Assembly: GCA_015146655.1 (NCBI GenBank)
Contig: VKHL01000046.1
Location: 62,001 to 126,000 of the forward strand
Direction: 5' to 3'
DNA: 64,000 nt
Source of the DNA: Ochromonas danica
Lineage: Eukaryota; Sar; Chrysophyceae; Chromulinales; Chromulinaceae
Shown: in pieces, positions 1 through 64,000 of the stretch
How positions within the stretch are numbered: the first letter of the stretch is position 1
Layout of the letters: each line of letters begins with the position of its first letter
Position numbers and translations under genes: made by a program
Notes under the pieces: generated by a model
The model's input: the letters and a program-made list of their open reading frames with translations, nothing else
Told to the model about the DNA's origin: nothing
Database searches by the model: none

Positions 1-405
1 TCCAGGAATCGCTTCGCAAGTAGAGTCGATCTAATTTTCCTTTTGTAAGTAGTCTTTAACATGCATTGTAAGTAGAATGCTATTGTTAGTTAGCAGGGAT
101 GAAAGCGTGCATTGTTGTTAAATAAGCTTGTTTTATAATACCGGAAATACCCTTCTGATAGTGTTACTTGATTGTCGTGTAAAACATCAATTAGATTATT
201 AGTGAGGGATTCTATGGCGACGATGCAAAAAAAACAAGAAGCATTGAATGTGCCAAAATTAGCTGATACAATATAAGAATAATTCGATGTCAGGATGTTG
301 GAATACAGCAAAAACAGATAATCTTGCATGAGGATAATAGTTATGATGCAAACATCTCACACCTCTTTTGGCTCGAATAGTGCGGGAGAGAAAATTGCGC
401 TTTGT
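1..405. other. 3' flank of the SH2 gene, no gene seen
   Basis: AT-rich sequence downstream of the minus-strand SH2 gene. I see no convincing coding region, RNA gene or repeat here. A short open frame exists on the minus strand but has no recognisable protein features. Confidence 0.5.
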
Positions 406-2072
406 TCAAACTTTGTTGACAATGCTTAAAATTTGATTCGCCTGGTATTCGTCGAGAAACCCCTTGGTAAGCAACAATTTAACTCCGTGCTTGACCATGT
501 ATTTACCCCCAATCAATTCTTCATCATCGGATACAAGGCGATTGGCTGGGAGTTTGGTTGATTCCTGCACCTGGTGGAGAGACTTCCCATTCTCATTCTC
601 TAGAGGTGGAAAGTTGTCCCACGCGCCAGCGAGAGTCTTACTACTCCCATTCTCCAGAGGCAAAAAGTTGTCCCACCCACCAGCAAGAGTAGTGAATCCA
701 TAGGACACAGAAGATAAGCTCTCTACTCCGAAAAGAGCTTCATCCGAGCATTTCTCTAGCGCCTTCCTATCACCATAGTGATTGGCCGGAAGGGGCATTG
801 TGGAGCATGAAATAATAGTTTCCCACTGGTCCAACGAATCTCGGGGAAACTCATAACCTGTTGCCTGTACGGCAGCATATAAGGTGTTCACAACAGTATT
901 TTGAATACATTCAACAAGATTAGGATAGCAATGTTGTTCATCACGAGCAATATAATATCCATCCACTCCATTGCAAACAGCATAATGATCGACATTGCCA
1001 GAGTTTAAATGTTTGCAAGTGATAACGAAATGGTTTTTGGGATCACTACTATATCTCAATATGATGAGCTGATGAGGCATAGCTCTCCCGTTAGTGCATT
1101 GAAGCTTCTTTTCAATCAAAGCAACTGCTTGCTCTCTATTTGCATCGCTGCGAAACCATTGCACAGGAAGATCTGTTGATGGGATGGTCAAAGCAGAGGC
1201 CTTCGTCAAGGTTTGACGAAGAGGGCCAAATCGTGTAAGCCATTGACCAAACATGTTCACGGTGACTGGCTTTAATGCAAGGTCATTCCCCACAAGTCTA
1301 GAAGATGCCTCATCCATTAAAGTAGAGCTGAGAAGCGTTTGAAGATGTTCCAGAGGCAGCCTTCTACAGAATAACACCTTGGACAAGTAATCTTGATAAG
1401 CTGAAAGAAATACTTTAAACGTTGTATTCTTTGCTTGTCCAAAATTACTATGCCAAAAGACACATCCATCAACATCTCCAATCATTTGCATTGTGGCTTC
1501 ATCAAAACCTTGAGAGCTCTATTAGATAACAACAAGTCATTTTGTAATTTCTATATTTAAATCTAGCATTAAAACTACTTACTTGATATACATCTTTCAT
1601 CATAATGGCAGTAATGATCTGAAACCGATTCATTAGTTCACCTTCTAATTTATGTATGGTATGGATTCTACCCGTCCATTGAGAGATGATCACATTCTGA
1701 AGAAATCCTTTCGTAGCCTTTGTTTTACTGATACCATCAACTTCTTCTTTAATCTTTTGAAGTAGATTGATATCTTTGCCAATCAAATCACGAACCTTAT
1801 CTAAAGAAGCTTTTATTTTGGGAGAGGTATTGATGAGTGGTTGATTGCTGCAGACTTTTTGCAATGAGGAAAGACATTCTGAATAAAGGGATGTGGCATG
1901 AAGAAGAGCTCTACAGGTGACCACCAACTTCGTCTCTCCTGTACAAAACTGTTGTCAGAAGACTCTAATATATTCATATGATGGATAAAATAAGATTTCT
2001 CTCACCTTCCATAGCAGAAAGTACAAAACGAATCTCCTCTGACAAGGTCAAAGCAAGACTAATGAAATCCAT
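406..2072 (-). CDS. Cbl-TKB-like adaptor: helical bundle, EF-like segment and SH2 domain
   Basis: Three exons (2072-2006, 1938-1583, 1518-406), all with GT-AG introns and matching phases, give 511 residues. Residues 1-145 are helical and lack low complexity. Residues 160-190 have an FW...FG motif followed by an F-rich helix. Residues 231-240 read FGQWLTRFGP, and an SH2 domain follows from W262. SH2 hallmarks are the LIILRYS strand with the phosphotyrosine-binding Arg at R296, the DHY strand at 318-320 and GYYI at 328-331. The order helical bundle, EF-like, FxxFtRlFgP linker, SH2 is that of the Cbl tyrosine-kinase-binding domain, but no RING finger follows. Residues 418-449 hold two copies of a TLAGxWDNFxPLEN motif, each with a WxxF that elsewhere binds AP2 appendages. 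Inferred role: phosphotyrosine reader. The domain call is by eye and needs a profile search. The start is the first ATG of exon 1. Confidence 0.7.
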
Positions 2073-2788
2073 TATAAACACAGTGAATTCAAACTTTAAA
2101 AAACAACAAGAACCAGGAAATACAATTCAACAAGATAAATAATAGTTGAGATAACAAGGAAATAGTTGAGATAAAGATGGATCTCTCTATCTCTCTCTCT
2201 CTGTCCGTCTAATACAGCCCTCCAACACAATCAATGCATTGCGGATCACCATGTTCAACCCTCTCTCTGACGCTTTAAGTTAATACTATTGCAGTCCATA
2301 AGTCAGAAATCTTGATTTCAAACTAAACTTTGCCCAACTAGGTAACGGAAGAAATCGGAAATGTTAAAATAATAATAATAATAATAAAGACAAAAATACT
2401 TTTGATCAATGGATAGGAAATTCGAAAGATAGGTGAATTAGTGAAGTTTTACCTTCTTTTTTGAAATGAATAACAAACCAACCCAGCGATTTTAAGTTAA
2501 CATATAGCTAGTTTATAACCTTGAAATCTCAGCTTGAAACTCACCTTTCCGGCTTTCCTCTCTCTCTCTCTCTCTCTCTTGCTCTCACGCTGTCGTTGTG
2601 GAGCACTTCTTGCTCTGCCGCGGTATCTTCTTCTTCACTCGGCAATTGAGAGAAATATCATTTCTTGTCCAAGGACAATCAAAAGAAAAAAATCACCCCT
2701 CCTCTCACCTCCCTCTCCATCTTGGAAGCTCTAGTACTACTGTTTTTTTAATTTTGAATTAAATCAAATCATCTGAAGAAATCGAATC
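2073..2788. promoter_or_regulatory. Shared intergenic region of the SH2 and SAM-kinase genes
   Basis: This 716-bp gap separates two divergent start codons and must hold both promoters. It contains CT-rich tracts near 2190-2210 and 2562-2580 and an AAT microsatellite near 2370. Two copies of TTAAGTTAA lie at 2275-2283 and 2492-2500. No coding potential stands out. The short open frame near 2534-2734 is serine/leucine-rich and looks like 5' leader. Confidence 0.5.
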
Positions 2789-5700
2789 ATGAGTGAATTC
2801 AACAACTACAACAATAATGCACACTCCGCTCAATTTCAATCTGCCAATAATTATGGCCCAGCATCTCAGAATTTTAATAATAATTATTCGAACAAATCAT
2901 TTCCGAACTTTAATAACTCAGCAGGAAATAATAATGCCAGGGATCGAGTGGTGGCGGACAAACGAATATTGTCCGCTGCTTTTCTCGAGACTGCACCGGA
3001 AAGTGTTCGAGAATGGACAATCGACACTGTATCATCCTGGCTGAAAGAAATTTTTGAAGGGGCAGAAGACCTCCCCAGGTAAGCTAGAAATAGCGTATGA
3101 TCTTTCCATCTGCTGTTCATTAACGCATATGTCTTAACAGATATCAAGCAGCATTTGCCAAATTTGGGATTAAAGGAATTGATCTTCTTGGTGCTAATGA
3201 GCAAGTGCTTCATGATCTTGGCATTAGCCATCCCGTGCATTTAAATCGTGCAAGGATTGCGCTAGATCAACTGGTCGTGTATCAAAATGAATTGGACGTG
3301 AAGGAGAAAGATAAAGCTAAACTCTATGAGACAGAAAAGAATTATCACGATCTTCTAGATGAAGCCAAACGATTGAAGTTGCTAAACCCCTCTTATGCTT
3401 TGCCAAGGAAGATCGATTACTGGAAGCCTGTTGATGTGATGCTTTGGTTGAATTCTCCGAATAATACCACCGCATCCCTCGGGCTGTTTGCCAAGCCATT
3501 TGCGTTGAAAAGAATAAATGGACCTGAGTTGCTCGAGATGGTTAGCAAAAAAGGAGATAAAACAACAGTCGAAGCAGTGCTTGATGAAGTGGTAAGCGGC
3601 TTCTTGATGTTTACTCTGTATCGATATTGTCGCCTTATTTTTCTTTGTCGCCTTTCCTTTCCTCCTTCTTATTATTAGTGCCGCTCAATGGCAGAAAAAG
3701 ACAAACCCACTTCAGTGGATATCCAGCGCTTGAAAAAAGCAATTGAGGATAAAAAAGCTTATTATGAAGATTTTGAAAGAAAGATAAACCAAGAAAAAAC
3801 AGATGAAATGAAGGCGAATGTATTCCAGGTTAAAGAAAGTGAAATCCGAGAACAGAGAAACATTGGTAAGGGCAACTTTGGTGTGGTTACTGAAGCCATG
3901 TATAGAAACCAGAGAGTCGCGATAAAAAGGCTCAAGACAAATGTGTTGCCCAAAGGCGTGAAGGAAAGGAAAGGTGAAGATGGTGCGACACCCAACATCA
4001 ACAATTCCAGTGGCGAACAAAAGCAAGAAACGAAGGAAGAAGAGGCTCTTAAGAAGCAAGATAACGTGACCAAAAATAGGAGCAAAGGTGTTGTGACACA
4101 CCACATCGACGTTTCAAGTAGTAATGAAGAGCTAAGCAAGAAGGAAGAGGCGCTTAAGCATGAAGCCTACATGATGTATCGCTGTGCAGATACTTCCGTT
4201 GTTCGCCTACTTGCACAAGGGGAATTTAACAATTCTGGACGATTCTTTATTGTGATGGAGCTAGTGAACGGGTCTAATTTAGAACAGGAATATCGGTTGG
4301 CGACCAAACCTGGTGGAGAAATGTCTATTTTCCATCCAAACCATTCCGAAAATTTGAGATTACAATCTGAAGGAATTGAAGACCCAGTCTTTTATCAGAT
4401 AGTGCGCATCGGAAGAGATGTCGCTCTCGCTTTGGCCAAAATTCACCAACGTGGTATCATTCATCTTGATATTGCTGCTCGCAATATTCTCTTAGATCGG
4501 ATCAAAGGGAAGGTAAAGATTACAGATTTTGGACTGGCCCAGGAAGAGAAAGAGATGATTGAGGACAGTCGACTGCGATTTGAAGTCTCAAATAATATTG
4601 ACACCAACCATATGGATAAGAGTGAGGTTGATCATTTCATTCAATGGTCTCGAAATAAGGGTCTTGGAAGAACCGGCGAGAAAAGTAACATGTACAAGGA
4701 GGAAGCATTCAACGGGGAAATTCCACACAAGTGGAGGCCCATTTGGAACTTGAGAATGGACAGCAATCCCGAAATCCCAAAAATCGACAGACATTGCGAT
4801 ATCTACGCATATGGGTGTTGCCTTTATGAGATGCTGACAAAGCAATATCCTTTTCATGAGTTTTCAAAAACGCAAGAAGACCTGTGGAAGCTATTGGAAG
4901 CAAAAGAATCTGTTGATAGCCATCCTCGTCTTCCTGATAATCTACATCCAGGTTTTGCTGGTGTGATAAAGCGATGCTGGGGAACTTATAAAAATCAACC
5001 TGAGATGAAAGATGTGTATGTTGAGCTCGCTCAATTGCACAAAACGATCAGCCGAGGAGTTATTCTATCACAGCGAAATGAAGAAGCGTATGAGAATTTA
5101 AAGGAATTCTTCGTTGTTAAGCGCGAAACGAGTCCTTATATGAGAGGGACTGTCTATGACGGGACAGCACATCAATACTCTTTGGCTGGAAATGGATATT
5201 CTTCTTCAGGGGTTGGTGCATCAAACACAAACTATTCCATTCCAATGAAAGCTCAATATCAATTATCTAGCTATTCTGGAGACCTAAACAGCAAATCCAG
5301 TGGGTCGATCGCGTCAGCAGCAACGGAGTCTCGAGGAATTGATATTAGAAGCGAATCTGCTGAGAATGATGGAAAAGGCCAAAATCAGTATCTCGCAGTA
5401 CAAGCATTGTTGTCGCCTTTTATTTCCATCAAGATGCACGGTGATGCTTCTTCTCCACCAGGCGACTATTATACTGCTCAGAATTCTAAGCAGGGATTAT
5501 TAAACATATTGGACAATGCTTTCCAATCTCAAGATTGTTTGACAATAGCCGATACTTTAGCCATGGTTACTGTTGGCAACAGCAATGATCAACTCGATGT
5601 GATCGAGCGATGCTTGGAACTTTTGAACAAGTATGCCTCTGATTGCCATAATACGATTATGGTCGAAGAGATTTGGTTATACCTGTCGAAAAAGGTCGCA

Positions 5701-8700
5701 GATAAAATCCAAGAAACAATAGATCTCATCAACAACAAAGAAGTAGTCGTCGACTCAATTGCATCGCGTTGTTCGATTTTGATTGAGAAGGCATTTAAAA
5801 CCTTGTCTCGTATTTTGAAATTTAAGCATTGGAGTAATAAAAGGGTCACCACCAAAGATAAATACAAAAACAATGTGGAGGTTGATGAAACCGATGAGGA
5901 GTTGTTGTGGTGCAAAGAGATTGCACTTGTAGCTACATCCGCCTTGGGCATGTTTAACTCAAATGCATCAATTGTGAGTTCGTGTATTGAAGCTTTGAAT
6001 GATGCTGCAGATGATTCAGAGCAAATTATCGAAACTTTGCATGATAAAGGAGTAGTCCAGAAGTTAATTGCATGTGGAAGGAAATTCATGTCCAATGGGG
6101 AAGTTGTCAAGAGCGTCTTTAAAGCCCTCAAGGCATTCTCTTTGCGCCAAATTCTTCAACCTGATGGATCCTTGTTGATTCCCCAAAACTCTTCTCCTCC
6201 TATTTCACATGATCTGTTAGACCAATCGTGGTCCGCTTATCGACGATTAGCTTTCGATGTTATGAGGTTTTATGCACAAAGCAATAGTTCTGAAGATATT
6301 GAAGTGACTAATCATGTTTTGCATTGCTTGTGGAAAATTGTACGCTGCGGCATGTATGATACATATTCTACTTGGGAGGAAGAGGAGGAGAAGTTCTTCC
6401 TTTCTCTGACAACGGATGACATTACATGGATTCTAGATATTATCAAGTCCAACAGTGATTGTTTTGAAGTTCTGGAAAGTGCAATTGGCATTCTAAGTGT
6501 AATCCTGGAAACTGGAGTTGCTTCGCCCGTACTCAGTCAAGAAGTGATTGAGTTTAGTCACAAATTGGACCGCTCTCAACGTATTCAATTGTTCATGACT
6601 ACAGAAGATAACATAAAGAGCATTCTATCAGCAATGGAGAGGTTCTCCGTAGATGACCAAATTACCATTGGCATAGAAAGAAAGGCTCCTAGTCCTGAGC
6701 AAAGACAATATCAATCAAAAGGAGCACTCTTCTCGAATCATCGAAGCAGCAGTTACTCGAGCGCCTATGGTAAACAATCATACTATGCTGCGTCTTCTCC
6801 TTACAGCCCAACCCCAACAAATCAACAAAAAGAAGGTTCTTATTATTCTGACAGAAACGGAGCTGATACTACGGTATATTCTTCAGGAAAAGTTAGTGCC
6901 TATGATGACGAAATTCAATCCTCCATATTTACTGCTGATGGACGCATCACTGCAGGTGACTTGCAAAGAAATGCCATTAACGTCATTTCAATCATTAGCA
7001 GTGAAAGTAAAGACAAAGTTATCCAGCAGAACCTCGAACGCACTCGGTATAGCGAGCTCATACTTCAAGCTTTTCAGAATTTCAAGAACGATCCCTTACT
7101 TATCCATAACGGGCTACAAGCATTATTCCATGCTTCGAGAAAGAATGCTCGCCACCAGGCTCGTCTGCATGATCTCTCCATTACTAAGCATTTGAAAGCG
7201 GCTCTTCGAAGGTTCCTCTTCCTCGACTTCGGATCGAGTTGGAGGAGCATACTTGTTCTGGAGGGTGTGCTGGGTGCATTTTTGGGCTTATTGGATCCCG
7301 AAGATGATCAGCCTTTCAGTCCCCAAGCAATTTCTCGAGATGTTGCCACATGGACCAAAGCTTATTCCACTGTGAACGCAAACTCTCCAAAACACAAGCA
7401 ATGCAAGGACTTGGCACACATGTTGTGCCATGAAGAAGCTGAAGAGATTGAAACCATCGCCTTTTATGTCATTTATCTGTCATTAAATGATGACCCAGAA
7501 GCATCAATGTATGTGCGGCTACTGTTCATTCGATTGTTGTCTATCTTGAACTTTTGGTCACCACTCAATATAAAAGGTTCTTTCGTTCACGTAGAATTTG
7601 TTTTACTCGGCCGAAGGCATGAGCTCGATTACAGTCTTTATCGGTTTTTGATTAATCTGCTGAAAGTAGAGAGAGCACCTGAAGCAATCGCCTCGGGGTT
7701 GTCCTTGTTGGTAGAAATCAACCGTGCTTCTCAGGAAGTCAAGTATGACACAATTTTCTTGGGCAAAGAAGTTTCTAGTATCAGCCTCAGACCCGTTGAT
7801 GATGATGACAAAGAACAAGCCATTGAAGATGGAAGTGACCTCCTTAAGCTCTGTCTAATCTCATGCAAAAGGAAGTTGGACAATGTGTTATTGATTCGAT
7901 ACAGTTTGTGGGTCATGATATTAATGATCATTGGAGAAGATAAGAAAGACGAGAATAATAAGACAGTCAGTAAAGTGGCGTTAGTAGAGAACAGAGAAGC
8001 AGCATCTGAGATTGCTTTAGCCAATGGCATTGAATGGTCTATAGAAGTGTTGACATCCTTTACAGATTGTTATTCACTTCAGTCTTTATCATTACTATTC
8101 TTGATTTGGATGGAACGACGTGGACATTTTGCCAAGAGGTTAGAGCGCTTGGAGTCGCTGCGTGAAATCTTGGTGGGGATTGTGACTAATCAATGGGCAC
8201 CAAAATATCGCTCTTTAGAAGAAGAAGGTTACGATACTTCACTTGTTGGACGTACCATCTACATGTTTGGAGATGTGCCAACTCATGCTGATAGACTGCT
8301 AAAGCTCGTGGAAAAACATTTGGCTGATGCTAGTGCATCTAGCGCCAGAGGTTTTAATGATGCAGAAGAGAAAAAGGCTACTGCAGAGAATTCAAAAGTC
8401 CCGTGGGATGGAAAGAAAAGACCTCAAGTGCTTACTGTTAAACGTTATGAAGCTCAGCAAAATGGAGAGTCGGGTAAAACATCGAATGTCTATGTCATAG
8501 AGATTACGTGGGAGTTGGTTCTCATTGATCCTGTTAAATGTGTCGTAAGACCGACAGTTTGGGAGGTTCGTAAACGCTTCCCGGAGTGTGTGAAGTTCCA
8601 GAAGGAATTGATGAAGTTGTTCGCATTTTGCCCATCTTTATTCAACAAAGTTCTGACTATCACTGTGTTAGATCAAGTGACAAGATTCTTCATGGTAAGT

Positions 8701-10492
8701 ACTATAAATACCACAGTAATGAAGTAGAATTGTAATGTGTTTCTATCTGGTGTGGTTGTAGAACCGAAGCCCTGAGTTCCTAGATGGTCGTAAGCAGATA
8801 CTTCAAAACATGTTAAATGAGTTGCAAACAGTGCCGGCAGTGCACTCAAGTGCCTTTTTCCAGCATTTCATTGAGGTTGAACAATTTGTTGGGGTCGGCA
8901 ATGTCCGAAAATTACATCAACTACCTCCAATTCTTACCAACCAAAACCGTGTTAGTCTACCTGTAAACTCTGTTTGTATGGATCAAGACGAGAAGCTTCT
9001 CTTTGTTGGATGTGGTCTGGGCTATTCCTTTTTACAGAATGCTTCTTTCAATGTTATCAGAGGAAGCCTTACAGTGTACAAAGTCCATCCAGACAAGACA
9101 CCGATTCATGTTGAATGTTGCTCTATGCAATTTTGCTATGGAGTGAATTCTGTGGCTTGGGATTCATATCGTCGTTGTTTGGCTGTAGGGCTTACCACGG
9201 GTCTTATTGGTTACTATCAATTAAGTGAGGATTGTTCGACCTTGACCTATGCTGGTGAGTTGGAGTATCACCAGGACAATATCATTGGCATGGAAATGGC
9301 AATAGTTGACTTGAAGCGACTGGAAGGTTATGTTCAGCAATATCTTCATATAGCTGTCTCACGTGGTGGAAGAGCAACGATGGTAGATATGGAGTGTGGA
9401 GCACAAACATTTCAGCTTGCTAAAGCTGGGTGTCAGATAGTGTCTATGGCATTTGATTTTATTGATCAAGTAGCTTATTTCGGAACAGATGTGGGAAGGG
9501 TAATGGTCTTCAACACTGAAGAAAATAATACAAATCTACTCTTTGAAATACCAATTATGCACGACGTGAAAGGTATCGATGTAAGGACGTTTGACTATTT
9601 TGAATGTTATTAATAAGTGTTGATTTTGATAATATGTGTGTGGTTTTTGTTTGTTTTTGTACAGCCAAAAGAGAATGCTCGCAATGGAAGGGGAGATGTC
9701 CATGTTGCATATTGCCCATATCAACATCTCTTATACGTATGCCATCATAACAAGATCTTCATTTACAAGTCTTCTCCCAAGCGTAGTAGTGACAAACAAA
9801 CTGAGGCAAAGAAGCCTTTGACTTTTGCTGATGATACATTTATAACAGCAGCTCGTTTAATTCATTATGGACGTCTCCTGGTGGTGACCTGCAATAATGG
9901 GCGAGTTCTCTTGATTGATATGTCCGAAACAGTGCGTATGTTTAACCGACCCAAACGTCCTGCTTCAGATACTGCTCAAGACGTTGCGGAGGAAGCGAGA
10001 ATACAAATGGCGGAGAAAGAGAGAGAAATAGCAACTTCTCTTGCTTCTGCAATGAATTGGTCTGAAGCAGTGAAATCAAAAGAAAGCGTGATTCGTGATT
10101 GGCTCTCCAACAAAGGCGAGGCTGTATCCAATATTGTATCTCATAGTGGATTAGTGCGAGCTTTGGTAAATCAAGCCAAAATCCCATTGATGGACCTAGC
10201 AGATACAGTTTGTCCGAAAGAACCCAATTGCGAAGTTCTCTTCTTCCAAGCGTACTCCAGTGCAAAAGAAGGCGTACGCAACGTGAACTTTCGAGACATT
10301 TGCCTCTGCGAAGTGATGCAAGTGTTGTTCTTTGCTGGCGATGATGGTTATCTCTATACTCTATCATTACGAGATTTCTATGAACCTTTCACTGGTATTG
10401 ATACCAGCAATTTCTTCAGACAGAAATTTTCTCCAGGGCGAGAAATCAAGACTGCAACTCAGACAAATAAAATGACGAGGTATCAAAAGTAA
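2789..10492 (+). CDS. SAM-SAM-kinase(TK-like)-ARM-PX-beta-propeller protein, 2467 aa
   Basis: Five exons (2789-3078, 3141-3591, 3679-8694, 8762-9580, 9665-10492) join in frame. After an Asn-rich N-terminus come a SAM domain (about residues 75-150) and a second SAM-like domain (about 185-245). The kinase spans about 300-705: glycine loop GKGNFGVV, VAIK with K330, helix-C E409, catalytic loop HLDIAARN (509-516), DFG at 530-532 and KW at 598-599. AARN and the KW in the P+1 loop are tyrosine-kinase signatures. The HRD arginine is Leu, the APE glutamate is absent, and its usual arginine partner after the CW motif is Gln. Then follow an armadillo-like helical region, a PX-like domain (about 1830-1965) and a WD/propeller-like end (about 1990-2467). 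Tyr-rich linkers lie near 727-790 and 1267-1327. It could instead be a TKL kinase converging on TK motifs. It runs head-to-head with the SH2 gene. Confidence 0.8.
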
Positions 10493-11260
10493 ACAACAAA
10501 GCTTTTAATAATGATCCTATTTATCGAGTGCGTATTTACTTTTTTCTATTTTATATATTATGCGTGGTGCATTTAGTAGTAGTGGTAGTAATAGTGCATT
10601 GATGATGATGATGATGATGATGACTACTGCTCATTAGCAAACAACTCGTCCCTTCTGTCTAGTAATGCTTGAAAGACAGATGAGGAGGTTGGTTTCCTTT
10701 GTGGTGTATTATCTCATCTCATTATTATTGTGACTACTCCTCAATCGTCCTTTTGCGATTCTTTGCAGATTCCTCTCATTGACTTGCATTGAGAGGAGCT
10801 GATTATGTTGTCTTTTGTTTCTTATTGTTGCAGTTATTCTGATCATGTTATTATCCCCCGTTGACTATATAATCCATCATGTTATATAATCCTCACTATC
10901 ATTTATTATTATTGCTTTTATCATTATTATTATTGGTGGTGAAAACATTTATCAAATCAAAGCTACAATGCTACAAATCAAAGAACCTTATCTCTAGCTA
11001 TTATGAATAGCTAGCTAGTTTATTATTATCATCATATTTACTTTTGTTATATGGCACCACCTGCCTACATGTTTATAAGACAACTAAGGTATAATGTAAT
11101 GTGTGTCTGTTAGCTATTATTCTCTATATGACATGTAAAATAAGATTATCATTGATCACTTTTAAAACATTATAACCAACCATCACTCAGGTTGACTGAC
11201 TGACAACTACTTGTAGATATTTTCATTTTTGTTGGGATGGTCTAGATTATTAACAATTTT
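10493..11260. other. Intergenic, kinase 3' flank to chlorophyll synthase promoter
   Basis: AT-rich DNA with a GAT run at about 10601-10622 and several TAGCTAGCTAG-like stretches. No coding or RNA gene was recognised. Confidence 0.5.
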
Positions 11261-11369
11261 TGTTAAGTTAACTGGGGTTAAGTTAAGTATAGTGTTAAGT
11301 TAACTATTTTGTTAAGTTAACTGGAGTTAAGTTAAGTATAGTGTTAAGTTAACTATTTTGTTAAGTTAA
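11261..11369. repeat. 49-bp tandem repeat built on TTAAGTTAA, upstream of chlorophyll synthase
   Basis: Seven copies of TTAAGTTAA start at 11263, 11278, 11295, 11312, 11327, 11344 and 11361. The spacing shows a 49-bp unit present about 2.2 times, with a single G/A difference between units. The block ends about 135 bp before the chlorophyll synthase ATG, so it may lie in the promoter or 5' leader. Confidence 0.85.
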
Positions 11370-11503
11370 CTGGTTTGAGCAGCAAGAAGATCATGAGGTG
11401 CAAGTTCGATGAGAAGAAAGAACGACTTGTTTGTTGCAAGATTTACCAAAATAAAATAAAATAAATTGAAAGAAAAAGAGAGTCACATTGATCATTCTTA
11501 ATC

Positions 11504-12679
11504 ATGTTATTTTTCACTTTGATATTATATTGTTTTATTAGTCATCTTCAAGCATGGAGATTGACCCCTACTACCATTAGCAGTACTACTACTAGCACTG
11601 CTGTTAGTACCACCACTGCCACTTTTCTCAGAAGACTACCTATTAGAACTACCACTTCTTTATCTGCTACAATTAAAGAACCTAAACTAGATGACTCTGC
11701 TGCTGCACGTCAATTAATGGGTATTAAAGGAGCATCAGAAACGAAAAACATCTGGGCTATTCGATTACAATTGACTAAACCTGTCACTTGGATTCCTTTA
11801 ATTTGGGGAGTTGCTTGTGGTGCTGCAGCTTCTGGTAATTATCATACTTGGAATCCATTTGATCCTAATGGTTCTCCTTTATCTCTTGTAGGAGAAGATG
11901 CTTTAAAAGCATTTACTTGTATGATTCTATCTGGTCCATTATTAACAGGATATACACAAACTATTAATGATTGGGAAGATCGTGAAATTGATGCTATTAA
12001 TGAACCTTATCGTCCTATTCCTTCTGGTGCTATTAGTCCAGGACAGGTTATTGGTCAGATTTGGGCATTACTTCTTGGTGGTCTTGCCTTAGCCTATGGC
12101 TTGGATCAATGGGCTGGTCATGAGGACCCTATCATATTCAAGCTTTCCCTCTTTGGATCATTTATCTCTTACATCTACTCTGCTCCTCCTTTGAAGTTGA
12201 AAGCTACAGGTTGGGCAGGATCATTTGCATTGGGTAGTTCTTATATCTCTTTGCCATGGCTATGTGGACAAGCCATGTTTGGAGAACTTTCTTGGCCTGT
12301 TACCTTCCTTACCATCTTCTATAGTATTGCAGGTTTAGGTATTGCCATTGTCAATGATTTCAAGTCTATTGAAGGGGATAGGAAACTGGGCTTACAATCT
12401 TTGCCAGTAGCCTTCGGAGTGGAGAAGGCAAAGTGGTTGACTGTGGGCACAATTGATATCACACAGCTACTGGTTGCTTCCTATCTCTTCTACATTGGAG
12501 AGACGACTTACGCTCTTGTTCTCCTCGGTCTCATTGCACCACAGATGTATTTCCAGGCGAAGTACTTCCTTCCCGATCCTATTAAGAATGATGTGAAGTA
12601 TCAGGCAAGTGCCCAACCTTTCCTTGTTTTGGGCATTCTTACCACTGCCCTAGCTGTTGGTCACCATGGCCCTCTGTAG
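11504..12679 (+). CDS. chlG: Chlorophyll synthase (chlorophyll a synthase, UbiA family)
   Basis: Single exon, 391 residues. The enzyme joins phytyl or geranylgeranyl diphosphate to chlorophyllide in the thylakoid membrane. Family hallmarks are the first Asp-rich motif NDWEDREIDAINEPYRPIP (about residues 151-169) and the second, NDFKSIEGDR (about 284-293), each flanked by hydrophobic segments typical of UbiA prenyltransferases. Residues 1-18 form a signal peptide ending LQA|W, followed by a Thr/Ser-rich stretch to about residue 60. That is the bipartite plastid targeting form in which an aromatic residue follows the cleavage site. The stop is TAG, which shows that TAG terminates translation in this genome. 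The gene ends 107 bp from the convergent NPRL3 stop. A tandem TTAAGTTAA block lies just upstream. Confidence 0.95.
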   Translation: MLFFTLILYCFISHLQAWRLTPTTISSTTTSTAVSTTTATFLRRLPIRTTTSLSATIKEPKLDDSAAARQLMGIKGASETKNIWAIRLQLTKPVTWIPLIWGVACGAAASGNYHTWNPFDPNGSPLSLVGEDALKAFTCMILSGPLLTGYTQTINDWEDREIDAINEPYRPIPSGAISPGQVIGQIWALLLGGLALAYGLDQWAGHEDPIIFKLSLFGSFISYIYSAPPLKLKATGWAGSFALGSSYISLPWLCGQAMFGELSWPVTFLTIFYSIAGLGIAIVNDFKSIEGDRKLGLQSLPVAFGVEKAKWLTVGTIDITQLLVASYLFYIGETTYALVLLGLIAPQMYFQAKYFLPDPIKNDVKYQASAQPFLVLGILTTALAVGHHGPL

Positions 12680-12786
12680 ATCTTAGCAGATCATTGAAAC
12701 TTTTAAAATAAAGCACTGCTGTTGTTTTCTTCGTTTGTTAACCAAAAGTTTGGAAAGGAAAGGAGCTGTGTTTAACAGAGTTACTA

Positions 12787-15700
12787 TCATATAACTCCTG
12801 GCAGAATGGGATAGGGAAGAGCAGCCTTCTGCACAGGCTTGAGATAAGGAAGCCTCGCAAGCAATGCCACCACTTCCGCCTCCGGAATACGAGTCCGGAA
12901 GATGATCTCATTCAAAGTTTGATTTGAAACCAAGACAGAGCCTCGTGGTGAGCCCTGATCGGCTATAGAAGGGGATTGGAAGAAAGAAGCAATAAGCTCC
13001 AGATGCTGTTGCTGTGTTTTGCTGAGGCGATTGGCCCATGGATTATCCAATATAGTCATCCTTTTCTCTTCCACCGGGACGGCTTGAATCACATTGGCCG
13101 CGAATGAGACAGATTCCGTGAGTGACATTGCTTTTATGGGTTCTGGTCGAGTAGCGTTACTGCTATTAGTGTTGTTCTTTTGCACTCCATCCATCATCTT
13201 AGATGAGTTCTCAACCGTTGATGGAGGAATATCTAGCAGCATCGTCAGTTCCTTCGATGGTAGAGGCAAAGCTAACATGTTGAGCAAATAAGAATCAATG
13301 TGCTCGAGCATGTGCCACTTCAAGAGAAAACTCGTAATTTCCACTCCAAATCCTCTCAGTCCAGGAGGAAGAAGATTTATGACTTCCTTCAGCGGTCTCA
13401 TTCCATCGAAGAGATCCAGCACTTGGGTCAACTTTCTCTCACTTTGAAGAAACGATGAGGTTATGGTCTGATTCGAGGGCACGCTGGGAACTGAGGAAGG
13501 GAAATAAGAAGAAGAGTTGGCAAAGCGAATCGAAGTATCAGTGTTTCGAGGTGGTGCTATGAATGCACTGAAAATCAACAAAGAGGGCTAGACAGATTAG
13601 AAAAACGATTAACTCTCACCTGGATGTGATTCGGGGTCCATATCCATATTTAAAACTCCCAAGTCTCCGTTATTCAAAGGATCTTTACTCTCTTTGCTGC
13701 GAATAGGGAAACTCAATTTGGCAAATCTGCAAGCCTTGTGAGCCTGGACACCGCCGTTGTTGTCAGTGTTACTAGAATGAACCAAATTATGAACCTCTTG
13801 AGTAAGGAATGGGTTTGTTTTGCTCGCGGCAGTATGATGAGAAGAAAAACCCGAGACAGAAGAACGTGCTGTATGGGGATGGTAGCGATCTGAATGGCGG
13901 GAAAGATCAAGGTCTGATTGTCCGCCAGGGTCGCTTTGCCCCTTCGTTAATATGGGAATGGTCTTCAATAAACGGTCGAAAGCTGCTGAAACACGACTAT
14001 TCGCAGTGAGGGGAGCTTGAGAACGAACTTTAAAAACGGATACTTCCGTAATCAATGGAATAACCTCTGCCAACCCAAGGACCTGTAAATAGTTTGCCAT
14101 GGATGTTAGCTCATCCAAAGGCTCGTCTAATTCCCAACTGAGATGTAAAAATGATACACAAGGATTAGCTGCTTTCAGAAGCAAATACATGCGCGAAGAC
14201 TCATCAATACGAGGCACCTCAGAGCTGCCTAAGCTATTCCGCTGGGATCCTTCATTTGCTGGGGCAGAAGAGGAACCACCAGGAACAGAAATTGAACGCT
14301 TACCCATTCTTCCAAAATACTGAGCGATACAATCACGATCCGTGAGAGGCAACAATGCTTGCATAGCTGGATTGACAATTAATTGTGTTTGAACACCTCT
14401 GGAAGATTTATTAAATGAGGCATAAGCATCTTTCGAAAACGTTAACTGTGAATCTCGAATCGTGGAGTTAAAGAATGTTTCGCGATCACGATAACGTCTA
14501 GATCGTCCAGAATGACTTTGTCTACAAGTACTTGGATCTTTACATACTAATGGAACATGTGATATCTTCTTCATGCCTGAAAAGGTTAAATTAGTTGCTT
14601 GTCCACCTAGAAGCAAAGACAAAATTCATATTCCAGATCATTAACGTTAGTTAATATGAAAAACTATTACAGGGGAGAATCACATTACATTATTCTAACC
14701 TGAAAGATCATGGAAAAGGACACGTAATTCATTAGCTAAATAAGATTTCTCCATATATAATGCCTCTAATTCTCCTCTCCAAAGATGATTCAAGTGATCA
14801 TAAGACTGACCAGTAAGGCTTCGATCTGATGAAACTTGCTTCAACTCTGAAGTATTTGGTTCAGGTGGAGATATAGGGATATCAACTAATATCTCCTCTG
14901 ATCGATGTGGACTTTCTGTTGTTACAGAATGATTTGTGGTTCGTCGACTTCTTGTAAAGTCCACCACAATGACAGTGGTAGGAGATTGTCCACTTTTCCC
15001 TTCTATCTCATGATGAACCATACTATCATTGGCAGAAGACGAAGAAGAAGAAGACTGTCGATGACGGAAATTCTCTGCTATAGCAATCATCTTACTAACT
15101 TCTCGAGAGACATAACCTCGTTCCTTCTCTAGGATAGTGAGATGAGTCATACAACTCTCTAATAATCTCTTTAATGTTGGGGTACAAATTCCATAAGAGA
15201 ATTGACGTAATCCTAATAGAAGTGACATTGGATCTTCTCCAGGATGACCATAATAACGACATTGGCATTTATAGAGGAAGTTCCTATTGACCTTTGCCAT
15301 AGCTTCTCCTGAGATCGTTGCTATAACGATGTTGAACTGTGAGAGAATATCTTCAGTTTGAGATTGTGAAGAAGAAGCACCGCCACCACCACCACCCGAA
15401 GAAGAAGAAGATATTTCAGTTTTTTTCGTTTTCTCTTCTTCAACTTTGTTGTTAGTGTTTTCAGTTTCTGAAAGGGAAGGGAAGGTAGTCTTCTTGGGTG
15501 AGCAAGGGTAACTTAAGAAATGTAAGTCATCAATAGCTAATTCAAAGCTCTTCCCTACTAATGAACCTTTGACAACGAATAACTTGGCAAAGTTCTCTTT
15601 ACTAATTTCATAAATAAATAACAAAAATAAATAAATTAATAAAATACATAATATTAATAATATAAATATAATATAATAATTAATTAATTAATTAATTAAA

Positions 15701-15921
15701 TCTTACCATAGATGGAAATATTGTTGATACATTCTATCCACAAAGGAAAGACATGATTGATATTCTTTATTATTAATATTGTTATTATTGTTATTATTAT
15801 TGTGATAACTAACACCAGGAATATTATGACGATGAAAGATAGAATATTGGTCAGGATAAGAAAATACTAGACGAGGACCTTTATTCAACTCATCCACTAC
15901 TAAAGAAATACCTAGAATCAT
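12787..15921 (-). CDS. NPRL3: NPRL3-like GATOR1 subunit
   Basis: Four exons (15921-15707, 15601-14700, 14606-13620, 13556-12787) join in frame to 957 residues. The N-terminus (MILGISLVVDELNKGPRLVF...) is the longin-like start of NPRL3. It is followed after intron 1 by a GSLVGKSFELAIDDLHFLSYP segment that matches the family's conserved core. Further on, an NPCVSFLHLSWELDEPLDEL block and a C-terminal winged-helix-rich part fit NPRL3. GATOR1 (DEPDC5, NPRL2, NPRL3) is the GTPase-activating complex that switches off TORC1 on amino-acid starvation. It is longer than the human protein (about 570 aa), mostly through Ser/Asn-rich insertions. The acceptor of exon 4 is uncertain: the nearer TTTCAG would shift the frame, so I chose TTCATAG. 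NPRL3 was recognised from memory of the family. Confidence 0.8.
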
Positions 15922-16456
15922 TCTCTTCTATTTGAACTACTACTTGACTTACTACTTGATCAAGTAAATTATCTGGGATACTGTATCTTATCTTATCGAT
16001 GAAATTGATGAAATCGTTCAACTCATCTTGGAGCTAGATAGCCAAACTTCTAAATTCCAGAATGCCAGAATGCCAGAATGCCAGAATGCCAGTTCAAATA
16101 TCCAAGGCGGCAGGGAGGAGAAGAGAAGACAGCGGGGTGGAGTGACAGTGTGAGTGACAGTCACGACTGCTGACTCCCTCCCTCTCTCTGCTGTGGTGAG
16201 TGATGAGTGGGTGACCACCACTGACACAGAAGACGGAAGAGATCAAGAAGAGAGTGGACCAACATCAGTGGACCAGTTCAGTTCATATATGCAAAGTGAG
16301 TATTAAGTCATTGTATAGTAAAGCACGTCATGATCTGAAATAAGCAAGAAAGTATTTGGAATTGTCATTATAGAAGAAGAATACTAAATCTTATCTCCTA
16401 GGATACCAAGAAAAACTGAAATTTCACAGACAACAATAACAACAACAATAACAACA
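15922..16456. promoter_or_regulatory. Shared intergenic region of NPRL3 and the NTF2-like gene
   Basis: This 535-bp divergent gap holds a perfect octamer tandem repeat (see 16057-16092), CT-rich tracts near 16180 and an AAC-rich leader just before the NTF2-like ATG. No coding gene was seen. Confidence 0.45.
16057..16092. repeat. (CCAGAATG)4 minisatellite
   Basis: Four exact copies of CCAGAATG followed by CCAG, 36 bp in total, in the divergent gap between the NPRL3 and NTF2-like genes. Confidence 0.95.
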
Positions 16457-16949
16457 ATGATGATGATGCCAACAAACGAAGAAAAAGAACAATTACAACA
16501 ACAACCACAACAACAATCAGTCACTAAGGTGGCAACGAATAAGAACAAACACACCTATCCTCCTCCTCCTCCTCCTTCTTCTTCTTCAGATGACAATGAA
16601 GATGATGAGAAAGGTCAGGAGAAGGATGATACCACAGAGACTGAGGAGGACAGTAATGCAGCAGCAGCAGCAGCAGCAACTGACTACTATGAGGAGCACA
16701 AAGTCAAGTTTCCTCGAATCACACTTTGCTGTGGTGGCAATTGTGACTGTGACGCCAGCTGTGACTGTGGCTGTCAAGCTATGCCCAAGACATACACACT
16801 ACAACAACTACAGGGACAGGGGAAGGGACAGGGACAGACTTATCATCCCTTCATCACTCCTCTCCCTTCTCATAACAAAACCAACCTCTTCAGACAAGGA
16901 GTAGTAGCAGGTCGAGGTAGTGGTAGTGCTACCACTGCTACTACTACTA

Positions 16950-16986
<37 letters not shown>

Positions 16987-18403
16987 CAATACTAGTACTA
17001 CTAAGACAAATAAGACTAGCAAGGCAAAGGTCAATAAGACCTCTAACCGTCATGCTGATCCTTTTGTTGAACGTTATGCTAATGCTATGAATAATCATGA
17101 TATTCAACAAATTGAAACTCTCTTCTCATCCTTCTCTACTACTACCACTTCTACTAGTACTACTTCAAATCAATTAATCTATATTGCAAGATTTTGGAGT
17201 CGTGAGTCAATTCATGCTGAACCACCTTTAAATCCTTTTGGTTCATATAATTATGTTCATTTATGTGGTGTAGTTGATATTGTGAATTATCATCGTGTTC
17301 TCTTCAGTCTAGTTCCTGATCTTTATCTATCTGGTCCTTTAGGATGTAGAAATTGTAAGAAGAAACCAAGTGGAGGAGGTGCACATGCTAAAGTGAATAT
17401 CTCGTTAGCAAAGTTACAAATGACTGGGAAAGTGGTCGCTTCTCTGACTCTACCCATTGGACAAACTTCAACATCAACTACTACTACTACTTCATCTACA
17501 GTGCCTATTGTTACACCTACAACAACATCTCCACAACAACATTCTCTTCCCTCACAATCATCATCATCATCATCAACAACAACAACAACAACAGCATTCG
17601 ATCATCATGATAGTAGTAGTGGTAGTAGCAGTAGATCTACTGGTGGTACAGTGATTGTGGGTGAATCATCTGTTCAACATGATTGTTGTCAACGATCTTC
17701 TGATATGATAGATCTTCGTAGAAGATTATTAGCAGAAGATTATTTCGCTTCCATTGCTAATCCATTTTATTGTTCGAATTCTTTTCGATCTAAAATACCA
17801 CCAGAAGAAGTAATTGTAGTACAAACTCCTCCAGCAGATCCTGCTGTGAGTCTACAACAACAACAACAACAACAGCAGCAGCAGTGTAAGAAGGAAGAAG
17901 AAGGACAAGAAGAAGAAAGTGTTGCATTAGCTCTATTACGATTAGCTGAGACAAGTGGACTCGTCACCAGACCTGCTTGTCAATTTGGCTCTGGTAATGA
18001 TAGTGGTGGTGGTAATGGTTGTGGTATATTATCGTCAACATCATGTTGTGATGGTCTTGATAATAAGACAGTAGTGACAACAAAAGTTGATCAAGTAGTA
18101 CCACTACTATGTACTACCACATCATCTTGTGAACATGGTGAAGAAGAGAAGAAGAATGAAGATCATGTTTGTTCTATTTCACAGAAGAAAGAATGTTGTG
18201 GTGAGAAAGAAATTCCTCCCAATACAACAACAACTACAACTACTACTAACACCATTCTTATGAACACGACGAAAGTGTTAGCTCAAATGCCATTCAAAAT
18301 TAGTGTATTGTTTATTTTTCATTATCGTAAAGATGACCCATCTCAGCTTGTTCGTATTGAAGCTCAGTATTATGAGCCAAAAGACGGTACTACTGCTGTG
18401 TAA
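16457..18403 (+). CDS. NTF2/SnoaL-like domain protein with Cys-rich and low-complexity inserts
   Basis: Single exon, 648 residues. The N-terminal 65 residues are Gln-, Pro- and Asp/Glu-rich. A short Cys-rich motif (CCGGNCDCDASCDCGC) lies near residues 92-107. A poly-Thr tract follows at about 157-180. From about residue 198 (HADPFVERYANAMNNHD) to about 330 the sequence looks like the start of an NTF2/SnoaL fold: long helix, then FWSRESIHAEPPLNPFG, then a helix. The last 30 residues (KISVLFIFHYRKDDPSQLVRI) look like its final strands. The fold would then be interrupted by some 280 residues of Ser/Thr/Gln-rich sequence. No signal peptide was seen. Enzyme activity cannot be predicted. The fold assignment is an inference. 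Confidence 0.6.
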
Positions 18404-18870
18404 ATATGGGGAGGCGTGTGTGTGTTTGTGGTATAAGATAGCTAAAAGTGTATATCGTCGACGAAACAATCGCATGGTGTTAGTTGTCTACTTGTAATAA
18501 TCTTAACGCAAAGTAATTTCGTCAGACTGTGTACTATACAAACAAGTAGTCTACTAGCATGCTTACTACAGTAGATGTGACATAATTACATCCTAGACTA
18601 ACCCTAATCATTAGTAGATAATGAGTACTCTTCTTAGGACACCTTACTTACTGTAGTCTAGTAGACATGAGCACACACACATGTCCATCATCATAACGAC
18701 TATCCATCCACTGTAGCTACAACAGTATATCATAACTAGACTACTACTACCACTACTACTACTAGTAGTAGTAGTAGTAGACAAGGTAATTACAGTAGCT
18801 AGCATATGATAGACTAATACACTCTATACCCCCAACACATAGTAGTACAGCAGTGTAATTACAAACATCC
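18404..18870. other. Convergent intergenic region between the NTF2-like gene and TBL1
   Basis: The gap of 467 bp holds the 3' ends of two convergent genes, many CTA/TAG triplets, and one large inverted repeat described separately. No coding region was seen. Confidence 0.5.
18747..18780. repeat. 34-bp near-perfect inverted repeat (CTA)n/(TAG)n
   Basis: Two 17-base arms meet at 18763/18764 around a central ACTAGT and differ at one position. The structure could extrude as a cruciform or form an RNA hairpin on both strands, between two convergent gene ends. Confidence 0.9.
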
Positions 18871-19276
18871 TTAATCTTGTTGTTGTATCTTAGATGATGT
18901 TAATTTCAATTTCTTAGCTAAAGCATGGAAAATAGGTTGATATAAGAAAGGTGACCAACAGAAATGTGTACAATCTCTTAAATGCCCATTTGGATGTTCT
19001 GACCATAGTGATGCGGTAAGATTATAAAAAGGAATAATCTCAATCTTGTATAGTTTATCATTTCGTATTATATCTTCAATAATACGATTTCTCCAATCAG
19101 CTTGTGGTGATAAATCTTGTATTGGTATACAACCAATTTTCATACCTTGTGCATATCGTACACCTGGCCAATATCCATTACTTGTTGGGAAATGTTGTGC
19201 TGTTGTTTCACGCCATAAGACATGAATCTCCCGTGGTGATGATGATGACGATGCTAAGGAAGATGATGATGATGAC

Positions 19277-19307
<31 letters not shown>

Positions 19308-20259
19308 GTTGAGATGATGGTAATAATGCTATAGATTGTAAATAAGATAATACAATCTTCATTTGATTATAATAATCTTTTTTACTAAATCCTACAACAG
19401 GATTATCAACATAATGTAATCCCATATTTGCTACAATAACAATTGTTTTATAATTTAATAAAATATCTTCTTTCATATGTTTTTGTAAATTTGTCATTGT
19501 AGCATTAGGTATACGATCATATCGACCATTTACTAAATGATACATTGGTATAAATCGTATAGCAGCAGTAGTATTTAACTTTGGAAAACTAACAATTCTT
19601 AATTCATCTGTATTCATGAAATAGTTTGGATCATTCCATACTTGTTCTCTTTCTAATTCACATGCTAAAGCAGAATAGAATTGTTGCATTACTGAATCAC
19701 CTAATAATAATAAGATACCTTCTTTCCTTGCTAATTGACGAAAGAAATAACGTAATGGCATTTTCTTTGGATTATCATATTCTGGTAATGTACTTTGTAA
19801 ATGTTTACGTTGTAAAAAAGGTATATCTTGTGGATCACAAGCAATTGATCGTGATGGCCAAGTATTACCAATACGACAACGTAAAGGGGGTAAAGGAGGT
19901 ATGTCAGATCCATATGATGATGATGATGATGAGGAGGAGGAGGAGGAGGACACACCAGCAGGTAGTAGTTGACTGCTAGATGGTGAAGGTGAACTAACAG
20001 CACTGCTGCCTGTGCCTGTAGTGCCTGTGGCAGTGGCAGTGATTGACTGTGTGTGTTGCTGTTGTTGTTGTTTGAAGTGTTGTTGACATGCCTTATCAAG
20101 TTCTTCATAAGTTATACTTTGGTTATTTGAAAGTAGACATAGATCAACAGGATGTAACCAAGAAGATAAAGTTTTGGATTCTATCCATTGTCCATTTACT
20201 ACTAATAGACAATAGAAGAAGAGATAGAACAATGCTGATCTCAAAGACAACTTGTTCAT
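18871..20259 (-). CDS. Secreted TBL/PC-esterase-like (SGNH-type) protein, copy 1
   Basis: Single exon, 462 residues. Residues 1-23 form a signal peptide. LLLLGDSVMQQ has the GDS nucleophile block at 187-189, and DCTHFC at 429-434 supplies the DxxH block. GDS plus DxxH define the TBL/ESK1-like branch of SGNH enzymes, which O-acetylate or deacetylate cell-surface glycans in the secretory pathway. Conserved Cys residues and the WR motif (QADWRNRIIEDII) between the two blocks fit the family. Low-complexity inserts occur at about 64-118 (Gln/Ser/Thr) and 315-345 (poly-Ser, from a GAT-type microsatellite). It is a paralogue of the protein at 37913. The substrate is unknown. Confidence 0.75.
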
Positions 20260-20863
20260 GCTCAGGATGGTGATGATGATGATAGTGACAATATTAGATA
20301 ATAATAGTTCCTTAGGCTATATCAAATCAGACAAATAATCAGTCAATTTGTCAATCAACAGCCAGCAGCAGGCTTGTCATTTATTATTGTCTTGCGTGGT
20401 TAACTCCTTTATTGGAGTGACTTTTGGAAAGGTAATACACGAGTTTTAAATCCACTTTACATGCTTTTGAGATAGTCATAAGGATAGTGTACTGTAGAGG
20501 CTAGAACTTTGGTGATACTCTGTAAACAATGGAGTTGATAGAGTTTTAGTAGTTAATCAATATTTGTATATACCTTTTCAAAGCCATAGTTTCATACAAC
20601 AACAGAGCATGTGTTTGCTCGGTTCTCCATGAGTTTTAATGGGAATTGTTTAAAGCAGGATTAGATTAGATTAAGCAGGATAACATTTCTGCACTAATCT
20701 ACTAACATATTAACATTAACATTGCTTATTATGTATTAACATTGACTCATCATCATCAACAACAGCAACAACAACAAAATCAAATAGAGTATCTTAACAA
20801 TAATTCTAATAACAACCACTTGGTTCTTAAAGTATATATACTGTACTGTAGATAACTCTAACA
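20260..20863. other. Intergenic, TBL1 promoter to MPS1 3' end
   Basis: AT-rich sequence with an AAC-rich patch near 20750-20775. I see no gene, RNA or repeat of note. Confidence 0.4.
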
Positions 20864-21782
20864 TTATAGAAACCCTCCTGTAATGTTAATAGACTCTGTG
20901 ACTGTCACTTCATCTTGATCAAGATCCATGAACCTCCTATAAACAACAACAGCATTAGTAACACAATAAGACATCTAACTAGAATGTGCAGTGATCACCT
21001 CATCTCTCCAATGCGTCTCTCAAGCAGTGTCTTCATAGTATCTGGTGCTGAACTATCCACTGGTTTCATCCATTTCTTAGCACGTTCTGATGCTTCCTCA
21101 GAAGAGACAGGTTGTAATAGAACCTTATTATGAGGGATACCTAATATCTCTTGTCTCACAGCAATAGGCAAAGCAATCATCATTTGTTGTTTATTCCCTG
21201 TTGATCCTCTTCCTATTATACCAGAAGAACTTGAACATGGTACTGATGATACTGATGATGATAATGATGATGATGATCCAGTTGATCTAGCAATCATCGA
21301 TGATGTTTTCATTGTGACCTTAGGGAAAGGTCTACCTGAGGTAGTCATCTCTGCTAACGGGATAGGAATCGTAGTATTACTACCACCACTACTATTAGTA
21401 TAGCAACTATGACTACTATGACTACTATGATTATCACTATTATCAATCATAGCAATTCCATCTTGATGATAATAATTGTTGTTGTTGTTGTTGTTGTTGT
21501 TATAGTTGTTTTCATCTGATAGACTAACATTAGATGAGAAGTCCGTCTGAATGCATTGATCTTCTTTATTCCTTCTAGAGGAGGAGGAAGAAGAAGAAGA
21601 TAATGAGGTTGACTTCAGCTTGGCAGTGATGATGTTTGAGTCAAGACTTGCAAACCATTGACTAATGAATTGTCTAGCTGTAGGATGAGCAGCAAGGGCA
21701 GTCTCTTGGAGAACTGCTAGAACATCTTCCACTACCACAGAATCAGAATCACTCTGAGCATTGCCATTATCGTCATTCTATC

Positions 21783-21826
<44 letters not shown>

Positions 21827-21828
21827 TA

Positions 21829-21884
<56 letters not shown>

Positions 21885-24641
21885 AATACCATCATCAAAC
21901 ATCATAACACCACATATTATTGTCACAGGTCATATCTGATTGTCTATGTGTTACTATCATGGTCTTACCTCAGAATGACTATCACGACATTTTCCAGACT
22001 TGACAGAAGAGGAAGAAGAACCATCATTACCATTACCATTACCATTACCATTACCATTACCATTACCATCTGCATCATCGTCATTGCGATTGTCCAATCT
22101 AGTTGCTTCCTTCTCAATAGTTTGACTATTTAATACTTGTATGTTACTACTAGTAGAAGAATCAGAATGTCGATAAGGAAGAGAATAACGCATTTCTAAC
22201 AATCCATCTCTTCCATTAATAGGTCGACGTCGTTTAGGATCACGTTGAAGACAAGCATGAACTACTTCTACCCCATCCTTATCCTCATGAGGTGGGTAAG
22301 GTATAGGATAGTTTGGATTAGGAATAGCCGTTAGCTTTTGTATAGTAGACAAAGCAGCAAAAGGTGGGCGACTATAAAGCATCTGATAGAGAATACATCC
22401 CAAAGACCAAATATCTGAGGCTTTGCCTAACTTGATCATCTTCTTCTTTCTTCTTTTTTCTTCTGGGGAATGAGAAGATTCATTGTTATTAGGATGACTA
22501 CTATCCATGATATTAGAATCATCATCTTCTTCTTCTTCTTCGTTATCATCATCGTCTTCATTCAAAAAGCCCATGGGAGCGATCGCCTCTGGAGCCATAT
22601 AGTTCACCTAGACCAGAACAAGATGGAGTCAGTCAGCTAGTGAGGGGAGGTATTGATAACAACAGAAACAGTCGCTAGTGTAACACTAACACCAACATTA
22701 ACACACAAACACTAACACACTGACACTAACACACTAACACACTAACGCTAATAGTAGCACTAACATTAATACAAACACTAACACACTAACACACTAACAC
22801 GCTAAGACTTATACTAACACCACTAGCATACTAACACTAACACTAACACTAATAGTAAAAAAAGCAGTTGCTTACCGTTCCAATCTGTGAGTCGCGATAG
22901 ATGTTAGTAGTGTCAGCTGAGATACACTTGGCAATACCAAAGTCAATCAATTTGAGATGACCTTTGATGAAGACAAAGTTAGCAGGCTTCAAATCTCCTA
23001 TTATCATCACCACCACCACCACATCACACCCTTCTATTAGCACTATTTATGAAAGAAACAGGTAGAGGAAGAAGAGGAAGAGGTCTCTCTTACCATGTAC
23101 AATGCGATGATTATGAATATGTTCCACAGCTAACAACATGTCTTTCCAAATCATTCTAGCAAAGAGTGGATCAAGGAAGGAGTTATACAGACCATTCGAC
23201 CCACTGCTACCACCACTACCACATGAAGTGGAATTGGGTAGTCGACTAGCTGCAAGCTTCACTCTCTGGCTAAGCATCTTTGCCAAATCAACATCTCCTG
23301 CTTCTAACAACAAGGTCAAAGAACGCTCCTCTTTCTTCATCTCATAGGCGATGAGGTCAATGATATGTGGACTTGTGCCTTTCAATGAGCGTAACAAGGC
23401 AATCTCGTTAGCATAACTTGCCAAGACTTCCTGTGCTTCCTCTTCTACTACACTCTCACGGATCTCTATCCTCTTTAAAGCATAGAGACTACCATCTCGA
23501 CAAGAGATTACTCGATGTACTGTAGAACTACCACCTTTCCCCAATAGTTGAAGTTGAATATAGCGCTCTCCTTGAAGTTCAACCACGCGACTACCATCAC
23601 TAAAGATTGACTCTGTTACCGCTGTACCTGTACCTGTGCCTGCACCAGTTAATACTGCTCTTCTAGACCCTGCTAAGTCAACTCCATCACTCACTCCCTC
23701 ACAGGGCGTTGGGACAACTGCTAGTGGTCTGCTTTTCAAGGAGGAAACAGTCTTCTTACCATTAGAGGAAGAGGATCTATTGGCTGGAGTAGGTTGGTTC
23801 TCTTTGTCTGTGGGATCGACTACCTTCGCTCCCTTCTTCTTGCAACTGACAGCACCACTACCTTCTACCTCCTGCACTTCCTCGTGCTCCTGCTCTTTCA
23901 CTGTAGGGAGGACAGTATTTCCGACTTTAGCTATCAACCCAGTCCCACTAGAGGAGGAGGAGGAGGAGGAAGTGATGATAGGGGCTCTATGACCATTAGG
24001 CTCAGAAGGGTCGAAGGATACTCTCTTCCTCTTCAGTTGTGCCTGCAGGGAAGAAGCAGAGGATGACAGCACTCCCGAGGAGGTGGCATTAGCTGTGGTA
24101 GTAGTGGTAGCTAAGGAGGTAGAAGTGGTAGAGGTGGAGGTGGAGGTAGTGGCTCTCTTGTGTCTGCTAGGCTGTGGTTTTCGAAAGTCTTCCGTGGGTA
24201 CCTTCACTGTGGCACCATCCCATTCCTCTTCTTGCTGCTGTTGCTGCTCACTGACTGGTTGAGGTAGTAGTAGAGGCATAGCTTGCACTTCTTTAAGACG
24301 AGCAAGTAGTTGACTAGCAGGCTGTGCCTCGGCATCCACTCCCTGTCAATACAACAAGACAAAGACAACAACAAGTAAGTGTGAGAGATGTGGATGGGCT
24401 AGCCTCTCTGTTATCTTACCTTTTGGAGGATAGTCACTGCTGCATCTCGTCCCTTCAGCTTGAGCTCTAAGTCTGCCCACTGGATGTAGAGATTAGCAAA
24501 CTTCGCTGCAATGCCTTTCTTCACCAGAACATTTTCAAAATAACGACATTTCTCATGATCCGAGCTAAGACAGAACAGGGAAAAGATTAGAAGGAAAATC
24601 TAACTAGAAATTCTATGAAGTCAATAAGCTCACCTATTCAT
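20864..24641 (-). CDS. MPS1: MPS1/TTK dual-specificity spindle-checkpoint kinase
   Basis: Seven exons: 24641-24634 (minimal first exon), 24564-24420, 24342-23094, 22997-22876, 22607-21969, 21777-20999, 20936-20864. They join in frame to about 1004 residues. Exon 2 ([13 protein letters not shown]...) resembles the last MPS1 TPR helices. After a low-complexity linker comes the kinase: [53 protein letters not shown] and [13 protein letters not shown]. The DSQxGTVNYMxPEA block is diagnostic of MPS1, which phosphorylates KNL1 at unattached kinetochores. The kinase is followed by a Ser/Asn-rich tail, unlike the compact metazoan end. The start is the only in-frame ATG near exon 1. The frame stays open upstream, so a longer TPR region may be missing or rearranged by the transposon remnant nearby. 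The last intron (20998-20937) is probable, not certain. Confidence 0.88.
21786..21883. repeat. (CA)n microsatellite in an MPS1 intron
   Basis: A nearly pure CA array of about 98 bp, with short CATA interruptions, fills much of the intron between MPS1 exons at 21969 and 21777. Confidence 0.95.
22022..22069. repeat. (CCATTA)8 hexamer repeat, coding
   Basis: Eight copies of a six-base unit lie inside the MPS1 exon 22607-21969 and encode an Asn-Gly run (NGNGNGNG...). The six-base unit keeps the frame whatever the copy number. Confidence 0.9.
22680..22855. repeat. Degenerate ACACTAAC-type intronic minisatellite
   Basis: The intron between MPS1 exons 22876 and 22607 consists largely of imperfect CACTAACA units. 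On the coding strand these read as TTAGTG-like repeats. Confidence 0.85.
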
Positions 24642-25116
24642 CTTATCACGAACAATGAAGAGATTATCAACAACAACCCAATAATCAACAAACAAACAAC
24701 AAAACACACGAACAATTAAGTAACGTCTCTCTGTCCCGGTTCCGGGCAACCTGCTCAAGCTGAGATCGGAGCACTTGAGCTGATATCGAAGCACTTGAGC
24801 TGCAAAACTGAGCGCTCAGATCGGAGAGTGGAAGAACACTGGACTAATTTTTAATTATTATGAGTATTAGCTGTTATTGTTATGGTTTGTATTATGTAGA
24901 TATCGTCTAGGAATCGTTTTTCAAAGTATACAATGGCCAATAAAATTCATTCAACTATCAATTTCTCATCATGATATTGGATGTTCTTCATGATAAAAAT
25001 GATTTGAAATGAACTTTTGATTAGAGAGCGGAACCCTTGATATTTGTCACAATTATGTTAGAAATCGCCTAACAAGTCTTTGTGGCGAAGAACAGCCCCA
25101 GTCCGTCCTTGAAGAT
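24642..25116. other. MPS1 5' flank, rearranged-looking
   Basis: The MPS1 frame stays open for about 30 codons beyond 24641 without a clear homologous domain. At 24755-24835 a GAGCACTTGAGCT-like motif recurs with slight changes, suggesting a small local repeat. The rest is AT-rich up to the transposase remnant. Confidence 0.4.
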
Positions 25117-25764
25117 ATGATTTTTCTGGTTTTCTATGGAGATTTGTGCCAATTCTTTTTCGACACCATTCTCGAGGAAGTTAACTCTGGCTACCACGTT
25201 GGCCGTCACCCTCTTGAGAATAACCTTCACAACATTCGAAAACGACGGGTAGAGTGGGTTGATACGGTTATTCAGACAGGAACGGTCACTGATCGGCAAA
25301 GGATGTTAAAGGAGGCCAATCGATTGCGAACGCCAACTTCTGAGTGGATTCAACAGACTTTCGCCTCTTTGGCGAACAGTCTACCCCTATGAGTGTGGTT
25401 TCAAGGCAAACTCTCCAGCGCAGCGCTACTAAATCATGATGGATGGCAAGGGCAGGGTCCTCAGGGTTTGGGGTGGTATTTCACGAAAGGCCTACGATGG
25501 CGACTTCCTGAAGCTCTATAAGGAAGAGCTCAACAAAGGCTTGAATGTAGGTAGCGTTGTGGTGGGCATGAGAACCGCAAGTGCAAGAGGATCCCGAAAG
25601 AACCTGAAGAAAATGAGGTCGCCAAACTATCCAAGGAGCAAGCCGCTTTCAATGCACAGCACCAGAGGGCAAGAGCAATGGTGGAAAGGCCATTTAGACC
25701 CAAACAAACCCTTTTCCAGTCCTTGACTTCCTCTTGGGCTGAGAGCTGGCCACAGCGAGACTAA
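25117..25764 (+). mobile_element. Decayed DDE transposase (PIF/Harbinger-like, DDE_4 type)
   Basis: Three frame fragments read like one transposase. The first (25117-25392) has LRTPTSEWIQQTF. The second (25436 to about 25565) reads MMDGKGRVLRVWGGISRKAY, as in Harbinger-type catalytic cores. A third, in a shifted frame to 25764, reads EQAAFNAQHQRARAMVER, the typical helix carrying the last catalytic Glu. There is one stop at 25392 and a frameshift near 25565, and the second catalytic Asp is not preserved at the expected place. No terminal inverted repeats or target-site duplication were found by eye. It is probably an old DNA-transposon remnant. The superfamily is uncertain. Confidence 0.5.
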
Positions 25765-26055
25765 TTGGTGAAAATTGCTTGTACTGATGTGAATCTTAAT
25801 TTTAAATAATATGGCAACATTGCAGGACTTAACTCTCTTTTGTAAAATAGTTATTAGCAAAAAAAGCCAAATTCACTGTGGGTCCAACCACTGGTTTTTT
25901 TAAGGGGCTGGCCATCAATAGTTGTAATAGTAAAATAAAAAAGTGAACTTTTCACTCTGGTTTACTCCTACAAAAACTGTAATGGATAAACAAAATAGGA
26001 TATTTCATTTCTCTTAATGATCATTTTGTTGAGCACATTATTGCAGGTATAGTAT
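25765..26055. other. 3' flank of the transposase remnant
   Basis: AT-rich sequence reaching the stop of the LRR gene. No terminal repeat of the transposon could be recognised. Confidence 0.35.
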
Positions 26056-27729
26056 CTAGAATTGCTCAGCGCCAGAAGAGCTCTCCGATTCATCAGCATA
26101 TTCCTCATATTCATCAATCATGATCCACTGACGAGATTCTTCATCATAATTGCATGTCCACCCATCGTAGTAGTTTGTTCTAATACATCCTTTACAAAGA
26201 GTAGAAGGCCACTTTAACTTCTCACCTGCTACCAATTCTTCCAACATCTCTTTAGAAACACTCTGATCCATATTGAGGGAAACCATACAAAGACCAGGAA
26301 GCTTCGATGCTGCCTTAAGACTCTCCAATCCACAATCATCGATGCTCAGGGTATCTAGCAACTGACACGTCTTAATGAACTCACTCAGCGCCTTATCAGA
26401 AAAAGATACTACTTGTTCAAATATTGCTGATTTCAACTCTCTCAAACACTTCCCAAAGCCTGCTTCGATAGCTGTCAACAAAAAAGCATCACTGTACACA
26501 TTATCGTTCACTGTCACTTCCAAACTCTTCAAATGGGGAAGATCCTGCATTAGGGAGATCAAGCAGGTGTCTGATGTGGAAGCGGATAACGCAATCTCAT
26601 AAGGCTCCAGCATGGACTTCAGATTCCCCACTGGATGATAGTACTCTACTTCCAACTTTAAAGTCACTTTCTTGTACTGTCCTCTTCTCAATATATGCGA
26701 TAAACAAATAGCCCAATCTTCATTACAGCCTCTCACCAATACAGACACAGACCTGTTCAGCTTGTCTGTAACGATAGCTCGATCAATATTCACATCCTCG
26801 AGATGTGGGCATTGTTCAGTGAGGTGACGAAGCTTCTCTGCACTACATGGTTTACCACAAAATAGATCTAAGCAAGTCAACTTTGGACATGATGATGACA
26901 ATGAAGCCACAAGACCATTGACCTTAAAGCGCCCAAGCATGTTGGACTTAACCTTCAGGATCTCCAACAAGTCTCCAGCTGATGAAAGATAGGTCACCAT
27001 AGAAGCCAGTCCCTGCAAAGAACCGCGAACTTCACAGAGTTTCAACACCCTCAGATGAATCTGATTCTCCATGAGGGCGGAAGTGATCACATCCATTCCA
27101 TTTGAAAAGTGCAGATCGAGTTCTCTTAAGCTGGAGGTATGCTTTCTGAAGAGGTTTGCCATCATCACACAATCTTCATGATATACCAAGTCACACTAAA
27201 TAGATACCTCGACCAGAGAGTTCTCTCTCAACTGATTTGTTAGCGTTAACAACAGAGCACTAAAACGCTTCCCATATTTATCAATGGTGTCATCGAGCTT
27301 TTCTACCTCAACGGATTGTAGACTATGACAATGACTAAAGAAGAGAGCAAGGTTGCTCTCCAAATGAGAATCATCGTTGTGGGTTCTACAGCTTCCTTTT
27401 ATATCAATAGATCGAATAGTAGGAAAGTATGATCTCAGGTCTAAACAAACCACAAGATCTGTTAGAACCTCCAAACTAATAGGAAATCCTTCCACACAGA
27501 ATATCCTGCGATTTCCCAGCCACTTATAGAATATCTCCATATTCCTATTTAATGGTTGCCAACCACGAAAGGGCTTTTGGGTCATCCTAAGGTCAATCAC
27601 AGAAGTCAACCACATCTCTCGATCACTCTTCCCCATACAGGCTACATCCATACTTGGCAAATCCTTCCATTTTAACCACTCCGAATACACGCAATGGAGA
27701 ATATCTCCTGGTAATTGCCACACACTCAT
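26056..27729 (-). pseudogene. F-box-like/LRR protein gene with an in-frame stop (LRR1)
   Basis: A single open frame runs from the ATG at 27729 to the stop at 26056, except for one in-frame TAG at 27198-27196. The first part (177 aa) starts MSVWQLPGDILHCVYSEW, an F-box-like helix block. The second part (about 377 aa) consists of leucine-rich repeats such as HLRVLKL and LTCLDLFC. The intact paralogue at 51862-53496 aligns along both parts, including ENSLVEVS/ENSLTKIS next to the stop, so the halves once formed one protein. Chlorophyll synthase ends in TAG, so TAG is a normal stop here. Options are a young pseudogene, a truncated F-box-only protein, or readthrough. No intron of usual size can remove the TAG. 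Confidence 0.65.
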
Positions 27730-28230
27730 CACTTCTTCTTTGAAAAATCACCACCTAGTTTATTTGATCTTTTCTCACTTCAAGACAAAACCAGGGTAGG
27801 GGGACTTACTTTTAGTAGGACCCTTGGAAGATCCTAGTAGATGTTAGGCGAAAGTGGGTAATAGAGTGGACCGTCTGAGATAAAATGGGACTGGAAAAGG
27901 AACAGAGCCGAAGGAATTCACACTTTAAAAGCCATTTTCACGAGTTTGATGCCACTTTCGACACGAGCTTTTTGCACGCCGATAGACATGTGGGGATGTT
28001 TTCATATGGTTGATAATTGATTGATTGATTAAAATTGGGAGCGCATATGGAGAAGGATAAAGCATCGTGATTGGCCGTTGACACTAAGTTCCATGCTGGC
28101 CTTTCAAGGCGGGAATCAAATGCATAAGATGCCATCTTTTCTATATTTCCTTATTAGCTTATTCAATAGGAAAGAAGAAATCTAAGCATTGCTTCTTGAT
28201 CTCACTACAAACCTAACAACACCATAGCCA
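27730..28230. other. Intergenic, LRR1 promoter to HisRS 3' end
   Basis: No gene was recognised. The region contains a TTGATTGATTGATTAA stretch near 28016. Several short open frames show no protein features. Confidence 0.4.
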
Positions 28231-31200
28231 TTAAGCACTTCCTTCTTCAACATTTGCAGGAGGAGTAGGAAGAGAATCAGCTTGTTTCATAGCTTGAATG
28301 AAGGAATCATCACCAGGGGAGATAACTTTACATCCTCGACGAACCAACTCAGCTACCAGTTCTTCTCGAGGCAAAACCACCTCCTCTTTCTTCACCATGT
28401 CCTTCACCTTGACCTGACCAGCTTCCACTTCATCACCACCAAACACGACCATGAATGGAATACCTCGTTCTAATGCCTCATCCAATTGCTTCTTAAACTT
28501 GGGATTGTCTAAATGAGAATATTCAGCAGAGATTTGAGCCTGCCAAAGAAGACGGGCCACTTGCATGCGGTGCACAAGGAGGTCAGCACCAATAGAGGCA
28601 ATGTACACCTGGATATCCACTCTCTGAGCCAATTTCAACTGTTCCGCACGGCGTTCCATGATCGTGAAGACGCGCTCCACTCCAATACTAATGCCCACAC
28701 AAGGTGTTTGAGTATTCGAAGGGCTAAACATGCCGACAAGGTTATCATAACGTCCACCAGCAGCAATTGAACCCATTTGGATCGCTCCACCGCCTTCACC
28801 TCCATTACTCACGAGAACAGCTTCATAGATGACACCAGTATAATAGTCTAATCCACGGGCTAACGAGAGATCGAAAGAGATATAGTTCAAGCTACCCATA
28901 GCCTCAAGATAGGTGAAGAGAACCTTAAGCTCATCCATGGCAGACTGAGCTACAGCATGACCAGAAAACAACGCCAAATCGGTCAATTGCTTCCATAGTA
29001 CGAGAGGAGTACCACTGTAGAGAACAAAAGTGCCAATCTTATCAGCAATCTCTTCTGGTAAATCTTTCTCATGGATCATTTCATGCTTGACTTCTTCCCA
29101 AGTCATCTTATCCAGTTTATCCACAGAAGAGCAAATAGCACGAAATTTACTACTGGGTACACCTGCCATATCAAAGATTGCGTCTAATAACTTACGATGA
29201 TTCAGTTTAATCATAAATGGTCCAATTGGCAATGCAGAGAGAATCTCAGTAGCAATTGTTATCACCTCTGCATCTGGTACCATGAGATTATACTGACCAG
29301 CAACATCAAAGTCACATTGATAGAACTCACGATAACGTCCTTTACTTAATTGTGGATTATCACGACGATAAACTTTCGCCATATGATAGCGTTTAATATT
29401 GCCCACACTATTCATGGCTAAGAAACGGGCAAAGGGAACAGTCAGATCATAACGTAAACTCAATAACTCTCCTCCTTGATCTGCTAAGTCATAGATCAAC
29501 TTACTATCTTCACCATATTTACCTGTAAGTACTTCTTTCAACTCAAAGACAGGGGTATCAATCTCCACACCACCATGACGTTTGAAAACAGAACGAATTG
29601 TATTGAAAGCTTGTTCACGAATTCGCATTTGTTCTGGAGTGAAATCACGAGCACCTTTGGCAATCTTGGGTTTGCGTTTTCCGCCAGCATGAAGACTTTC
29701 TAATAATGTTTGTAACTCTTCCAGCAAATGGCGTGGCTTTATCTCCGTGGAAGTAGCTGTAACACGTTGCCAAGTGGATACGGGCAAGATGGTAGGAGCA
29801 AGACGTCCTACCAATGTCGCAACAGGCAACTCTTCAGGAGAAGATGATCCCTCGCTTAACAAAGACAACAGTAAAGAACGAACAGCAGCACTACCATTAC
29901 CCAAGACAATACTGCTGGCTTTACGTTGTTCCTTGGCAGCTGCTTTAGCAGCAGCCTTCTCAGCTTTTGCTTTTCTTTTCGCTTCTGCTTTAGCACGTTG
30001 TTCTGGAGTGAGATGAGAGTCATCTGACTCAGGCTTATTTCCTCCAGCTTTTCCACCACCTTGCTCTCTTTCTTTTTCCTTCTCTTTCTCTTTCACTGTT
30101 TCTTGAGAAGCATCTTCAATTTGTTGTAAAGCTCGCAAAGCAAGAATCGTCTCACCAGCAAGTTGTTCCACAAGACGAACAGTTTGTAACAAGGCTTGAG
30201 GTTGACTATCAGAGGAATATACTATATAGTCAGAAGAGGGGAGATTGAAAGTAGTAGATAGCAAACGACAACGAACTTGCGATGCTTGAATAACTTGTTC
30301 AACCACTGCCATAGCATTGTTCAAATAGGCCACTGCTTGACTATCCGTTAAAACCATCCCACGCTCAATAGAAAGTGGGAAGATTTCAGAACTATTCAAT
30401 TCAATATCCATGACTCTAGAAGCCATTGCAAAAATATCAATAGCAGGTCCAGTAGTCTGTGGGATATCAACAATAACCCATGCTTCTTTATTCATTGAAT
30501 TAAACGAAGAAGTAACACGTTTAGATCCTTCTAATAATGCTTTCAAATTACTTGCTGACTGCATTTGACCACGATGCTGACGGAATGTTTCAAAAAGTGA
30601 GGAATCAAAAGCATCTAATGGTGCACCCATCGCTTCACAAGTTAATACATTAATAGTATCCGCTAAACGAATGACTTGACTTGCACTTCCAACCATTAAA
30701 CAAGCTAAACCAATAGTAAGAAATGGAGAATTGATTAAAGCAGCTTGTTCTGATGGATAAAGAAGTAAAGGCTGATGATTCAATCTTTGCAAGGTATCTT
30801 TAGCAGTTAGAACAATACCTTCTTCATTAACAGCATAACCATATCCTTCTAAGAAAGCAATTAATTCTTCATCACCTTTTGTTGTAGAAGATAATAAAGG
30901 TGTATATTGTTGATTAACTAAATCCGTTAAGATTGTTAATACATTAGGACGGAAAGGAGTTTTACCCACTAAAAGAGAAAGAATACGATAAATTAATCCA
31001 CTACGAACAATAGAAGGTAATAATGCAGTAGAAGGTGAAATAGTAGAAGGTAAATGAGTTATAATTCTCTCTCCAATAGATTGAGGAAGTTGATTTTGTT
31101 TAATATCTTCTGAATTCTTCCAGATTTCTTCTAAACGATTTAATGAACTTTCATCCAAGGTTAAACAATTGGATAAAGGATGAGAAAGAGCAAGAAGATC

Positions 31201-31242
31201 ATCAATAGTTAAGCGTTTACCACCACCTAAGATAACGTTCAT
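28231..31242 (-). CDS. HARS: Histidyl-tRNA synthetase with HAL-like N-terminal domain
   Basis: Single exon, 1003 residues from the ATG at 31242. An in-frame ATG at 31500 would add 86 residues that look like translated 5' leader. Residues 1-310 resemble histidine/phenylalanine ammonia-lyase: LGGGKRLTIDDLLALS at the start, SEQAALINSPFLTIGLACL, then ADTINVLTCEAMGAPLDAF and a RQHRGQMQSASNLKALL stretch. The ASG triad that forms the lyase MIO cofactor is absent, so this domain is not expected to be a lyase. A charged Lys/Glu/Ala linker (about 390-460) leads to the class II core: motif 2 in KVYRRDNPQLSKGRYREFYQ, the HisRS-specific ARGLDYYTGVIYE, then the anticodon-binding domain. I recall a similar N-terminal domain in plant cytosolic HisRS. 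It charges tRNA-His. Confidence 0.93.
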   Translation of the reverse strand: MNVILGGGKRLTIDDLLALSHPLSNCLTLDESSLNRLEEIWKNSEDIKQNQLPQSIGERIITHLPSTISPSTALLPSIVRSGLIYRILSLLVGKTPFRPNVLTILTDLVNQQYTPLLSSTTKGDEELIAFLEGYGYAVNEEGIVLTAKDTLQRLNHQPLLLYPSEQAALINSPFLTIGLACLMVGSASQVIRLADTINVLTCEAMGAPLDAFDSSLFETFRQHRGQMQSASNLKALLEGSKRVTSSFNSMNKEAWVIVDIPQTTGPAIDIFAMASRVMDIELNSSEIFPLSIERGMVLTDSQAVAYLNNAMAVVEQVIQASQVRCRLLSTTFNLPSSDYIVYSSDSQPQALLQTVRLVEQLAGETILALRALQQIEDASQETVKEKEKEKEREQGGGKAGGNKPESDDSHLTPEQRAKAEAKRKAKAEKAAAKAAAKEQRKASSIVLGNGSAAVRSLLLSLLSEGSSSPEELPVATLVGRLAPTILPVSTWQRVTATSTEIKPRHLLEELQTLLESLHAGGKRKPKIAKGARDFTPEQMRIREQAFNTIRSVFKRHGGVEIDTPVFELKEVLTGKYGEDSKLIYDLADQGGELLSLRYDLTVPFARFLAMNSVGNIKRYHMAKVYRRDNPQLSKGRYREFYQCDFDVAGQYNLMVPDAEVITIATEILSALPIGPFMIKLNHRKLLDAIFDMAGVPSSKFRAICSSVDKLDKMTWEEVKHEMIHEKDLPEEIADKIGTFVLYSGTPLVLWKQLTDLALFSGHAVAQSAMDELKVLFTYLEAMGSLNYISFDLSLARGLDYYTGVIYEAVLVSNGGEGGGAIQMGSIAAGGRYDNLVGMFSPSNTQTPCVGISIGVERVFTIMERRAEQLKLAQRVDIQVYIASIGADLLVHRMQVARLLWQAQISAEYSHLDNPKFKKQLDEALERGIPFMVVFGGDEVEAGQVKVKDMVKKEEVVLPREELVAELVRRGCKVISPGDDSFIQAMKQADSLPTPPANVEEGSA

Positions 31243-31623
31243 GTTCGATGCTCGTGACGATGCTAATAAAAATGATGATAATGATAGGGATAGGCAATGC
31301 CAATCAATGAGGGAATGGCAGGAGGAAGACAAGGCGGGGGAAGACCAAGAAGGCTGAAGGGTGAAACACACTCGCCACACCACACAGCCACAACAACACT
31401 GCGCACCTTGGAAAACTCCTATTTTGCGATTTATAACTCTTCTTCTCTGAACGAGCGGTGAGGATTGTGCGTGAACTTTGGAATTGCGTGGGGTTGGCAT
31501 GGGGTTAGTTTAAGCTTAAAGACGTTGTTAATGATATTAATATCGTGTGATCATCAACAACGAAGCAAGCTAAGCAAGAATACACAATGTATGAAGAGGA
31601 TTAAACACACATTGAGTAGTAAA
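31243..31623. other. Intergenic, HisRS promoter and NOP56 3' end
   Basis: The 381-bp gap holds the HisRS promoter or leader and the NOP56 3' UTR. No additional gene was seen. Confidence 0.4.
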
Positions 31624-33629
31624 TTACTTCTCACTCTTCTTCTTCTTCTTTTTCTCCTTCTCCTCAGTGACGGGAGCTTCTTCCTCATCATGACTGCGCT
31701 TCTTCTTTTTGTCTTTCTTTTCCTTCTTCTCCTTCTTTTCTTCGACCTCTTCTTCATCATCATCCATCTTAACCTCCACTTCCTTCTTCTTGTCTTTCTT
31801 CTTGTCCTTCTTCTTCTCTTCTTGAGGACCAGCTTGTTCCTTGAGAGAGGTGGCCACCGATGTCATGACATCGACATTTCTGCGAGGAGTAGCACCATGA
31901 TCATAGAAGCTCAATCGCTCCTCCACTTGTTCGCGGAGCTGTTCACCGTAGGCACGGGTAGGTAGCTCAATGAAGGAGTCAATACGGGAGGCAATGGTGC
32001 ACTTGTTGGCAAGATAACGAGAGATACGTCCCTTATTTTGAGCAGAAGCACGACCAATGAAAGAGGAGTGATAAATCAAACCATACTTAGGGGTGTTGCC
32101 CTTAGTCTTCAAGGCACGGAAGAGAGCCTTCTCAGCACCCAAGATCTGCACAGTGGAAGCAGGGCATTTGGCTAACGAGGTCAAAGAACCAGCCTTCTGG
32201 ATCAAACGAGCAGCGACCGTCTCACCAATCAAAGCACTCAAGTTAGGAGCAACTGTAGCCATCTTCTCTTCCAAATAAGCATAAAGTTGCTTGCGATAGA
32301 GAGCTAAGGAGATCATACGATCAGTGAAGATGATGATATTCAACATATCAGTCTCAACAGTATCCATGCCCATAGAAGTACGAGATGCCTTGATAATTTT
32401 CTTAGCAATCTCCTCATCCCCAACAATCTCAGTCAATCCTGCTAACTGTTCATCAGTCAACTTGGACTTGTCCTTGATGAAAGAAGCACAACGAGCGAAG
32501 AGGAAGTTATCAGGAACAAGTTCCTTCAGCTCAGGGAAATGCCAAGAATACCATTCACGAACACGCATAGCAAAAGTGTTGATATCCTTATCCAACTGAT
32601 CAAGCAAAGCAATGGCTTGGATGATCATATTGTCAGCACGACCAGGATTGAACTTGACCTATAATATAACATAACATCATGTTAGTCATCATGGCAGAGA
32701 CAGGGATAAAAATATATCACAGGTAAGAAAGAGCAAATTAAATATGAATATTCATGAGAAACGAGCTATTCTTCAGGTCAAAGTGAAGGTTAAATGATAA
32801 AGTATCATAAGCGACTATTGTCACCATCATGTCAAAATCAATTTTGATCATCCTTAGAGCACGCCCAGTTTGTTGTAGACAAGATACAGCGATACTATAC
32901 TATACATTATAGTCATCCAACCTCACCTTAGAACGAGAGTAAGCATGGCCTAAACCAAGCTGTGCCTGTTCCAAAAGACCTCCCTCCAGAGGCTTGACGA
33001 ACTTGACAAAGTGGAAACGAATACCACGAATAATTTCACGAACAGTCTCGTCAGAACGGCAAGGAATGCTAAGATTCTCTTGTATCGAAGTAGCAAGCAT
33101 GGGGTCAACCACACCAAGAGGGAACTTGCCAGCTTTCTTGCTCTTGGGCAAGTTAGACTCCAAGAAGTTCTACGGGGCAGGGTAGAGAGTTAATATGGAG
33201 GACGGGAGAAAGGTAAACCAGGGGGGAATAACTAGGGTATTCTATGGTGTATACACAGTGGGGAGGGACTAGCCTAGCAGTGGGTGGACAGATGATGACT
33301 TACTCTGAGGTCCTCAGTCATCTCATGCTCAGTGAGAGAGTTCATGTTCTCTAAAGCATTTTCTGCTGTATCAAAAGGATGGAATGCTAACATTCGAACA
33401 ATCTTTTGAAAACGTTGGAAATCTTGAGCTGCATTTTGCACCTAATGAATTAATATAATTAGTATAGACACATGTCAGATGAGATGATAATGAACTGAGG
33501 TGGTGAAAAGGAAGTGAAGGAGGAAATTACCTCCTGTACTTGAGTACCAATTTCTTCACCTTCTAAGACAGTAAAGAGTCCCCAGCCAGAGGCTGCTTCA
33601 AACAAGACATAAAAGCTTGTTGATGCCAT
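31624..33629 (-). CDS. NOP56: NOP56, box C/D snoRNP core protein
   Basis: Four exons (33629-33531, 33441-33304, 33169-32927, 32658-31624), all phase 0, give 504 residues. Order: NOP5 N-terminal domain ([14 protein letters not shown]), coiled coil ([29 protein letters not shown]), then the Nop domain with [38 protein letters not shown] and [12 protein letters not shown]. The sequence [12 protein letters not shown] separates NOP56 from NOP58, whose equivalent reads MISMGTE. The tail is a Lys/Glu/Asp repeat (KKDKKKDKK) usual for the family. The protein acts with NOP58 and fibrillarin in rRNA 2'-O-methylation in the nucleolus. It is head-to-head with the WD-like gene, 221 bp apart. Confidence 0.96.
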
Positions 33630-33850
33630 TTTTCTTCACTAACCCTATGCTTTGATGGTCAAGAGGCATGGATGGTGGGGTGGCTCCAGTTGATGGAATT
33701 TTCGTAGTTTCGATGTTTCGAGTTTCTGAAGTTCGATATTCGGTGTATTTGGATTTTCGAGTTTCGAGTTTTGGCCGTTTCATCAGCAGGCAAATCAAAT
33801 CAAAGCAACAAAAACAAAAACAAAAGCACCGAAGTAGTTAAAGTAGATAA
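33630..33850. promoter_or_regulatory. Bidirectional promoter region, NOP56 and the WD-like gene
   Basis: Only 221 bp separate the two divergent ATGs. The gap contains TTTCGAG/TTTCGAT-like repeats (33705-33775) and an A-rich leader before the plus-strand ATG. Confidence 0.5.
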
Positions 33851-34150
33851 ATGAAGTACAAATTAACCGAGTCATCTTTTGTCAATGGAACTACTTCTAA
33901 GACCTTAACTAATCGTTCCGTCTCAAAGGAAGTGGAAGAAGAAGAAGAATTGACAGAAGAAGATCAAATCCCTAACACTACCCCTTATGATCATTTGAAT
34001 GAGTCTGAGAAGGTTGTTATAAAGATCTTAGAGGTAAACATAACATGTCATTATTACTATGTACTATATATCTTACACACACTGAACACATGTACACACT
34101 CGCACACAACACCAACACCCTTTTCATCTCTAACACTAAGCAAACTAAAC

Positions 34151-34199
<49 letters not shown>

Positions 34200-37100
34200 A
34201 GAGTGAAATACTGGATCCTGTTTGGTTTCAAATTCTAAGAAATCATCCAGAATATCATATTGATGAAGAAGGAAAAGCTAGACCTTTAGAACGTAATCAT
34301 AACCTACGTCATCATCTGCTACCACGTCAACACAAGGATTTGCCTTCTTCTCTATCAAGTAGTCTAATCTGTCATAATGTGATATCAACGGTCAGTCTTC
34401 CAGATCATCGTTTAACAGCAATATCAGCTGAGAGTGGTGTGATCCTCACCTATCTACCACTACGACCACTACCACCTGAACCCCCAGGTGGTGATGGTAG
34501 TGAAGGAGGAGGAGGAGGAAAACAGAATACTACTGTTACTACTACTAGTGATAGTACTAATACTATGACAGATTATACAGTCAATCCTCCTATCTTCTAT
34601 ACTATCACACCTTCTAGTCATATCATTATTAAAACATCTCAAATCATCTCTTTAGATGATATTAATCCAGGAATAACTACAACTACAGCAGCAGGAGGAG
34701 GAGGAGGAAGTATAGAGAATAATCCATCTCATGCATTAAGACATACTATGCGTCTTGTATTACTAGGTCTGGATCTTTTCACGGAGACAATGACCCCAGA
34801 GGCTCTAGCAGCAGCAGCTAAAAAAGCAGGAAATACTAAAAAAGGAGCAACAACACCAGCAGACTATTGGAAACCACGTAGAATATTGAAATATCATTTG
34901 CAAGTAGTAGATCTCTTTTTATCTCTTCAAGGTCCAGAAGAAGCAATCTATGAGAAAATACATGATATGTATTTAGATTGTCCTTTTGCTTATGATAGTG
35001 AAGAATATCTATTTGCATTACATGATTATATTCGATTAAATTTAAATGAAGATGGTAGTTTATTAGCTATGGTGATAAATGATGAAAATCAACAACAACC
35101 TCTGTGTCGTTTATATCAACTTTCTTTATCACAAGGATATAAAGCACGTCGTATTATTGAAGAAAAAGAAGAAGATCTTTTAATTGATAAATCACCACGA
35201 CAATCATCTATGGGAGAACCATCATCATCATCATCATCTTCATCATCATCTTCAGGTGTAGTGATGAAAACACCTGTTATTGTGGCACAGTGGCAGATTG
35301 ACAATCAGCGGATTGGCAGCAACAACAGCAGTGGCAGTGCCAGTGGCAGTGGCAGCAATAACAGCACCGCCGCGCCAAATGCAGCAGGTGGTGTGACTGC
35401 CGGAGGCGGTATGATTCCTGTTGGAGGTGGAACTAATACAACTGGTAGTAACAGTAACAACAACAGCAGTACTACTGCTGGAGGTAGTGGTAGTGGTAGT
35501 GGTAGTGAGGGTGGAAATAATAGAAGAAGAGCTGGTGTGAGAGATCTTCGATTTCTTTCACCTATTATTATTATCCCTTCTTCATCAAGTGAGAAACAAG
35601 AACAAGAAAATAGCAATAATAATAATAATAAAATGGCAACACCTACTACTACTGCCGCTGCTGCTACATCAGTATCATCCAATCTCAGTGATAATAATTC
35701 TTTTGTACCATTCCAATTATCCAAATATCCGACGATACGACTTGTCATGACTCTCACAGGATATCCTTTTCTTATTAAATTAGGTCTTCAAGTGAAACCA
35801 GAAGATAAACCAACTGGAAAAGAAGCCAAAAAACCTGATACTAAAGCATCAGCAGGTAAAGGTATGGAATTATTACCACCTACCCCACCTCCTATTCCAT
35901 GTGAGATTTATGAAGTAATACGATGGAATCTCTCTCATAATATTACAGAAATTGATCTTATTATGAATGATAAAAGAGAAATTGAATATATTGTGATTGG
36001 ACAAGAAGATGGTCAATTATCATTATGGAATATTTTATTAAATCAATTAATTGTAACATTAGGAAAACATCCTGTTGCTATTACAAGATTGAAATCTTAT
36101 TTCAATACTAATACGAAATTTCTTCAAATAGTAGCAGGTGCTGCTGATGGTACATTAACCTATTATAACAATAATAATAACAGTATTAATAATAAAGTCT
36201 CCACTACTATGATCACTACTACAATTAATAGTAGTAGTGATGATAATAATAATGATAATGATAATGGTGGAATAGAATTTGATTTATATAATACAACATT
36301 TATTAATTATCGACAAGATTTATTTAATGATTGTATTATAGCTATTCATATTCTACCTTCAATAGGATTAGAATATAATCATATTACCACAGCCCATGGT
36401 AATAGTGGTAAAAATGGCAATAATGGTAATAATGGTAAAACTGTTGATAATGTAGAAAAAATGGATATTGTACTAGTTCAATATGCTTCAGATCATATAG
36501 TAGTTTATACCTTACCTGATTGTTATCTTATTGGATCATTAGGTTCTATTGAACGTATTAACTTCCAAGATTATACTTCAATACGAATAGGTTATTCTAA
36601 TATTCCATTAAGGTATTTTATACCTATTCCTATTGATCTACCTCCACCTGTAGAAGAAGTAGTGTCAGTGTCATCGTCACCTCCTAGTAAACCAGTTGGG
36701 AAAGGACCTACTACTATAATACAAGAACCTGAACAAAAGGAAGAAGTTGAACCTTCTGAATCTATTCTACCACCACCACCATTAATTATGTTATCTAATA
36801 CTGTTAAAGAAAATGAAATTAAAGAATTATTAAAAAATGGTTGTTCATTAGAAAGATATCAAACTTTCATGAATATTAGTCTAACAAGTAAAGGTATTCT
36901 TAATTGTATTATACATGCTTATCGTAATGAAAAGTTTGTATTAAGTTGGACAAGTCTAAATAGTTATATTACATCAGCTATGAAGACATTAGCTAAACCA
37001 CCAACACCATCATCATGTTTACCAGTTACAACTTCTTCTTCTTCTTCTCTACCTAAGATAGATAGTAGACTATCATCTAGAAAGAATTCTCATTCTTCTT

Positions 37101-37414
37101 TATTGAAAGGATCAAAATTAAAAGATATTCATCAATTAAGTCAAAAGACATTGAAATTAACAGAAGAACGATTAGAAGCCTATCAACGACAATTAGAAAA
37201 TAAAAATGATCGTTCTACTACTACTACTACTTCAAGAAATAACTCTTCCTTTTCTATTCAAAGTTCACAAACAAGTCTTATGAAGAAAGCATTATCAACT
37301 ACAATGGATCCTGTACAAGTAGTGAAAGAAGATCTCATTGAAAGTAAGCGATTAAGAGATACAAGAAAAGAAAAGTTAACTAAGACATTAGGTGCATTTG
37401 TCTCTTTAACCTAG
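33851..37414 (+). CDS. Large WD-repeat-like protein with low-complexity inserts, 1131 aa
   Basis: Two exons (33851-34033, 34202-37414) join in phase 0. I do not recognise the family with confidence. The N-terminus is acidic, followed by SEILDPVWFQILRNHPEYHID. Propeller-like strands appear, for example HRLTAISAESGVILTYL near the start and YIVIGQEDGQLSLWNILLN with VAGAADGTLTYYN near the middle. The inserts are Ser, Asn and Gly-Ser rich. The C-terminal 150 residues are basic and helical (TEERLEAYQRQLE), likely coiled coil. Axonemal WD proteins such as WDR93-like ones are one possibility, but unproven. The single intron ends in a (GAT)16 array abutting the acceptor. The coding region is very AT-rich compared with neighbours such as HisRS. 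Confidence 0.7.
34152..34199 (+). repeat. (GAT)16 microsatellite forming the 3' end of an intron
   Basis: Sixteen perfect GAT units run directly into the AG acceptor at 34200-34201. They take the place where a pyrimidine tract would normally lie. Confidence 0.95.
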
Positions 37415-37912
37415 TAACCTTGTAACCTAAGCTATATGTACGCAATGATTATTACTACATAGTATTATTACTACCCTTGGCAATCTCCTTTTGTATGATG
37501 ATTCAAACTATGAAAAATACTAACAACCTCAAGTTTGAAGGACGATCACGTAGGGGTTAATTTACAACTACAGATAGCAAAGATAGAAGAAGAAGAGTCT
37601 CACACAAAAAGCCGCAATAAAACAATAATAACAATAATAATAATAATATTGCGACTTATTATGATGATAGCTTTCTTTCCTCACTAGCTAACAGATTAAC
37701 CTCACCATCGTCAAATCAAAATCGACAGCTTCTTTTCCGTCCAGGATATATGTTGTATATCGATCGTTATATCAGCAATCTGCTTTTCTGCTTTGAAGTC
37801 ATATTAATATGAACTGTTCATTTTTATCTTTATGATGATCATATAGAGAAGAAGTGAGAAGTAGAGCATAAAGCACATTTTACTGGGTAGATTATATGAA
37901 AAGTGATTGATT
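37415..37912. other. Convergent intergenic region, WD-like gene and TBL2
   Basis: 3' flanks of two convergent genes. An inverted repeat CGCAATA/TATTGCG encloses an AAT-rich loop (about 37612-37652). No coding gene was seen. Confidence 0.45.
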
Positions 37913-39316
37913 TTATGGGAAAATCTCGCCTTTCGTTGCTTTATGTCCAACTCTGACAGGGATTCTTCGTACTTTACTCCAATCATAACCTTTAGCTGTG
38001 AAGAAATCCAGGCTTCGGAAAGGTCGAAGTTTTCCTTTGTCTATTAAATACATAGTCTTGGGATCATTTTCAATTTGTACAAAGTCTCCATTTCTAAGCA
38101 TAGGATGCATCTTCCAAGTTACATCCTCTCGATTATGTCCTTCACGTTCATCTCTTTCTATCTCTATACTATCTCTTGAAGATGTAGAATTAAGAGACTG
38201 GGCAACGAGAAGAGTATGATGAATTGCATTGTAAGTGACAGTATGGATATAACGAAAAATACCACTTGGTGAACACCAGTGTGTACAATCACCATTACCA
38301 GCATGTGCATCATGTTGAGTATAGAGACCATAAGAAATAGGAATCATACCAAACCTACTAGGATATTGCTTTGTCAAAGGTCGGATGATTTCCTCTGCGA
38401 GAGTATTTCTCCAATCTCTATCAAATGTAGAGGAATTAACACATTCATAACTTGAACGATTTCTTGAACTATCATCAAATCCATCTGCTGTATCAAAATG
38501 TTGTGGTGTAGAATGTCTAAAGAAGATGAATGGACTAGATGGATGACTTAATACCAACTGTAGACTTTGTGATAAGTTTTGAAGCATAGCTTCATATTGA
38601 CTTCGACTGTTATAGAAGATACCATAGTTTATTACTACGATATCATTTTCATTCAAATTGTTCTTTTGCACTAGTCGAGATAGTTCTTTCAATTTACCAT
38701 GAACAGAACGAAAATCGAAAATCATTTGTGTTTTGGTAGATCGCATAGCAAGATATCCGTTGACTATATGTCCATGATCTGGTGAAGGTCTGGCAGGGCA
38801 TTTGTGAGGATCAACACAATCTGGTTCAATCCAGTACTCTACATCAAAATAACTCTCATCTATGCGATAGAGTGAACAAACAATGGATTGCCAGATTTGT
38901 GCACTAATACTATCTCCAATCATTAACATCTTACGATTTCTCATTAACTTCAAAAATGCTGCAGGAGTATAAGGTACACAAGGACTATTGGATGCAAGTT
39001 GAAAGTCTCTTCTTTCCAATAATCCTGCTCGTTCAAGTGCTTTCGGGTTGTCCGCTGTGAAGTAACAGCTATAGGCAGAGCGTTGTCCAGGACAGGCGCT
39101 ATCGAGGAAATTACGGACACTTTGCTCAACATTTGAACGATTCATAAGTGCTCTGGACTCATCCAAGTGATAAAGAGGAAGGTCATGATTCGCAGTAACC
39201 CATTCTCCATCGCAACTGTCTTCAGGAAGATCCCCTCCTCGACTTGCATCAATCGTACAGAGGAGAGCACACGAAAATAACAGAATAAATAGAAGGAAAA
39301 TCTTTAAACGAGGCAT
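37913..39316 (-). CDS. Secreted TBL/PC-esterase-like protein, copy 2, with YLI-type C-terminal module
   Basis: Single exon, 467 residues. The signal peptide ends near residue 24. MLMIGDSISAQ places GDS at 134-136, and GNGDCTHWCSPSG places DxxH at 343-346, the TBL/ESK1-like pair. Many Cys residues and N-glycosylation sequons (NRS, NSS, NLS) suit a secreted glycan esterase or acetyltransferase. After the catalytic domain an acidic linker leads to residues 403-467, which contain YLIDKGKLRPF and GYDWSKV. That pattern (YLI..GK.R.F.S...F...GY.W..V) is common in bacterial surface proteins. The module is absent from copy 1 at 18871. It is head-to-head with the gene at 39550. Confidence 0.75.
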   Translation of the reverse strand: MPRLKIFLLFILLFSCALLCTIDASRGGDLPEDSCDGEWVTANHDLPLYHLDESRALMNRSNVEQSVRNFLDSACPGQRSAYSCYFTADNPKALERAGLLERRDFQLASNSPCVPYTPAAFLKLMRNRKMLMIGDSISAQIWQSIVCSLYRIDESYFDVEYWIEPDCVDPHKCPARPSPDHGHIVNGYLAMRSTKTQMIFDFRSVHGKLKELSRLVQKNNLNENDIVVINYGIFYNSRSQYEAMLQNLSQSLQLVLSHPSSPFIFFRHSTPQHFDTADGFDDSSRNRSSYECVNSSTFDRDWRNTLAEEIIRPLTKQYPSRFGMIPISYGLYTQHDAHAGNGDCTHWCSPSGIFRYIHTVTYNAIHHTLLVAQSLNSTSSRDSIEIERDEREGHNREDVTWKMHPMLRNGDFVQIENDPKTMYLIDKGKLRPFRSLDFFTAKGYDWSKVRRIPVRVGHKATKGEIFP

Positions 39317-39549
39317 AACACCTAATCCTCTTAATCGAAAATGGACTGATTAAAATATAAAAACTGGAAGGTAGAAAAGAAATATGAAATCTAACGACCT
39401 TCCTTGGTGGCCGGCCTCCTTTCCTTGAGCGCCAAGTCTTCTTAAGTTAATATTCCTTGCATCCCCGCGCAATAGTGTTATAGACAGAGTCTTATTAAGT
39501 TAATATTCCCAGGCTGACGTCTCTTGCTCTTGCTGATAATGATTAACCA
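39317..39549. promoter_or_regulatory. Bidirectional promoter region with paired TTAAGTTAATATTCC elements
   Basis: A 233-bp divergent gap. Two near-identical 22-bp direct repeats (39435-39456 and 39488-39509, one mismatch) both contain TTAAGTTAATATTCC, 53 bp apart. Duplicate elements in so short a gap are candidate transcription-factor or core promoter sites. Confidence 0.55.
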
Positions 39550-42312
39550 ATGAAGATATCATTGCTTGAGACAATTGCCTTATTGGCTTTTATTCCAAAT
39601 GCTGTTTGCTTTTATCACTTTTTAAAGTTATCTACCATCCGACTTCGACCTATCATCATCTCTCTTAAATCAGATCATTCTCACTTATTGGATGACGGGA
39701 CCTCCAACAATGGGATCATCACCACTAGAAGTAGCAGCAGTAGTAGCATTCCTATTGAACTTGATCCTAGTGAAGAATCATTGAGATGTTTACAATCTAT
39801 CAAATCTAATCCATCACTCTTTAGATGTTCTCATATCCTTCAAGTTATGCAACAAAATGCAAAATTTGGTCGAAATATTGCAGAAATTATCTCATTAAAT
39901 GATCTTCTCCAACGCTTTCAATCCTTAGAGAAGCTATCATATAAACGAGGAGGAGAAGAAGTAGGATATGATGGCTCTTCTTTCTTTCATCATCCTATTT
40001 CTATCGCACAAGGTCTCTATGCTTTAAAACACTGTCCTCCTAAGACACCATATCTTTCAGTTTATCTTCAATTCTTCATTCAAAAACTGAAAATTAAATG
40101 GATAAAAAAGAATGAAAAGTCTCTTTCAGTAAATCCTCCTACAAATACTGAATTTCAATATCTTGTAATGTTAAGAGGCCAAGAGATTGCTAATATAATC
40201 TATGGTATTCAAAAGTTTGCCTTCTTGACTTCTGAAGGAAGAGAATTAATAGAGATATTATATGAGAGATTGAGACATCCTAAAGTTAATATCTCATCCA
40301 TTTGTCTTATTCTTATTTTAACAGGAATAAGAAAGATGAATAGTGATGAGGAAATGGTGAAGAAATGGATGAATATATTAGCTAGGAAAGTGTTAGAAAG
40401 TAAAGAGACGGTTTGGGAGGTGGAGAATTTAGTGACAATCTTCTATTTATTGCATCCATTTTCATCAACACGAAATGGTGCAGTACTCAATTTAATGAAT
40501 GCATTGACTCTCAAGTTGACCACGTCATTGGCAATGAGTGACCCTTTCACTTTGGAAAAGTGTAGTCGAATATTGTTTGGTTTGCGTGACTTCTCAAGCC
40601 AACACAAGGAAGTTCTTTCACTTGTAGACTTAGTTCAGGAGAATTTAGCTCTTGGAGAAGTTGATGAATCTTATTCAGAGATGAAAATGGAAAGGGAAAG
40701 CACGGTTTTGTCAATGGCTATTCATGGTCTCAAGTCAATGAACGACGATAGTCCAGAAGTACAGCGTTTGTTGAATTACCTAGCAAAACGTCTGCGGGAT
40801 CATGCACTCGGCAAGAATATGGTGTGGAAGCATTGGAAAGGCTCTCAAATTTGTTCTCTCTTGACTGGTTTAAGGCACAAGTTTTCACAGTCTGCAGAAA
40901 TGGAAATTATCTATGAGGCCTTACCTCACCTTCTCCCACCCTCGAACTCTACAAGAATATGGTTACAGAAACATGAATATGACAATCATCATTTGGTGAC
41001 TATTCTATACGAGATGCGCAATATGGACTATACTCATCCAGGTTTGCAGGAGGTCCGTTCGCGGGTTACAAGTTTCCTATTGAATACAAGTAAGGCACCG
41101 TCACAATGGTTATCAAGCCAAGAGATGGCTATGTTGGCTTACATCATGCAGGATTTGGCAGATGTTGAAAATTGTCACCAAGACTTACATTTACTCTTAA
41201 TGTTTCTTGAACGGCAGCTCGCCACTCTCCATGGTGGTGCTGCTGCAGAAAATGCAAACAAAACACAGCACGAGTATCTTTCTCCCCAAGGATTCTCAAT
41301 GTGCGTTAAGGGATTGCATGGGATTTTTGAAAACTCTCCCTTCAAAAGTAATGTTTATAGGATATTGTCAATCATAACAGAAAAGGTTGTCTCTTTAGAC
41401 GGCCAAGCAATAGGGAATACGCTTTATTCCATGCGCTCGATGCCTGCGGAACATGCAGATGTGCGCTCGACTTTAAGTAGGTTATCTCCTTTGATAGAAG
41501 CCTCCATGCAAAGTGAAAGCGGTATAATGAAAACGCAAGAAATTGCTAATGCATTCTTTGGACTTCAACAAATGTCTTCGCTGTACACTGAAGTGCTTGA
41601 TATCGTTCGGCTCCTCACACTCAAGCTTAAACAGTCTCGAGCTGTTCGAAATCTACCAGTGTTAAACTTTTCTGCTCAAGAAATAGCTAATGCCATTTCT
41701 GGTCTTCAGACGATGTCAAACAGTGACAAAGGATCCGAAATAGTGCGCGAGGCTTTGGGCCTATTGGCTGAAGAGTTAGAAGGTTGCTCCGAACCGATGA
41801 GCCCTAGGGAGATAGCGTACACGTGTTTTGGTATGAAATAATTTTCTTCTTTATGTTTGTCTTGCAAACACTAAAGAACAGTGCGTTTGTGATTTTGATT
41901 AGGCCTGCAAGGTTTCGATAGTAACTGCGATGAAGCTCGTGCTGTGTTACTAGCCCTGTTACCAAAACTTCGAGCACTTAGTGATAATCCGGATCCAAAG
42001 ACAGCAGCGGCATCAAATGATGAGTCAAAAAACCTATTCTCGTTGCGAGATATCAGTTATTGTCTGACTGGCCTTAGTGGGATGCAGCGATTTACCTATT
42101 CTGAGATCGATGACTTTGTGGAGGAGTTGTTGCTTCAAATAACCCGAACTCCTTTAGGAGCTCACGTCGAGGTGGAGTTCAAACAGTTTGGGCAAGGCTT
42201 TCGAGTAACTGTTGGAGGAAAGAGAGTCCCAAACAATGATCTTGCACTTCTTGGACAAAAGAAGCAAAATCGTGGAGGTAAGGCCACAAAAGATGGAAAG
42301 CATCTTAGATGA
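39550..42312 (+). CDS. Plastid-targeted helical-repeat protein, 896 aa
   Basis: Two exons (39550-41830, 41903-42312) join at G|GC in frame. Residues 1-20 form a signal peptide ending NAVC|F, again with an aromatic residue after the cleavage site, and a basic stretch follows, so plastid import is likely. The body consists of about 35-40-residue helical repeats with a Q-E/A-I-A-N-A/T-x-x-G-L-x-x-M core, for example SAQEIANAISGLQTMSN, KTQEIANAFFGLQQMSS and LRDISYCLTGLSGMQR. The repeat pattern resembles organelle RNA-binding repeat families (OPR-like) in algae. RNA binding is inferred. The protein ends in a basic tail (KKQNRGGKATKDGK) after a small VEVEFKQFGQGFRVTVGG segment. It is tail-to-tail with PUF60, 87 bp apart. 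Confidence 0.7.
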
Positions 42313-42399
42313 ACTAGACTCTCCTTAGTTTGGAAGAAGGTGTAGGTGAAGTTTGTTCAACAATTACTTGAATTTCTGTAGATAGCAAACTATGATTAT

Positions 42400-44186
42400 T
42401 TACTCATTCTCGGGAAGGAGGGTAGCTTTAATTTTTCTTCCAGCAAACAGTCTTCCATTGAGTCCACGATAAGATTTCAAAGCACTTTCTTCATCCTCAT
42501 AGCTCAATGTGATCGTTGCTGCATTCTCCACTTCGTTGACTTCAATAACAATATCGCCAAGTTTTCCATAGTTTCGAGCTTCATCGCCAATTTCTTCTTC
42601 AAGTCCAGGATCCTTGGTATCCTCAACAGTTACCATGTTATCCAATCGAACGCGTTTGCATAGCTTTGACGGAGGTAGAGTGAGAGATTGAAGTTGGCCA
42701 AAACGAACCTTAGAAATACTCTCGATCTCCAGAGCAACCTTCCGTAGCATGTAACCTTGCATGGCCTTAATAGCGTTTTGGGCGCTAGTATCGTCCTCAT
42801 ATTCCAGGAGCACATCATAGTAAGCAAGAGGTTCAAGACGCTGAGCGGGAATCGTCTTATTGGTCTTGATTGATCCGTGTAGCTCAAAAAGTTTTAACAC
42901 ATCAGCAATATTCACTTCTTTTGGGATATTGCTAACCACTATACATGGCGATAATACCCCGCCCGTTATCGTCACAGGTGGTGGTCCAGAAGGGATGGGT
43001 GGATTACTAGGAACCGTTGCCAAGGGATTCAAATATTGAGCCTGTTGTGCCACAGCTGCTGCTGCCACAATCTGACACAACAATATTCTCTATTAGTTCC
43101 GTATACAGCGTTTAAAAGGAAAGATGGATGCTCACTTGTTGTACAAGAGCTAAATTTGTATTGGCATTTAAACCCAAGAAAGGTGCAGCAGCATTGGCAC
43201 CTGGAAAAGCACCGAAATTGATGCCCATTGGGTTGCCACCAATAGAAGAAGTCGTCCCATTGCCATTGAAAGGTCTTCCAACTTTGATCTACAAGCACGC
43301 TTTACATCAAACATGTCCAAAACCAAGAAAGAAAAACAGCAAAAAACAGAAGGGGAAAGAAAGAAAGAGAGACAAAACAAAGAGACAACATCCACAACAA
43401 CAACATACACCAAGACAAAGAAGGAACGAACAGAGAGAGAAAGAGAGAAAATATATGATCATTTCTGATTAGCTGGATCATAGAAGATTGATCAAGAAAG
43501 ACAGCAAGAGCATGAGCATGTAGCAGAATACCATATATTATGACAATAACTAATACTAATAGTATCTATCCTACAACAACTACAACAACTACAACAACTT
43601 ACTTTACGACCTCCAACTTGAAAACCATCCATAGTCATAGCAGCTTCAGCATGTGCAGGTTCACTATATTGAATAAAGCAAAATCCTTTATGCTTCCCTG
43701 TACTATTATCCAAGGTCATATCACAACTCACAACAGGACCAAACACTGAGAACAAAGCAATTAGATCTGCTTCACGAAGATCATAATTGATAGAACTAAT
43801 AATTTCAACAATCCATACAAGAGATATAAGAGATTAGCTCATTTTTTTTTAAAATCAAAAATAGAACAAAGTTTGAATTAATATCAACTAAACTAGATTT
43901 ATACTTTAGTACTAGTAGCTACTTACCCCACATAAATACGACTATTTGGCTTGGGTAACTGTGGAGTTAATAGCGAGGAAATACCAGGTAGAGGAGATGT
44001 GGTTAATGTAGAAATTGGGTAAGAAGAGGAAGGTGGAGGTGGAACTGGAACAGAAAGTTGTGGAGGGGCTGTAGGAGGAAGTGGTGGCCATGGAGACGAT
44101 TTCTTTCCTTCTTCCACATTATCTACATCCCATCCACTTCTTCTCTTCCTCTTCTTACTTTCATCACCAGGTGGTGGATTGCTCAT
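42400..44186 (-). CDS. PUF60: PUF60-like splicing factor with two RRMs and a UHM
   Basis: Four exons (44186-43927, 43795-43603, 43288-43136, 43071-42400) give 425 residues. After a Pro-rich N-terminus the first RRM starts RIYVGSINYDLREADL, continues KGFCFIQYSEPAHAEAAM and ends IKVGRPF. A second RRM-like unit begins CIVVSNIPKEVNIADVLKLF. The last domain (CKRVRLDNMVTVEDTKDPGLEEEI ... GLNGRLFAGRKIKA) is a U2AF-homology motif with the RxF element (RLF) that binds Trp-containing ligand motifs. The RRM1 wording and the UHM fit PUF60, which helps U2AF and U2 recognise 3' splice sites. Human PUF60 has a canonical RRM2. Here RRM2 is shorter and degenerate, so a U2AF65- or RBM39-type relative is the alternative. 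Confidence 0.75.
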
Positions 44187-44753
44187 ACTAGACTATTATC
44201 ACACTAGGAGAGATGACCACTTGGCTTGGCAATTATTGCACCACAGCAGGGAGAACTACTGCCTGAGCGCTAGAGAGAGTTATAACTCATAGAATGGTAC
44301 TTTTATTAGTAGCATCTGAGAGTTTTAACTTAAGTTAAGTTAAACTTGTCCATTTATCTTAAATTAGACCAAATCAATCCAATTCCAAGAAATATTATTC
44401 TAATAATCAGCAGAAGTGTTTTCATTGTAGTGAACAAAGATGAATGCAATACAGGTGGTGTGTAACATCATGTGCATAAGAGCAACTCAAAGTGCATTGT
44501 TAAGAAAGAACAGATAGATTTACTACTTACACAGATTACATCATGTTCTAGGAGGTTGCAGCAACTACTTGAATGAGCAAGAGTAGTAACTTTGTTAGTA
44601 GCCAAGGAAGCTAATAACCCAACAGTGACATTTCTGTTCTGCCACGAGGGGGGGGGGGGGCGAGGGCACAGTACAAAGGAACTCGATAGTGTGTGTGAGC
44701 TAATCCGATCAAAGCTGTCCCATGGTTCTTGAAAACAGGGAGAGAAGAGGCTA
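44187..44753. other. PUF60 promoter region to DPM2 3' end
   Basis: Contains an overlapping pair of TTAAGTTAA (44330 and 44335) within a partly palindromic TTAACTTAAGTTAA stretch about 145 bp upstream of the PUF60 ATG, and a run of 13 G at 44648-44660. No gene was seen. Confidence 0.5.
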
Positions 44754-45072
44754 TCATCTCTTTTTTCTCTTGCCTACTTCAGTGACAAACACATACCCCA
44801 CATAGACTCCCACCACTGAGAGAAGAAGCACAAAGATAGTGGTGGGGATGGAGATCGCATAGACTTGAGGAAGGAAGAGACTATGCACAGGATGGTTTGG
44901 AGCCATGAACGGCTTTGGACAGTAGCACAGACAAGTCATCAGTATCGTAATTAGGGAGAGAGAAGGGGGTAGAGGAGCTTACCAGAACTAAGACCCATGT
45001 AGAGTAGTAAAGAAAGATGACACCTGAAAGTATGAGAATACCAGCACCAATCACACGATCAGATGATGCCAT
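44754..45072 (-). CDS. DPM2: DPM2, regulatory subunit of dolichol-phosphate mannose synthase
   Basis: Two exons (45072-44983, 44912-44754) join in phase 0 to 82 residues, close to the human length of 84. Two transmembrane helices are evident (residues 8-30 and about 55-75). The sequence between them, PFMAPNHPVHSLFLPQVYAISIP, follows the family pattern PF...H..H..FLP..YA..IP, and the protein ends in a short basic tail. DPM2 holds the catalytic DPM1 in the ER membrane for making dolichol-phosphate-mannose, used in N-glycosylation and GPI anchors. The small size makes it easy to miss without splicing. It is head-to-head with the gene at 45299. Confidence 0.9.
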
Positions 45073-45298
45073 TGATCAGCAGATGAACGAAAATGTTGAT
45101 CGCTTCATTCCATGGAGTCCGTGGAATCCATGCTCTCATGGCAACTTAAAAGAGGAAGGGAGGCTTTGTGAGCAAATCAAGGCAATTCAATTCCAATTAT
45201 CATCATCACGGTCTTTATCCGCGGACTGTGTTATATTATATCAAATATTGATATCTCCTTGTCAAGTATTATTCCCCCACCTCACGGAGTGAGATCTC
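45073..45298. promoter_or_regulatory. Bidirectional promoter region, DPM2 and a plastid membrane protein
   Basis: A 226-bp divergent gap with a CCATGGAGTCCGTGGAATCCATG-type imperfect repeat near 45110-45133. No TTAAGTTAA element. Confidence 0.4.
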
Positions 45299-46072
45299 AT
45301 GCAAGAAGGTCGTCTTTTGTTATTGTCACGTTATGTGATCTTTGTCTTGTTACTGTGCTGGAGTAGTGAGAGACTCACACTCTGCCATGCTTTCCACCAC
45401 TCAACCTCCTTTCATTCAGTACACCTCCTTCACTCCACACCTCCTCGCCACACCCCACACACTTTCTCTTATCCCTTCCTCCCCACTTCATATCCTTCAG
45501 TTGGTTTTCAGTCTTCTTCTTCTTCTTCTTCTTCCTCTTATCGTCTGCAAAGACAGCCATTAGCTCTTGATCTCACTAATGAAAGAGAAGTAAAACAAGC
45601 TGTCAATCAGACCATGCAAGGAGTCGTCAATCTTCTTCAAGGCAAAGGATGGAAAGGTCAAGGATTATTTTCTAAAGAACAACTATCCAAACTTGGTTTA
45701 CAAATGCTTCTAGCTTATGGTTTTGTCTCTAATGTCTCTTATATTACCTGTATGATCATAGCATGGGTAACTCATGGGAAGAAATATGGTCTGAGTCCTT
45801 TAGCACCAGGACAATGGAAGTTCTTTCTTTTGATTTATTCTGGACTATGGGCAGCCAATAATGTTATTCGACCTGCTCGCTTTAGTCTTGCCTTAGCAAT
45901 CTCTCCTCTCTTTACTAAGTTGATCGACTTCTTTCAAGCACGATTGACTGTAAAGCGGGTAACAGCTACAGCTATAGTGGTCTTCTTAGTCAATGTGGTT
46001 GGTACAGTGAGCTTCTTAGTCTTGGGGTTACTAACAGCTACACGACTTGCTCATGTCCCTTTGCTTCCTTAA
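45299..46072 (+). CDS. Plastid-targeted membrane protein, conserved, function unknown
   Basis: Single exon, 257 residues. The N-terminal hydrophobic segment ends LTLCHA|F, a signal peptide with an aromatic residue at +1, followed by a His/Ser/Pro-rich transit-like stretch to about residue 85. The mature part starts with a short amphipathic region (VKQAVNQTMQGVVNLLQGKGW), then a hydrophobic segment with YGLSPLAPGQWKFFLLIYSGLWAANNVIRPARFSLA. I recall that pattern from uncharacterised cyanobacterial and plastid proteins distantly like FAM210/DUF1279. Three or four membrane helices are likely. No catalytic residues were seen, and I assign no function. Confidence 0.65.
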   Translation: MQEGRLLLLSRYVIFVLLLCWSSERLTLCHAFHHSTSFHSVHLLHSTPPRHTPHTFSYPFLPTSYPSVGFQSSSSSSSSSYRLQRQPLALDLTNEREVKQAVNQTMQGVVNLLQGKGWKGQGLFSKEQLSKLGLQMLLAYGFVSNVSYITCMIIAWVTHGKKYGLSPLAPGQWKFFLLIYSGLWAANNVIRPARFSLALAISPLFTKLIDFFQARLTVKRVTATAIVVFLVNVVGTVSFLVLGLLTATRLAHVPLLP

Positions 46073-46862
46073 TCCCTATATAGACAAACAAACATACAAT
46101 TGATAATGAATAAAGCTAATATAGCTAACTGTAGCTATTCAGAGGCAAATAATTAAGAGAGAGATGTTTGTGGCTGAAGTCTATTAATCATCTAAATTAA
46201 GCAATGCTAACAATGGTCAAGAAATGTAGTAGTATACAATATGTACTAGAAACAAAATGTAGTACTCGCATGCAATATATCCACCTGGTCTTTCAAAGCA
46301 CTACTAAAAACGAGTTAAAGGTGTTGTGCCTGTGTGTGCTGCGCTGGGCCTGCTGTGGCTCAGATTCATCCTATTTGGCTCAGATACAAATAGGGAAGAT
46401 TCATCCTGTTCAAATAGCGATTGCTTGATGTGAGGACACAATTGTGCGGACTATTACTCGTCGTCTACTACCACTTATTATTATTCCACTACTGCTTAGC
46501 CTAACTTCCAATTCAAGTTAATGTTACTCATAGTGTAAAACTACTACAGTAGATAAGACACCACACTGTAGGAAATAGACGAGGAAGAAGAAGAAGAAGA
46601 AGTCTCTGAGGTATAGTAGACTAGACTAGTAGTAGACATTGCAATTACAAAGTGAGAGAGTGGCAGAAGAAGAAGAAGAAGAAGAGAGAGACACCATACA
46701 TACTGACTGTTGTTGTAACAACAATAACACTGCCAACAACAACAACAACAATCACAATCATTGTTAATGTTGCTTTGTTGGTACTTGTACTGTATGAAGA
46801 GAAGAGAGAGATCAGTTAAGTTAACGGCTTAAGTTAACGGTTAAGTTAGACTAACGGTTAAG
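46073..46862. other. Convergent intergenic region
   Basis: Contains GAAGAAGAA and AAC microsatellites (near 46585, 46670 and 46735) and two complete TTAAGTTAA copies at 46816 and 46829. A third at 46858 overlaps the stop codon of the HEATR3-like gene. No gene was recognised. A short plus-strand frame near 46204-46428 has no protein features. Confidence 0.5.
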
Positions 46863-49678
46863 TTAAGAGTTGTTGTTACCATTCAAGCAAGAGTGTTTGT
46901 ATGACAAGAAGTTAGTAAGATTCTGTAAAGTCTCTTCTACTTTCTCTTCATCTTCTAATGACAACACTTTCTTCTTCTTACTACTGCTACCACTACTACC
47001 ACCTGTCGTACTATTCATATAACTTTGATTTAATTGCATTTGTATAGAAAGTAACTTCCCACCTAATCCCATCTTAGCAAAGGCTGTTAGATAATCCATA
47101 TCATCACTAGCATGAAGATCAATGAGAGCATTCACACAGACATCCATGACAAGGATAGAAGATCGATGAACATTGTCATTACGACTACCTTGTGATGAAG
47201 AAGAGGTAGAAGAGGTAGAAGAGGTAGAGGTATCGAAACTAAAAGCTGATGGTTGCATTGCTCGATTGATTAAAGCATTGGACAGTAGACTGTGATAGCT
47301 CACTGGTAGTCGACCACTCCCACCTCCTGCTACACTACCTTCACTACTGTTACTACTACCAGTAGTAGTGGTAGTAGTAGTAGAGGAGGAGGAGGAGGAG
47401 GAGGAGGTGGCGAGGTAGGAAACACAAGTCACCACAGAGACTATAATCTCCAAATAAGGACATTGTAGCCATCTTAAGACTAGTGTAACTAACTCTTTCA
47501 CTTCATCATGTTCATGTAGATTAGATAAGGTAACAATCTCTAAGAGAACATGTAATAGTTCCCAACATAAGACAGCGTTGTTTACAATTGACACTTTCAA
47601 TGTTGTACTACCTCCTCCTCCTCCTCCTGCTCCTCCTCCTGCTCCTCCAACTCCCTCTTCTTCTTCCAAGGAGGTAATCCAACTAGATGAGATAATCTTC
47701 TTCTTCTTCTGACTCTGACTCTCATTGTGATCGTCTAGCATGATAACTGTCGAGGCAATTGCTTCTACAGCACCATGTAACCAAGTCAAATGTTCCATGA
47801 GACCTCGTAGGTAACCTTGCATGTAATGATGACGAATAGCTGCTACCGTCACTGTCACTGTCCCTGTCCCTGTCGCTGCTGCTGTAGTGGTAGAGAGTTG
47901 GCAGTGGAGGAGGTCCAAGCGACTGCTTTCAATCGCTGTGGTGGTAGTCTTCTCTAAGGTGACCAACACCTGGCAGCCTAGTCTATCAACTACATACTGC
48001 ACTGGACTACCACTGTTACTACCTCCTCCTCCTCCTCCTGCTGCTGCTCCTCCTCCTGCTCCTTCTGAGGGGGTAGGAGATGTACTAGTGAGGTGGTAGT
48101 TGAAGACTGTTCGGAGATGTAGAATCGTCTCCATCATGTTAGCTGTGACTTTGCCTTCATGGAAGACAATAGCACTTTGTTGAAGACTTGCTGCAGAGAC
48201 TACTACCCCCTGCTGCTGACTACCTCCTCCTCCTCCTCCTCCTGCTTCAGCATAGAGTGTAGCCTGCTCAGTCAAGAAGATCGCAGTCCCAGTGAGCATC
48301 TCTAAGATAGTCTAGACCACAAGCAAGAGTGTTAGGGGGTGGGGGGAAGGGGGACAGAGAGGTAGCTAACCTCAGCGAGAGAGAGCTGCCACTGGCTCTC
48401 CTCCTCCTCCTGCTGCTGCTGCTCCTTGTCCAGGACAGTCTCTTCCGTCTCCATGCCTTCATCTACCACTGCAGAAGTGGTAACAGTTGGGGTCGAGGTA
48501 GTGCGAGGTTGTGGCGCTACCAAACACACACACACATCGTGTGTTAGTCCAAAGGATAACAGAGGGTAGGGTAGGGGGGAAAGGGGGGATGGTAGTGGGT
48601 TACCTTGTAGTAGTTGTGGGTCAGCGAGCACACGTTGAAGCACAGCTAGCAGAACCTTCACTACCTCCATCATACCCAAGGAGGTGGTGGAGGAGGAGGA
48701 GGAGGATGCTCTACCTCGACTATGCAAGCATAACAAGATCTCTAATAACTGTAAGAGTACTACCCAATGATCATAATCCTTCTCTTGTAGAGATGGTATA
48801 CTAACCAACACTTCTCCTCCTCCTCCTCCTCCTCCTCCATCACCTCCTCTTACTATAGTAACTTGACCAGCAAGAAGAAATTGATTAACAAGGTTAGATA
48901 CGAGAAGATAGTCTTCCTCGCGTACTAACTCCACACAGCGTGTCTTCAGAGCGACGATGAGGACGTTACCCACTGTGTTCACTACCCGCAGAGGTGACAC
49001 CTCCTCCTGCTCCTCCTCCTGCTTCTTCTCTGCTACTACTACACCATGAAGACTGCCTTGTAAGAGAGAGAAGAGGAAGGGTAAGAAGTCTCGATAGTGT
49101 TGACCAATCTCTTCACCTGCCTCAGGTAAGGTAGTCAAGATGTTAGCAATAGAGTAGAGGAGGTTCTGCCTGACGTCATCCACTCCTCCTCCTCCTCCTG
49201 CTCCTCCTCCTCCTGCTCCTCCTCCATCAGTCATGACTAAAGTAATAGCAGTACGAAAGATACCCACACTAATTAATCGATGACATAATTTAATATCATG
49301 ACAATCACTTAATGTTTTTAATGCTTGACTAGCTGCTAATTGTACTGGAATACAATGATCAATCAATCTCATACCAAGTTTCATTAAAATCTTCTTGGAA
49401 GCTAATGCTTCAAGTGAACCGTGTTGTGTTATGTTAAACTGATAAAGATCGGAAAGTAAACGACAGGCAGCTTGTCGTTGAAGATGATCTAGACTACCAA
49501 GATTACTTTCTAACTCATTTAATGCCAGGTTATCTATTACCATATTAGTAGCACTACTGTGACCACTGTGAGAGGTAGAGGTAGTGGTAGTAGTGGTAGA
49601 AGGAGTGGTAGTGTTATAAGAACCACCACCAGTACTATCTAATGGACGATGTTTCTTAGTTGGTTTAGCCTTTCCCAT
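46863..49678 (-). CDS. HEAT/ARM-repeat protein, HEATR3/SYO1-like
   Basis: Probable exons 49678-48604, 48516-48371 and 48311-46863 give 889 residues. The 87-nt first intron is a multiple of three and open, but has GTAACC...GGTAG ends and encodes a non-conserved CVCLV stretch. The protein opens MGKAKPTKKHRP, the short basic start of HEATR3/Syo1. It continues with armadillo-type helices (QRQAACRLLSDLYQF, PVQLAASQALKTLSD, RQNLLYSIANILTTLP). Syo1 co-imports ribosomal proteins uL18 and uL5 for 5S RNP assembly. Many Gly, Ser, Glu and Thr homopolymers from trinucleotide repeats interrupt the repeats. The assignment rests on the start and general repeat form, so another ARM protein is possible. Confidence 0.6.
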
Positions 49679-49988
49679 TTGTTTTGTTTTGTTTTTTATT
49701 CCTTATTTATCTGATAATAGTTATGTTGTTGTTGTTATTGTTGTTGTTGTTTGTCTTCTTCTTCTTCTTCTTGTTGTTGTTGTCAATGACTGGTCCGCCG
49801 CCTTAAGTTAACATCACCATAGAGAATGGATTTAACTTCACACCACAGAGAACATCTTAAGTTAATGCCAGAGCTGCTGTGAGAGTGCCTTAAGTTAACA
49901 CCCACTACATTTGTTTGGAAGGGCAGCAAGAGAAAGTAGTTGATCTAGTGATGCTGTCTGATAGTAGTAAACGAAAGGAAAGGAAAGC
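49679..49988. promoter_or_regulatory. Bidirectional promoter region with three TTAAGTTAA elements
   Basis: A 310-bp divergent gap. TTAAGTTAA occurs at 49803, 49857 and 49890, each time preceded by CCT or TCT/TCC-like bases (CCTTAAGTTAAC twice). A TTG/TTC microsatellite lies near 49720-49785. Confidence 0.55.
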
Positions 49989-50984
49989 ATGATGATGTGG
50001 GTTAGCTTGTTTCTTGTTGTACTATATGTAATAAGTATAACAACAATTGTACTTGCAACAAACAATAATCAATGTGTAGCAACAAGTGGTACAGGACAAT
50101 ATATCTTATTAACAGGATCACATAATTTCTTATCCTCAAATTTTGGTCAAACTTTTGTTCAAATTCCTGATTTTTATCCTACTGTCATAGAATATTGGTA
50201 TGGTTGTTCAGTGGATGAAAGTGGTCAACATATGACAATTGGTTCAAAATCAAGTGGTATATGGTATTCAAAAGATTTTGGACAAACTTGGACAGGATCA
50301 GATGCTACTCTATTGGATACTTATATTTCGATTACAACAAATGCTATTGGTGATCGTTTAGCAAGTGCAAGTAGTTATGATAATAGTCTACCAGGTCCAG
50401 GTGTTGTCTATTTTTCTTCAAATGGTGGAGAAACATGGATTATTAATAATTCTTTACATAGTAAAGTCTTTATTAAAATTATTTCTGATTCTACAGGACA
50501 ATATTTAGCTGCCATTGGACAACAAAGTTTGACTTTGAAATCAGGTATACTTATCATCTCGGATGATTTTGGAAAGACTTGGCTCAAGTTAGCTGTGCCT
50601 TATGACACATTTACATCGATTACCTGTGATGCGACTGGTCAACTATTGACTATCACGGGTACGAATGCTAATTATCTCTCCAAAGATCGTGGTGCTCATT
50701 GGGAGACAATTGCAAAGATCTACCCTGACTTATGGTATATCAACTTCTATCGTGTGTCAGCCAGTGCATCAGGTAAGAACCTGTTGGCCTTAACCAATGA
50801 CCGTGAAGTTTTCGTGTCGTCTGACTTCGGTCAAACATGGGGTATCGCCTATAATCACAATGAGAGTTGGCGCTACGGTGCAAATAGTGCTGACTTCAAA
50901 GTGCTAGTCGCATTGACTTCATATGATGTCACAGTATCTCGTGATGCTGGTGCGACGTGGACCAACGTCCCACTGAAGGTGTAA
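49989..50984 (+). CDS. Secreted Asp-box (BNR) beta-propeller protein
   Basis: Single exon, 331 residues. A signal peptide covers about residues 1-24. Regular Asp-box motifs (S-x-D-x-G-x-x-W) follow: YSKDFGQTW, FSSNGGETW, ISDDFGKTW, LSKDRGAHW, VSSDFGQTW and VSRDAGATW. Spacing of 45-55 residues gives a six- or seven-bladed propeller. Such folds occur in sialidases, sortilin (VPS10) and YCF48-type photosystem II assembly factors. Sialidase catalytic residues (Arg triad, Tyr/Glu) were not recognised, so a binding or scaffold role outside the cell is more likely. It is head-to-head with the HEATR3-like gene. Confidence 0.75.
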   Translation: MMMWVSLFLVVLYVISITTIVLATNNNQCVATSGTGQYILLTGSHNFLSSNFGQTFVQIPDFYPTVIEYWYGCSVDESGQHMTIGSKSSGIWYSKDFGQTWTGSDATLLDTYISITTNAIGDRLASASSYDNSLPGPGVVYFSSNGGETWIINNSLHSKVFIKIISDSTGQYLAAIGQQSLTLKSGILIISDDFGKTWLKLAVPYDTFTSITCDATGQLLTITGTNANYLSKDRGAHWETIAKIYPDLWYINFYRVSASASGKNLLALTNDREVFVSSDFGQTWGIAYNHNESWRYGANSADFKVLVALTSYDVTVSRDAGATWTNVPLKV

Positions 50985-51289
50985 ACGATGATGATTCCAA
51001 CTACCCGCTGAGTTTTGAATATTGTTCTTTCGTTTTGGTCTTGGTTTATCCTCTTTTGCTATGTTCCCCAATATACCATTACCTTACTATAGACAGGTCC
51101 AATTGTATTGTTTGTAGTCCAGCTGGTCCGTCGCTGTAATTTAAACGTTTACCGTTTGATGTAAGAATGCTTCGACTACTTTTTTATATATTCACCGAAA
51201 GGTCAAAGCTTTCTTGATCCAACTAATAAACTAGATTATCGCTACATTTAAGTGATGACATGATCTTGACTATCATCAACCATCTCCTG

Positions 51290-51760
51290 CTTTTATTCTA
51301 TTCTTCCTGATAATCCATCCCATTGGATAGATCTTCACACTCCAACTGTTTCAGCGATGGGGCTGGTCGCTATTTCTCCACTTTATACAAGAAGTCCAGA
51401 AAATATACAGTAGTGTGGTTAAGGTGGCATTCATGAAAATGCTCCAACTACACGCTCAACATTCTTTGGGTGGACCACTCGCAAACGGATAATTTAACAA
51501 CTTCTCTTTCTGACCCTTGCGCTTGAAGGGAGATTAAGTTAGAGTTAACTAGCTCGCGAAGTTATTAATACTGGATCAATGCCAAGACAACATGTGTCAG
51601 GCAGTCGCCTTGATGGTGATATCTGATTGAAGAGCTTGGAGAAGAGGTCATTCTTCAGTGTTGACGAATGTGTAATAATGTCATCAACATAGATGATACC
51701 TCTTGAAAGGGTTTTTCAAGTCAGCTAAAGTAATTAATTTATCGAAACCTCGTAAAATCT
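51290..51760 (-). pseudogene. Decayed MATH-BTB fragment
   Basis: Scattered stretches match the MATH-BTB gene at 55330-56391. Around 51320-51390 the sequence resembles its 56229-56290 part. At 51418-51440 there is the AAGGTGGCATTCA motif of 56348. At 51625-51665 it resembles 55858-55910 (GAGGTCATTCTTCA), and at 51680-51740 it resembles 56000-56060 (ATCATCAACATAG..., TTCAAGTCAG). No open frame survives. The rest of the gap 50985-51861 shows no gene. Confidence 0.5.
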
Positions 51761-51861
51761 GGATTGTACAAGTAGTTGACCAGAGGGTAATAGCTATACT
51801 TTATGCAGTTCATGTAAAGCTCTCTCGCCCTCTTCTATTAGTTAAAGTTATGGCAGCCACC

Positions 51862-53496
51862 TCATAAGGTCCAACAATGTGATGCTTTTTTGAATATATA
51901 TTTCAAACCACGGCTTGGCAAACAGATCACTCCTTCCTCAAGAGAAGAAGGCCACTTCAAATTCTTATCAAGAAGAAATTCATTCAACATCTCTTTCGAG
52001 ACTGAATTACCAACGGTCAAAACAACCTTACGCAGACTGGAGTGCTTGGACACAGCCACAATACTCTCCAATCCACAATAGGTGACTCCTATTAGGACCT
52101 TCAACAACTGGCATGCTTCGATCAGCTTGCTCAGCGACTTATCCGTAAAAGCGAAATCAAGCATACGAAGTGAACGAATGGGAACTTCCAACTCTGTCAG
52201 GCTTTTTGCATGCGTTTCAATGGCCGCCAAAGTAGCATCAGTACCGTCATTGGGAAGGCTCAACTCTAGGCATAATCTATTCAAATGGGGAAGATCATGC
52301 AATATGGTGATCAAAGAGGTCTCGCCTGTTGAAGCCTCCAAGCTAATCTGGTAAGGCTCTAGCATTGACTTCAGATCAGTCATTGGATGGTAGACCTCTT
52401 TAAGTTTTAAAGTCGCTACCTTGAACTGATTTCTTGTCAATGCATGACATAAACACGCCGCCCAATCCCCATCAGAACCCCTCACCTCGAAAGAGACAGT
52501 CTTTTTCTCCTCATTTGTCATAATAGTTCCATCAATACATACATCTTGTAGATGCGGGCATTGTTCAAATAGGAGACGCAGGTTCTTTGCATTGCATGGT
52601 TTAGCATTAGTTATTATCAGTCGTGTCAACTTCGGACATAATGCTGCTATCATGTCCAAGAGATAATCAAACTCCTGGGGTTTCACAGATACCCCGAAGA
52701 AGGGCTTCAATACCTCGAGTGTCTCTAATGAATCTCCTGCTGACGAGAGATACGGCAAAAGCCAGGAATCCATCCTCTGCGAGGGTTCCTTTTTTATAAA
52801 GACCTCCAACTTTCTCACATGAGTCTTATTATTAATGAGAGCGGAAGTGATTAACTCGATTCCATCTTGCACAGTCAGACTAAGCAATTGCAAGCTAGAA
52901 GCATGCTTGGTTAGGAGACGAGCTATCATGACTAGGCTTGCATGACAATAATTAGAGCCCAAGAAAGAGATCTTAGTGAGAGAGTTCTCTCGCAATGTCT
53001 CATTCAAGGCCTCCAAGAGCATCTCAGAGAGATGTTTACCAAGAGATGGAATGTGTAGATCATCCGAGAACATCACTATTTCTTGTAGACTATGGCAATG
53101 ACCAAAGAAAGTTGATAGATTCGTCTCAAATTGAGAAAAAACACGATGATTGGAAAATTGGGCAGTCTTTCCAATCTCTATCTTAACTGATCGAAGAGCA
53201 GGACAGTATGATTTCACATCAATTCCTTCCACAACATTGTGCAAGGCAGTCAAAATCACATCAAAACCTTCCCTCAAATATATCTTACGACGACCTAACC
53301 ATATATTAAACATTATCCGCTTATCAATAGAAACAAATATACCTGTTGGTATCCAAAGATCAGTCAAGGAAGACAACCATAAATCCCGATCAGTCTTTCC
53401 TGTACAGGCAATATCTAATCCTGACAGATCCTCCCATTCCAACCAATCTATGTAAACATAGTGAAGAACGTCTCGAGGCAACTGCCAGAGAGTCAT
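51862..53496 (-). CDS. F-box-like/LRR protein (LRR2), intact paralogue
   Basis: Single exon, 544 residues from the ATG at 53496, chosen because MTLWQLPRDVLHYVYIDWLEW aligns with the start of LRR1. The first 40 residues (LP.DVLHYVY..WL.W.DL..LD.A...K..R) look like an F-box, which would link the protein to SKP1-CUL1 ubiquitin ligases. The remainder has leucine-rich repeats with HLQDVCIDG, HLNRLCLEL and SLTELEVP cores ending near 530. The family seems to expand locally (copies at 26 kb and 52 kb). A target cannot be inferred. Compared with LRR1 it has an uninterrupted frame. Confidence 0.7.
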   Translation of the reverse strand: MTLWQLPRDVLHYVYIDWLEWEDLSGLDIACTGKTDRDLWLSSLTDLWIPTGIFVSIDKRIMFNIWLGRRKIYLREGFDVILTALHNVVEGIDVKSYCPALRSVKIEIGKTAQFSNHRVFSQFETNLSTFFGHCHSLQEIVMFSDDLHIPSLGKHLSEMLLEALNETLRENSLTKISFLGSNYCHASLVMIARLLTKHASSLQLLSLTVQDGIELITSALINNKTHVRKLEVFIKKEPSQRMDSWLLPYLSSAGDSLETLEVLKPFFGVSVKPQEFDYLLDMIAALCPKLTRLIITNAKPCNAKNLRLLFEQCPHLQDVCIDGTIMTNEEKKTVSFEVRGSDGDWAACLCHALTRNQFKVATLKLKEVYHPMTDLKSMLEPYQISLEASTGETSLITILHDLPHLNRLCLELSLPNDGTDATLAAIETHAKSLTELEVPIRSLRMLDFAFTDKSLSKLIEACQLLKVLIGVTYCGLESIVAVSKHSSLRKVVLTVGNSVSKEMLNEFLLDKNLKWPSSLEEGVICLPSRGLKYIFKKASHCWTL

Positions 53497-53872
53497 CTGA
53501 TTGGATAATCCACAGTAATACTTGTAATTGATTTGCAATCCGCAGCGCAGAGCGAGGGAACAGCTTCATCCCGTATCCGGGACGCAAGACCACGGCTGAT
53601 TGAAAATCTGTCACCGCATAGAAACTCTAGGTCCCAGCTATCTAATCCGAAAATCTACATATCTCCTCACACCACAGACAGATCCGATCTACAGCACCCA
53701 ATTAACTCAACAGTTATTATAAGCTGGACTAATGAAGTAACTCTTTAGACTGTTTTGTCTGCATTCATAGCACAGTACAGAGTACTGTAGAGAAGAAATC
53801 CGCCTTCAGCATAATGGCGTTTATTGCCTGTTTTTTGCTAACTTGGACAGTGTTTATTCCTCCTGGGCTTTC
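53497..53872. promoter_or_regulatory. Shared upstream region of LRR2 and the EamA transporter
   Basis: A 376-bp divergent gap without TTAAGTTAA. It contains a CATAGCACAGTACAGAGTACTGTAG stretch with an internal inverted repeat (CAGTAC/GTACTG, about 53773-53788). Confidence 0.4.
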
Positions 53873-54979
53873 ATGAAAGCGGCATTAAATGTGGAAAAGC
53901 CAACGCGGAGGTTCAACCTCATGCTCATCGAGAAGAGCTATTATAATACCAAAACAATGAAGCTTTTCCAGACGTATCTCCCTCATATCCTCTCGCTTAG
54001 TGGACAATTATGTTTCTCTGGCTGGCATATCGTTGGCTCCCTTGCACTTCAAAAAGGTGCTGCCAATCCTTTGGTATTTGCTTTTTATCGAGAGATTTTG
54101 GGATGTTTAGTCATGTATATGATCCTTCTTTACAAACAGGAAGCGCTTCGTATAGAGAAAGAGGATTTGGGTCGCTTCTTCTTTTTGGGGATTTGTTCTT
54201 TCGTCAATGTGGTTGGCGCTGTCTTCGCTCTGCAATATATCTCTGCCACTCGTTTTTCAATCTTCCAGCCAGCTATTCCTTGTATAGCCACTGTGGTATC
54301 AATTTTTGTTGGTTTGGATAAGGCAACGTGGATTAAATTGGTTGGTATTGCGATGGCTGTGTCTGGGGCGGTGCTAGCTGAAGCTTGGAGCACCTCCAAT
54401 GATGACGAGAAGAATGTCATCGCGGGTTCAGTCCTTTCCTCTATACAAGTTACGGGCATGTCCTTGTTGATTGTCTTCTCGAAACCCATGTTAACGAAAT
54501 ACCCTTCATCGGTGGTAACGTTAGCCTATTATGGGATGGGAACTGCCCTCACAGCTGTTCTAGTCTCAGCCTGGGCATGTGTTGGTCTGTTCGAAGCGGG
54601 TGACTTTGTCTTCCACTATGAAAGATTGTCGTGGCTTGCTTTGGCTTATGCCTCAGTCATGGCAACGGCTTATACGTACAATGTACTCTCTTGGGCTGGC
54701 CAGCGTCTCTCTCCCAGCCTGGTCACGGTTTATTGCACCTTTCAGCCAGTTGGGACTATAATTTTATCCTATGTAATTTTGAGCGAAGTAGCATCTCCTA
54801 CTGAAGGGTTGGGTGCCTTCATAGTCATTTGTGGACTCCTGGTCACAGTCTTTGGTGGTCATAGCTTGCTGGGTGGAGAAGAGGAGACCACTGGTTCAAA
54901 CAACCCATCATTACGATATCTGAAGCTATATAGTGAGGAAGATGTAGAAGAAGTTGCTTCAGAAGATATTCAAGATTGA
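53873..54979 (+). CDS. EamA/DMT-family transporter (WAT1-like)
   Basis: Single exon. The first in-frame ATG is at 53873 (368 residues). ATGs at 53921 and 53957 are alternatives, and the homologous region begins at the latter (MKLFQTYLPHILSL). About ten hydrophobic segments occur, with the two EamA repeats starting at about LSGQLCFSGWHIVGSLAL and ASVMATAYTYNVLSWAGQ. Typical motifs include FYREILG after TM2 and QYISATRFSIFQPAIPCIATVVS. The C-terminus is acidic and cytosolic. Plant relatives (WAT1/UmamiT) move amino acids or auxin. The substrate is unknown here. Confidence 0.82.
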   Translation: MKAALNVEKPTRRFNLMLIEKSYYNTKTMKLFQTYLPHILSLSGQLCFSGWHIVGSLALQKGAANPLVFAFYREILGCLVMYMILLYKQEALRIEKEDLGRFFFLGICSFVNVVGAVFALQYISATRFSIFQPAIPCIATVVSIFVGLDKATWIKLVGIAMAVSGAVLAEAWSTSNDDEKNVIAGSVLSSIQVTGMSLLIVFSKPMLTKYPSSVVTLAYYGMGTALTAVLVSAWACVGLFEAGDFVFHYERLSWLALAYASVMATAYTYNVLSWAGQRLSPSLVTVYCTFQPVGTIILSYVILSEVASPTEGLGAFIVICGLLVTVFGGHSLLGGEEETTGSNNPSLRYLKLYSEEDVEEVASEDIQD

Positions 54980-55329
54980 TGGCCGTGATGGCTCCTGGAG
55001 GATTTGTAGAGAACAGCAGCATGCTGGAGTGTCCTTGATTTGTCTTCTTCCAGGACACACCTGTGAGTTTGAACAAGTGACCTGTTTTCCATTCATGGCC
55101 TAGTTGGAATTGGCATGCTTTTTCGGACTTTGATGTTTGTCCCTAGTCAGGACAAGTTCTGAGTAGAGCGTTGTCCTGGCACAAGACGAAACGGGGATAC
55201 TATGCTCTACATTATATCCTCTCGAGCTCTCACTTTGCCAGAATCCAGATCCAGATCGAGTGACATTCCTTACAATACATTGACAAGTTGTGCAATGTAG
55301 AAGTGCGATATATAGAGGTCTATGCCACC
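54980..55329. other. Convergent intergenic region, start of the duplicated block
   Basis: From about 55140 the sequence (CAGGACAAGTTCTG ... GCGTTGTCC) is repeated near 60585-60675, which marks the edge of the segmental duplication. No gene was seen. Confidence 0.5.
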
Positions 55330-56391
55330 TCATGCTTGAACGAGTTGGTAGAGTTGCCTTACCACGGAGCGCTCAGATTGGGCCAGCTTTAGCATCAACT
55401 CTTGAGTCAATGGGAAGCCCAGCACCTCGAAGAAATCGTTTGTCTGGCTGACGGCCTTTAGATTATGAAAGATGAAGTCCAGAGCACTGCTTTTCAGCTT
55501 CTGAGCATTGCACATGTCCGCCATCTTCAACATTTGCGCTGCATTGGCGATGGTGAGAGTAGAGCTCAAGTGACTTTCCACCTTCTCCACCAGACCTGAT
55601 ATGCCATATTTGCAGGCGATGGCCAGTAACTGATCTCCATGGTCTGCTAAGTCGTGGTCTTCACAGTCATCGGAATAGAGGAAGCGCAGCATGGCTTTGA
55701 CCACAGGCAGGTCGAAGTCATCAATGTGCACGACACGCTCAGTAGCTTCGATCATGTTGGATGAAAACATGGTTCGGAAGACTTCAGATCTCAATGCCAA
55801 GACAAAGTGATGAGCAGGGATTCTCTCTTCTCCCACGAGTATGGTGATGTCAGACAAGAGTGTATTGAAGAGCATGGAGGAGAGGTCATTCTTCAATGTA
55901 GATTCTTGTGGACTGTAATGGGTTATGTGAGTATTTGTCCATGGGACATTGAGCACTTTCGTTTCAAGATCGCCATAGATGACGAGATCGACACGGATAA
56001 CTATGGTATCATCAACATAGTATCCCTTAGAAGGATCTTTCAAGTCAGTTGAAGTAATGAATTTATGGACACCCCACTTCATATTTTGTTTAAATGTGAC
56101 TATTTTATCCCCGCCACAAGAGCGGTCGGTTGTGTTTGTTTGACTGACTAATGTTGAGTAAAATGAAGCTTTAATCTCTCCTGGAGATCCCTTAACAACA
56201 AAACATGAAAGATTGTCTTTTGATTCTTTCGTAACTCCGCCTGGATAGATATTGACACGCCAGCGATGGCCTCCAATTTCTACAATGGGACTAGATATGT
56301 CTTGTCCAATCTCAGCAGGAAGACCCGAGAATCCACGAAATACGGCGGTAAAGGTGGCATTCAATTTAGGCACGTTTGTTTCAAGCAACAT
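55330..56391 (-). CDS. MATH-BTB protein, CUL3 substrate adaptor type
   Basis: Single exon, 353 residues from the ATG at 56391. No upstream in-frame ATG was found. The MATH domain (about 10-150) includes GHRWRVNIYPGG and GVHKFITSTDL. The BTB domain begins SDITILVGEERIPAHHFVLALRSEVFRTMF and is followed by AMLRFLYSDDCEDHD and a BACK-like end. This architecture is that of SPOP/BPM proteins, which bring substrates to CUL3 ubiquitin ligases. The first MATH strand is short, so the protein might have lost some N-terminal sequence. Decayed copies lie near 51.3-51.8 kb and 60.9-61.6 kb, so the family multiplies and dies locally. Confidence 0.82.
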   Translation of the reverse strand: MLLETNVPKLNATFTAVFRGFSGLPAEIGQDISSPIVEIGGHRWRVNIYPGGVTKESKDNLSCFVVKGSPGEIKASFYSTLVSQTNTTDRSCGGDKIVTFKQNMKWGVHKFITSTDLKDPSKGYYVDDTIVIRVDLVIYGDLETKVLNVPWTNTHITHYSPQESTLKNDLSSMLFNTLLSDITILVGEERIPAHHFVLALRSEVFRTMFSSNMIEATERVVHIDDFDLPVVKAMLRFLYSDDCEDHDLADHGDQLLAIACKYGISGLVEKVESHLSSTLTIANAAQMLKMADMCNAQKLKSSALDFIFHNLKAVSQTNDFFEVLGFPLTQELMLKLAQSERSVVRQLYQLVQA

Positions 56392-57954
56392 GGTGATGGT
56401 CAATCTTTCAACTTCACGTTCGATACTCTGGGACAACAACGACTATGATAAGGATGGCGATATCTTTCTCTGGAATGATTTAGTTGAGATCACTCTTCAG
56501 TTGATTAGATTAGATTAGATGTAGCTTAGCCTGAGGGTCTTCTCATCAACTGATAAATGATACTGTAGCACCTAGCACTTAACTTACGTATTTCTTTGTG
56601 ATTGAAGAAAGTTTGGATGATGAGAGAAGACGAAGATGAAGAAGAAGAAATAGAAATCTTTCATTATGGACTGGTGTGTGGTCAGCCAAATCCAATCCCT
56701 CGCCCAGCAGCAGCAACGTGGTAATTTCGAATTCCAGAGAATTGACAAACTCAACTTTTTAAAGTAGATATTTGTCAGTTTTTTAAGGGCATCTTCCCTC
56801 GCAAATTACTGTTGCTGTTATTATTATTGCTTACAATCAACAATTGTAAAAGTTTATTTGGATAGCCTCATCGAGCATCAAGTTCATGGTTAAGAACATG
56901 TAAGACAGGCAACATACAGCCCAGAGTCATTCTCTCCACTGTTTAATCCATAACATTTCTGTTATGCGAGAGAGACAGATTTCCATTATCAAGTTGATAT
57001 TGATGATCACTCTTAACCAGCTATTTGTGATGCTGTATTATTCATGCCACTCTCGCTATGGAAACCTCGTAATAGTGCGATTTGCGTGATGGCCTCCGCA
57101 TTGATGGCGTAGTGAGGATGGTAGGTGAGGCTATAGAGGTTGATATGGTATTGGCTTAGTGTCCATTTCTACATTAGTTGCCCCGTTAACTTTCATTCTC
57201 TGTTGGAGATTAGCTTTTGTCTCTTGCTGTAGCTCAGTGCTTGATTTTTCCATCTTGCTTGCTGAGTGTGTGCAAGCCAATAGGAAGAAAACAGTAATTT
57301 GTCTGTAAAAGTGATGTTAGAATTAAACCAAGGTAACAGTATTATCTAGTAATCTAGTACACACAATTAGTCTGGTAAACCTAGCCATTAGGTACACCAT
57401 TGGCTTGCAATAATATGATATACTAGTAGTATGATATAACATAATTTAGTGAAGTGCAGCAGCAATTGAGCCACACAGAGACTTGAAAGGCATATACATG
57501 ATAATGAAACTACTATTAATATGAATAGGACACGGAAATGGTCCTCAATGACTGACTAACCGAATTACCAGTATAAACGCTCCACAGCATTCACATCAGC
57601 TTCTTATCCACATGATCAAACATACACAAAAAAGCTTCAACATACAGAGAAGTTAATTATTCTCAAGCGTTGATCAACCATATCACTGATGAACAGACTG
57701 TACAAGCTTCAATGCATTTATAGTAACTTTGTATACAAATGATCAAACATCCACAAAACAGCCTCATGATATAGAAAAGTGAAACATCCCAAATATTGAT
57801 CAAAAAAGTCTCAGGTGATATAAGAGTATCAATAGCATTCATAACTGTCACCACGAAACCCAATGCTAGTATTTATCAGAAGATGCTAAACTTCATGATA
57901 AGCGTAAACAGCTGTAAAGATGATCAAACCCCAATAAATAAATAAATAAAACCA
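56392..57954. other. MATH-BTB promoter and kinase 3' flank
   Basis: 1.56 kb of AT-rich intergenic DNA. Parts (57030-57160, 57205-57490, 57840-57950) recur in copy 2 of the duplication. No gene was recognised. Confidence 0.5.
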
Positions 57955-59307
57955 CTAGAAGCCCTCGAAATTGCTGTGGTCACCAGCTCTCTCTAAACGA
58001 GGAATGAACGGAGGAACAATCCTTCTCTCATAGACTGCATCCCATGGGAGAGAGAAGAATTCGTGCTTCTTTATATTCTCCATATCCGTCAATCTCTCGT
58101 CGACTCTAGCAAGACAGAGAGATGCTATGAAACGTCGTGATGTCGGAACAACATTTCTGGGAAAAGAGATCTTCCTGTTCATAATGCGCAAGAAGATCTC
58201 ATAAGGTGAGTCGGTCATGGATCGAACAAATGGAGTGCGACCCGTCAAGAGCTCAAATATCACCACTCCGAAAGCCCACCAATCCACCACTTCCGTATAG
58301 CCGTTCGTCAGATTGCTGTCCAGTTGCTCAGGAGACAGATAGGCAGGGGTTCCGCAAAACGTATGCAACTTATGGGGGTCACGGTATTTCGTCGCTAACC
58401 CCATATCTAACAGCTTCACATGACCCAGCTCATCGATGCCCACATTCTCAGGCTTGCAATCACGATACACAAATCCTGATTTATGCACATGTTCCAACGC
58501 GACGAACAGTTCCGCGGCATAAAAGCGCGCAGCTTCATTGGACAGCCTATGCAGCTTTTGGTGATATAAATAGCGATGGAGATCTCCACCAGGTGCATAC
58601 TCGAGTGCCAGATAGAAGTTTTCCTTGTCATCCAAACATCCGAAATACTGCATACAAAACGGAGAGTTCAAGGAAGACAACACCAGCTTCTCGTTCTCCA
58701 AGTACTTCTCGTAACGATTGCGCTTATTGCTGATTTCCTTCGGGATGCATTTCATGACGAAGTACTTCCTAGGTGCTTCTCGCGCTGCTGCCAAAAAGCA
58801 CAGCTTTACACAACCTCTCGAACTTCGAAATAACGTGGGACCAAACTCCATCGCTTTCGTAGACAGAACTAGATTCGACAATCGCGCTCTCTTCAACAGC
58901 CAGGGGAAGCTGTCATCGCAGTAAATTCTGTGGCGCCTCTCAAACTCAGCGACCCTCCTCTCCAGAGGTTGCAAATCCATCTGATTGGTGGTAGCCCTCT
59001 CAAGGAAGTCTGGCAATTCACTTGCTCGTCGACGTGAGGTGCCAGCCGAATTAGACCGTGGTTTAGGTTGTAACGGGACCATATTCGAGGTGGAAGAGGA
59101 GAAGGAGGTGAAGCGTCGATTCCGATCAGAAGATTTAGAGCTCAGAGAACTTTCGAGCGTTCCGGTTGATGTCTTCGTTGAGGGTTTCATTCTCTCTGAT
59201 CCTTGTGATATCAACGAAGAAAGCAGGGAGAGGGTGTTGTTATTACTTTTTCCACTGCCCGATGTGATAATTTCGTAATCAGCAACTTTGGTTTGACGTC
59301 CTCCCAT
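57955..59307 (-). CDS. AGC-type (PKA-like) protein kinase, copy 1
   Basis: Single exon, 450 residues from the ATG at 59307. The protein begins MGGRQTK, a possible N-myristoylation start. A Ser-rich basic region precedes the kinase (about 155-420). It has VMKCIPKE with the ATP-binding Lys, YRDCKPENVG in place of YRDLKPEN, LLDMGLA (DMG for DFG), CGTPAYLSPEQL and DWWAFGVVIFELLTGRTPF. The glycine loop is degenerate (FRSSRGCVKL). The C-terminal SNFEGF tail matches the PKA-type AGC tail (SNFDDY). Catalytic Lys, both Asp residues and the APE-type Glu remain, so activity is possible. The gene is repeated at 63287. Confidence 0.85.
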   Translation of the reverse strand: MGGRQTKVADYEIITSGSGKSNNNTLSLLSSLISQGSERMKPSTKTSTGTLESSLSSKSSDRNRRFTSFSSSTSNMVPLQPKPRSNSAGTSRRRASELPDFLERATTNQMDLQPLERRVAEFERRHRIYCDDSFPWLLKRARLSNLVLSTKAMEFGPTLFRSSRGCVKLCFLAAAREAPRKYFVMKCIPKEISNKRNRYEKYLENEKLVLSSLNSPFCMQYFGCLDDKENFYLALEYAPGGDLHRYLYHQKLHRLSNEAARFYAAELFVALEHVHKSGFVYRDCKPENVGIDELGHVKLLDMGLATKYRDPHKLHTFCGTPAYLSPEQLDSNLTNGYTEVVDWWAFGVVIFELLTGRTPFVRSMTDSPYEIFLRIMNRKISFPRNVVPTSRRFIASLCLARVDERLTDMENIKKHEFFSLPWDAVYERRIVPPFIPRLERAGDHSNFEGF

Positions 59308-60879
59308 GAGATAGATTCGATGAAAGATAGAAAATGAGAACAAGGCTTAGAAAAAAATGGTTGAGCGGAGCAAAGCTTTGATAGTGGGATGATTGTGAAT
59401 AAGCAAGTAGGATGTACCAGGAATGGATTGGATTGCGAAAGGTGAAGGATGGAAAATGAGAATGGTGGGCGGGTGGTCGACGCGGTTGCAGCAGCAGATT
59501 GGAGATGCGAGAGCGAGCTGGGGGTCTGGGTAAGGACAAGTTAGAAGTCCCATTTTGAGGGTTTGTGTACATGGACTGCCGCCTTCCACACCCGTTCAAG
59601 ATATTATACCCAACACCTTTCTGCGTTGAAATTTTCGTTGCCGCGGTTCGGGGTTGCCGTTGCCGTTGCCGCGACAAAGAGCATTCAAAGATCGAAGATA
59701 ACGCTTGCGAAGCACAGGCATTTTGTATACCCTTGCTTCCTTAGTGGGGATCAGAACTTTTTCCCAGGATTCACAGCCTCCCTAAAAATTCCCGATGATT
59801 GAGTTGCGCGACAAAACATTCATTTTGCTGTTCCTATTTACCATGGGCATGAACAATAGCTCCTTGAGATATTGATTATTGTAGGCATATTCGTTGGTAT
59901 CATTTTTGATAATCTTGGATACCACCGACAGGTCATTTGAGTCATTTGAGACAGGTATAAAATGGCGATTGAGCCATGCTATTAATTTGCTATTTTCAAT
60001 TTTAGCTGCTGTAATCTCGTTTTGTGCCAGATAAAACACTCCACCATTACGATGGTTTCAGACGGATAGATTCAGTTGTTGTTTCTCCCACCTGGAGTTA
60101 GAAACCTCTCCAGACATGTTATGCTGGCCTGCATCTAAGAGAGCAGGTTTTGGTCTCTATCCCGAGAGCAAAGATGCTAAAAGACATGCTCTTCACAAAT
60201 AAAAACATGGTAGTTGCTATTTAGAAGCTGCAAGAGATTTAAAAGACCGAAACTTCCCTATATGGGCAGTGCAAAGCGGCTGCAAATGGGAGAGAGCTTG
60301 GCCGGTCCTCTTGCATTGGAGCCGAAAGCAGTAGATACTACTACACAGTAACAATACAAACCTTAAACTAATCAACATGGAGTATCTGGCTGTTCTAGTT
60401 GACTTCTTCCTTCTGTTCTCCTCACCCACGCCTCCATCCTCCACGTTACTCAATCCACTACCGCGCTTTAATCCATTCGTGAAACAAGATGGTGCAGAAG
60501 ACTCGGCTTCGACGCTTGATAAGCAAGCATGCTTAAATTTGCAGTATATGAAAGAAATGGTTGCAGTTGAAGTTTGGCTGACTCAGGACAAGTTCTGTGT
60601 GTGAGTCTATAGGTACGTTAGCATTAGTTACGGTCACAACAGAACACTTACATTCTGAGTACAGCGTTGTCCGGGGTCAAGCGGGGTTCTCGCATCGCTG
60701 CTATTTGTAGTGGCAATACCATATCAATTGAAGTACCCAGCAGTCCGCATAATGAGTGATTCTAGGCATCAACAAAAGCATAAACCACTGATCTTTTTGT
60801 ACATCACTTTGGCAAGTTGTGCAACGCAGAAATGCGAAATATAAAGGTCCATGCCACCTCATGCTTGAATGTGCTAGTA
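59308..60879. other. AGC kinase promoter and spacer of the duplication
   Basis: Contains a GCCGTTGCC repeat near 59655-59670. The end (60585-60880) is homologous to 55140-55330, the flank of copy 1. The region between holds only short open frames without features. Confidence 0.5.
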
Positions 60880-61560
60880 AGATCCCCTTCTCATGGAAGG
60901 CTCGGATGGGTTAGCTTTAGCATCAACTCTTGGGCAACAAGAAGCCTAGCACCTCCAAGAAATCGCTTGTCTGGCTAATGAGCACTGCTTTTCCGCCATC
61001 CTCAACACTTTCGCTGCATTGGCGATGGTGAGAGTAGAGCTCAAGTGGCTTTCCACCTTCTCCACCAGACCTGATATGCCATATTTGCAGGCGATGGCCA
61101 GTAACTGATCTCCATGGTCTGCTAAGTCGTGGTCTTCGCAGTCATCGGAATAGAGGAAGCGCAGCATGGCTTTGACCACAGGCAGGTCGACGTCATCGTT
61201 GTGTACCACACGCTCAGTTGCCTCGATCATGTTGGAAGGCTCACGTTTCTGATGCCTTTGTTGGTGTGGTTTATTGCATATACCCATGGATGCATCCGGC
61301 AGGAGGCTTTAATCTCCGCCTGGGACTTGCTTTTAAGATAAAATGATAGCTAGCTTATCCATTCTTCCTTATAACCTTCTGGATAGAGATATCGAAATTC
61401 CAGCGGCAGTCTCTATTTTCTATTTGGAAAAGTCGTTTCTTCTCCAGATCTGCGACGGTGGTGTAGTGCATTTGATTTAAGCACACTTGCTGATGAGGTA
61501 GTCAACTTCAACTTCGTGTTCAATGCTTTGAATTTTTCTTTAGGAAGTTCATTCTTAAAC
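60880..61560 (-). pseudogene. MATH-BTB pseudogene, copy 2
   Basis: A 260-bp stretch (60995-61240) retains almost the exact BTB/BACK sequence of the gene at 55330 (AMLRFLYSDDCEDHD, AIACKYGISGLVEKVE). Around it the frame is lost. The MATH-BTB junction is deleted, and N-terminal MATH sequence reappears at 61370-61540 (GGATAGAGATATC...). An open frame of 113 residues survives, but it starts in unrelated sequence and ends in scrambled residues. It is probably non-functional. Confidence 0.75.
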
Positions 61561-63286
61561 GGAATACTTGACACTGTCTCTTCTTGTTAATGTCTCTTCT
61601 TGTTAACCGGATAATTTCAACGTTTCGTTTTCATTCCCCTCCCAAATATTCGTTTGTCGGAATTTCGTTTTTGTGGTTTTGAGAAACGGGCTTTTTTAAG
61701 AAACGAGAAGAAGGGTCGAAAACAAAACGAACGAAGGTTTGACGAAAGAGTGGTTGTGTTGTTGTGTTGGTTGTGTGAATGAATTCGCAAGGTGCAGTGA
61801 AGGTCTGTCTCTATTCAAACACCAACCACATTGCAACACACTTAAGTATATTCAAGAGATCTTGTTTTGTTGGTCATCTAATGGTCGACTAGATGGATCA
61901 CAAGATACAACAAAAACAATAATCTCACGCTTTTGAAAATAATCAGCTTGATATAAATATAAATCTGTCCTTAGTTGGGAAGGAAATTGTCTTCTTCTGG
62001 GATGACACCAGGCAATGCAATAACTACACGGCGCTGGATAGGAGTGTCATCAGAAGAGGCCAGCTGGGCCAAGGGCGTCCAACTATGCAAATTGTGTAGG
62101 TTACGTTTGAACCCTCTGGTGTAATAAACACCCTGAAGAAAGTAATCCTTCTCTTGTCCATTTCAACACTCGTTATAATCTGTACTTATATCCTTATATA
62201 ACATCATCGTTAGTATTCTCAACTATTGAAGAAGCTCTACTAGTTACTATCCATAGTACTTGATAAGTATTGTCTGTAATCCGGGTAATGCAATGCCGTA
62301 TTTATTTATGTCACTCTCACTATAAAAGTCTCAATGTTATCATACTGTTTGCCTCATGGCATCCGCTTTGAAGGGGTAGTGAGGATGGTAGATGAGGCTA
62401 TAGAGGTTGATATGATGTTAACAGTGGGTCAATTCCTCTGCATCAATTGTTCTGTTTGCTTCATCCTTCCCATCTAGGGATAGGTAAGGATGACTGATAT
62501 TTCGCTGGAAGGACAACCGCTGGATGGAGCGAGATCATCGAAAGGGTAAAAATAAAATAACGTCCCGATATGTTCATCAATATGTCCATCAACTATAACT
62601 CAATGTAGCAAGTTGCTGCAGCTTGAAATTGAAGACAAAGTGGAGATTAGCTTTTGTCTCTTGCTGTAGCTCATCAGCTTGACATTTCCCTCTTGCTTGC
62701 AGAGTGCGTGCAAGTTTGTTTAGCCAATAGGAAGAAAACAGTAATTTGTCTGTAAAAGTGTTGATGTTATTTTATAAATTCAAAAAGTGATATTGGAATG
62801 AAACCAAGGTGGCAGTATTATCTAGTGATGTAGTACACACAAAGAGTCTGGTACACCAAACCATTAAGTTCGCCATTGACCTGTAATAACATGTTATGGT
62901 AAGATATGGCATAATTCAGTAAAGAGCGGCAGCAATTGAGCCACACGCAGACTTGAAGGCATACGAGACGCCTTCCTTTGTACACAAATATTTGTATGAT
63001 CTGAACAGATGGAAGGATAGGGTGATCCTCAATAACTGACTAAATGATTGACCACATTATCTTCGCTGCATATATAGCAGCTTCGTATATACATGATCAA
63101 AACAGATTCAACATTAGAGAAGAAAACCGTTCTCAAGCATTGAATAAACATATCACGGATAAATAGACTGTACAAGTTTCATTCCCAACTGTTATCACGA
63201 AACCCAATGCTAGTATTTATCAGAAGATGTTAAACTTCATGATAAGCGTAAACAGCTGTAAAGATGATCAACAAAACAAAAAACCA
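61561..63286. other. Spacer of duplication copy 2
   Basis: No gene was recognised. 62300-62410 and 62640-62970 are diverged copies of 57030-57160 and 57205-57490. About 200 bp near 62450-62640 has no counterpart in copy 1, so it is an insertion here or a deletion there. Confidence 0.5.
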
Positions 63287-64000
63287 TTAGAAGCCCTCGA
63301 AATTGCTGTGGTCACCAGCTCTCTCTAAACGAGGAATGAACGGAGGAACAATCCTTCTCTCATAGACTGCATCCCATGGGAGAGAGAAGAATTCGTGCTT
63401 CTTTATATTCTCCATATCCGTCAATCTCTCGTCGACTCTAGCAAGACAGAGAGATGCTATGAAACGTCGTGATGTCGGAACAACATTTCTGGGAAAAGAG
63501 ATCTTCCTGTTCATAATGCGCAAGAAGATCTCATAAGGTGAGTCGGTCATGGATCGAACAAATGGAGTGCGACCCGTCAAGAGCTCAAATATCACCACTC
63601 CGAAAGCCCACCAATCCACCACTTCCGTATAGCCGTTCGTCAGATTGCTGTCCAGTTGCTCAGGAGACAGATAGGCAGGGGTTCCGCAAAACGTATGCAA
63701 CTTATGGGGGTCACGGTATTTCGTCGCTAACCCCATATCTAACAGCTTCACATGACCCAGCTCATCGATGCCCACATTCTCAGGCTTGCAATCACGATAC
63801 ACAAATCCTGATTTATGCACATGTTCCAACGCGACGAACAGTTCCGCGGCATAAAAGCGCGCAGCTTCATTGGACAGCCTATGCAGCTTTTGGTGATATA
63901 AATAGCGATGGAGATCTCCACCAGGTGCATACTCGAGTGCCAGATAGAAGTTTTCCTTGTCATCCAAACATCCGAAATACTGCATACAAAACGGAGAGTT
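63287..64000 (-). CDS. AGC-type protein kinase, copy 2 (cut by window end)
   Basis: The last 237 or so residues of a second kinase gene; the 5' part lies beyond the window. The protein from MQYFGCLDDKENFYL to the SNFEGF end is identical to copy 1. Comparing line by line, I found no nucleotide difference in the coding sequence, third positions included. The sequence just after the stop already differs (CCACTAG against CCATTAG and beyond). The features (YRDCKPENV, DMG, AGC tail) are therefore the same as in copy 1. Confidence 0.85.
   Translation of the reverse strand, partial: NSPFCMQYFGCLDDKENFYLALEYAPGGDLHRYLYHQKLHRLSNEAARFYAAELFVALEHVHKSGFVYRDCKPENVGIDELGHVKLLDMGLATKYRDPHKLHTFCGTPAYLSPEQLDSNLTNGYTEVVDWWAFGVVIFELLTGRTPFVRSMTDSPYEIFLRIMNRKISFPRNVVPTSRRFIASLCLARVDERLTDMENIKKHEFFSLPWDAVYERRIVPPFIPRLERAGDHSNFEGF

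Follow-up and report, generated by a model that had tools for sequence, protein, structure and literature searches.

Gene arrangement and host

The window, that is, the whole 64-kb stretch of DNA analysed here, contains two genes that lie head to head. When the genes are rebuilt with GT-AG introns, the minus strand encodes a 511-amino-acid protein and the plus strand a 2467-amino-acid protein. The first gene, encoding a putative SH2 adaptor (406..2072, minus strand), comprises exons 2072-2006, 1938-1583 and a third that starts at 1518 and finishes with the stop codon at 406, with two GT-AG introns. The second, a kinase gene (2789..10492, plus strand), comprises exons 2789-3078, 3141-3591, 3679-8694, 8762-9580 and 9665-10492, and its four GT-AG introns preserve the reading frame. 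All six introns are 62-87 bp in length and bounded by GT..AG. The region between the two start codons (2073..2788) is 716 bp long and has 35.6% G+C. An earlier note on this DNA had described a divergent pair of these protein lengths separated by 716 bp, and the rebuilt models agree with it in both respects.

Light-harvesting matches number 47 in the host genome, and a chlorophyll synthase gene is present as well; the host is therefore an alga, as the note had supposed. Our guess from the signal-like N-terminus of the chlorophyll synthase is that the host may have a complex plastid.

The predicted SH2 domain of the 511-amino-acid protein

A predicted SH2 domain spans residues 262-338 (928..1158, minus strand), as delineated by Pfam, hhalign, the order of elements in an AF2 model and an SH2 alignment. 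No Pfam family other than SH2 matches the protein, even when E values as high as 10 are allowed. The match to PF00017 covers profile positions 1-68 of 77 with E values from 0.023 to 0.00055, and the score is 15.2 bits for the whole protein, 16 for the 361-aa frame of the last exon, 17.4 for residues 151-375 and 20.4 for residues 252-352, in every run below the cut-off of 21 bits. With an hhalign profile of ten SH2 domains, the SH2 core scores 32.1 (probability 62%; best of 150 shuffles 20.4) and the full protein 32.3 (probability 45%; best of 155 real frames 24.75); for reference, the Spt6 SH2 from the same genome scores 41.1. A single-sequence AF2 model displays its elements in SH2 order, at low confidence (pLDDT 54, pTM 0.48); a larger fragment gave no usable fold (pLDDT 37).

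Residues R269, R296, S298 and H319 are found at the places expected for a phosphotyrosine pocket. R296 falls in the invariant column of the SH2 alignment and, together with R269 and H319, is in register with SRC; also present are W262, the DHY motif that contains H319, and GYYI from residue 328. The pocket positions of SH2 domains are the beta-B5 arginine, the alpha-A2 arginine and the beta-D4 histidine. The pairwise alignment to the SRC SH2 is in register, yet it is matched by 19 and 34 of 1000 shuffles, and that to the ABL1 SH2 is out of register.

The Pfam score below threshold might be read to mean that the protein lacks a true SH2 and has instead an unrelated alpha/beta domain that matches by chance, and home-made HMMs of SH2 domains, which give 3.8 and 3.6 bits where decoys reach 7.0 and 8.1, are in keeping with this. 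Such a reading is improbable, however, as the Pfam sub-regions, hhalign and the AF2 order agree on SH2 across most of the domain and the pocket residues are in register. The presence of an SH2 domain thus appears well supported, if not certain, with a signal above chance that is weak by Pfam. The earlier note had called an SH2 on the strength of Arg296, DHY and GYYI; its numbering agrees with the rebuilt protein, and the call is supported by the sub-cut-off Pfam match, hhalign above its controls and the pocket residues.

A STAT-like protein was considered and rejected. The linker plus SH2 aligned to human STAT1 is equalled by 675 and 863 of 1000 shuffles, and a profile made from STAT and CBL SH2 domains only fails to align.

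Resemblance to the Cbl TKB module

The apparent order of parts, helical, EF-like and SH2, is that of the Cbl TKB module (human CBL, PDB 6o02 among others). The EF-hand-like part of Cbl-TKB type, as judged by alignment to the CBL EF, lies at about residues 148-261 (1159..1500, minus strand). Aligned to the human CBL EF, residues 141-262 are equalled by 5 and 3 of 1000 shuffles with two matrices, and by 4 and 2 of 672 real pieces. For the whole TKB against CBL, 1 and 2 of 1000 shuffles and 3 of 141 real pieces equal the score, the EF part being best. The N-terminal region (residues 1-145; 1507..2072, minus strand), encoded by exons 1 and 2 with the first part of exon 3, has no more than a faint likeness to the four-helix bundle of CBL: its Smith-Waterman score against the CBL 4H is equalled by 55 and 45 of 1000 shuffles, and residues 1-144 have no Pfam match.

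The likeness does not extend further. The four-helix part and the SH2 show no particular closeness to CBL, the SH2 fitting the general SH2 profile and not CBL's own; a CBL/CBLB profile scores within the shuffle range, the Pfam Cbl models do not match the protein, and no canonical Ca2+ loop was found in the EF-like part on inspection by eye. The C-terminal tail (residues 345-511; 406..909, minus strand) carries a duplicated motif, TLAG[GA]WDNF[LP]PLEN. Unlike Cbl, it has no RING after the TKB (3 Cys; Pfam RING absent), and the protein would therefore be an adaptor and not a ubiquitin ligase. The description "Cbl-TKB-like" in the earlier note is thus weakly supported: the EF-like part exceeds most controls, while the four-helix part, SH2, CBL/CBLB profile, Pfam Cbl models and RING do not bear it out. 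The resemblance to Cbl is suggestive, and it lies mainly in the EF-like part.

The 2467-amino-acid kinase

On the plus strand, the kinase protein has a predicted SAM domain (residues 74-131; 3008..3243) that is split by intron 1. Its Pfam SAM_2 score is 26.8 bits for the whole protein and 30.5 for residues 1-184, with a cut-off of 20.5; no Pfam SAM match was found for a second such domain at about residues 185-275. The kinase domain follows at about residues 300-707 (3835..5058; Pfam PK_Tyr_Ser-Thr, 3.5e-26). Far downstream is a PX domain (residues 1874-1958; 8557..8878; Pfam PX 28.1 bits, cut-off 21.6), which is split by intron 3, and from residue 1980 to the end there is a WD40-type propeller-like region (8942..10492). 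The latter has weak Pfam matches that fall short of the thresholds (EML_2, E 1.2e-05; RIG_2nd, E 0.00028), and a PDB sequence search with residues 1833-2467 yielded no match. A linker of the protein contains up to 10 tyrosines per 70 amino acids, a density equalled by 62 of 2000 shuffles.

Tyrosine kinases (TKs) are characterized by an HRDLAARN or HRDLRAAN loop and by P-x-K/R-W in subdomain VIII followed by APE, and TKL kinases by a Ser/Thr-type HRD-K-x-x-N loop and G-T-x-x-W-M-A-P-E. The window kinase lacks the TKL hallmarks and has in their place HLDIAARN (509-516) and PHKW (K598-W599); these are the AARN and KW signatures that had been pointed out earlier. The AARN-type pattern has one match in the 31.2-Mb genome, the window kinase itself (backwards control 0), and the Src-type RAAN loop has none. 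Because the arginine of HRD is replaced and APE is lost, two points that the earlier note had left unmentioned, this is no textbook tyrosine kinase. In APE the glutamate is changed, and so is the subdomain XI arginine with which it normally pairs.

These losses would fit a pseudokinase-like scaffold, in which the kinase is degenerate and the function resides in the SAM, PX and propeller-like regions, whether or not the SH2 protein binds to it. Long extra stretches also favour such a scaffold, K330 and E409 lying 79 residues apart in the N-lobe, and DFG (from 530) and KW 68 residues apart in the activation segment. It is nevertheless improbable, since the catalytic residues K330, E409, D511 and N516 and the aspartate of DFG are retained. 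The kinase thus appears to combine tyrosine-type signatures with an intact catalytic set, and it may be specific for tyrosine.

Kinase phylogeny

In searches of the genome for paralogues, where scoring was limited to the best first-look candidates, kinase matches were found at 36 places, of which 3 are the gene itself and 33 are others. The best other kinase among these candidates, C71 (E 1.6e-6), is a TKL receptor-like kinase with HRDLKSSN.

In the trees the window kinase falls with the TK plus TKL kinases, and its pull to the TKs rests on 12 signature columns. A kinase phylogeny had been proposed in the earlier note as a check, and it recovers the broader grouping (support 98/96 with all columns, 98/88 without the 12), but the position beside the TKs has a support of only 76/85 with all columns and is lost when the 12 are removed. 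The kinase then leaves the TKs, a TK grouping being not rejected (p-AU 0.194). Three other groupings, with C71, with the HLD kinases, and with non-TKL kinases plus the outgroup, are not rejected either (p 0.21 to 0.27), p-AU for the last being 0.208. For TKL plus the window kinase as one clade p-AU is 0.06, and for TKL alone 0.057. The branch that leads to the window kinase is very long (3 changes per column).

A candidate phosphotyrosine pair

From the domains, residues and gene arrangement seen in the sequence, we infer that the kinase might be specific for tyrosine, that the SH2 protein might bind phosphotyrosine and that the two might act jointly, as the earlier note had suggested. In this photosynthetic alga the locus would then represent a minimal pair for phosphotyrosine signalling, formed of a giant scaffold kinase and an SH2 adaptor, a tentative proposal that is decidedly possible without being probable. 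The SAM domain would allow the large scaffold kinase to assemble, the PX domain would direct it to membranes that carry phosphoinositides, and the propeller-like region would hold partners. With its tyrosine-type catalytic and P+1 loops the kinase would phosphorylate tyrosines, perhaps first those in its own tyrosine-rich linkers. Such phosphotyrosines would be bound by the SH2 of the 511-amino-acid protein, which lies behind an EF-like and a helical part as in Cbl, and the tail would recruit partners.

The main rival, which has a chance not far below even, is that the SH2 adaptor is genuine but lies by chance next to a fast-evolving kinase of the TK/TKL superfamily with which it has no connection; the kinase would be Ser/Thr or dual-specific and the SH2 would read phosphotyrosines made by other dual-specificity kinases. 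The loss of the TK pull without the signature columns and the alternative groupings that are not rejected speak for it, as does the frequency of divergent neighbours in the window (6 of 19 pairs). On the other side, AARN and PxKW form a tyrosine-type signature pair and AARN is found once in the genome. Moreover, the adjacency of two rare genes is improbable as a coincidence, save where a genome is rich in SH2 genes. The genome has some 10,000 genes, by extrapolation from 20 counted in 64 kb, and the chance that the sole AARN kinase adjoins an SH2 gene would be roughly 2k/10,000, where k is the number of SH2 proteins. A genome family search for SH2 found nothing and missed even the SH2 of the window, and thus it cannot count the SH2 proteins of the alga; the Spt6 SH2_2 was found in the same genome.

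Among the best candidates there was no paralogue of the SH2 protein, whose 3 places are the exons of the gene itself, and none of the PX-propeller region, whose 2 places likewise belong to its own gene. No relatives of either gene were found in collections of viral and prokaryotic contigs, which, being viruses and prokaryotes, say little on other algae. It is also conceivable, though rather unlikely, that the pair is a self-contained writer-reader unit, either arisen in the alga or surviving from an early eukaryote, in which one divergent tyrosine kinase, fused to domains for scaffolding and for targeting to membranes, lies head to head with a RING-less SH2 adaptor of Cbl type.

Comparison with known systems

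Accounts of phosphotyrosine signalling usually centre on animals and amoebae, and oomycetes offer hints of it. The adjoining SH2 adaptor and odd kinase hint at a minimal version of a type of signalling best known from animals. If the candidate pair is real, a writer and a reader that adjoin in an alga would form a small natural system for how such circuits start. It would raise the question of whether an SH2 adaptor can work with a kinase whose substrate loops are of tyrosine type when almost no other parts are present, and would bear on whether a Cbl-type helical-EF-SH2 module existed without a ubiquitin-ligase role.

In the oomycete Phytophthora infestans, the kinases PITG_02400 and PITG_02529 are described as having an AARN loop, as in the window kinase, and a TK-type subdomain VIII (PMC3019232). 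Theirs is the full HRD(I/L)AARN, and they cluster strongly with metazoan TKs, although an initial analysis had put them among the TKLs; the lineage is credited with few SH2 proteins, four of them plausible (PMC3019232). The window kinase differs in having HLD and in lacking a firm TK placement. Physarum and Dictyostelium are described as having SH2 readers with few or no tyrosine kinases, and the TKL enzyme Pyk2 as phosphorylating tyrosine (PMC4758236). The same account calls some of these SH2 proteins STAT-like, and that of the alga is unlike human STAT1. Among algae, a protein listed as Src homology 2 occurs in a phosphoproteome table for the green alga Dunaliella (PMC5441111). The literature searched, which did not extend to some surveys of SH2 evolution, yielded no account of an alga with a paired SH2 protein and kinase.

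Acanthamoeba is reported to be a protist with writers, readers and erasers of phosphotyrosine, 22 PTKs and 48 SH2 proteins; six of the PTKs have SAM domains (PMC4053784), a feature shared by the window kinase. Unlike Acanthamoeba, the alga shows a single AARN kinase and, as far as seen, a single SH2 adaptor, and the kinase is joined to a PX domain and a propeller-like region. One PTP-like gene with CX5R is found on another contig of the alga, C172, and might encode an eraser.

Probable SH2 protein

The 511-residue protein is encoded on the minus strand at 406..2072 (exons 2072-2006, 1938-1583 and 1518 to 406), divergently from the 2467-residue kinase gene on the plus strand at 2789..10492 (exons 2789-3078, 3141-3591, 3679-8694, 8762-9580 and 9665-10492). 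These GT-AG intron models reproduce both protein lengths of the earlier note, and its residue numbers match the rebuilt proteins.

As had been proposed, the smaller protein very likely carries an SH2 domain, which is its sole Pfam match with E values up to 10 allowed. E is 0.023 for the whole protein, 0.013 for the 361-aa frame of the last exon, 0.0049 for residues 151-375 and 0.00055 for residues 252-352, a piece picked with the match already known; all four matches lie under the Pfam cut-off of 21 bits. An hhalign profile of ten SH2 domains matched the core of the protein over 76 columns (score 32.1, probability 62%; 150 shuffles ≤20.4) and at full length scored 32.3 (45%). Real open frames from the same genome (155) reached at most 24.75, the top one spanning only 14 columns, and the genome's Spt6 SH2 scored 41.1 (82%). 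With the CBL and STAT rows removed from the profile, the score was 29.6. With hmmsearch, however, the same small profiles gave 3.8 and 3.6 bits, below decoys of up to 7.0 and 8.1. Pairwise similarity to SRC is weak (19 and 34 of 1000 shuffles as good), and the alignment with ABL1 is out of register. An AF2 model of 225 residues, made without relatives, has no usable fold (pLDDT 37); one of 101 residues displays a strand, a helix, four strands and a helix, the SH2 order (pLDDT 54, pTM 0.48). R296, R269, S298 and H319 sit at the positions that hold the phosphate in SH2 domains.

Likeness to Cbl is partial. The CBL tyrosine-kinase-binding (TKB) sequence, identical to PDB entries, was compared part by part. 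The EF-like part (residues 141-262) has FW..FG in register, and its score is reached by 5 and 3 of 1000 shuffles (two matrices) and, among real pieces (672, overlapping), by 4 and 2; for the whole TKB the counts are 1 and 2 of 1000 shuffles and, with either matrix, 3 of 141 real pieces. These two comparisons lend weak support to the "Cbl-TKB-like" description, but neither the four-helix region (55 and 45 of 1000 shuffles) nor the SH2 part (105 and 177 of 1000) shows anything specific to CBL, and a CBL/CBLB profile scored 18.8, inside the shuffle range (maximum 24.4). No RING is present in the tail. Because of these results the protein may be a Cbl-type module, whereas a Cbl ligase is ruled out. 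The peptide TLAG[GA]WDNF[LP]PLEN occurs twice in the tail (about 595-695, minus strand) and may serve as a linear docking motif.

Kinase

In the 2467-residue protein, Pfam detects SAM, kinase and PX domains, plus weak propeller matches. Since K330, E409, D511, N516 and DFG are all retained, catalytic activity is expected. The catalytic loop HLDIAARN and P+1 loop PHKW bear out the tyrosine-kinase signatures previously noted, but the HRD arginine and APE are changed, as is the subdomain XI arginine. K330 and E409 are 79 residues apart, and DFG and KW 68; the usual kinase spacings are much shorter. In the 31.2-Mb genome (337 contigs), the codon-level pattern H-x-D-[FILMV]-A-A-R-N matches once, in this gene (backwards control, 0), and a Src-type loop has 0 matches; such patterns overlook any motif that an intron interrupts.

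In a phylogeny of 29 kinases (22 references, six algal kinases and this one), the protein falls within TK+TKL (support 98/96) and beside the TKs (76/85). The latter position is lost once the two signatures (12 columns) are taken out, although TK grouping is still not rejected (p 0.194); because of this loss, the shared signatures could be convergent. AU tests clearly reject neither grouping with TKLs (p 0.06; TKLs alone, 0.057), nor with the TKL kinase of contig C71 (0.245), nor with algal HLD kinases (0.267), nor with outgroups and non-TKL kinases (0.208). The protein is a candidate tyrosine kinase.

The C71 kinase (HRDLKSSN; locus L038, 3522-9760, several frames) is preceded by a long GGA-type region that is rich in repeats and looks extracellular, and by a hydrophobic stretch, the layout of a receptor-like kinase of the alga.

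Possible partnership of the two genes

Start codon to start codon, the genes are 716 bp apart. Divergent neighbours make up 6 of 19 adjacent pairs, with gaps of 233 to 2875 bp, among 20 genes or frames chosen out of 30 rows; in that choice three kinase pieces were joined into one, a duplicated row was discarded and seven frames of uncertain status were excluded. Because divergence is common, sharing an upstream region is in itself poor evidence of a partnership. The stronger point is that the SH2 gene lies next to the one AARN kinase that the pattern search detected in the genome. If the genome has k SH2 genes among some 10,000 genes in all (an extrapolated total), such adjacency has a chance probability of about 2k/10,000, an estimate made for a pair chosen as striking; the SH2 family search is too insensitive in this genome to count k.

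Judged from sequence, a partnership is plausible. Tyrosine-rich linkers in the kinase (up to 10 Tyr per 70 residues, a density that 62 of 2000 shuffles equal or exceed) are possible docking sites. The genome has four PTP-family matches, on three contigs; of these, only the gene on contig C172 matched the CX5R pattern applied, with N instead of H before the cysteine.

Phosphotyrosine parts are already known in protists: Acanthamoeba has 22 PTKs, some SAM-bearing, and 48 SH2 proteins, including SH2 domains that resemble those of CBL and other proteins (PMC4053784); P. infestans has two AARN kinases and four plausible SH2 proteins (PMC3019232); and in Physarum the counts are 4 tyrosine kinases and 18 SH2 proteins (PMC4758236). 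No report of a head-to-head SH2-kinase pair with this kinase architecture in an alga was found in the open-licence papers searched.

Host and other loci

The host is an alga, since the genome has 47 light-harvesting matches (gene pieces counted) and the frame at 11504-12679, past the kinase, is chlorophyll synthase ChlG, above the curated cut-off. Short repeats based on GTTAAGTTAACTGG, detected by eye, lie between the kinase and ChlG genes at about 11255-11375.

A single unbroken 1089-aa frame (28231-31500, minus strand) joins a partial histidine/aromatic ammonia-lyase-like domain (residues about 160-379), in which the [AS]SG motif was not found, to a histidyl-tRNA synthetase (residues 614-1042; TIGR00442 above cut-off). 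Adjacent minus-strand kinase frames at 57955-59343 and 63287-63985, with the loop YRDCKPENVGI, are identical across 232 common residues and the stop codon, and reflect either gene duplication of very recent date or a copy introduced by the assembly. On contig C224 (8673-16382), four light-harvesting matches with equal scores and a regular 2407-bp spacing apparently form a tandem array.
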